IMG/VR virus record: IMGVR_UViG_3300013113_000260
Location: 1-32,313 of that record
Reading direction: 5' to 3' (one strand)
DNA: 32,313 nt
Source of the DNA: a virus
Below the pieces are notes generated by a model, which was given only the letters and a program-made list of their open reading frames with translations, ran no database searches and was not told the DNA's origin. Shown piece by piece: positions 1 through 32,313 of this stretch. The translations under genes and the position numbers were made by a program. The number at the start of each line of letters is the position of its first letter. Within the stretch, counting starts at the first letter, position 1.

Positions 1-432
1 AATAAGGTCTTCATTTTTTTCTCTTGGTATAAACACTCTTGTTCCATCTACCATTTCCCAGCCGATTGGCTCGCCTTCCTCGTTTTTGGGTGGTTTCTTT
101 AGCGTGTCAAGAAATTTTTTGAGACGCCAGTCATAAGTGTTTAATTCCTTCCAATTGAGCGTTGACTCTTCGAGCATGTCCTCCTCCAAGACGCCAAAAC
201 CAGCAGGTGCTGACTTTGAGCGTTCTTTTGGTGGGTCTTCATCAAACGGTTCACCGCCTGCTTTCTTGGTGCCCTTGGTGGACAACCTCATTGAAGAGTG
301 TTTTTTAATAATATCTGAGTCTTGATAGCCCTCTTCCAAAAGAACCTGTTCGACAAGTTCATAAATGGTTCGAGCGTCAATCTTGCTCTTTTTCTCGTAA
401 TGCTCTTCAATGAGCTTTTCCCAGTTAGCCAT
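1..432 (-). CDS. Hypothetical protein, C-terminus cut by window edge
   Basis: An ATG at 432 opens a frame that runs without a stop to position 1 (144 codons visible), so the C-terminus lies outside the window. A ribosome-binding stretch (AAGGA) precedes the ATG by about 9 bases. The visible protein is highly charged. It has a short predicted helix near the N-terminus (motif IYELVEQVLLEE), a Lys/Gly/Pro/Ser-rich middle likely to be disordered, and a later Trp/Lys-rich part. I do not recognise a family. It lies 11 bases downstream of the ClpP-like gene, so the two are probably co-transcribed. Helical charged proteins beside a ClpP-like protease could belong to a prohead core, but that is inference only. 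Confidence 0.7.
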   Translation of the reverse strand, partial: MANWEKLIEEHYEKKSKIDARTIYELVEQVLLEEGYQDSDIIKKHSSMRLSTKGTKKAGGEPFDEDPPKERSKSAPAGFGVLEEDMLEESTLNWKELNTYDWRLKKFLDTLKKPPKNEEGEPIGWEMVDGTRVFIPREKNEDLI

Positions 433-443
433 TTTTATAGTCC

Positions 444-1187
444 TTAGATAATGATGTCTGCAATACCAAAGTCAACTGCTTGCTGTGCGTCAAGATAGAT
501 GTTGACCTTTTTATCGAGAAGCTTCTTGACCATTCTTCTCGTCATATCTGTTTCACGAACAAGAGTGTCGATATAACGCTCTTGAATCCACTTGATTTCC
601 TCAACCTCGTTCTCGATATTGTGAATAGAGCCGTGAGTTCCACCAATAACAGAGTGAATCATAACACGAGTGTTGCGACCAATCTGACGGCAGCCCTTTG
701 TACCTGAAGCGAGAATAAGAACACCTGCGGACATTACCTTGCCGATGCCTGTTGTAATAATAGGACAGTCTTGCCCTACAACACGCATCATATCACAAAT
801 ACCAAACATATCGAGTGCTGAACCACCGAAAGTTGAAACAATCATCTCGATTGGAAGTGACTTTTCGATAATTTCAGAGTTGACGTCGTTAGGGTCAGCA
901 AGATACTTTTTCTTGCCTGACTCACGAAGAGTAACAAGTCCTGAAATAACTTCAAGAGCCATTCTCTCTGATACATCACCAATAACTGGAACAACACGAA
1001 TCTTCTTTTCTGGTGCTCCACCACCCATCATTGGTGGAAGGACAATAATGGATTTACCATCACCGCCTGTGAGTTGGTCCAAAAGTTCTTCGTCTGAAAG
1101 TTCTTCTTCAGAAAATTCTTCTTGGACTTCTTCTTGAATTTGCTCTTCTTGAGGCTTTTCTTCTACTTTCTTTTTCTTTTTTGGCAT
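444..1187 (-). CDS. clpP: ClpP-like serine protease with charged N-terminal extension
   Basis: 247 aa. Residues about 62-247 match the ClpP/crotonase-fold peptidase family S14. The nucleophile is Ser153 in GKVMSAG, His178 lies in MIHSV, and the terminal block YLDAQQAVDFGIAD matches the ClpP motif after the third triad residue. At the position where ClpP normally has the catalytic Asp (RDRF-L in E. coli) I read Asn229 (VNIYLDA), with Asp233 nearby, so the triad may be altered. Residues 1-60 are an added segment: a Lys run (residues 3-7), then Glu-rich sequence. Bacterial ClpP is about 200 aa and forms 14-mers with ClpX/ClpA. Phage relatives act either as accessory proteases or as prohead maturation proteases. 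No Clp ATPase gene is visible. The neighbours (acidic protein, P-loop protein) are compatible with a head-processing role but do not prove it. Confidence 0.85.
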   Translation of the reverse strand: MPKKKKKVEEKPQEEQIQEEVQEEFSEEELSDEELLDQLTGGDGKSIIVLPPMMGGGAPEKKIRVVPVIGDVSERMALEVISGLVTLRESGKKKYLADPNDVNSEIIEKSLPIEMIVSTFGGSALDMFGICDMMRVVGQDCPIITTGIGKVMSAGVLILASGTKGCRQIGRNTRVMIHSVIGGTHGSIHNIENEVEEIKWIQERYIDTLVRETDMTRRMVKKLLDKKVNIYLDAQQAVDFGIADIII

Positions 1188-1217
1188 GGTATTTGTTTCC
1201 TTATATTGTATCGAACC

Positions 1218-1469
1218 TTACTTCATCTTCTGAACATAAACAGTTCCTTCTTCCCAGAAAATGTTTATGTCGCCTCTCAGATAAGACGAAATAGCATTTA
1301 AGTAATTCTTTACTTGCGACTCATCAAACTCACCTTCTTTGGCTCGTTCGACGACCCACTTTACAACAGAATAAACAACGAAAGCTTTTTCAGCATGAAA
1401 AACATTCCCATCGTAATAAAAATGCTTGCCCTCTTTTATGAGGCTCATGATAAATTTCTTCGCTTCCAT
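1218..1469 (-). CDS. Small hypothetical protein (83 aa)
   Basis: 83 aa, mixed alpha/beta in appearance, with aromatic-rich strands (GKHFYYDGNVF and INIFWEEGTVYVQ) around a helix. No family recognised. The start is uncertain. The ATG at 1469 overlaps the -10 box of a promoter-like sequence (1470-1498), so a transcript from that promoter would begin near 1463 and could not use it. An in-frame ATG at 1448 (residue 8, MSLIKEG) would then be the start. Read-through transcripts from upstream genes could still use 1469. It lies between the P-loop protein and the ClpP-like gene. Confidence 0.6.
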   Translation of the reverse strand: MEAKKFIMSLIKEGKHFYYDGNVFHAEKAFVVYSVVKWVVERAKEGEFDESQVKNYLNAISSYLRGDINIFWEEGTVYVQKMK

Positions 1470-1498
1470 TATATATCATTTCTGTCCTATAAAGTCAA
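1470..1498 (-). promoter_or_regulatory. Sigma-70-like promoter overlapping the start of the 83-aa gene
   Basis: On the minus strand TTGACT (1498-1493), a 17-base spacer and TATATA (1475-1470); TATAAT also occurs two bases on, at 19-base spacing. It begins 8 bases after the stop codon of the P-loop gene. It belongs to the family of 17-bp-spaced promoters seen across the window and would drive the small gene, clpP and the leftmost gene. Confidence 0.5.
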
Positions 1499-1505
1499 GT
1501 AAAAA

Positions 1506-2837
1506 TTACTCTTCTTTAGTAAGTAGAATCTCACGAATGATTTCTTTCACTTGAGCGTGAAGTTTTGCTTCTTCGGCGGTAAGTTTTGGTCCATCGGTGT
1601 AGCGGTCGCCCTTTTTCAAAGTTGCAATTTTCTCAATTCGGTCTTTCTTATCATCAGCTGAAAGGTCGTCTCTATCTCGAATAGACTGAATAGCCAGCTT
1701 TTTCCAAACTGCAAAAGGAACCTTGCTTCGCTTTGTGTCAAGCTCTGCTGCTGTTGGGTCACGAAGTTTTCCACCTTGACTTCTTGCCTGACCTTGCTTA
1801 TAACCAGCGACCTTTTTGGAGCGAATTGCTTTTTGGAACATCTGTCTTGCTCCACCTAGTTCAGCGACCTTTGCGGCTGCGGCAAAGATAGCAGGGTCTT
1901 GCATAAGTTCGGGGTCGTGAGCAGCAACGACGAAATCAGTAAGGTTATTGCCCAACTTATCTCCAGACTTGTCTAAAAGCGCCAACATTCCCTTGTAGAG
2001 AATTTTTCCGTTCTTGTTGAATGGCTCACGAGTTGAAGCGTCGAGAAAGTCTGTGAGGTCTTTGGTTGCCTTGGCAAGAACTTGCTTGGCGTATTCTGCT
2101 GTATAAGGTTTTCCATCCTTAGTTTTCATTTCGTCTGCCAACTCTTTTGGAACAAGAAGTGAATCATCACGCAAGTCATAAATGTTAGCATAGATGTCGC
2201 CACCAAGAATCTTGATATTGCGATATCCGTCAAAAAGTTGAAAGTATCCTCTGTCGTCCTGAACCTCGTCCTGATATTGTTTTGAGATAGTTGCGGTTGG
2301 AGCACCAACTGTTCTTGCTCTGTCCTTATCTCTCTGAATAGAAACTTCTGGTGGAACATTGATTTGAAAAACAGCAACATCATAGCCTGCTTCGTGAAGT
2401 TCCTCTGCTCTAACACCCATCTTCATTACATCTTCGCCAGTTGTGTCGAAAATAATAGGAGAAGCAGTGTTAAGCCAGTTTGCTGTTTTTTGTCGTGAGC
2501 CGTTTTGAAGCTTTTCACGAAATGCTTGCTGTTGTTTCCAAGTATCCAAGTCTGTTTTATCTGCGAACTTCAATCCAACGCCAAAGTTACCGAATTGTGC
2601 TTCAATGTCTTCATCTGGGTTGGAAGTAATAAACTGCTCTGGGATACCCAACTGGTCTGAGATAAAAGTTTTACCAGCACCAGCAGGTCCAAAGATAAAA
2701 ATAGCCTTGAAAGGGTTCTCATTCTTGCGAAGAGCGATTTCCTCAAGTGGCTGTGGCTCTTCAAGAAGCATTGTTTTCTTTTGTTCCTCAACCGCCTCTT
2801 TGATAAGGTTTTTTAAATTTTTTAGGTCCAATTTCAT
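1506..2837 (-). CDS. P-loop (zeta-toxin/kinase-like) protein, probably virion-associated
   Basis: 443 aa. A Walker A motif GPAGAGKT is at residues 50-57 after a hydrophobic strand (AIFIF). A possible Walker B strand (PIIFDTTGED) lies near 127-136 and a lid-like Arg cluster (QRDKDRARTVG) near 173-183. This is the layout of zeta-toxin/AAA_33 type kinases, which phosphorylate small substrates using ATP or GTP. The remaining C-terminal half (about 230-443) is Lys/Ala-rich and matches nothing I know. Both ends carry short amphipathic helices (N-terminal LKNLIKEAVEEQ, C-terminal VKEIIREILL). Helices of this kind are common at the ends of proteins in marine T4-like phages and may serve as packaging or docking tags; that is inference. 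An intrinsic terminator lies just upstream (2860-2896) and a promoter just downstream. Confidence 0.6.
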   Translation of the reverse strand: MKLDLKNLKNLIKEAVEEQKKTMLLEEPQPLEEIALRKNENPFKAIFIFGPAGAGKTFISDQLGIPEQFITSNPDEDIEAQFGNFGVGLKFADKTDLDTWKQQQAFREKLQNGSRQKTANWLNTASPIIFDTTGEDVMKMGVRAEELHEAGYDVAVFQINVPPEVSIQRDKDRARTVGAPTATISKQYQDEVQDDRGYFQLFDGYRNIKILGGDIYANIYDLRDDSLLVPKELADEMKTKDGKPYTAEYAKQVLAKATKDLTDFLDASTREPFNKNGKILYKGMLALLDKSGDKLGNNLTDFVVAAHDPELMQDPAIFAAAAKVAELGGARQMFQKAIRSKKVAGYKQGQARSQGGKLRDPTAAELDTKRSKVPFAVWKKLAIQSIRDRDDLSADDKKDRIEKIATLKKGDRYTDGPKLTAEEAKLHAQVKEIIREILLTKEE

Positions 2838-2859
2838 TTATATTTTACTCCATTTATGA

Positions 2860-2896
2860 TAAAAATAAAAAAGCAGGACATTTTCGTGCCCTGCTT
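2860..2896 (-). terminator. Intrinsic terminator after the acidic-protein gene
   Basis: Hairpin at 2871-2896: a 10-position stem (AAGCAGG paired with CCTGCTT, one A.C mismatch, then two more pairs) with a six-base loop. On the minus strand it is followed by TTTTTTATTTTT-type sequence (2870-2860). It lies 35 bases past the stop of the acidic-protein gene and 23 bases before the P-loop gene. Confidence 0.85.
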
Positions 2897-2930
2897 CTTT
2901 TCTCTCACACCAAACCAAAAGGTTTATTTA

Positions 2931-3632
2931 TTATTTTAGAGAACGAAGTCGAGCAACGACAGCCTTGGTGATTTCTTCGAGTTGCTCTTCAGTAGTCTCG
3001 TCAACTTCCTCAGTAGCTTCTTCCATCTTCTCTTCGTCGTCAGCCTTATAGCCTTCGTCTACCTCTTCTTCTTCTTCGTTCGTTGTGCAGTGCGCTTCTT
3101 CCAAAGCAGCGTCTTCGTCGATGACTGCCTGAACTGCCTGAGCGATTCTCTCAGCAAGTGAAGGAGTTGTTGTTTCCATCATCTCTTCTTCTGCTTCTTC
3201 TGCGTCCATTTCCATTTCTGGCTCTTCAGCAGGCATCTCAGCGTCCATCTCTGGAGCTTCTTCAGCAGGAGCTTCTTCTTCAGAATCAACACGCTCGGCA
3301 GGAACACCAGTCTCTGCTTCGATAGCAGCAAGAACTGCGTCTACAAGTGACTCGATTTTGTCCTGACCAACCTCTTCTTCAGCGGCAGGCTCTTCAGCGT
3401 CAAGCTCCATCTCTTCTTCTTCGACAACAACTTCTTCGTTAGTTGTCTCAGTTTCTTCAGTGGTGGTCTCTTCAGCAACTTCTTCAGTTGCCTCTTCCAT
3501 CTTTTCCTCTTCTTCTTTGTGCTCGCCTTCTGCCTGGATATCAAGCTTCTCTGAAATGCGATTAAGAGCAGGAATACCAGCGATTGCTGCAAACCTTGTA
3601 ATCTGTGCCTCTGTAAGCAAGTTCTTCTTCAT
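2931..3632 (-). CDS. Extremely acidic low-complexity protein (candidate core/scaffold-like)
   Basis: 233 aa, dominated by Glu, with Asp, Ala, Thr and Met. The N-terminus (MKKNLLTEAQITRFAAIAGI) is a short ordered segment. Two copies of EEKMEEATEEV lie near residues 42-53 and 201-212. Short amphipathic helices punctuate the acidic runs (IESLVDAVLAAIEAE, LAERIAQAVQAVID, LEEITKAVVARLRSL). A good ribosome site (AAGGAG) precedes the ATG. A terminator follows it, and a 78-base gap separates it from the upstream regulatory genes, so it may be a unit of its own. No enzymatic domain is visible. Acidic helical proteins serve as prohead core, internal or scaffold proteins in T4-like phages, and the N-terminus resembles a leader found on many marine-phage proteins. 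Both statements are recollection plus inference, not proof. Confidence 0.75.
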   Translation of the reverse strand: MKKNLLTEAQITRFAAIAGIPALNRISEKLDIQAEGEHKEEEEKMEEATEEVAEETTTEETETTNEEVVVEEEEMELDAEEPAAEEEVGQDKIESLVDAVLAAIEAETGVPAERVDSEEEAPAEEAPEMDAEMPAEEPEMEMDAEEAEEEMMETTTPSLAERIAQAVQAVIDEDAALEEAHCTTNEEEEEVDEGYKADDEEKMEEATEEVDETTEEQLEEITKAVVARLRSLK

Positions 3633-3710
3633 TTTCTTTCTCCTTCATTTGGGAATTTTTTTATGATAATTTGGGGCATAAATAGCCAATCACTTTATAA
3701 ATAGTTAGTT

Positions 3711-3968
3711 TTATGGAAACAGGTCGTCCTTTTTGAGTTTTTTGACTACCTTCTGTTGTGCTTTTTTAGCTATTTGGTCTATTCTAACGTGAGTTAGGTT
3801 CAACCTTAGCCCAATATCACGTAAGGTCATCGGTCTGCCGTCGTTATTGTCTATCGCAATAAGCGTACAGTTCAAGTCCTCCTCGTAATCCATCCAAAAT
3901 CTACAATCTTTGTTTTCCTCTGGACAGGATATGTTTAGATTCTTGCAAATATCGCTACATTCTCTCAT
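3711..3968 (-). CDS. Small sigma-region-4-like helix-turn-helix protein with five Cys
   Basis: 85 aa. Residues about 47-80 (MTLRDIGLRLNLTHVRIDQI, then AKKAQQKVVKKL) reproduce the pattern of sigma-70 region 4: a T-L-x-x-I-G helix, a turn, a recognition helix ending R-x-x-Q-I, then a basic K-A-x-x-K-L tail. That domain contacts the -35 element and the RNA polymerase beta flap. The first 35 residues hold Cys4, Cys8, Cys15, Cys22 and Cys34, possibly metal-binding. Regions 2 and 3 are absent, so it cannot be a complete sigma factor. It could be a promoter-specificity co-factor, an anti-sigma-like decoy or an ordinary DNA-binding regulator. The ATG overlaps the stop of the upstream RHH-like gene by four bases (ATGA), indicating translational coupling. 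Confidence 0.7.
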   Translation of the reverse strand: MRECSDICKNLNISCPEENKDCRFWMDYEEDLNCTLIAIDNNDGRPMTLRDIGLRLNLTHVRIDQIAKKAQQKVVKKLKKDDLFP

Positions 3969-4309
3969 AAGTCTGGGTGTTCCCTTGCTATTAGGTCGAA
4001 GATATCTTCTAACTCTTCGTTATCTAAGTTAAACTTCTTTTCAATTTCTTCTTGTTTTTGTTGTGCTTTTTCTTCTATCTCTTGCACTCGTTTTGAGCGC
4101 TTTCTCGACTTTTTTGGCGACGTTTCATCAATCATTCTGATAATATCTTTGGATATCTGATTTTCGTCCAACATACAAGTCACTAGATAGCGAAAAAGCT
4201 TAGATTGTGTTAGTCCATACCTTTCGAGCACTATTTTTAGCTCTTGATGGCGTTCATCGGTATCAAAAAACACTATCTTCTTCTTATTTTCTCCATACTT
4301 ACCCTCCAC
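3965..4309 (-). CDS. Ribbon-helix-helix-like protein with charged coiled tail
   Basis: 114 aa from a GTG at 4309. I prefer this start to the upstream ATG at 4426, which would put 118 bases inside the GuaB-like gene. The GTG shares its first base with the stop of that gene (TAGTG) and has GGAGA eight bases before it. Residues 11-16 (KIVFFD) form a strand, followed by a helix (18-31) and a second helix (34-48, TQSKLFRYLVTCMLD), the order expected of a ribbon-helix-helix DNA-binding fold. Residues 65-93 are a basic then Glu/Lys/Gln-rich coiled stretch and the C-terminus is acidic. It is coupled to the sigma-region-4-like gene, which suggests that the pair acts together on transcription. The fold call rests on pattern only. 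Confidence 0.55.
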   Translation of the reverse strand: MEGKYGENKKKIVFFDTDERHQELKIVLERYGLTQSKLFRYLVTCMLDENQISKDIIRMIDETSPKKSRKRSKRVQEIEEKAQQKQEEIEKKFNLDNEELEDIFDLIAREHPDL

Positions 4310-5355
4310 TATGAATATCTCCCAAAAATGTGTGCTTGGGACTCTTTCTGCGAAGAGGGAGACTGAATAATAAACTGTGCCTTTTCTCTTAGGTCGTGCA
4401 AAGTCGTCACGCCCGAGTAAGAACACCCTGAACGAATACCTTGTTCGAGTTCATAGACGATTTCTGACACTGGACCCCTGCAAGGGACCGATGTAGCCAC
4501 ACCTTCGAGTGAAGAAAACTTGCCTCTCCAATCTTTCTGTGCTTCTTTGGAAGCCATGCCTCTAAAATTTTTCCGCAAGTTTCCGTCTGCGTCGGTGAAG
4601 GTGCTGCCTGGCGTCTCGTCCGTCCCTGAAAGCAACGAGCCCAACATAACCAAGTCTGCACCTGCTGCGAGAGCCTTGACAGCATCGCCTGAGTTGCGAA
4701 TACCTCCGTCAGCAATAATGAGGACTGAGCCAGCATATTGAGACTTGTTGCACTCAAGAATAGTTTGAAGCCCTGGTACTCCGTGTCCTGTTTGGATACG
4801 AGTTGTACAAATAGAACCTCCGCCAACATTGCAACGAACAGAGTCAGCACCCCAAGAAGCCAAAGCTTCGTAGCCTTCACGAGTTGCCACATTGCCAGCC
4901 ATAATGTGAAGATAGTCAGGAGCCCAAGACTTGATGCTATCAATAGCATCCTTCATAAGCTTGTGATGACCGTGAGCGACATCAATACAGATAACTGAAG
5001 CTCCCTTAGAGACTAACTCTTGTGTTCTTTCCAGATAATCACCAGTTACACCTACCGCAGCACCTACAAGGAACCCTCCTTGCTTCAGTGCTCGTTGGAC
5101 TAAACTAGACTGCTTCTCGATGGTATTATATCGGTGAATAATACCTAGCCCTCCCATACGAAACATCATTGCAGCCATATTAGCACCAGTGATGGTATCC
5201 ATCGGACTAGAAACAATAGGGATAGACAAGTTGAAGCCTGGCTCAAAAGGAACAGACAAGTCAACTTGTGTTCTAGACTCAATAGAACTATACTGTGGAA
5301 CCAACAGTACGTCGTCATAAGTTAGTGCTGGTTTATCACTTAGAAACTTAGCCAT
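4309..5355 (-). CDS. guaB: IMP dehydrogenase/GMP reductase family enzyme without CBS domains
   Basis: 348 aa from the ATG at 5355, which has AAGGAG upstream; the longer frame from 5409 adds 18 residues out of keeping with the family. It is a complete TIM-barrel enzyme of the IMPDH/GMPR family. LTYDDVLLVP opens the barrel, SSPMDT is the substrate-side loop, GGGSICTTR holds the catalytic Cys (residue 183), ADGGIR and LGSLL bind phosphate, and the end carries SGVTTLHDLREKAQF. The two CBS domains of most bacterial IMPDH are missing, as in GMP reductase. The ending (ESQAH, compare ESHPH) and the DDVLLVP start look closer to IMPDH. The reaction would be IMP to XMP with NAD+, or GMP to IMP with NADPH; I cannot choose firmly. 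Either adjusts the host purine pool. It overlaps the upstream gene by 8 bases. Confidence 0.85.
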   Translation of the reverse strand: MAKFLSDKPALTYDDVLLVPQYSSIESRTQVDLSVPFEPGFNLSIPIVSSPMDTITGANMAAMMFRMGGLGIIHRYNTIEKQSSLVQRALKQGGFLVGAAVGVTGDYLERTQELVSKGASVICIDVAHGHHKLMKDAIDSIKSWAPDYLHIMAGNVATREGYEALASWGADSVRCNVGGGSICTTRIQTGHGVPGLQTILECNKSQYAGSVLIIADGGIRNSGDAVKALAAGADLVMLGSLLSGTDETPGSTFTDADGNLRKNFRGMASKEAQKDWRGKFSSLEGVATSVPCRGPVSEIVYELEQGIRSGCSYSGVTTLHDLREKAQFIIQSPSSQKESQAHIFGRYS

Positions 5356-5752
5356 CTTCTTCTCCTTGTGGAGCAATATTAGGTGCGCCCCTTTTGATGT
5401 AATCGCCAACTTCTGGATAATCCGCAGGGTTTGGAATTGCCTTCTTCTGGTGTTCTTTAGGGTCTTGCTTTTCCGTCAAATGCTTATCCAACTCTGTCTG
5501 CTTCTTAATTACTTGTTCTTTCACTGCTGCCAAGCCATTATCCCAACACTCAGGACAAAACAAGCTGACCCTTTTCTCTTCTCGTCTCTCGACAATGGTC
5601 CAAGTGTTAGCCATTTCACGACTCTTCTTGTCAAAGTCTTTATAACACATTACACAGCAGTCAGGCATTCTGTCGAAAGACATTACTTTATCTTTCAACT
5701 CTTTCTCTGCTTTCTTCTTTTTGTTTCTCTGCAACTTTCTTTTAAGACTCAT
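5348..5752 (-). CDS. Hypothetical protein with Cys pairs (possible zinc ribbon)
   Basis: 134 aa. The N-terminus is very basic (KRKLQRNKKKKAEKELK). Two Cys clusters follow, DCCVMC (Cys32, 33, 36) and FCPEC (Cys66, Cys69), spaced like a treble-clef or zinc-ribbon metal site. The C-terminal third is charged, with a Pro/Asn-rich end. No catalytic motif is visible. The ATG at 5752 has AGGG seven bases upstream and overlaps the dUTPase end by 11 bases. The 3' end overlaps the GuaB-like start by 8 bases. It therefore sits in a tight operon of nucleotide genes and may bind nucleic acid. Function unknown. Confidence 0.75.
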   Translation of the reverse strand: MSLKRKLQRNKKKKAEKELKDKVMSFDRMPDCCVMCYKDFDKKSREMANTWTIVERREEKRVSLFCPECWDNGLAAVKEQVIKKQTELDKHLTEKQDPKEHQKKAIPNPADYPEVGDYIKRGAPNIAPQGEEDG

Positions 5753-6206
5753 CGGTTGACCCTAAAGCGCCAGTGCCTCTGTTGGAAATAGTAATTGGAT
5801 GCCAGTTGTAAAGGTCACCTGAACTCGTCTCCAGTGCTCGGAAATGAACGACTGGAACCATCACCGCTTGAGCTATTTTATCGTGCCTGGCAACAATTTG
5901 TTCTTCTGTTCCCACGTTATGCAGGTTTACGAAAATTTCTCCGTCATATCCAGAGTCAACAACACAAGCTCCAACAAGCAGACTTCGTTTAGAAGCTACG
6001 GATGAACGATTCTTAATCTCAAGCATATAACCGTGAGGGACACCAACACGAATACCAGTTTGGAACAACTTACTCTCACCTGGTTGAAGCCTAACTCCTG
6101 CCTCAATGCTGTCTGGGTTGAAGAACAAGTCCAGACCTGCGTCCGAAGGGTTCGCTCTCGTTGGTGGCTTCGCATCTGGACGAACTCGTGAATATTCAAT
6201 AATCAT
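5742..6206 (-). CDS. dut: dUTPase (deoxyuridine 5'-triphosphate nucleotidohydrolase)
   Basis: 154 aa, the usual length for a trimeric dUTPase. All five motifs are present: I DAGLDLFF (22-29), II NRSSVASK (66-73), III VVDSGYDGE (82-90, with the catalytic Asp84 and the uracil-stacking Tyr87), IV HDKIAQAVMVPV (108-119) and V SNRGTGALGST (141-151), the flexible P-loop-like tail. It hydrolyses dUTP to dUMP and pyrophosphate, which keeps uracil out of phage DNA and supplies ThyX with its substrate. AGGAG lies six bases before the ATG, and a promoter-like sequence lies at 6233-6261 between the DnaE gene and this one. Confidence 0.95.
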   Translation of the reverse strand: MIIEYSRVRPDAKPPTRANPSDAGLDLFFNPDSIEAGVRLQPGESKLFQTGIRVGVPHGYMLEIKNRSSVASKRSLLVGACVVDSGYDGEIFVNLHNVGTEEQIVARHDKIAQAVMVPVVHFRALETSSGDLYNWHPITISNRGTGALGSTDES

Positions 6207-6232
6207 AATATCTCCTTTATTTTGCTTTCTCT

Positions 6233-6261
6233 AATATAACACAGTGCTTTTCTGTTTTCAA
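6233..6261 (-). promoter_or_regulatory. Sigma-70-like promoter for dut-guaB operon
   Basis: TTGAAA (6261-6256), a 17-base spacer and TATATT (6238-6233) on the minus strand, starting six bases after the DnaE stop codon. It lies in a true intergenic gap directly upstream of dut, and its start point would leave a leader of about 20 bases before the ATG. Confidence 0.7.
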
Positions 6262-6266
6262 GTATT

Positions 6267-9200
6267 TTATGATAATAATTTAAAATTATGTTTCAGCGAC
6301 CTCGTTGAAAATCCCCACTGCTCGCTGTAGTCAAGTTTAGCCATATAAGGCTTGTTGAGTTCAACATGGTCGTACTCTCTAATGCCCCAACACTTTATAG
6401 TGTTGATAGTGGAAGTAGAATCGATGACACGAATCATCCAGTACTTTTTGTTGTTCTTGGTTTTTCTCTCAATGACCTCACGAGGAATAAACCAAGCAAC
6501 AGGAATCTCTGGATAGAAATCGCCAAGAGGTGGAATATTACTTTCCTCTAACTGGTTCCTGACGCTCTCCGACATAACAAGGTGAATTGGGAACATGCCA
6601 GTCAAACTAGTTTGATGTTCTATCATCTCCTGCTTGGTGAAACTTCCCTCTGGTGCGTAAAGCTCCATATTTTCGTGAAACTTCTTCTTCGTCTTTGCTC
6701 TATTCACAGCAACCGAAGACCAGAAGTGTTTTGTCCCAGTGAAACGCTCGTCCATAAGAGGCATCAGCGCTTCCGAGCGAACAAGGACATCAAGTGCCTT
6801 CTTGTTTAGTTTAGAATAGACAACCCTGTCGTGGAATAGAAAGTCTTCGATAGTGTTGAATGGTCGAAAGTTCAGTATCTGGTCTATTGCTGCATCTCCC
6901 AACCCCTTGATAGAGGAGAACGGCTGAATAAGGGCACCATCATCTCCAATCTCCCAGTTTCGGGTTGATAGGTTGATGTCAAGAGGGCGAATCTCGAAGC
7001 CCATCTTCTTAGCAGTGTTGATGGCTCGCTCTTTTCTAGACTCTGGTTCTTTATCCAAGAATGCAGCCATCCACTCAACTGGGTAGTAGTGAAGCAGCCA
7101 GGCACACTGGTAAGACAGAATAGAATAAGAAACTGCGTGAGACTTGTTGAAACCGTAGCCCGAGAAGAACTCAAATGTTTCCCACATCTTTCTCGCATCT
7201 CTCTCGGACATTCCCTTTTCAACACAACCAGCGACGAACTTCTGGAATATTCCGTCCTTGACTTCATGACCTTTTCCAGTGCCCTTCTTGGTGAGTAGCT
7301 TTCGAAGCAAGTTGCCCTCATCGAGAGAAATGTCCTTACCCAGCTTGTGAGCGAGAAGTGCTATCTGCTCCTGAAAGATAAGGAAGCCATAAGTCTCCTC
7401 TGTAATCTCTTTATGGACCTTGCTTACATAAGGTATGTTGCCTGGATTCTCTTTTGCGAAGACATAGTTCCTATCCACTTTGGCGGACAACGGTCCTGGT
7501 CTAAAGATAGAAGTAATAGCTGAGATATCAACGATACTTCTTGGCTTCGCCATCTGGCAGAAATTCTGAGCGCCAGTCTCCGTGAACTGGAACACACCAG
7601 CCCACTTACCTTTATGAAAAATATTCTCATACACTTCTTGGTCGTCAAAGTTGATAACATCGGGATGTAGTTTTTCCTGGTAATACTTCTTGATGTCTGC
7701 AAACGTCGGTTTTCTAACTCCGTGATGTCGAACCAAAATAGAGCGAATAGCATCCTCCATCATTCGAAGAGAAGCAAGCCCAAGAATATCAAACTTAATA
7801 AAACCCATCGGTTCCAAGTGTCTTACATTCTGTCCCTCGCTCCAAGGTGTCTGACGAACACCACCTGACGTAATAAGCGGCATCTGTTTGTGTAGGTCGT
7901 CTGCAATCACCACACCGCCAGCATGACGAGAAGAAGAGCGGACTTGACCGTAAAGAGCCTCGACATGAGTCTTTACGTGAGGATACTGCTGCAAGAACTT
8001 CTGCAAAGTATCTGAGAACTCCATTACCTCTTCAAATGTCGGAGTATAAACACCAGCGGAAATACCATGTTTTGCCTTAGCCTTTGGCGTAGCCTCGATA
8101 AGCATTCTACCAGTTACGTTATTCACCTCGTTGAATGGAATCTGATAGAACTTGGAAATGTCCTTGATAAGAGAACGCAACTGCAAGGTGTTCCAGTTTG
8201 TAATAGGAACAACAGTGTTCTCACCCCATTCCTCAACCAACTTTTCTTTGAGTTCCATTGGCGAACTTACGTCATAGTCAATGTCTGGATAGTCAGTTGC
8301 ATCTGCTCGCAAGAAACGAGAAAAGAGAAGACCGTATTTAATTGGGTCAACCTGAGTGATTCCTAGAACATAAGCAACGAGTGAGCCTGCTGCTGAACCT
8401 CGACCTGGACCTGTAAGTTGTTCTTGTGTCGCTCTGTCCGCAATAGCTTTCATTGTTAGAAAGTACTTTGAGAAACCTCTGTCAGCAATGACGTTTAGCT
8501 CTAGTTTCAGCCTCTCAACATAATCTTTCTTCTTGGCTAGCTTGAAGTTTCTCAGACCCTCGATAGAAGCTGCGACAAGTGCCTCGTCTGCTGTCTTGCC
8601 TGGTGGAACTACAAAGTCAGGAAGTCGAACCTCATCATTAGGGTAGAACTTCTCTATCATTTCATGAGCGATTTTGTGAGTCACAACAATGCTCTGCTTT
8701 ACAAGCTCGTCGTCATACTCAACGCCTGCTTCTGCTGAATACTTCTTATAACTTTCCCACATCTGGTCGCCGTTCTTTGGGTAAAGTTCATAACCGACCT
8801 CCTCAACGTCAATAGGAAGTTCGGTATCCATTTCTTTACCCTTGCCGAGCCAGCCTAGCTTCTTGTAGAGAATCCTGTCTTTCCAAGCATCGGCTGTGGG
8901 ATAGTGGCTGTCCGCAGTAGAAACAAGTGTTAGGTCAAACTCCTTCGCAACCTGAATAACATATTGGTTTAGCTCGTGCTGCTCTGGAATGTTGTTCCAC
9001 TGAAGCTCTGCTAAAAACCTGTCTTTGCCGAGAATAGAAGTCATTCTTCTAGCCGTCTCTCGCATGGCATCTAGAACTGCTTCTGGACCCTCTTCCTTGT
9101 TTCTCCACATGTCTCCAGCAAAAACACCGCCGAGACAAGCAGTTGAGACAATAATGCCTTCAGAGTGCTTTTCTAGCATCTCATAGTCAATTCTTGGAAA

Positions 9201-9686
9201 GCGGTAGAAGTTGTCGCCTTGGAAAGAACTAGAGATAAGTTGAAAGATGTTTTCTAGACCCTTCTGGTTTTGGGCGAGAATAACAAGGTGATGTCGCCTA
9301 TTGACGATAGACTTGTAGGTTCTTACTTCTGTCTCGACAACAGCACCTGAAGTGTTCGTGTCCTTTAGGGCAGCAGCATTCTTCTTATTCTGCTTTGCCA
9401 CTTCCATATCTTCTTTCCATTGCCTGATGGAAGGGTGAAAGTAAGCCTCGACGCCATAAATGGGTTTGAAATTTTTGCCTGCCTTTTGCATTTTCTTTGC
9501 GTGAAGGACCATTTCAGCGAGAGAGTTCTGATTTCCATGGTCCGTGATAGCAAATGCGTCAAGACCATTGGCGTGAGCCGAGTCCATGTGCTCAGACACA
9601 TAGCCGAGTGCGTCGAAAGGCGAACCTCCAACGGAGTGAGCGTGTAGTCCGACGAATGGGAGTGTTGATTCTAACCTGTCAGTCAT
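6267..9686 (-). CDS. dnaE: DNA polymerase III alpha subunit (family C, DnaE type) with intact PHP domain
   Basis: 1139 aa, full length for DnaE (E. coli 1160). The PHP domain is at about 11-262 with metal ligands H15 and H17 (HAHS), D49-H50 (TDHGN), E80 (GVEAY) and DSHY (259-262). The polymerase domain has GPGRGSAAGS (426-435), catalytic Asp468 and Asp470 in PDIDYD, SRHAGG (586-591) and Asp633 in KFDILGL, then GYGFNKSHAVSYS (843-855). A helix-hairpin-helix (IKGLGDAAI, about 926-934) and an OB-like segment follow near the C-terminus. E. coli DnaE has lost most PHP ligands; here they are kept, so the PHP domain could be a proofreading 3'-5' exonuclease, and no separate epsilon gene is visible. 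No intein. The stop of the upstream gene abuts the ATG (TAAATG). Most T4-like phages use a family B polymerase, so this is unusual. Confidence 0.95.
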   Translation of the reverse strand: MTDRLESTLPFVGLHAHSVGGSPFDALGYVSEHMDSAHANGLDAFAITDHGNQNSLAEMVLHAKKMQKAGKNFKPIYGVEAYFHPSIRQWKEDMEVAKQNKKNAAALKDTNTSGAVVETEVRTYKSIVNRRHHLVILAQNQKGLENIFQLISSSFQGDNFYRFPRIDYEMLEKHSEGIIVSTACLGGVFAGDMWRNKEEGPEAVLDAMRETARRMTSILGKDRFLAELQWNNIPEQHELNQYVIQVAKEFDLTLVSTADSHYPTADAWKDRILYKKLGWLGKGKEMDTELPIDVEEVGYELYPKNGDQMWESYKKYSAEAGVEYDDELVKQSIVVTHKIAHEMIEKFYPNDEVRLPDFVVPPGKTADEALVAASIEGLRNFKLAKKKDYVERLKLELNVIADRGFSKYFLTMKAIADRATQEQLTGPGRGSAAGSLVAYVLGITQVDPIKYGLLFSRFLRADATDYPDIDYDVSSPMELKEKLVEEWGENTVVPITNWNTLQLRSLIKDISKFYQIPFNEVNNVTGRMLIEATPKAKAKHGISAGVYTPTFEEVMEFSDTLQKFLQQYPHVKTHVEALYGQVRSSSRHAGGVVIADDLHKQMPLITSGGVRQTPWSEGQNVRHLEPMGFIKFDILGLASLRMMEDAIRSILVRHHGVRKPTFADIKKYYQEKLHPDVINFDDQEVYENIFHKGKWAGVFQFTETGAQNFCQMAKPRSIVDISAITSIFRPGPLSAKVDRNYVFAKENPGNIPYVSKVHKEITEETYGFLIFQEQIALLAHKLGKDISLDEGNLLRKLLTKKGTGKGHEVKDGIFQKFVAGCVEKGMSERDARKMWETFEFFSGYGFNKSHAVSYSILSYQCAWLLHYYPVEWMAAFLDKEPESRKERAINTAKKMGFEIRPLDINLSTRNWEIGDDGALIQPFSSIKGLGDAAIDQILNFRPFNTIEDFLFHDRVVYSKLNKKALDVLVRSEALMPLMDERFTGTKHFWSSVAVNRAKTKKKFHENMELYAPEGSFTKQEMIEHQTSLTGMFPIHLVMSESVRNQLEESNIPPLGDFYPEIPVAWFIPREVIERKTKNNKKYWMIRVIDSTSTINTIKCWGIREYDHVELNKPYMAKLDYSEQWGFSTRSLKHNFKLLS

Positions 9687-9935
9687 TTACTCTCCTTCCA
9701 TAATAGCACTGCAAGCAGCAGTCATTTCTTCTGCAAGCATCTTGATGTTTTGCTTTTCTTCCTCGAACTGCTCCATGATAAGAGTCTTTGTAACTCCCAT
9801 AAAAGACTCCAAAAACATCACTTGAAGAACATCCAGTTGATAGTAGTTTGTTGGTAAGCCAAGACTATCCTTGATGTGATAAGGAATCTCATCATAGACC
9901 TGCTGATATCCTACTGCTGAAACATTTTTCGCCAT
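9687..9935 (-). CDS. Small hypothetical protein (82 aa) preceding DnaE
   Basis: 82 aa, mostly alpha-helical in composition, with a hydrophobic helix (LDVLQVMFLESFMGV) and a Glu/Lys helix near the C-terminus. No family recognised. Its ATG has a good ribosome site (GAGGAAGAGAGA) and lies 25 bases inside the upstream gene. Its stop touches the DnaE start codon, so the two are likely translated together. A small helical partner of the polymerase would fit, but nothing in the sequence demonstrates it. Confidence 0.7.
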   Translation of the reverse strand: MAKNVSAVGYQQVYDEIPYHIKDSLGLPTNYYQLDVLQVMFLESFMGVTKTLIMEQFEEEKQNIKMLAEEMTAACSAIMEGE

Positions 9936-10801
9936 TCTCTCTTCCTCCTCTTGAATCTCGTTATTGCTTCTGGTTTTTCTAGATTAATATTACTTCCCAT
10001 AAGTTCCCGATATCCTTGGAACTTATCTATCTCGTAGTGTTCCGAAACCTCTACCTCGTGGAAGTTGTCTCCATCATAGACGGTATCAAACACTTTGTCA
10101 AGAGAAAAAAACCTTCCTGTGAAAGATTCTGATACGGGTCGCTTTCTTCTCTTGCCCTCTTCGTCTGTAAACTGATATCCCACTTCCATGCTCTTGAAGT
10201 TCTTTATTCTCTCCTCAACCTGTTCCCTTGTTAGTGAGAACCCCAGTTGAGTTCCATTTATAACAGAGTTTCCCTGGTGAGTCAAGACAATATTTTTATT
10301 TTGTATAAAGTTTCTTCTTTCGCCCTCACGAAAAACTCTCAAAGGCTCAGGGTCATAAACTCCGTGAGGAAAGGCAACCCAGAACTTATCTGTCTGCATC
10401 CTATGTGATATCTTTCTTGCAAACATATTTGCCACGCTTGCACCATATAAGACACTCCAGCCAAGACAATCTCTTCGCTCCCTGTCTTTTGCGTGAATGG
10501 GTAGGTAGTAGATGGGTATTCTTCTATGCTCGAACGACTCTTTTTGCCGATTCTTTTTATTCATCTGAAGAGGGTCCAATAGCCAGCTTCCAACTATTTC
10601 TTTCACAAGAGGCTGGAACTCCATATCTGAAACTATCCAAACAACATCGCAACCAACAACAGCACACTCATAGACTGCTCTTTCGATAGCATAGTAGTCT
10701 TTGTTTAGAGGCATAAGACAATCGTGCCATGGAAAAACGTAGTCTGCCCTTCTCTGACCTGCTACTGGGACTATTCCTGCTATATGTCTTTCTTTAGACA
10801 C
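9911..10801 (-). CDS. Nucleotidyltransferase-like protein (GT-A/NTP-transferase type N-terminus)
   Basis: 296 aa from a GTG at 10801, with GGAG seven bases upstream and an 8-base overlap with the preceding gene. The N-terminal part looks like a nucleotidyltransferase Rossmann-like fold: a strand with GIVPVAGQ (residues 9-16), the segment PWHDCLMPL (about 24-32), a helix with IERAVYECAVVGCD (about 39-52) and a strand VVWIVSD. Family members transfer a nucleotide to a sugar phosphate or similar group. The usual G-x-G-T-R loop is not present, so the substrate and even the activity are uncertain. Residues 100-160 are rich in Tyr, His and Arg, and the C-terminus is very basic (RFKRRKREWRKMF). The family call is by pattern. 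A promoter-like sequence lies inside this gene (10073-10101). Confidence 0.5.
   Translation of the reverse strand: MSKERHIAGIVPVAGQRRADYVFPWHDCLMPLNKDYYAIERAVYECAVVGCDVVWIVSDMEFQPLVKEIVGSWLLDPLQMNKKNRQKESFEHRRIPIYYLPIHAKDRERRDCLGWSVLYGASVANMFARKISHRMQTDKFWVAFPHGVYDPEPLRVFREGERRNFIQNKNIVLTHQGNSVINGTQLGFSLTREQVEERIKNFKSMEVGYQFTDEEGKRRKRPVSESFTGRFFSLDKVFDTVYDGDNFHEVEVSEHYEIDKFQGYRELMGSNINLEKPEAITRFKRRKREWRKMFQQ
10073..10101 (-). promoter_or_regulatory. Intragenic sigma-70-like promoter upstream of the 82-aa gene and dnaE
   Basis: TTGACA (10101-10096), a 17-base spacer and TATGAT (10078-10073) on the minus strand, within the 3' third of the nucleotidyltransferase-like gene. It lies about 140 bases upstream of the 82-aa gene and could give dnaE its own transcript. 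Confidence 0.5.
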
Positions 10802-11525
10802 CCATATACTCCATTATTTTCGCTAGATAAGCATTATCGCTACTATAACTCATCTCTTGCCTCTCGTCAAGGAAAATAATGTCTTTTATTGGCTCATAAA
10901 TGTTCTTTCCAAGCTCCATTACCTCTCTTTTGCCTGATTCAAGGATTATTTTCTTGTTGTACCTCGATGTAAGCTCTTCTTCTGCCCTAAACCTTGTAAA
11001 AAGCTCGGAGTTTTCATCTTTTTTCAGTTCTTCTTTCGACATTACTGACTTTACGATGAGGTTTTTGTAGTTTGGGTTGTCCGAGTCTTCTTTTGAGTAG
11101 AAAATAAACTGTCTTATAATACCTTCTGGGAAGTTTATTATATTATCTTTTATTTCTGAGCCTTTTCTTATGTATATCCAGTCATAGACCTCAACTAAGT
11201 CAGTTGTTCTACCAATTGGTTGTGGTAGGTTGGATAATCCTTTATCATCGAACAGAAATAACTTATCATAAGAAACCTCAAACCTCTTTTTTTCGGTTAT
11301 AAGTTCTATCTTGTTGTTCTCGATAAGTTTAGATTTTTTTATGGTATCGGAAAAAGGAACAAGACCAGAGAGAGACAAGAAGAAGTAAGAATACTTCCAG
11401 TCGTCCAACTCTTTTGTCTTTATAAATGGTTTGGAGGGGATAGAATAAACGAGGGGATATCCGTTCTTCATTGCGAAGAACAGAGAATCTAGTGTTGCTC
11501 CAAATACAAGATTCTCATAGTGCAT
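10794..11525 (-). CDS. Hypothetical protein (243 aa) downstream of thyX
   Basis: 243 aa. The first 35 residues (ENLVFGATLDSLFFAMKNGYPLVYSI) have the strand-glycine-helix-strand look of a Rossmann nucleotide-binding start, but the Gly pattern is G-A-T rather than GxGxxG. The rest has many Lys/Glu/Ile/Phe residues and no motif I recognise. The ATG shares its A with the ThyX stop (TAATG), so it is translationally coupled to thyX. Its base composition is more AT-rich than that of its neighbours. A link to thymidylate metabolism is suggested only by position. Confidence 0.65.
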   Translation of the reverse strand: MHYENLVFGATLDSLFFAMKNGYPLVYSIPSKPFIKTKELDDWKYSYFFLSLSGLVPFSDTIKKSKLIENNKIELITEKKRFEVSYDKLFLFDDKGLSNLPQPIGRTTDLVEVYDWIYIRKGSEIKDNIINFPEGIIRQFIFYSKEDSDNPNYKNLIVKSVMSKEELKKDENSELFTRFRAEEELTSRYNKKIILESGKREVMELGKNIYEPIKDIIFLDERQEMSYSSDNAYLAKIMEYMGV

Positions 11526-12265
11526 TAATGCCCCTGTCTATTCTCTCGGTAAGCAGCAATAGTGTATGGGAAGTGTTCTTCCATTAGGAGAAGCATAGCC
11601 TTAGCAACTTGCTGTATCTCGAACTGTGCTCCTTCGTGGTCCCGAAGGTCAATAAACTTCAGAGCATTCAGTAGAGAAGTTGAACCAAGATACTGAGTGT
11701 AAAGGTTCTGGGGAAGAATTCCTCTCGCCTGTTCCCTGCAAACACCATTATCAACAAGTTTATTAAACAAATCCAATGAACGACGGTGGTGCATAACAAC
11801 AGCATCACTAGCCAAGTTGGGCGAGACTGGCAGAGTAGTGTTCTTGAACTCGCTAAGGTTTGGATTTATCTCATCCAAATTACTTGCTTGCCTGTTTGTC
11901 TCGTGCTGAGTTCTAAATGTTTTTGGTTCATAGAACTGTGGAGCATTTTCTGGTCTAGTCATATCTCGATAACGATTACTCCATTCATTATAACTCCAAG
12001 TACGGTGCCTGTGGTGCTGGGAACGGATAAACAATGGTACGACGAACTTGAAAGTCAAAAAACAGTGCTCAAGGGTTGAGGTGTGTTTGTGCTTCACCAG
12101 ATAATTAATAAGTTTTTTATCTCGCTCGTCAAGCTCTTGTTTTTCCACCCCAAACGAAATTCTTGCCGAATTCACGACGGTTTTATCAGAACCTACTGCT
12201 TCAAGCAACTCTACACTTCCAATCTCATCTTCATAGATGTAGATTTTATTCCCTTCTCTTTGCAT
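11525..12265 (-). CDS. thyX: FAD-dependent thymidylate synthase ThyX
   Basis: 246 aa, normal length. The ThyX signature RHR-x7-S-x-R is met by RHRTWSYNEWSNRYR at residues 86-100. HTSTLEH (61-67) and the C-terminal block with ALKFIDLRDHEGAQFEI also fit the family. It converts dUMP to dTMP using methylenetetrahydrofolate, with FADH2 as the reductant, so no separate dihydrofolate reductase is needed. It receives dUMP from the phage dUTPase. The ATG follows the GroES-like stop directly (TAAATG) with GAGGG upstream. Its own stop overlaps the next ATG. Confidence 0.95.
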   Translation of the reverse strand: MQREGNKIYIYEDEIGSVELLEAVGSDKTVVNSARISFGVEKQELDERDKKLINYLVKHKHTSTLEHCFLTFKFVVPLFIRSQHHRHRTWSYNEWSNRYRDMTRPENAPQFYEPKTFRTQHETNRQASNLDEINPNLSEFKNTTLPVSPNLASDAVVMHHRRSLDLFNKLVDNGVCREQARGILPQNLYTQYLGSTSLLNALKFIDLRDHEGAQFEIQQVAKAMLLLMEEHFPYTIAAYRENRQGH

Positions 12266-12535
12266 TTATCCCTCTACATATCCTAAGACATAGTTCTCTG
12301 AAACAAGACTTACCTTGCGACCATTGATATCAACCTGTTGCAACATATTGGAAGGAAAGACGATATAACTTCCCTGCCTCCAAGTGGCATTACAGTCAGA
12401 CGCAACGGCGACAACTTTAGCAACTTCAAACTCTGCTTTGGGTTGAAAACCCTCGGGCAAGAGAACACCAGTCTGTTCTTCTTGCTCCGAAGTCTTCAGT
12501 TCCAATAAAATATTTCTATTGGTAGGTACGAACAT
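12266..12535 (-). CDS. groES: GroES-like co-chaperonin
   Basis: 89 aa, close to GroES (97). It starts FVPTNRNILLEL (GroES: I-R-P-L-H-D-R-V-I-V). A loop with TGVLLPEG corresponds to the mobile loop that binds GroEL (GroES: GGIVL), then come the strands EVAKVVAVAS and GSYIVFPSN and the final VSENYVLGYVEG, matching the M-S-E-S-D-I-L-A-I-V-E end of GroES. Phage co-chaperonins such as T4 gp31 replace host GroES for folding the major capsid protein. No GroEL is visible, so it presumably partners with the host chaperonin. Its start overlaps the upstream stop (TAATG). Confidence 0.8.
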   Translation of the reverse strand: MFVPTNRNILLELKTSEQEEQTGVLLPEGFQPKAEFEVAKVVAVASDCNATWRQGSYIVFPSNMLQQVDINGRKVSLVSENYVLGYVEG

Positions 12536-12792
12536 TAGCTGACCTTCTTTACCGTAGCGTAGAAGTCCATAAGTTGCTCTGGGTCAACATTATTCTTAAT
12601 CATTCTAAAAGCTTTTACCGCCATAGAAATCTCATCTTTCTCCAACCAACCGTTCTCAACGTAGTTAGACTTGAGTGCTCGCTTCTGTTCCTTATAGGGT
12701 TCCATTGCATCCTCAATAGCAGCGAGTGATTGAACGTAGTTCAGGATGTGTTCTTCTTTGCGCTCTTCGAGCGTCTTGAATGTATCAGTCAT
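12535..12792 (-). CDS. Small helical hypothetical protein (85 aa)
   Basis: 85 aa, almost wholly helical by composition: a charged helix (residues 5-40, rich in Glu, Lys, Gln), then a Trp-containing turn (NGWLEKDE), then a second helix ending near VDPEQL. No enzyme motif. The pattern of a coiled segment followed by a short helical hairpin vaguely recalls GapR-like (DUF2312) proteins, but not strongly enough to name. It is the first gene after the promoter at 12822-12850, has AAGGAG before the ATG, and leads the groES-thyX operon. Confidence 0.7.
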   Translation of the reverse strand: MTDTFKTLEERKEEHILNYVQSLAAIEDAMEPYKEQKRALKSNYVENGWLEKDEISMAVKAFRMIKNNVDPEQLMDFYATVKKVS

Positions 12793-12821
12793 ATTTTCTC
12801 CTTTGTCTGACTGTGTGCTTT

Positions 12822-12850
12822 ACTATAGCACGATTAATATCTAATGTCAA
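12822..12850 (-). promoter_or_regulatory. Sigma-70 promoter for the 85-aa/groES/thyX operon
   Basis: TTGACA (12850-12845), a 17-base spacer and TATAGT (12827-12822) on the minus strand, in the 70-base gap after the NrdJ gene. It is among the best promoter matches in the window, with a ribosome site about 25 bases downstream. Confidence 0.85.
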
Positions 12851-12862
12851 GAGTTTTTTTAC

Positions 12863-15277
12863 TTATCCGCACTGAGCGTAGCCACAATCTTTACAAGTCT
12901 TGCAGCCATCTTGATAAACCATCCCTTCTGTGCTTCCACACTCAGGACAGGTCTTATCACTTGCTTCAGTTCCGTCAACGATGTAGTTCTTCAGAATTCT
13001 GGAGACGCACTTTGAGAAAGAGAACATTGAGCTTTCTTTATCTTTCTGCAACTGCTCTACCATAAACCTAACCTCTGCACCGTGGCGTAAACCAAGTGAA
13101 ATCATTCTTGTAAAAGCTGAGTTGTTCGGGTTATCGAACACCTTTACAACATCTTTTATAACACCATCTTCACCGAAAGTCAAGTCATATCTGTTGTCTT
13201 TTGACTTAAAAGAGTTCTTTTTTAGAGAACCTGTTTTGTGCTTCTTTGGAATCTCGATAAGACTTGACTCTCCACCAAGAATCTCGTAGGGCTTGCCGTC
13301 CATCTTTCCAACAAGAATCGTCCAAGGCTGACCTTGAATGCTTGTGTGGTGAATGTCGCACTCTAACTCTTCTGGTCGCTTTGGTGCTGACCGTTGTGGA
13401 AAGTCCTCTGCTTGAGTTTCCGTGTTCGTGACCAAGACGCCTGAGCGAGAACCGTCAACATAGACCGTAATACCCTTTAGACCTCGTTTCCAACCTTCTC
13501 GGTAAAGTCGCTCAACTACTGCTGGCTCTGTGCCTGCTGGCAAGTTGATGGTTGAGGAAATAGCATGGTCGATGTTGTTCTGGATTGCTTCCTGAATCTC
13601 CACACGCTTCATCCAGTCAATCTGGTCCGACTCTACGAAAAAGTCAGGTAGAGTTTGACCTGGGTTCTTAGATAACCATTCTTGTGCGTTGTGGTGAAAG
13701 ACCTCGAAGTTCTTCCATCGGTCGCCCAAAACATCAGTGAAGTCTGCCTCAACATCTACCTCGTCGTGAGATAACTTACGACGTCGGACGTAAGAGTTTC
13801 TAAACACTGGCTCCAGACCTGATGAAGTCTGAGACATAATGGAAACTGAACCAGTTGGAGCATTAGTCAGGATAGAAATGTTTCTTCTACCGTGAGTAGC
13901 CATCTGGTCTTGCATCTCTACTGGAAGCCTCTGAATAAAGGCATTGCCTCGCTCTGTGCCCCAGTTGAATACTGGAAAGGAGCCTCGCTCTGTTGCAAGA
14001 TTTAGAGACTCGCCATAAGCTGTGTTGCGAAGTGTCTCATAGATAACTGAAATAACTTTTAGACCCTCTTCCGAGTCATAAGCAAGATTCAAACAAGCAA
14101 GAGCGTCAGCAAGACCATGAGTTCCAAGACCAGTTCGACGACCATTAGCTGCTGCCTTATGAAGCTTTTTCCAAAGAGTTACTTCGTCTTCGGTGTCTGC
14201 TACATCAATAATCTTTTCTAACTTCTCTAACTCCAACTCAACCAAGTCGTCCGACAAACGCATTGCTGCTGAAACAGTTTCAGTAAACTTCTGGAAGTTG
14301 AATGTCGCTTGCTCTGTGAAAGCATTTTCAACAAAGTTCTTCAGGTTCACTGAAATAAGACGACAAGAGTCATAGGCAGAGAGTGGAATCTCGGCGCAAG
14401 GGTTAGTGCAGATAGTAGCATAGCCCTCTTCTTTGTATTCGTTTGCTGGTAAGTTATCGCAAATGTTGTCCCACATAAGAATGCCTGGTTCAGCAGTCTC
14501 TGTTGCGGACTTAACAATCTGGTCCCAAACTTCCCTTGCTCTAATCTCACGAGTAGTAGTTGGGTTGTCCGAACCTACTGGAAACTGAAGTTCGTAGGTC
14601 TCGTCAGCCTCAACTGCTCGCATAAAGTCATTAGTAATCTTTACTGAAACGTTAGCTCCCGTGACCTTCGTCAAGTCGTGTTTCATTGTTACAAACTGAG
14701 CGATGTCTGGGTGCCTGACGTCCATAGAAATCATTAGAGCGCCTCGACGACCATTCTGACCAATCATTCTACAAACATAAGAATAAAAGTCTGCGAAAGA
14801 CCAAGCACCTGTTGTTGTGCCTGCTGAGTTGTTTACAATGGTTCCGTCTGGGCGTAGTTCAGATAGGTCTAAACCTACACCGCAGCGTCGTTTAAACAGG
14901 TTCGCCAAGTCTCTACCAGAATTGAGAATGGAAGAAACATTATCTTCTGGTGATGAAACTACTACGCAGTTCGACAAGGAAACATTTACAAAGTTATTAC
15001 CAATACCCATCATTGGCGAACCTTGTGGAACAATATGCTTAAAGTTATCGAGATAGTCAAAGATTCTATCCTCGGTCAAAGCACGAGGACCACCGAACTT
15101 GCTTTCGATTCTTGCAAACTCTGATGCAAGTCTCTTGTGCATGTCTCGTGGTGTAAGTTCCTGAAAGTTGCCCTCCCTATCTTTCAGGCAGTATTTCGTC
15201 ATAAAGACGTTGGTGGCGAGTTCATCGCCTTGGAAGTAATCTAAGGTTGCCTTCCTAACCTGTTCTTCTGTATACAT
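12863..15277 (-). CDS. nrdJ: Class II (adenosylcobalamin-dependent) ribonucleotide reductase
   Basis: 804 aa. The catalytic barrel has Cys104 (LSNC) and Cys305 (YDSC) as the redox pair and the active-site loop NPCAEIPLS with Asn292, the thiyl-radical Cys294 and Glu296. Residues about 640-760 form the TSCPD region typical of NrdJ, and the C-terminus is a Cys-rich tail (CPECGS, CKTCKDCGYAQCG, about 776-804) that re-reduces the active site. No small (NrdB) subunit is needed for this class or seen here. It reduces ribonucleotides to deoxyribonucleotides with vitamin B12 coenzyme and works without oxygen dependence, so the host must make or import cobalamin. No intein. Its ATG overlaps the helicase stop (TAATG). 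Confidence 0.93.
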   Translation of the reverse strand: MYTEEQVRKATLDYFQGDELATNVFMTKYCLKDREGNFQELTPRDMHKRLASEFARIESKFGGPRALTEDRIFDYLDNFKHIVPQGSPMMGIGNNFVNVSLSNCVVVSSPEDNVSSILNSGRDLANLFKRRCGVGLDLSELRPDGTIVNNSAGTTTGAWSFADFYSYVCRMIGQNGRRGALMISMDVRHPDIAQFVTMKHDLTKVTGANVSVKITNDFMRAVEADETYELQFPVGSDNPTTTREIRAREVWDQIVKSATETAEPGILMWDNICDNLPANEYKEEGYATICTNPCAEIPLSAYDSCRLISVNLKNFVENAFTEQATFNFQKFTETVSAAMRLSDDLVELELEKLEKIIDVADTEDEVTLWKKLHKAAANGRRTGLGTHGLADALACLNLAYDSEEGLKVISVIYETLRNTAYGESLNLATERGSFPVFNWGTERGNAFIQRLPVEMQDQMATHGRRNISILTNAPTGSVSIMSQTSSGLEPVFRNSYVRRRKLSHDEVDVEADFTDVLGDRWKNFEVFHHNAQEWLSKNPGQTLPDFFVESDQIDWMKRVEIQEAIQNNIDHAISSTINLPAGTEPAVVERLYREGWKRGLKGITVYVDGSRSGVLVTNTETQAEDFPQRSAPKRPEELECDIHHTSIQGQPWTILVGKMDGKPYEILGGESSLIEIPKKHKTGSLKKNSFKSKDNRYDLTFGEDGVIKDVVKVFDNPNNSAFTRMISLGLRHGAEVRFMVEQLQKDKESSMFSFSKCVSRILKNYIVDGTEASDKTCPECGSTEGMVYQDGCKTCKDCGYAQCG

Positions 15278-16677
15278 TACTCTTTAGTCTCCTTCTTTTG
15301 CTTCTTTCTATGTTCGTGATATCTTTCTTGTAATGTTTTGTTTTGTCTTTTAACAATATTGCTAGAAGACTCTTGTATTGTCTCTCCAACTTGTGTATTG
15401 GAGACACGGATTCTTACGTTGCTCGTTTTCATGTGAATTGGGAATACTAAGCCGTCCGCACCATTTCTGTTTTTCGCTACAAATATCCTTCCAGAGTCTG
15501 TATTCTTATCCTCAACAGTTCTTGACAGAGAGAATATGAAATCAGCGACGAAACACTTGTTGAACGCCTCGGAAATAGATTCCATTGTGATGACTTCTGC
15601 ATTTATACCTGACCTATTCGTTTGAGATGCAGTCCAGACTGGACAGTTGTATACTTGGGCGATTGCCCGCATCTCTTCGTAAATAGACTCTAATTCGTTT
15701 CTTTTCTCTTTTTGTGCCGAAACAGGACGCAACAAGTCGCCATAGTCTACAATAACCATGCCAATGTCTTCTCCACGTCGTACAAGCTTTTCCAAGTGAT
15801 TGTTTAGAGTTCTGGTGCTTGCTGACTTCGTTGGATACTCCTTTACAATAAGCTTTCCTTCGATGTCTTTTACTTTATTATAGATAAAGTCTTTGTTCTC
15901 GATAATCTTACCCAACTCTATTCCAGTTAGGCAACTATCGTACCTTCTTGCAACTACGGTATCTGCCAACTCAAGCGTGTAATGGACCACCGTTCTACCC
16001 TGGCGAAGAGCTTCTGCTCCCAAGTGTACCAAAGCCATGGACTTACCAGCACCAGTTGGTGCGATGCAAACTCCAAGCTCGCCTGAACCCAAGCCTCCGT
16101 GAGTCAACATATCTATCGGAGTCCATCCCATACCGACTGGGTTTCTAGCTTTTATCTCGAACCTCTTCTCGAAGTCCTTTAGATAGTCATACCCAACCTC
16201 ATTGCTGGAACCAAGAGTAATAGACTCTGTAATAATCTTCGCTATCTCGTCAAAAGAAGAAGTCTTCACAAGGTCTACACATTTCAGCATAGCTTTCTTT
16301 ACATTCTGCTTTCGACAGAACTCCAAAGAGGTATCCCTGATATAAGGAGCAGAGCTAAAGTCTTCTGGCGAGGCAGAGACACGAGAATAATAGTCTCTTA
16401 TTTGCTTCTTAGATAAGTCAGTCTCGCTTTCCAGTTCTGCCCTCACCACAGTCATCATAGTCTCACGACTTGGATGAGTCCCGTACTTTTCACGATATTC
16501 AAAAACTAACTTCACAAACGAGCGAAGATAGCCAAGCTCTAGAAAGTCATAGTCAAAGACCTCCATTATCTGGTCTGCGAAAACACGGTCATCAAGAATA
16601 AGCTGGACCAACCCTTCCTGAAACTTTGTTCCATATTTTGAGAAGTCTGTCTTTTCTTTCATTGCTACTGCCGCCAT
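15277..16677 (-). CDS. dnaB: DnaB-like replicative DNA helicase
   Basis: 466 aa, the length of DnaB/T4 gp41 helicases. The N-terminal helical region (about 15-160) precedes a RecA-type ATPase core. Walker A is APTGAGKS (206-213), the catalytic Glu follows in HYTLELAD (232-239), Walker B is MVIVDYGDLL (307-316) and ASQTNR is the sensor motif, with a late Arg-rich segment (AKNRNGADG). The protein would unwind DNA 5'-3' at the fork ahead of DnaE. No separate primase is visible in the window, and no primase domain is fused here. The start has AGGA eight bases upstream. A promoter at 16705-16733 overlaps the end of the upstream nuclease gene. Confidence 0.9.
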   Translation of the reverse strand: MAAVAMKEKTDFSKYGTKFQEGLVQLILDDRVFADQIMEVFDYDFLELGYLRSFVKLVFEYREKYGTHPSRETMMTVVRAELESETDLSKKQIRDYYSRVSASPEDFSSAPYIRDTSLEFCRKQNVKKAMLKCVDLVKTSSFDEIAKIITESITLGSSNEVGYDYLKDFEKRFEIKARNPVGMGWTPIDMLTHGGLGSGELGVCIAPTGAGKSMALVHLGAEALRQGRTVVHYTLELADTVVARRYDSCLTGIELGKIIENKDFIYNKVKDIEGKLIVKEYPTKSASTRTLNNHLEKLVRRGEDIGMVIVDYGDLLRPVSAQKEKRNELESIYEEMRAIAQVYNCPVWTASQTNRSGINAEVITMESISEAFNKCFVADFIFSLSRTVEDKNTDSGRIFVAKNRNGADGLVFPIHMKTSNVRIRVSNTQVGETIQESSSNIVKRQNKTLQERYHEHRKKQKKETKE

Positions 16678-16704
16678 TTGTATATTCCTATTTTGTCTTT
16701 GTAG

Positions 16705-16733
16705 ATAATATCACGCTTGTCTCGGGTTGTCAA
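16705..16733 (-). promoter_or_regulatory. Sigma-70 promoter for dnaB-nrdJ
   Basis: TTGACA (16733-16728), a 17-base spacer and TATTAT (16710-16705) on the minus strand. The -35 box and spacer lie in the last codons of the 5' nuclease gene and the -10 begins at the base after its stop. It lies 28 bases before the helicase ATG. Confidence 0.8.
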
Positions 16734-17679
16734 CACATATTCTACGAAAAATGGCATAGAGGTCTGTAAAGTTAACTGTGCCGAAACCATCAAATATCAT
16801 CATCTTGTCAACCTCGGTCTTGTTGAAACCGAACTCGAAGTTGTTTATGGCATACTTTATCTTTTGTTTGCCCTGAATGGAGATAAGAGGAGAATAAAGT
16901 TGCATCATTTTATAGTTCTGCTCTATAATCCCCTGATTGTCAATGATACCCTCATGAACTTTCAACGGTTTCTCGACTTCCTCGCAGGCTGCCACAAGTT
17001 CTTGTAATGTATAGTCTTTATCTTCTGCGAGGAAAGGAAAGCGCCTTGCTAGAGTGCCCAAACCGACGCCTGGGACACCTGGAAGGTTGTCTGACTTATC
17101 TCCAGCGATTGCACGAGCAAGGGCGAAGTTTCTAGGGTGGATACCAAACTTTTCGATTACTCTCGGCTTGTTTATTGTTTCCTTTTGGATTGGGCGATGT
17201 ATAATCGTCTCGTCGTCGCACAGTTGAAAAAAATCTTTATCAGAAGAAACGATGACCTTTCCCCAACCTTGATACTTTGGGTCTTGAGCTACAAGGGATA
17301 CGATATCATCCGCTTCGACAGAATCTAGCATAAACTGCATAATAGGAAGCTCATTGAGATATTCCATTAGCCTGACCTGTTGCCAAATCTTATTATCTTT
17401 TTCTTGCGTCTCTGTGAGAACCCTATCCGTTCTATTCAGACGAAGAGGCTTTCTACCCTCTTTGTATGACTTCACAATGGTTCTTCTCTTCCTGGAACCA
17501 TCTGCACCGTCCCAGCAGATAACTATCTGGTCTGGCTGTATCTCCCTTGACAGCTTCTGAAGTGTCTTGAAGAACCCTTTCACCCCACCAATAGGAGCAC
17601 CGTTCGTCGAGATGCTCGGGTCCACAATATAGGAACGATAAAAGTTATTCGTTCCATCTACTATCATTACTTTCTTCAT
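16711..17679 (-). CDS. 5'-3' exonuclease / flap endonuclease (FEN family)
   Basis: 322 aa, similar in length to T4 RNase H and T5 D15 nuclease. The metal-binding acids are in place: Asp8 (VDGTN), Asp57 (CWDG), Glu122, Asp124 and Asp125 (VEADD), Asp147 and Asp149 (SSDKDF), and Asp194 and Asp197 (AGDKSDN). A helix-3-turn-helix DNA-binding loop follows (LPGVPGVGLGTL, 199-210), and Arg/Lys residues 63-66 fit the helical arch. It would remove RNA primers and flaps from the lagging strand, the job of the PolI N-terminal domain, and the small family A polymerase of this phage lacks that domain. The gene begins after a combined terminator/promoter at 17691-17741 and has GGAG before the ATG. Confidence 0.93.
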   Translation of the reverse strand: MKKVMIVDGTNNFYRSYIVDPSISTNGAPIGGVKGFFKTLQKLSREIQPDQIVICWDGADGSRKRRTIVKSYKEGRKPLRLNRTDRVLTETQEKDNKIWQQVRLMEYLNELPIMQFMLDSVEADDIVSLVAQDPKYQGWGKVIVSSDKDFFQLCDDETIIHRPIQKETINKPRVIEKFGIHPRNFALARAIAGDKSDNLPGVPGVGLGTLARRFPFLAEDKDYTLQELVAACEEVEKPLKVHEGIIDNQGIIEQNYKMMQLYSPLISIQGKQKIKYAINNFEFGFNKTEVDKMMIFDGFGTVNFTDLYAIFRRICVDNPRQA

Positions 17680-17690
17680 AAGTTCTCCAT

Positions 17691-17730
17691 AAAAAAACCC
17701 CTAGTTGACATTATAATATCAAACTAGGGG
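17691..17730 (-). terminator. Intrinsic terminator after recA/uvsX, overlapping a promoter
   Basis: The stem CCCCTAGTT/AACTAGGGG (17698-17706 with 17722-17730) is followed on the minus strand by seven T (17697-17691), about 30 bases after the RecA-like stop. The loop contains the -10 box of the next promoter. Confidence 0.85.
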
Positions 17731-17741
17731 CTTAGTGTCAA
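17713..17741 (-). promoter_or_regulatory. Sigma-70 promoter embedded in the recA terminator
   Basis: TTGACA (17741-17736), a 17-base spacer and TATTAT (17718-17713) on the minus strand; a TATAAT at 17715-17710 overlaps it. The spacer includes one stem arm of the terminator and the -10 lies in its loop. A transcript would start near 17706, so it carries only the second arm and cannot form the hairpin. It reads into the 5' nuclease gene. Confidence 0.8.
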
Positions 17742-17759
17742 GTAAAAAAGTATTTTATT

Positions 17760-18896
17760 TTACTCTTCTGTTGTTGTGTCCTCAACTACTTCCTCATCGT
17801 CATCATAGAAATCAGAAGCGCTGCCTTCACGGTTCTTGAACTTCATAATAACGTGTTCGTCCATGACAGAAAAGACACTCTTTCGGAAGGTTTCGTCTTC
17901 CAACTTATCCAGCCATTGCTTTCTCTGAAACTTCAGTTCAGTTCCATCATCGGCTACAAGAGTGTACCAGGCACCTGCGGTCTTTAGTCGCTCAGAACCC
18001 TTGATGGCATCGAGCCAGCTTTCCTCGTCCTGAACTCCGTAAAGACCAGCGCCCCAGAGAATCTGAAATTCACATCTTCGACCTGTCGTACCAAAGCGAG
18101 ACTTCTCAAGCTTGACTCGTGCAGTAGAACCAATGCGAAAGCCATTCTCATCAGTAATAAAGGTTGCCTTGCCCTTTGGCTTGGTCAGCCAAATACGAAG
18201 TGAATAAGCATACTGTGCTGCCTTGCCGCCTGGAGTTACATAAGGAGTAGTCATCGCCTCGGCAACATTACTCGTGATGTTTGTCTTTAGCTGATTCAAG
18301 ATAAGCAAAGTCGCATTTGCATTAGCAATGGGCTGGGTTATCTTTGCAAAACCCTTTGCAAGGATTCTAGGTTTGACCGCCATTGAAGACTGAGGGTTGA
18401 AGTCTCCCTCGATGTCTGAAATAGAAGGTGTGAGTGCTAATGAGTCCCAGATAAATAACCATTGATTATCAATACTCAATAAATCTTCAATAGTCTCCAG
18501 CACGAATTCCACAGACTCTGCCTGAACGTACATAAGACTTTCTAAATCACAACCTGCCCTCTCCAAGAATGAAGAATCAATGGCAGATTCTGAATCGAAA
18601 TAAACTACACTTATTCCCATCTTTTGAGCGTTAGCGGCGACACCTGCTGCAAGATAAGACTTGCCTGAACCTTCTAGACCTGCAATTTCCGAAAACTTTC
18701 CAACAGGAATACCAGCTAACTTGCCTGTAGCAATAATAGAATCCAGCCAGCGTGAGCCAGTTGAAATCCACTGCTTTACATCTGTTGGATTCTCTTCTTG
18801 GAGGTTATGAGCGACATCTCTGCCTGCTTTTTTATTAATCAACTTTCGGATGTCCGACATCGACATCTTTCCAGTTGCCTGCTTAGTTTTAGCCAT
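17760..18896 (-). CDS. uvsX: UvsX/RecA-like recombinase
   Basis: 378 aa. The core ATPase has Walker A GLEGSGKS (73-80), the segment YFDSESAID (99-107) with the conserved acidic pair, and Walker B LFIWDS (147-152). The L2 region reads LNQLKTNI, then TPGGKAAQYAYSLRIWL, matching the RecA/UvsX DNA-binding loop and the following GGKAL-type strand. The C-terminal 20 residues are strongly acidic (DDDEEVVEDTTTEE), as in RecA and UvsX, where the tail tunes filament formation. It would coat single-stranded DNA and drive strand exchange for recombination-dependent replication, together with the SSB encoded just upstream. A terminator separates it from ssb on one side and another ends it on the other. 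Confidence 0.92.
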   Translation of the reverse strand: MAKTKQATGKMSMSDIRKLINKKAGRDVAHNLQEENPTDVKQWISTGSRWLDSIIATGKLAGIPVGKFSEIAGLEGSGKSYLAAGVAANAQKMGISVVYFDSESAIDSSFLERAGCDLESLMYVQAESVEFVLETIEDLLSIDNQWLFIWDSLALTPSISDIEGDFNPQSSMAVKPRILAKGFAKITQPIANANATLLILNQLKTNITSNVAEAMTTPYVTPGGKAAQYAYSLRIWLTKPKGKATFITDENGFRIGSTARVKLEKSRFGTTGRRCEFQILWGAGLYGVQDEESWLDAIKGSERLKTAGAWYTLVADDGTELKFQRKQWLDKLEDETFRKSVFSVMDEHVIMKFKNREGSASDFYDDDEEVVEDTTTEE

Positions 18897-18920
18897 CTAT
18901 ATTACTTTCTCCTTTACAAT

Positions 18921-18944
18921 AAAGAAAAGGGGGCAAGTGCCCCC
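18921..18944 (-). terminator. Intrinsic terminator between ssb and uvsX
   Basis: A perfect GC stem GGGGGC/GCCCCC with a four-base loop (18929-18944) is followed on the minus strand by TTTTCTTT. It lies 10 bases after the SSB stop codon. No promoter with good boxes lies between it and uvsX, so uvsX probably depends on partial read-through, leaving ssb more abundant. Confidence 0.85.
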
Positions 18945-18954
18945 AGTTCGTGTT

Positions 18955-19740
18955 CTAGCTTCCAAGTAGTTCCTTGAAGGCGTCATCAACGCTTGTTCCT
19001 CCCCCACTTGCTGTTGTTGTGGTGGTCGTACTCGAAGAGCCTCCATACTGAGTTGTCTCTGAAGACAAGTCCTCTGCGTTATCACCTGCAAGGTACTCGT
19101 CGAGCATTCGCTGAACGTCCTCTGGTGTCTTTCGCTCGAAAAGAGTCGTGAAGTCTGGAATAGTCTCCAACAAGTCAGTACAAGCATTGCCATCTAAGTC
19201 GTGGCACATTGCAGATGTCTTTCGACTAGGCATCAACTTTGTCTGAGGAAAAGAAGCTCCTGCTGGCTTTCCATAGCTCAAAAGAAGGTCAGTTCCTTCA
19301 GTCGGGTCCGTGATGTCTCCGTACTCTGGGTTGAGTACAAGGTTCAACAACTGCTCGTAAACCTGCTTGCCGTAGCCCCAGACCTTTACACCTTCGTCTT
19401 CTTGCCCTCGGACAATAACTGGCGAGAAGAATCGCTGGCGAGCCATAAGGTTCTTTGCCATCTTGGTGCTCTCTTCTGTACCTTCTCTCCAAAGCTCCTG
19501 CAAGAATGAGTCTAACGGGTCATCCTCGCCAAAGTTCTTTTTTGGTGATAAGAACCCTGCGTTCTTACCAAGGTTGTAGTGGAAGAAAAACTCCTTGAAA
19601 GGGTCGCCGTCAGCAGTCGGAAGAATGCGAATAGTTTGCTCGCCATCTTCTGGTCGCCAAAACTGAGACTTCTTTGTGGAGCCTCCCTTGTTTTGTACTG
19701 CGTTCAGCTTTGCTCTCATCTTATCTAAGTTAATTCCCAT
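18955..19740 (-). CDS. gp32-like single-stranded DNA-binding protein
   Basis: 261 aa (T4 gp32 is 301). The N-terminal 25 residues are basic and helical, as in the cooperativity domain. The core begins near KSQFWRPEDGEQTIRILP, the usual opening of the phage gp32 family OB fold, and has FFFHYNLG and a later Cys/His-containing stretch (AMCHDLDGNAC) near where gp32 holds zinc, although the full zinc set is not clear. Residues about 225-248 are a flexible Ser/Thr/Gly linker (runs of T and G) leading to a short terminal helix (VDDAFKELLGS), which probably docks replication partners. AAGGAG precedes the ATG. It would protect single strands and organise the fork with UvsX, DnaB and DnaE. Confidence 0.85.
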   Translation of the reverse strand: MGINLDKMRAKLNAVQNKGGSTKKSQFWRPEDGEQTIRILPTADGDPFKEFFFHYNLGKNAGFLSPKKNFGEDDPLDSFLQELWREGTEESTKMAKNLMARQRFFSPVIVRGQEDEGVKVWGYGKQVYEQLLNLVLNPEYGDITDPTEGTDLLLSYGKPAGASFPQTKLMPSRKTSAMCHDLDGNACTDLLETIPDFTTLFERKTPEDVQRMLDEYLAGDNAEDLSSETTQYGGSSSTTTTTTASGGGTSVDDAFKELLGS

Positions 19741-19791
19741 ATTTATTTCTCCTTCTTCTTATGGTTATTTGTGGGTGAATTACCCTTGAGT

Positions 19792-19815
19792 ATACCTGAC
19801 TAATCTTTCAGGTAT
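19792..19815. repeat. Inverted repeat at the start of the ssb leader
   Basis: Perfect 8-bp arms ATACCTGA/TCAGGTAT with an 8-base loop. On the minus strand the first arm ends with the TGA stop of the 81-aa gene and the second arm overlaps TATACT, a possible -10 box without a clear -35. No T-run follows, so it is not a standard terminator. It could be an operator, or an mRNA structure protecting the ssb message. Confidence 0.5.
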
Positions 19816-20053
19816 CTAATGTTACATTGTTTGTTGTTGCTTCGCCTACAACTGTTTTCCAATTGAAGACACGAAATCCACTATTATCTAAGTCCCAGAC
19901 TACCTCCTGACCCTCGCTTAGGGTTCGCTCTTTACCAGTCCCTTTGATTTTACCATTCAAAAAGGTTTCTGGTAAGTCATTTAATCGAATAAAGTTCATT
20001 TCTCGGTTTTCACCTGAACTCTTTACATAAACTGCGTTATAAGCTGTTACCAC
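19808..20053 (-). CDS. Small WYL_2/Sm-like SH3-barrel protein (81 aa)
   Basis: 81 aa from a GTG at 20053 with GGAGG seven bases upstream, directly after the preceding stop. The body is beta-rich: REMNFIRLNDLPETFL, GKIKGTG, EGQEVVWDLDNSGFRVFNW, then KTVVGEA. The pattern of a strand beginning M-x-F, an acidic V-x-D-L-x strand, then F-R-x-F-x-W and a final short strand is what I associate with the DUF2693/WYL_2 Sm-like proteins of T4-like phages. Their function is not established. It lies between the FtsZ-like and SSB genes. Confidence 0.6.
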   Translation of the reverse strand: MVTAYNAVYVKSSGENREMNFIRLNDLPETFLNGKIKGTGKERTLSEGQEVVWDLDNSGFRVFNWKTVVGEATTNNVTLDT

Positions 20054-20338
20054 TTATCGTCCTCCATTACTGAAGCCATAAAAGCTTCTTTCCATTGTAT
20101 AGTTTAGCTCACTGAGGTTTTCAGCGAACTCCTTATTTTTCTCGGGAACTACTCCCTCGTCTACTCGTTCTAAGTGCTCGATTTCTCCCCACTCTCCAAA
20201 CTGTGGGAAATAAACAAGACTTTTGTTGGTTGTGGAATCAAGTCTTACAAAAATTCCCTCTTCACCTTCAACCTCGTTATTAAAGAGGCTGTACTGTTGC
20301 TTGACGATTACTGCTTCGCCCAACACCATTTCACTCAC
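20054..20338 (-). CDS. Small beta-rich hypothetical protein (94 aa)
   Basis: 94 aa from a GTG at 20338, with GGAGG five bases upstream; an in-frame ATG at 20329 is an alternative with poorer spacing. It overlaps the FtsZ-like gene by 8 bases. The first 60 residues look like a small beta barrel (GEAVIVKQQYSLFNN, EGIFVRLDS, SLVYFPQFGEWGEI), followed by an acidic helix and a Gly/Asn end. It resembles SH3-like KOW folds in outline only. No function known. It ends one base before the next start codon. Confidence 0.7.
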   Translation of the reverse strand: MSEMVLGEAVIVKQQYSLFNNEVEGEEGIFVRLDSTTNKSLVYFPQFGEWGEIEHLERVDEGVVPEKNKEFAENLSELNYTMERSFYGFSNGGR

Positions 20339-21194
20339 TATCCCCTCCTTCTGGGTAAGTCTGAATGTTCGAAGTCCAAGTTTCTACGAAGGCAAAACTG
20401 TTTTCATATTTTGTCGAGTGTATCTGATAAGACGCTCCTTGAAGGTCTTTCATCTTCTCCTTGACTTCTTTGTTTACCTTTTTCAAAACTTTATAGTCTT
20501 CTTCTAATACTTTGTCGTTTACAGCGTAATAATAACACCTATTGGTTTCGTTGTCAATAGGAAAAAAACTTTTTTCTGCACCTGTCTCGAAGTCTACCAT
20601 CCCTATTGTGTAAATCCTCGCTGACTCACTGTTCTCAATCTTGTTGTCAAGAACTGGTTTGGTTCTATTGAAAACATTTACCATATGATAAGTGTATCCA
20701 ATCAACTCGTTTATCTTCTCATAATAATTTGCTGCTGTCAAGTTGTTTTCTAAAATTTCTTCAGTGGATGGATTGCTTACCAAACACATCGAGCGCAAGA
20801 CACCTGACCTTGCATACTCTTGCAAAATCCTATAACAAACCTTGTCTTGCAAATAAGCAGTTCTTCCTAGAAGTTCGTGGTCTGGCTTGATATAAAGAAC
20901 ATCTACATCGAACTTACGCTTCAAAAACTTTAAAACCTGCAAAGAGGCACCTGAAATGTTTCCAGAGCCCGCCATAATAAACAAACACTCGCCTACATCA
21001 GGCATTTGCTCAACAAAACGGGTCATTCTTATTTGTTTTTTATCATATTCCTCGTGAGACGCTCTCTTTGTGATGCCGAGCGACTTAGAAGTCTTCTTTA
21101 GACCCTCGTCAATAGTAAAAACACTGTATTGAGGGTATTTCTCAAAGTATTTAGCGATTTTGCAACCTGCATTGCCTAAACCTACTACGTTCAT
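20331..21194 (-). CDS. Divergent FtsZ/tubulin-like protein
   Basis: 287 aa. It has the layout of an FtsZ/tubulin GTPase domain. There is an N-terminal strand and nucleotide loop NVVGLGNAGCKIAKYF (2-17; compare FtsZ VIGVGGGGGNAV), then a strand ending FTIDE. A strand and Gly-rich T4 loop follow at CLFIMAGSGNISGASL (70-85; FtsZ FITAGMGGGTGTGAA), then VDVLYIKPDHELLGRTAYLQ (97-116; FtsZ TVAVVTKPFxFEGxxRxxxA) and a strand ending LVSNPSTEEI (138-147; FtsZ IPNDKLL). The C-terminal half has a long helix and beta strands like the activation domain. The tubulin signature GGGTGTG is degenerate and no NxDFAD-type T7 loop is seen, so GTP hydrolysis and polymerisation are uncertain. Other Rossmann proteins remain possible. 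It overlaps the mini-PolA gene by four bases (ATGA). Confidence 0.65.
   Translation of the reverse strand: MNVVGLGNAGCKIAKYFEKYPQYSVFTIDEGLKKTSKSLGITKRASHEEYDKKQIRMTRFVEQMPDVGECLFIMAGSGNISGASLQVLKFLKRKFDVDVLYIKPDHELLGRTAYLQDKVCYRILQEYARSGVLRSMCLVSNPSTEEILENNLTAANYYEKINELIGYTYHMVNVFNRTKPVLDNKIENSESARIYTIGMVDFETGAEKSFFPIDNETNRCYYYAVNDKVLEEDYKVLKKVNKEVKEKMKDLQGASYQIHSTKYENSFAFVETWTSNIQTYPEGGDSE
20529..20557 (-). promoter_or_regulatory. Intragenic sigma-70 promoter upstream of the ssb cluster
   Basis: TTGACA (20557-20552), a 17-base spacer and TATTAT (20534-20529) on the minus strand, inside the FtsZ-like gene. It would produce a shorter transcript carrying the two small genes and ssb, ending at the terminator at 18921-18944. 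Confidence 0.65.
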
Positions 21195-22375
21195 TTCATT
21201 TTCCTCATTTCTCCGTAACTTTTGCCGATAGAAACACCAACTTTATACTTTCCAAGTGGTGTTTTGGAGAATTTATCAATCATTTCAGGCAAAAGTGCTT
21301 TATCTTCGTCTGACAAGTCCAATAGAACGCTGTCATGAACAAGAAAGCGTATCTCTGACTTCTTGCCCTCCAACATTTCCCATATACTGTAAGCACTGTT
21401 GAGAAAAATATCACTAGAAGTAGACTGAATAAGGTAGTTCAAGGCGGTTCTTTCTTCTGAGAGTATTGTTCTCCCCATTGGCGTCCTTATCTTCCCCTCT
21501 TCATAGTACTTCTCTACAAGCTTGTCCCTATTATAATAGGTTTCTGCTTTCTCGTCAAGTGCTTTCGGGTTATAAAGCCAAGAAAATATCTTTTCTTTTG
21601 CTTCGGGTCTTGTCATACCCTCGTCATAAATGTTTTCCATATTCCAAAGGTGCAAGTCCTCCTCTGGCTGCTTTGTTCCCGACAAACCAAGCAAAGTTCT
21701 TAGTTCCGCTGCGTTGTAGTCAAGTTCCACCAACCAGTCGTTCTTTGGCTTTACAATGTTGCGAAACTTCTTATCCAAAGTTAGGATAGGAAAACTCGCT
21801 TTAGAGGCGGTAAGACGCCCCGTTATCGTCCCGAACGGGTTATAACTTACACGTTGTAGGTTATTTCCCAAACGCTGCCTAAAGTGGCGTACTCGCTCTT
21901 CAGCAGCATAGCGGTTTAGAGCGGCTTTGTCAACAGAAAAATGCTGCTGAGCGATATTATTTACCATTCTAGAAACTTTTACCATAAAGTCGTGATTAGC
22001 TGGCTTTTGATAATTCTGGAACACCCAGTCTGTTATCTGAGTCTTTATGGAGTAATATTCCAAGAGGTGTCGAGTTGGTACCAAGTCGTAAAAACAATGT
22101 TCGTGAAGGGAAACTTTGGATAAAGCGAATGACCTGTAAAAAGCCAACATCTTTTTGTGAACTCTTTCAAAGTCTTCTTGCAAGTGCGAAGGGCAAACAT
22201 CTCCTAACTCCTTGCCCTCTACATATATCTTGGCATACTGAATATCCTCTTTATCTATAGAAGAAGATAAGCTCCAGGTATGTGTCAGGTCTTGAGGGAG
22301 TTCATCAAAGTGAAGTTCGCCTTCTGCGAAGACACCTATACACTCCTTCTTATCGTCGAGCGCTTGGAATAGCAT
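21191..22375 (-). CDS. Small family A DNA polymerase (polymerase domain only)
   Basis: 394 aa, compared with about 600 for a Klenow-like fragment and 928 for E. coli PolI. Motifs of the family A palm and fingers are intact: TGRLTAS (185-191), motif A LDYNAAELR (218-226, catalytic Asp219), motif B R256-x3-K260-x3-F264-x3-Y268, NYLIQSTSSD (313-322) and motif C LVHDSVL (345-351, catalytic Asp348). The first 175 residues are too short for a 3'-5' exonuclease domain and show no exonuclease acids; they may hold a reduced thumb. It would fill gaps or extend primers, perhaps after the phage 5' nuclease, while DnaE replicates. No frameshift or degraded motif suggests decay. The ATG lies 8 bases after the stop of the upstream virion gene, with AAGG before it. 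Confidence 0.88.
   Translation of the reverse strand: MLFQALDDKKECIGVFAEGELHFDELPQDLTHTWSLSSSIDKEDIQYAKIYVEGKELGDVCPSHLQEDFERVHKKMLAFYRSFALSKVSLHEHCFYDLVPTRHLLEYYSIKTQITDWVFQNYQKPANHDFMVKVSRMVNNIAQQHFSVDKAALNRYAAEERVRHFRQRLGNNLQRVSYNPFGTITGRLTASKASFPILTLDKKFRNIVKPKNDWLVELDYNAAELRTLLGLSGTKQPEEDLHLWNMENIYDEGMTRPEAKEKIFSWLYNPKALDEKAETYYNRDKLVEKYYEEGKIRTPMGRTILSEERTALNYLIQSTSSDIFLNSAYSIWEMLEGKKSEIRFLVHDSVLLDLSDEDKALLPEMIDKFSKTPLGKYKVGVSIGKSYGEMRKMK
21905..21933 (-). promoter_or_regulatory. Possible intragenic promoter in the polymerase gene
   Basis: TTGACA (21933-21928), a 17-base spacer and TATGCT (21910-21905) on the minus strand. The -10 is weaker than at the other sites and the spacer is GC-rich, so this is the least certain member of the set. 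It could serve the FtsZ-like gene. Confidence 0.3.
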
Positions 22376-22383
22376 TATTTACC

Positions 22384-23616
22384 TTAGAATTTGAAATCTG
22401 TAATTATTCTATCAAAGGAGTTTCTATTTGTCAAGTCTCTTTTTTGAAAAAGTTCTGATGTCTTGTCGATAAAGTATGGTTCTAGCTGTAGCGTCATTTG
22501 TCGAGTGCCTCTATATTTGTATGTCGCAAGGGACTCCCGAACAACTTTATCAAACTTCGCCTGATTCCACTTGCTGCCTGACTCAAGAGCACGAAAATAA
22601 ACATAAGAGCGAATCCAGTGATTTTCTCCGTAATTCTTTCTGAGCTTCTCCAAACTTGGAATTTCTCTATATTTTGTACTAATCTTAGACGTGCCAGTTT
22701 TACTACAGTACTTTGAAACAAGGTATGTCGGGTCTGTGTTATAATATTGACTATAAGCACTATTCATAACAGAGTCAAGACCTTCAATTTCCAAATCAGC
22801 TATTCTATCATAATATTTTGCGAAAAATTCATCAATACTACCAACTCCGTACCTAGACAGCTTTCTCTTGGAATAAGGGTGAGAAATGTCAAAATAAAGA
22901 CGCCAAGGAATGTGTTTATCTATTCTAAACCCGTAGCGATTTACAACCTTCCTAAAAACCTGAAAGTTTGAGTCTTTGATGTAGCCCTCATATTTCACTT
23001 TATCTTCTGAATAATCTTCTGTTGCTAAATCTATGACCAGCCCAGAGTGTCTTGGGTCCGAAAGATTAGACGTGCAAAATCCAGACATTGTAAGCGGACT
23101 TCTAGTTGAAGCGGCATATTCCATAAAAGATTTTTCGAAAGTTCTATAATCTATGATTTCTGGTAAATCAGTGTTTTTGATAGATACAAACTCGTTTACT
23201 ATGCTTTCTCGATATGAGGTATAAGACGTTTTTGGATTTTTCCAAGCTTTCTTTGGAGCTAGCTCTTTGAGGGTTTTAGAATCAAGCCTGAGCTTTCCTC
23301 TAAGTTCTAGCTGGCGATAATATTCAGCCATCTCCTCGAAACTTTCTTTTACAACATACAGTGCCTCGAAAGTTCCCTTGGAGCTTGAGGAAATTTGAGA
23401 TATGTACTCTTCTTTTGGGATAACTGCAAAACCGTAGCCATCGACCTTTCCGTAAAGACCTCGTATTGTCGCCCTAACTGTAATCGGTTTAGCCTGATTT
23501 CTAGCTTGAGGAAACTTTATATCGTAATACTCTGACTCAACATAAGCGTCTGAGGCTCTCAGGTCGTTGCTCCCGTTAGGTGATTCGCCACCCTTGTCTT
23601 CAAACAAATATCTCAT
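22384..23616 (-). CDS. Probable virion (tail/baseplate) protein, 410 aa
   Basis: 410 aa from the second ATG (23616). That ATG overlaps the hub-like stop as ATGA and has GGAG seven bases upstream; the ATG six bases earlier has GGAG only one base away. The protein is rich in Tyr, Arg, Ser and Lys. Segments such as PLTMSGF, SGLVIDLA, DSNFQVFRKVVNRYGFRIDK and PWRLYFDIS recall a virion structural family I have seen in marine phages, though I cannot name it or assign a position in the particle. No enzyme motif is evident. It ends the tail gene series, and a strong promoter for the replication block lies within its last codons. Confidence 0.65.
   Translation of the reverse strand: MRYLFEDKGGESPNGSNDLRASDAYVESEYYDIKFPQARNQAKPITVRATIRGLYGKVDGYGFAVIPKEEYISQISSSSKGTFEALYVVKESFEEMAEYYRQLELRGKLRLDSKTLKELAPKKAWKNPKTSYTSYRESIVNEFVSIKNTDLPEIIDYRTFEKSFMEYAASTRSPLTMSGFCTSNLSDPRHSGLVIDLATEDYSEDKVKYEGYIKDSNFQVFRKVVNRYGFRIDKHIPWRLYFDISHPYSKRKLSRYGVGSIDEFFAKYYDRIADLEIEGLDSVMNSAYSQYYNTDPTYLVSKYCSKTGTSKISTKYREIPSLEKLRKNYGENHWIRSYVYFRALESGSKWNQAKFDKVVRESLATYKYRGTRQMTLQLEPYFIDKTSELFQKRDLTNRNSFDRIITDFKF
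22406..22434 (-). promoter_or_regulatory. Sigma-70 promoter at the virion/replication boundary
   Basis: TTGACA (22434-22429), a 17-base spacer and TAGAAT (22411-22406) on the minus strand, inside the final 17 codons of the 410-aa virion gene. It lies 30 bases before the ATG of the family A polymerase and so gives the replication genes a start independent of the late structural transcript. Confidence 0.75.
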
Positions 23617-25865
23617 TGGCATACTCCTGGATTACTTGGCTTGGTCCATATAGTTTCTAACTCTGTACTGAATTTACCGTCTTGTATCGTGTTCCTGACC
23701 TTGAGTACCATAAAGTATCCTCCAAGACCTAAATCATCCGCATCTTGTTGAGCGAAAGAATTTGAAGTTATATAAACCAGCATCCCTGGTTTGAAGATTG
23801 GATTTCCAACCATATCGACGTTTGCTTTATACAAGGACCATAGAATTCTTTTTTTATCATTAAACCCATCAGAAACCATTCTCATTTCTGCTAAATACTT
23901 TGTATCCGCTTTGCTATACTTTACCTTCTTTGTTACACCATTTTCACTTGCGGCGACAAGGTGATAGATACCATCCTTACTGTCCTCTACATAGTTTCCA
24001 CATCTAGGAAGTTCTGCGAAGGCATTGACGCCATAGACATAATAATGTTCTATCAATCCCTTCTGATAGATATTATTCTTCAAGATAGCATTGGGGATTT
24101 GCCCACTACTATAAACGTCCTTGATTTGACCCTTTGGTATAGGCTTGGACGTATTGAAAGATTGAGAACGAATTTGAGGCTTTGAAGGTGCTCTTGTGGA
24201 AGTCACGGACCTGAACTCGGGAGAAAAAGAGCGTAAGGCTAGTTGAACTATATCTTTTAGAAAACTAGACAAATCATAACTTTGTCTTTCACTTTTTTCC
24301 AATACATTCTCCTCAAACCACTTTCTAAACCCAGGTTCAGACACAGGAATAGCACTAATAGGAACCTCATATGACTTTGAGTCCTCTTTTTCTTTGTAAT
24401 AAAACGAGCCAAAAGCAAACTCGAATCCTGATTTGACTTCCTCTTTAGCAAGACCGATTACTATGTCTAATAAATCTCCCAAGTAAAAGAACGATACCGC
24501 TTGTCGAGGCAATCTCTTTGAGCCGCCCTTGGTCCAATCGGTCACAGTGCTAGACTTCTCTATAGATAATATACTGTCGCTTAGACTGTTGGTATGATGA
24601 CCCTTGCTATCGGAAAGTCGCAAGAGAGGTTCGTTCTTTCCCTTTTCTGCTGCATATCTGGTAAAGTATATCATCTTTTCCATTGCAAGTTTTGCGAAAA
24701 AACTAGAGTACCCTTTCTTCCTCAATTCAGACATTTTATCGAGGTCTTCTTTTATAGATTTCTCGTCCTTTTCTTTTTGTTCCTCGTCCTTCTTGGAGTC
24801 GCTATCACTGGGGGCACTTTTCTTTTCTCTTATCTCCTCATATAGTTCTCTCGCTTTCTCTCTTTCCTTCTTAGTCATTCCAAGTTCAAAAACATCTACT
24901 TTTGTAACTCTTCTCTCGGTGTATCCGTGATACTCTAAGTCGAGATTGATAGAGCCGTTCTCATTGTATTCTAAATTATGCTTGTACAAGTTGAGGCTTA
25001 TAACTCTTTTTGCGTCTCTAATCGCCTCTATCAATTTCTCGTCCCTTGATTGGTCCCAAATTGTTGAGTCAGAGGGTTCGTGATACCCATACTCAAGCCT
25101 CAAGATTTTTAACTCTTGATTCCCTTCCTTCTTTGCTTTCGTGGGGTCACGAGAAAGAAGTTTAAACAAATCCACATACTGGTATCTTTCGCCGTTTGGA
25201 GAGAGCCTGTTTTTAAAAAGTTCGTGCAAAGAGGAAAAATAAAGCTTCATCTGAACCTTATACATTCTGTCGGCAGTAGCTATGGAGTCACCCTCCATAT
25301 CGATAGATATTTCTTTTACGCCTGCACCAGAGCCTCGCATGTTTCTGTCCGAAGTTATAGAGTCTGGGTTGATGTCCGAAAACTGATGAAGACCTTGAAA
25401 ATCTTCAAACACTATTTCCGCTGGGTTGCCGATGGTCTTTCCTTTGATGTCTCTTTTTTCTTGAAACAACCGAATGCTTGGAACCAAGGAAGAAAGCTTG
25501 GCGGTATCCATATTGATAAAACTTTCCATACCCTTTACACCAAGAAGATGTGACCTGGTGCGTATAGCGTTGTCACCAATGATGCTTGTGTAGTTTTTAG
25601 GCTGAAAAGCTGCTTTACGAGGGTTCTCGCCAGTAATGTGATTATTTTGATAATACTGCAAAAAAGCAGGCATATCAAGACCAACCAAGAACTGATGATT
25701 GGCGTTGAGCTTTTCTATCTGTTCTACTCTTTTCTTTTCTTTCTTGACTGCCTTAGCTTTTTCTTTTCTCCTAGCCTCTCTCTCCTCTTTGGATAACTTC
25801 TCCCTCTCCCTCTGCGCTTCTCTCTCCTTCGCATCTATAGGGGTAATTCCATCCCTAATACTCAT
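23613..25865 (-). CDS. Baseplate hub-like protein (750 aa)
   Basis: 750 aa. Residues 1-55 are a long charged helix (Lys/Arg/Glu, probably coiled coil). Another charged linker lies near residues 330-380 (runs of Lys, Glu, Asp, Ser). The C-terminal 100 residues contain a strand-rich block with GNPIFKPGMLVYITS, then LGLGGYFMVLKVRNTIQDG and KFSTELETIW. This has the form of the closing domain of gpD/gp27-type hub proteins, which present a maximal-length position loop followed by a beta-rich end. The hub sits at the base of the tail tube. The position directly after a LysM baseplate protein supports this. The start codon overlaps the LysM gene stop (TGATG). I see no lysozyme motif. Confidence 0.55.
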   Translation of the reverse strand: MSIRDGITPIDAKEREAQREREKLSKEEREARRKEKAKAVKKEKKRVEQIEKLNANHQFLVGLDMPAFLQYYQNNHITGENPRKAAFQPKNYTSIIGDNAIRTRSHLLGVKGMESFINMDTAKLSSLVPSIRLFQEKRDIKGKTIGNPAEIVFEDFQGLHQFSDINPDSITSDRNMRGSGAGVKEISIDMEGDSIATADRMYKVQMKLYFSSLHELFKNRLSPNGERYQYVDLFKLLSRDPTKAKKEGNQELKILRLEYGYHEPSDSTIWDQSRDEKLIEAIRDAKRVISLNLYKHNLEYNENGSINLDLEYHGYTERRVTKVDVFELGMTKKEREKARELYEEIREKKSAPSDSDSKKDEEQKEKDEKSIKEDLDKMSELRKKGYSSFFAKLAMEKMIYFTRYAAEKGKNEPLLRLSDSKGHHTNSLSDSILSIEKSSTVTDWTKGGSKRLPRQAVSFFYLGDLLDIVIGLAKEEVKSGFEFAFGSFYYKEKEDSKSYEVPISAIPVSEPGFRKWFEENVLEKSERQSYDLSSFLKDIVQLALRSFSPEFRSVTSTRAPSKPQIRSQSFNTSKPIPKGQIKDVYSSGQIPNAILKNNIYQKGLIEHYYVYGVNAFAELPRCGNYVEDSKDGIYHLVAASENGVTKKVKYSKADTKYLAEMRMVSDGFNDKKRILWSLYKANVDMVGNPIFKPGMLVYITSNSFAQQDADDLGLGGYFMVLKVRNTIQDGKFSTELETIWTKPSNPGVCQ

Positions 25866-26206
25866 CAGTCTTCCTCCAATAAAGCAACTGCCCTGTTGAG
25901 AGGTAGTGGAATACTTATCTTATCTCCTATTTTTACGTGAGACTCTGTTGGCTTGCTATTGAATTTAGCAATCACCCACCAATACTTAGTCGTACCGTAA
26001 TGCTTGTAAGAGAGCTTGTAAAACCTATCCCCAACAGTCCAAGTGTGAAGGACAGTTGTAAGCTGAGAGAACTGCTCTTGTGTAAGAGTCTTGAAATTAG
26101 GAGAAGCATGATGTGAAATTTTCTTCACTCCTCTCTTTTCACGTACCTCTTCGTAAACATCTTCAGTATTGTCGAAAACTTCTCTATTTCTATATCTACT
26201 AGGCAT
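25865..26206 (-). CDS. LysM-domain baseplate protein (113 aa)
   Basis: 113 aa. After a charged N-terminal half, residues about 53-101 form a LysM-type domain: HTWTVGDRFYKLSYKHYG (compare Y-x-V-x-x-G-D-x-L-x-x-I-A-x-x-Y-G), WWVIAKFN and VKIGDKISIPLPL. Small LysM proteins sit between the tape measure/tube-initiator and hub genes in many contractile phages (P2 gpX, T4 gp53-like) and link baseplate parts rather than digest peptidoglycan. The preceding stop lies one base from the ATG, with GGAG upstream. Confidence 0.8.
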   Translation of the reverse strand: MPSRYRNREVFDNTEDVYEEVREKRGVKKISHHASPNFKTLTQEQFSQLTTVLHTWTVGDRFYKLSYKHYGTTKYWWVIAKFNSKPTESHVKIGDKISIPLPLNRAVALLEED

Positions 26207-26207
26207 A

Positions 26208-26984
26208 TTACTCTCCTCCCGACATATAACCTATTGTACCATCAGGGTTAGAAGTTATGGCGTCTGCGTTCGATTGATTTATTCTTTCCTCTGGAACGCT
26301 CATCAAAGGTGCGCTATCATCTGATTGAGTGTTGCTGCTCTGAGACACTCCTCCAGTATCTTTCACTCCAACGCCATAAGGAAAGCCCTGGGTTCTTTCA
26401 GGAGGGGACTCTTGCTTCCATCCTAATTTATCCTCATGGATAACCGAAAAGGTACAAGACAGTCTTACTATCTTTGGGTAAAGGTTTCCTTCTGAATCTC
26501 CAAACATTGCATCGTCCATTGCGGGCTCAAAATTGAAACCAGCGGAAGAACCGAGAAGACCAGCAGTCTCAGCAGACGCTAAAGGTTTAGCACCTGGTCT
26601 TGTTACAAAATTCAAATACTTCATTCTCAATAAAGGAGCCTGATTCATTCCAGAAGTTCCCGAGGAGGCTGAATTGTAAGAAGGATATAGCATATTGAAG
26701 AGAGTCGAAAGCTTTTCTAAATTCTCTTGTGCTTCCTTGAGAGAACCAGCAACTACATCCCAGGATATGTTTATAACTCTCTGAGTAGACCTGAAAGTCT
26801 GAACTGGGTCCATTCTACCATAAATCTCTTCTTTTTCCCAATTACTTTGATACTGGTCTGAGAAGCTTGTTACGAAAGCTTTGAAGCTTACCTCGTACCC
26901 TGAAATGAGATGGTAAAAGCTGAGTACATAACCTGCATTAGCGAAAACTGCTGACTCATCTGCGCTGTTCTTGAAGTTAGACAT
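26208..26984 (-). CDS. Tail-tube initiator/baseplate tube-like protein (258 aa)
   Basis: 258 aa. The middle portion has beta strands of a tube-like fold: FKAFVTSFSDQYQSNW, YGRMDPVQTFRSTQRVINI (a segment typical of tail-tube-initiator relatives), a helix with AQENLEKLSTLFNMLYPSY, then PLLRMKYLNFV and KIVRLSCTFSVIHEDKLGW. The C-terminal 65 residues are Ser/Gly/Asn/Pro-rich and probably disordered. Proteins of this form seat the first tube ring on the hub (T4 gp48/gp54 role). Its location between the tape measure and LysM genes agrees. AGGAG precedes the ATG. Confidence 0.6.
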   Translation of the reverse strand: MSNFKNSADESAVFANAGYVLSFYHLISGYEVSFKAFVTSFSDQYQSNWEKEEIYGRMDPVQTFRSTQRVINISWDVVAGSLKEAQENLEKLSTLFNMLYPSYNSASSGTSGMNQAPLLRMKYLNFVTRPGAKPLASAETAGLLGSSAGFNFEPAMDDAMFGDSEGNLYPKIVRLSCTFSVIHEDKLGWKQESPPERTQGFPYGVGVKDTGGVSQSSNTQSDDSAPLMSVPEERINQSNADAITSNPDGTIGYMSGGE

Positions 26985-27020
26985 AGTTTCTCCTGATAGT
27001 TCTATAAGGTAAGTAGTCTA

Positions 27021-29438
27021 TTATGCTAAACTTAGCTTCATGTCGTCATCAAGTGCCTCGACAACTGCTCTACCGAATTCTCTTCCGTTCATCTGAAGGA
27101 TAATTTCTCGCTTGCGACGTTCGCTGGTTCCCGAGGTATCAGGTGCGACAAAAGAAATCAATCGATTCACTGCGTTCGAGACTGAATCTGCTGCCTCTAT
27201 TGCTGCGAGTTTAGCTTGAATAGTTACCAGTCTATCTGCCTCGTCCAAAAGGTCGCCAAGGTTTCCTACATTATCTTCATCGAGGCTCTTAACAACTGTT
27301 ACAAACTGTTTCACTCCGTCTTCGCCAGTTAACTCTCTCATCCCAGATACAATATCATTAACCTGGTCTGCGATGCTATCAAAAGATAGATTGAGAAGAC
27401 CGAAAGAGGCAGATAAACCTCCGACTGCAAGGGACAGGATTCCTATTGCTGCTGCCGCAAGAACGGCTGCTGGGGTCATTGCAGCTATGATACCGACACC
27501 GATTGCGAAGCCTATTGCGAATATCAAAAATCCAGCGCCTGCGACGGCAACTGCTGCTCCAAAAGCAAGGAACGCTCCTGCTAAACCGAAAATAGACAGT
27601 ATTGCTTCGGGCATTACTGCGATGTTATCTATCACCACCTGCAAAAGCTCTGTGAATGAGCCAACAAGAAGCGAAAGACCTGCTGCTGCAATACCAATAC
27701 CTGCGCCGATGGCAAGAACCGCCAAGGCAACCTTGATAAGACCCATACCTAATGAGCCAAGAGACTTTCCAAGATTTCTCATGCCGCCGCCAGCGGATTT
27801 GCCTGATTTGTTTAGCTTTTCGTTTCCTTCAGCCGCTGCTTCAGCAGATTTGCCAAGAAGAAAGTTTTTTGCTGCTAAAATAATCTTTCTTCCAATACTC
27901 TCACCCTCTTGTGCGGAAACGAATCCAGTTACAATACTTGTCGCTTTTGCTGCCTTTCTGAATGCGTAAATTGCAGCAGCGCCACCAGCTAGCACTTGAA
28001 TCAGTCTTTGATTATTCTGAGCAAACTCGGCTGTAATTGATGCAGCCTTGGAAAGCGCATCAACTATAGGCATAACAGCAACAGCGAGCGCCTGACCTGC
28101 TGCTGTTAGTTTCTTCGTTGCACTGACTGCTGCCTCCTGCCTCTCTTGGACCTGCTCCGCAGTAAGTCCGAGCATCTCATGTTCTGCCGCCATTTTCTGA
28201 CTTTCACCACCGAACATCCTAGCTGCAACGGACATATCTGAAATGCCTGCGGCATTAGCAACAGCCATTCTCTCAAACTTAGACATTGACTCAAAAGACT
28301 TACCAGCCATTTGCAAAGAGTTCTGCAACATTGCAACTCTCTGTTCTTCCGTCTCAGCAGTCAAAAGAGCCATAGAGTCCAGGAAAGGACCACCGAGAAC
28401 TGAGTTTAGCTGACCTGCTGCATTTGCTGCACCCTCGAAAGTATCGAATTGCTGTGTAATGGAGAGAAGCTCTCCCATCTCTATTCCGAGCTTTTTAGAT
28501 TGGAGAGCCAGTCCCTTGAAGACCTTATCAGCGTTCTTACCGTATTGTGCTATTTTCGGACCAGCAGCGGCGAACTCTTTAGCCATTTTAGCAGGTGCAA
28601 TACCAGCGTTCATAGCAAAAGTTCTCATGCTCAAAGCTTGTTCTGATGCCTGTTCTGCGGACAGACCCATTACCCTTGTGGTATAATCTACTTGAGAAGC
28701 AGTTTCGTCTGCACTGATTCCAAGCGAAGTTAGCTCTGCTGCTGTTGCGGAAAGTGAATTCTGAGTTTCTTGACTCAAGGAGGTGAATCCACTCATATTT
28801 GAGTGTAGTGCTTGCACTGCCTGTGCTGACTCTGCAAATCCTATACCGAGGGCTGCGTTGGAGTTTGCTACATCAGTAATGACTGCATCGAAAGAGCCGC
28901 CTGCGCCTGTAGCTGCTGCAAATTCTTGTCTCGCATTAGCAGCCATCAAGACGGTTCCAGCCATTGATTCCGTCACAGCGTCGAAGGCTGCACCAGTTAT
29001 GCGGTCGATGCTGAAATTCTTTTTGAATGCTTCGCCAAGCTCGCCTATAGAAACTTTTGATTCTGCGATTTTATCTAAAAGAGTGTTTTCGTATTTTGCA
29101 CCAATAGAGCCAACGAGGTCAAGGATGTCTTCTTGTAATTTTCTTTGTTCCTCAAGAGCAGCCGTGTTTGCTTTTATCTTGTCATTCTTCTTTTGAATGT
29201 TAGAAATCTGTTTTTCCCAAACAGCATTCTGAGACCTTAGTGCTTCATATTCTTCTTTTGTTAGGTCCGAAGACTGAAGCTTTGCTTTATTTATCTCTTG
29301 ATTTGCTTTGAGAATCTCTTCTTGAAGTTTTCTTCTTTCTTCTTCAGTAGAGTTGAGTTTGTCCTGAAATGATTGTTCTTTTTGCAGCAGAGCCAATCTT
29401 TCTTGCAACTGCTCAACGGTCTTGTTGTCTTCAGCCAT
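27021..29438 (-). CDS. Tape measure protein
   Basis: 805 aa, the largest tail gene. The N-terminal 115 residues are a coiled coil (Gln/Glu/Lys/Leu heptads). Residues 130-530 are Ala/Met/Ser-rich helices. Residues about 565-680 are long hydrophobic Ala/Gly/Ile/Leu segments that could cross a membrane. The end is charged (SERRKREIILQMNGREFGRAVVEAL), a form common at the end of tape measures. It fixes tail length and is thought to leave the tube at infection. At the usual 0.15 nm per residue, 805 residues imply a tail of roughly 120 nm. It follows the tube and gp26/gp51-like genes in the normal order. Confidence 0.9.
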   Translation of the reverse strand: MAEDNKTVEQLQERLALLQKEQSFQDKLNSTEEERRKLQEEILKANQEINKAKLQSSDLTKEEYEALRSQNAVWEKQISNIQKKNDKIKANTAALEEQRKLQEDILDLVGSIGAKYENTLLDKIAESKVSIGELGEAFKKNFSIDRITGAAFDAVTESMAGTVLMAANARQEFAAATGAGGSFDAVITDVANSNAALGIGFAESAQAVQALHSNMSGFTSLSQETQNSLSATAAELTSLGISADETASQVDYTTRVMGLSAEQASEQALSMRTFAMNAGIAPAKMAKEFAAAGPKIAQYGKNADKVFKGLALQSKKLGIEMGELLSITQQFDTFEGAANAAGQLNSVLGGPFLDSMALLTAETEEQRVAMLQNSLQMAGKSFESMSKFERMAVANAAGISDMSVAARMFGGESQKMAAEHEMLGLTAEQVQERQEAAVSATKKLTAAGQALAVAVMPIVDALSKAASITAEFAQNNQRLIQVLAGGAAAIYAFRKAAKATSIVTGFVSAQEGESIGRKIILAAKNFLLGKSAEAAAEGNEKLNKSGKSAGGGMRNLGKSLGSLGMGLIKVALAVLAIGAGIGIAAAGLSLLVGSFTELLQVVIDNIAVMPEAILSIFGLAGAFLAFGAAVAVAGAGFLIFAIGFAIGVGIIAAMTPAAVLAAAAIGILSLAVGGLSASFGLLNLSFDSIADQVNDIVSGMRELTGEDGVKQFVTVVKSLDEDNVGNLGDLLDEADRLVTIQAKLAAIEAADSVSNAVNRLISFVAPDTSGTSERRKREIILQMNGREFGRAVVEALDDDMKLSLA

Positions 29439-29448
29439 CTACTCAGTC

Positions 29449-29784
29449 TTATCCCTTGAACGGATATTTGATACCCGTTGTTCTTTCAAACTTGGCGATT
29501 GCCTTTCTTAGTTTGAATTTATCTTTATAGACCCTCGGGTCATTTAGTCCGTGTTTAGCGACAGCAGACATATACTTTTTCTCTCGACCAATCGTTTGAG
29601 CGAAAGAAGCAATCTCCGCCTTGTTGCCTTTGATTTTTACTGGAAGCGAGCCTCCACCGAACATTCTATCTAAAATCTTTTGAATTGCAAAGCCAAACAT
29701 TCTGAGGAATACTTCGTTTAGCTCTCCTCTTCTCGCTACGCCAAGGTCAATCTCGATTGGGGTAATTTCATTGTTATCGCTCAT
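29449..29784 (-). CDS. Hypothetical tail-region protein (111 aa)
   Basis: 111 aa. It has an acidic N-terminus, a hydrophobic helix (LNEVFLRMFGFAIQKILDRMFGG) and a basic C-terminal part (KFKLRKAIAKFERTTGIKYPFKG). No family recognised. GAGG lies 8 bases before the ATG. It lies directly before the tape measure gene (10 bases between), so it is likely a tail assembly or structural protein. Confidence 0.7.
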   Translation of the reverse strand: MSDNNEITPIEIDLGVARRGELNEVFLRMFGFAIQKILDRMFGGGSLPVKIKGNKAEIASFAQTIGREKKYMSAVAKHGLNDPRVYKDKFKLRKAIAKFERTTGIKYPFKG

Positions 29785-29819
29785 TATAATAGCCTCTTTG
29801 TAAAAGTGTTCTTTGATAA

Positions 29820-29975
29820 TTAGTTTGTTTTTCTAAATAATTTACAAATGAAAGAAAGGAGACAAGGTTGGGGATTTCCCTTCTCTTTCTTATCCTCACT
29901 CATTTTATTCAATTTACTTTTTAGTCTTTTCAGATTCTCTTTGGACTCTCGCCTTTTTTTCTCTGTTTTACTCAT
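29820..29975 (-). CDS. Small basic ORF (51 aa)
   Basis: An ATG at 29975 with AGGGGAAG about 9 bases upstream opens a 51-codon frame ending in TAA at 29822-29820. The first 33 residues are almost all Lys, Arg, Glu and Ser (MSKTEKKRRESKENLKRLKS). The end is Cys- and Phe-containing (PCLLSFICKLFRKTN). It fills most of an otherwise empty 270-base gap. No homology is recognised; the ribosome site and position are the only support. Confidence 0.4.
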   Translation of the reverse strand: MSKTEKKRRESKENLKRLKSKLNKMSEDKKEKGNPQPCLLSFICKLFRKTN

Positions 29976-30017
29976 TTTTTTCTTCCCCTAGTACTCTTAC
30001 AACATAATTATAAGACC

Positions 30018-30051
30018 AAAAAAAAGACCAAGTTTTTTAGGCTTGGTCTTT
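30018..30051 (-). terminator. Intrinsic terminator after the gp26/gp51-like genes
   Basis: A 10-bp stem AAAGACCAAG/CTTGGTCTTT (30023-30032 with 30042-30051) with a 9-base loop ends in a run of eight T on the minus strand. It lies three bases after the stop of the small gp51-like gene and before the 51-aa ORF, so the downstream tape measure genes need read-through or another promoter. Confidence 0.85.
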
Positions 30052-30054
30052 CTC

Positions 30055-30225
30055 TTATCGAGTCTTCTTTGTTGCTTTCTCCACCGCTTCTGATTCTTTT
30101 TTAAGTTGCTTTGAAAGCCTCTCGACAAACCAGTTGCGAAGTCCAACTGGAAGATTGTATGCCTCTATGAAACTCCATCCTCCGTGATATTTCAGGAAGA
30201 AGAAAGCCTCATAGACTTTTTCCAT
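30055..30225 (-). CDS. gp51-like small tail assembly protein (56 aa)
   Basis: An ATG at 30225 lies four bases after the gp26-like stop. It gives 56 aa beginning MEKVYEAFFFLKYHGGWSF and including EAYNLPVGLRNWFVERL, then a basic tail. A longer frame extends up to 30354, inside the gp26-like gene in another frame, but its extra 43 residues have no tail-protein character. I associate the F-F-x-K-Y-x-G-G-W-S-x-x-E-A-Y-N-L-P segment with the small protein following gp26 in marine T4-like phages (annotated gp51, baseplate hub assembly). With gp26 it occupies the place of the paired tail chaperones of other phages, between tube and tape measure. Only a weak ribosome site is visible, so it may be made by re-initiation. 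Confidence 0.6.
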   Translation of the reverse strand: MEKVYEAFFFLKYHGGWSFIEAYNLPVGLRNWFVERLSKQLKKESEAVEKATKKTR

Positions 30226-30229
30226 ATAC

Positions 30230-31075
30230 TCAGGTCCGAGCCCAAAAGAAGTCCGCACTAAGCGGAACCTCCATTTCAGTAGTGGTTCCACACTCTTGAC
30301 AGTCAACTTCACTTCGAAGCTCAATATTAGGAATAACCTTTTTGTAAGTTTCACGAAGAGTTCTAGACTGCTTACCAGTCATATGCTGAACTGCTTTTGC
30401 AACAGTTGCCCTGTCCGTGTGACCTGATACTGAAACAATCATTGCGTTTAATTGGTCTTGAACGACAGTTTCCGAAAGACCCGCCTTCTTCCTGTTCGCA
30501 GAGGACTTCAATAGCTTGTTCTCGTCAGCACCTGTAAGTGGCTTGATTTCTACTTCCCAGCCATTATCTAAAGTTACAATAAAGTTTCCTAACTCATTTT
30601 GAACTGTATCTGCACTATCAGTTACCGTGGGAGTAATACATTGCGCTAAGTCAAAGGTATGACGATTAGTCGCAGTACAATTCGGACAAACAACCTGAGT
30701 ACTGTACTCGTTTCCATAGCCGTCAATTCTTGCTTGAATCAATACTGCGTTCTTGTCTCCAACCAGTAAGTCTTCTGGTCCGACCTTTGAATCTATTAGA
30801 ATTCTTTCTAAGAATTTATCTAACGCTGTTCCCTTCTGTAAGAGAGTCCTGTTGGATAGAATATCTTCCTCTGCTGTCGTCATTTGACGAATCTCGATTG
30901 TATCTTGATTGTGAAGAGGATGACCTTCGCCATAAAACTTGCCTTCTGAAGGTAGTGCAAGAACAGTTGTAGGTCGAACAAACTCTAGTGGAGCAGGTCC
31001 AGTAGTGGCTGCTTGCGATGCAGCGGGAGAAGAAGGGGTCTTTTTCGCCCCCATTCTTTCTTCATTATTTCGCAT
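30230..31075 (-). CDS. gp26-like baseplate hub assembly protein with zinc-ribbon Cys pairs
   Basis: 281 aa from the ATG at 31075, which has AGAAGG five bases upstream; the GTG at 31081 overlaps that ribosome site and is less likely. After a low-complexity Pro/Ala/Ser start comes LALPSEGKFYGEGHPL (about 39-54), then TIEIRQMTTAEEDIL and LLQKGTALDKFLERIL. These features belong to the T4_baseplate (gp26) family. Two Cys pairs, CPNC (130-133) and CQEC (near 262), probably bind one zinc. The protein assists tail/baseplate assembly, and its place between tube and tape measure fits a tape measure chaperone. It has its own promoter at 31107-31135, and the next gene follows four bases after its stop. 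Confidence 0.75.
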   Translation of the reverse strand: MRNNEERMGAKKTPSSPAASQAATTGPAPLEFVRPTTVLALPSEGKFYGEGHPLHNQDTIEIRQMTTAEEDILSNRTLLQKGTALDKFLERILIDSKVGPEDLLVGDKNAVLIQARIDGYGNEYSTQVVCPNCTATNRHTFDLAQCITPTVTDSADTVQNELGNFIVTLDNGWEVEIKPLTGADENKLLKSSANRKKAGLSETVVQDQLNAMIVSVSGHTDRATVAKAVQHMTGKQSRTLRETYKKVIPNIELRSEVDCQECGTTTEMEVPLSADFFWART

Positions 31076-31106
31076 AAACACCTTCTTTCATTATTGTGGT
31101 AGGTTT

Positions 31107-31135
31107 ATTATAGAATAAAATAAATGGAATGTAAA
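31107..31135 (-). promoter_or_regulatory. Sigma-70-like promoter for gp26/gp51-like genes
   Basis: TTTACA (31135-31130), a 17-base spacer and a perfect TATAAT (31112-31107) on the minus strand, in the 67-base gap between tube and gp26-like genes. Confidence 0.75.
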
Positions 31136-31142
31136 GAACTTT

Positions 31143-31667
31143 TTAGAAATTATCAGGACCATTTGCTGCGAAAGACTCGTAAGATGCTGAGTCATATCGA
31201 AGTTCTACTTCAATCTCAACCATGTCGTCTGAAGAGTAATCCAACTCACCGAACTTGACGTCCTTAATCCAAGGGTTCTTGAGTTTCCAAGTTTCGATAA
31301 TTCTACCATTGGCGTCCATCTGGTCGATAGCGACCTTACCAAGAGCTTCCAATGATTTTGACTTACTCATTGTTCCCAAGTCTTGAGCGTTGTTTGGTGC
31401 CTTGTATCCTGCCTCGTTGATTTTCTCTACCAAAGCTTCTGAAGCGTCTGGATTGATAGGGTCAACCAAAGTAAAAGAAATAGTGCTCCACTCAACTCTT
31501 CCTGGGTAGTAGAAAGTGTGGTTGAGAAACTGGTGTGAAGACTCAGATACAGTGAATGAAGGCTTTGAAACTTTCTTTACTGTATAGACTTCAATGTCGT
31601 CGATGCGAAGTACCCATCTGTATGCTCGCTTTGGCTCGTAGCCTGTTGCGTCTGACCAAAATGCCAT
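31143..31667 (-). CDS. Tail tube protein (gp19-like)
   Basis: 174 aa, near T4 gp19 (163). It starts MAFWSDATGYEPKRAYRWVL. It has the usual beta-rich tube subunit features, including KPSFTVSESSHQFLNHTFYYPGR, WSTISFTLVDPINPDAS and the ending KFGELDYSSDDMVEIEVELRYD, which form the inner barrel and the subunit contacts. Hexameric rings of it stack into the tail tube that guides DNA. It lies directly downstream of the sheath gene, with AGGAG before the ATG and a strong hairpin in between. Confidence 0.9.
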   Translation of the reverse strand: MAFWSDATGYEPKRAYRWVLRIDDIEVYTVKKVSKPSFTVSESSHQFLNHTFYYPGRVEWSTISFTLVDPINPDASEALVEKINEAGYKAPNNAQDLGTMSKSKSLEALGKVAIDQMDANGRIIETWKLKNPWIKDVKFGELDYSSDDMVEIEVELRYDSASYESFAANGPDNF

Positions 31668-31702
31668 AATTTTAATCTCCTATAAAAAGTAATATTTGTA
31701 AT

Positions 31703-31735
31703 AACTAGGCTGGACCTTTATTATCCAGCCTAGTT
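31703..31735. terminator. Strong hairpin between sheath and tube genes
   Basis: A perfect 12-bp stem AACTAGGCTGGA/TCCAGCCTAGTT with a 9-base loop. The T-run (TTTTTATTTTATT) follows on the plus strand. On the minus strand, the coding direction, the stem is followed by ATTACAAATATTAC, a poor terminator tail. It may therefore stop antisense transcription, act as a leaky terminator, or protect the sheath message at its 3' end. Confidence 0.7.
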
Positions 31736-31744
31736 TTTATTTTA

Positions 31745-32313
31745 TTAGTCCTCGAACGATGCGCCAGTGTTAGTGATAACAAAGTCGATGGCGATGAACT
31801 CAATAGCACGAGCAGGCTTCAAGAAGACCTTTGCATAAACAATGTTTCTATCAACCAAGTCTGGTGTTGTTGTAGTTTCATCAAGAATAATCTTATACTC
31901 GGTCAAACCGAATCGAGTCTGTACTGAGTCTAAGAAAGGTTCTGCCTTACCCAAGAATCTATTCCAGGTAGCCTGTACGTTCTGGTCGAACAAGGTCGTA
32001 GCAGCCATTCTTGAAACCTCTTTCTTTACGTGAATCATCAAGCGACGGACGTTGATTCTATCAAGTGCTGAAGGAGTAACCTGAAGCGTCTTCTGACCGA
32101 ATACTACAATACCCTCTGCTGGGAACTGTGCGATTGGGTTAATGTTTGCCTCGTAAAGTGCGTCTCTTTCCTTTGAGTTGAGTCGTAATCTAACCTGTGA
32201 TACAGGAAGACCGCCTGCGCCTGCTGAAAGCCCACCACGAGTGAAACCAGCAGGAGCGAACCAAAGCTCAGACTTAGCTGCTGATGAAGCCATTGTTCCA
32301 AGGGCAACTACTG
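31745..32313 (-). CDS. Tail sheath protein, C-terminal part
   Basis: The frame is open to the right edge of the window, so the N-terminus is missing; about 189 codons are visible. The segment SELWFAPAGFTRGGL is the conserved opening of the sheath C-terminal domain, followed by LNSKERDALYEANINPI, GIVVFGQKTLQ, LDRINVRRLMIHVKKEV and the final strand block ending VFLKPARAIEFIAIDFVIT. These match T4 gp18-type sheath proteins, whose C-terminal domain links neighbouring subunits through strand exchange during contraction. The next gene is the tube, as expected. Confidence 0.92.
   Translation of the reverse strand, partial: VVALGTMASSAAKSELWFAPAGFTRGGLSAGAGGLPVSQVRLRLNSKERDALYEANINPIAQFPAEGIVVFGQKTLQVTPSALDRINVRRLMIHVKKEVSRMAATTLFDQNVQATWNRFLGKAEPFLDSVQTRFGLTEYKIILDETTTTPDLVDRNIVYAKVFLKPARAIEFIAIDFVITNTGASFED

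Follow-up and report, generated by a model that had tools for sequence, protein, structure and literature searches.

Composite promoter-terminator motifs have reportedly been described in the T4-type phages RB49 and phi1 under the name of PeSLs (promoter-early stem-loops), and these are said to cluster in variable regions and to be sites of gene-swapping recombination. A second arrangement is found in phage T4, where hairpins at genes e, soc, 49 and I-TevI fold in the long early RNA and hide the ribosome site, and late-promoter RNA that does not carry the 5′ part of the structure gets translated, as shown for gene e (PMC3014915). Here, we have analyzed a joint between the recA and exonuclease genes of a phage, which, judged from its sequence, is predicted to act like a PeSL and like the gene e hairpin at once. 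It resembles PeSLs in that a strong sigma-70 promoter and a stem-loop terminator form one cassette between phage genes. It differs from the gene e type in having a host-type -35/-10 promoter and a T-run terminator instead of a late promoter and a translation block. AGGGG lies in its hairpin arm, and the GGAG of the exonuclease lies outside it.

The window, i.e., the whole stretch of DNA analyzed, is the 32,313-base virus record IMGVR_UViG_3300013113_000260. Besides the two genes that flank the joint, phrog or Pfam matches were obtained for an SSB, a DnaB-like helicase, a ribonucleotide reductase and DNA polymerase; two DNA polymerase proteins assigned to different polymerase families were noted, one at 6267-9686 (1139 aa, phrog_405) and the other at 21191-22375 (394 aa, phrog_17). 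A tail sheath match and a tail tube match, the latter slightly under the Pfam cut-off, indicate that the source is most likely an uncultured contractile-tailed phage. A nucleotide search of INPHARED with 3.9 kb around the joint returned no similar phage record, and the matches obtained for RecA and the exonuclease were distant only (<60% identity); an Rfam search of the window gave zero matches. A RecA stretch 74% identical to the window phage protein was observed in a WOR-3 bacterium MAG chromosome (CP070664.1, L341), where it represents either an integrated phage or a mis-binned contig.

The recA-exonuclease joint (Table 1) is probably, with a likelihood of roughly 0.8, a terminator with a promoter nested inside it, whose termination, initiation, transcription start and translation block are all predicted properties. 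A host-type sigma-70 polymerase arriving from recA would make RNA with both arms, which would act as an intrinsic terminator at the seven-T run. A polymerase starting from the nested promoter, at or just before the 3′ arm, would make RNA that has no 5′ arm, does not fold and runs into the exonuclease, helicase and ribonucleotide reductase genes. About 50 bases would thus end one unit and start the next, and both events could be set separately.

Table 1. Coordinates of the recA-exonuclease joint and its flanking genes in the window.
Feature	Position	Strand	Remarks
RecA/UvsX-like recombinase gene	17760..18896	minus	ORF and phrog_97 (E 2e-56); just upstream of the element
-35 box TTGACA	17736..17741	minus	18 nt past the recA stop codon (17760)
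Terminator stem 5′ arm AAGCCCCTAGTT	17722..17733	minus	within the promoter spacer
-10 box TATTAT	17713..17718	minus	TGA before it (extended -10 type); in hairpin loop/upper stem
Predicted transcription start	17706	minus	inferred from the spacing rule only: 7th base past the -10 box
Terminator stem 3′ arm AACTAGGGGTTT	17695..17706	minus	contains Shine-Dalgarno-like AGGGG
Seven-T run (terminator tract)	17691..17697	minus	in relatives also Shine-Dalgarno-to-start-codon spacer
Four-codon frame ATG GAG AAC TTA TGA, ATGGAGAACTTATGA	17676..17690	minus	7 nt past AGGGG; overlaps the exonuclease start (ATGA)
GGAG, likely exonuclease Shine-Dalgarno	17685..17688	minus	outside the hairpin
5′-3′ exonuclease gene	16711..17679	minus	PF02739 (E 1.5e-29) and phrog_107; presumed target of the nested promoter

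An earlier note on this DNA had placed the -10 box between the arms of the recA terminator, with the -35 box just outside, and the minus-strand coordinates agree with this layout, the distance between the -35 box and the stem being 2 nt; the exonuclease start codon (17679) is 12 nt beyond the 17691-17741 span considered there. The promoter is an 11/12 match to the sigma-70 boxes with a 17-nt spacer, inside the 16-18 nt range, and the 12-bp stem with five G-C pairs is directly followed by the T-run, as in intrinsic terminators. It is highly unlikely, in our estimation, that the terminator alone matters and that TTGACA and an AT-rich loop resemble a promoter by chance, even though 11/12 matches are ordinary in this DNA (7 sites in 16 kb, several within genes) and two others of these 7 sites are TTGACA-17-TATTAT (16733 and 20557). 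The strict composite, i.e., promoter and hairpin together, was counted once in the window and 0 times in five window shuffles. What is above chance at the joint is the combination of promoter and hairpin, not the promoter match alone.

Predicted folding separates the two classes of RNA. Read-through RNA (17737-17684) folds at -21.3 kcal/mol (z -4.9), compared with -9.0 ± 2.5 kcal/mol for 200 shuffles, none of which is equally stable, and RNA from the predicted +1 (17706) has no structure (0 kcal/mol).

To examine the same place in relatives, a recA set of 279 sequences was assembled from IMG/VR loci, one genome_contigs locus and the window; a RecA match was obtained for 262 of them and the stop could be read in 259, giving 167 clusters at 95% identity, and the 166 clusters with at least 80 nt downstream were used in the composite scan. 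The arrangement, which the earlier note had proposed to look for in related phages, does recur there: under the strict scan, a composite was found no more than 800 nt past recA in 54 of the 166 clusters, against 0-3 (mean 1.5) in 20 shuffle rounds and 6 on the opposite strand. The strict scan requires a T-run after the paired stretch and misses real sites such as L156 and L159, probably where some T of the run have been taken into the pairing, and 54/166 is therefore a low count. When sites were selected blind to hairpins, by promoters of at least 10/12 starting no more than 60 nt past the recA stop, 52 of 165 clusters had one, compared with 34 of 783 background windows, and arms pairing across the -10 box at -12 kcal/mol or better were present at 47 of these 52 sites. 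Their own arms had a mean of -20.3 kcal/mol vs -9.9 kcal/mol for swapped arms, and 0 of 20,000 permutations reached the own mean.

The stems of the 54 composites represent about 30 different sequences (by eye). No composite was detected within 800 nt in 112 of the 166 clusters. Some recA loci have a plain terminator and no promoter at the same place (L019-L025 and L027, which share one sequence, as well as L006, L007 and L026), others have neither at the joint, and the composite may lie further on where a small gene follows recA (L069, L071 and L285). The gene after the composite varies by cluster, being an exonuclease or, often, an HGAVL-motif protein, which may be deaminase-like; a Pfam search with one piece of an HGAVL protein gave zero matches. 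Among the close relatives of the window (seven sequences), both sides change in only 2 of 15 pairs (T-A in place of C-G at one, and G-C or G-T in place of A-T at the other), as they do in 32 of 500 shuffles. Since most pairs are invariant in the window lineage, covariation is weak there and the argument rests on the wider set.

Beyond recA, IMG/VR was scanned with a pattern of TTGACA, CCCCT, AGGGG and a T-run from which the -10 box was left out. At least 119 stretches were obtained, 80 of which were listed, and a -10 box of at least 5/6 at a spacer of 16-18 was present in 59 of the 80 matches listed, compared with 1-8 of 80 at control spacers. The matches listed contained 57 unique sequences, 40 with a -10 box; a GGAGG-arm pattern gave 98 stretches, and 46 unique sequences, 26 with a -10 box, among the 80 matches listed. 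With reversed polarity (AGGGG first, CCCCT last), the whole collection yielded only 23 stretches; 20 of these are unique, and 2 have a -10 box. Families were then formed by similarity of the downstream flank, excluding the composite itself; an earlier grouping with the composite inside the flank over-joined families (9/23 and 6/21 with a -10 box, 2/17 reversed) and was replaced. Family counts are far below raw counts, the 57 and 46 unique sequences among the matches listed falling into 27 and 31 families. A -10 box is present in 13 of 27 AGGGG families and 15 of 31 GGAGG families among the matches listed, vs 0-5 families at control spacers. By arm polarity, this amounts to 28 of 58 families with a G-rich 3′ arm (matches listed) vs 2 of 17 reversed ones. 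These spacing results, in raw and family counts, together with the excess of promoters near recA stops, argue against a chance fit of the promoter. The scan carriers include unrelated phages, such as Serratia phage BF and staphylococcal Twort-like phages. Given that the same layout is found in many phages with different hairpin sequences, the overlap would appear to be selected rather than accidental.

The geometry of the nested joint was measured in 54 composites of the recA set and 66 of the two pattern sets (the latter among the matches listed). In 120 of 120 (pattern-derived part: matches listed), a distance of 10 nt or more separates the end of the 5′ arm from the predicted +1 downstream of it, and the 3′ arm starts between -8 and +6 relative to this +1, so the 5′ arm would never be part of the promoter's own RNA. 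The view that upstream transcripts fold and promoter-started ones, having no 5′ arm, escape follows from this geometry and from the predicted folding contrast, and comparative support for the two classes comes from other phages, in which promoter and hairpin persist as a pair despite differences in stem sequence. According to the earlier note, a polymerase on the promoter might also hinder or aid termination.

The same measurements bear on an alternative in which a repressor would bind the inverted repeat over the -10 box as a DNA operator, the repeat not being an RNA hairpin. A palindrome over the -10 box is in the usual operator position, and the arms barely change in the window lineage; nevertheless, stems differ between phages and even among the six composites of a single phage (G020), and one protein could hardly read them all. 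In addition, the T-run is restricted to the 3′ side, with 6.2 T in 8 positions after the stem vs 3.4 A in 8 before it (120 composites, matches listed for the pattern-derived part), the 3′ arm is G-rich in 115 of the 120 (with the same scope), and G-U pairs occur in 101 of the 120 (likewise among matches listed), though the pairing program favors adding G-U. An operator is thus extremely unlikely.

With regard to the nested joint, two points go beyond the earlier note, namely how widespread the layout is and the Shine-Dalgarno role of the 3′ arm. Among the matches listed, a gene start 4-13 nt past the G-rich run is present for 38 of the 40 unique AGGGG composites with a -10 box (mode 7) and for 25 of the 26 GGAGG ones (mode 8), compared with 4 of 11 and 2 of 9 when the -10 box is 3/6 or less. 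At the family level (also among the matches listed), such a start is present in 26 of 28 families with a -10 box and 14 of 30 without, and plain terminators with the same stem have a gene start at that distance in 2 of 15. In the recA set, 21 of 54 composites have both a Shine-Dalgarno-like run in the arm and a start at the right distance, 30 have the run only, and 3 have no run. It would therefore seem that, outside the lineage of the window, the 3′ arm is often a Shine-Dalgarno sequence, with the T-run spacing it from the start codon. The ribosome site that the depositors annotated in Staphylococcus phage vB_SscM-1 (L636, 1723-1729) lies inside a composite. In these relatives, read-through RNA escaping termination would have its ribosome site shut in the stem, and leaked upstream RNA would be both terminated and hidden from ribosomes where the 3′ arm is the Shine-Dalgarno sequence. 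The window itself falls among the 30 of 54: AGGGG, seven T and ATG are present, but the frame has only four codons (a version differing by one codon is present in L001 and L003), and with the exonuclease having its own GGAG, the arm is at most a candidate ribosome site there.

These data also raise the question of whether the hairpin acts chiefly by locking translation, in the manner of T4 gene e, hiding the Shine-Dalgarno sequence of read-through RNA while termination is weak or absent. In favor of such a lock are the 63 of 66 unique composites (matches listed) with a Shine-Dalgarno sequence in the 3′ arm and a start codon 5-12 nt away, the one-sided arm polarity, and the T4 precedent (PMC3014915). 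On the other hand, at loci not selected by a T-run pattern, the T share of Shine-Dalgarno spacers is 0.70 where a 5′ arm exists (43 starts) vs 0.26 where it does not (1,224), an enrichment that argues against a mere lock, and the exonuclease GGAG of the window is outside the hairpin. We consider a mere lock rather unlikely.

Strict composites were also counted in whole records. The window, G001, G003, G007, G011 and G013 have one each, at or just past recA, and the nearest 75-kb relative of the window has one copy. G005 has two, the weaker elsewhere; G012 has none under the strict rule, its recA site appearing nested by eye; and G004 has one weak match away from recA. Two composites each, most of them weak, were counted in G018, G021 and G022. 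In G020, an uncultured phage of 88 kb, six composites that differ in their stems share one strand over 20 kb (62-82 kb; L482 and L483; shuffles 0-1), an accumulation reminiscent of the variable regions reported for PeSLs. Serratia phage BF has five matches (shuffles 0-1), the one clear case being located at 12252-12304 in the BF_0026/BF_0027 gap, with the upstream stop codon within TTGACA. RB49 has two strict composites and T4 one (shuffles 0-1).

Both RB49 composites are nested and on the minus strand, at 3201 (gene 39/ORF005c) and about 112374 (alt/ORF183c). The first 50 kb of this phage also contain three sites of the tandem form that is typical for it (47769, 45360 and 34519), in which a 9-bp stem with a 4-nt loop is followed by a -10 box centered 52 nt on, and we infer that the RB49 sites measured correspond to the published PeSLs. 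The two forms of joint would hence coexist in a PeSL-bearing phage. Promoters with a near-palindromic 17-nt spacer (GGGG...CCCC) were additionally noted in RB49 (AY343333) at 115005-115033 and 121708-121736. PeSLs differ from the window element in that those measured in RB49 have the terminator and then the promoter in tandem, whereas the promoter of the window is nested inside the stem, and in that they reportedly occur in many copies per genome, compared with a single copy each for the window and G001, which are partial records. Because neither the tandem order nor the many copies were found, the window element is not filed as a PeSL and may be regarded as a variant of that kind.

In T4 (AF158101), a site at about 136335 on the minus strand between rnlA and alc has TTTACA-17-TATAGT, across which two arms pair, and its 3′ arm carries GAGG upstream of the alc start; the site differs in its short T-run and is known here from the scan alone. 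The Kayvirus vB_SauM-515A1 has a nested composite at 28046 (minus strand, phr/mbpU gap) with a 12/12 promoter and GGAGG in the 3′ arm. RNA-seq coverage steps combined with a sequence search led to a report of 58 early promoters and 42 terminators in this phage, and the available main text makes no mention of the 28046 site (PMC7698491). A literature search, from whose reach the main PeSL papers were outside, found no description of the nested form, and its absence from print is not claimed. A promoter hairpin like that used by the N4 virion polymerase was also considered for the joint and dropped, since the latter has ordinary -35/-10 boxes.

In vitro, E. coli polymerase is reported to remain bound to DNA once intrinsic termination has occurred and to be capable of a new start at promoters in the vicinity, including those located upstream (PMC6978380; PMC11347151). 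With the promoter only about 20-50 bp behind the stop, it is possible, if doubtful, that the polymerase remains on the DNA at such joints and restarts on the promoter it has just crossed, which would add to the nested-joint explanation; this support is in vitro, not in vivo. Equally tentative is the broader proposal that a widespread and repeatedly evolved form of punctuation may exist in compact phage genomes, in which a single stretch the size of a hairpin combines terminator, promoter and ribosome site and the stopped polymerase restarts there. If so, upstream transcription would feed downstream initiation, each messenger would receive a new 5′ end, and the silencing of read-through RNA would be twofold. 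Neighboring phage operons could be separated in about 60 bases with zero extra DNA. The resulting rule (-10 box in the hairpin loop, Shine-Dalgarno sequence in the 3′ arm, T-run as spacer) could be used by gene and operon callers, considering that terminator finders for short loops and promoter finders blind to hairpins may each let half of the element escape. Cultured carriers (Serratia phage BF, RB49 and staphylococcal phages) make the idea testable, including polymerase recycling in vivo.

Two further hairpins were observed in the window. One is located at 18929-18944 on the minus strand in the SSB/recA gap and consists of GGGGGC, a loop and GCCCCC with a T-rich tail. The other, at 31700-31731 in the gap between the sheath-like and tube-like genes, is a strong 12-bp hairpin with a T-rich tail on the plus strand; a weak promoter match around it (31696, plus strand, TTGTAA, 9/12) was set aside and the hairpin was classed as an ordinary terminator. 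The outer stem AACTAG is common to this hairpin and the recA joint.
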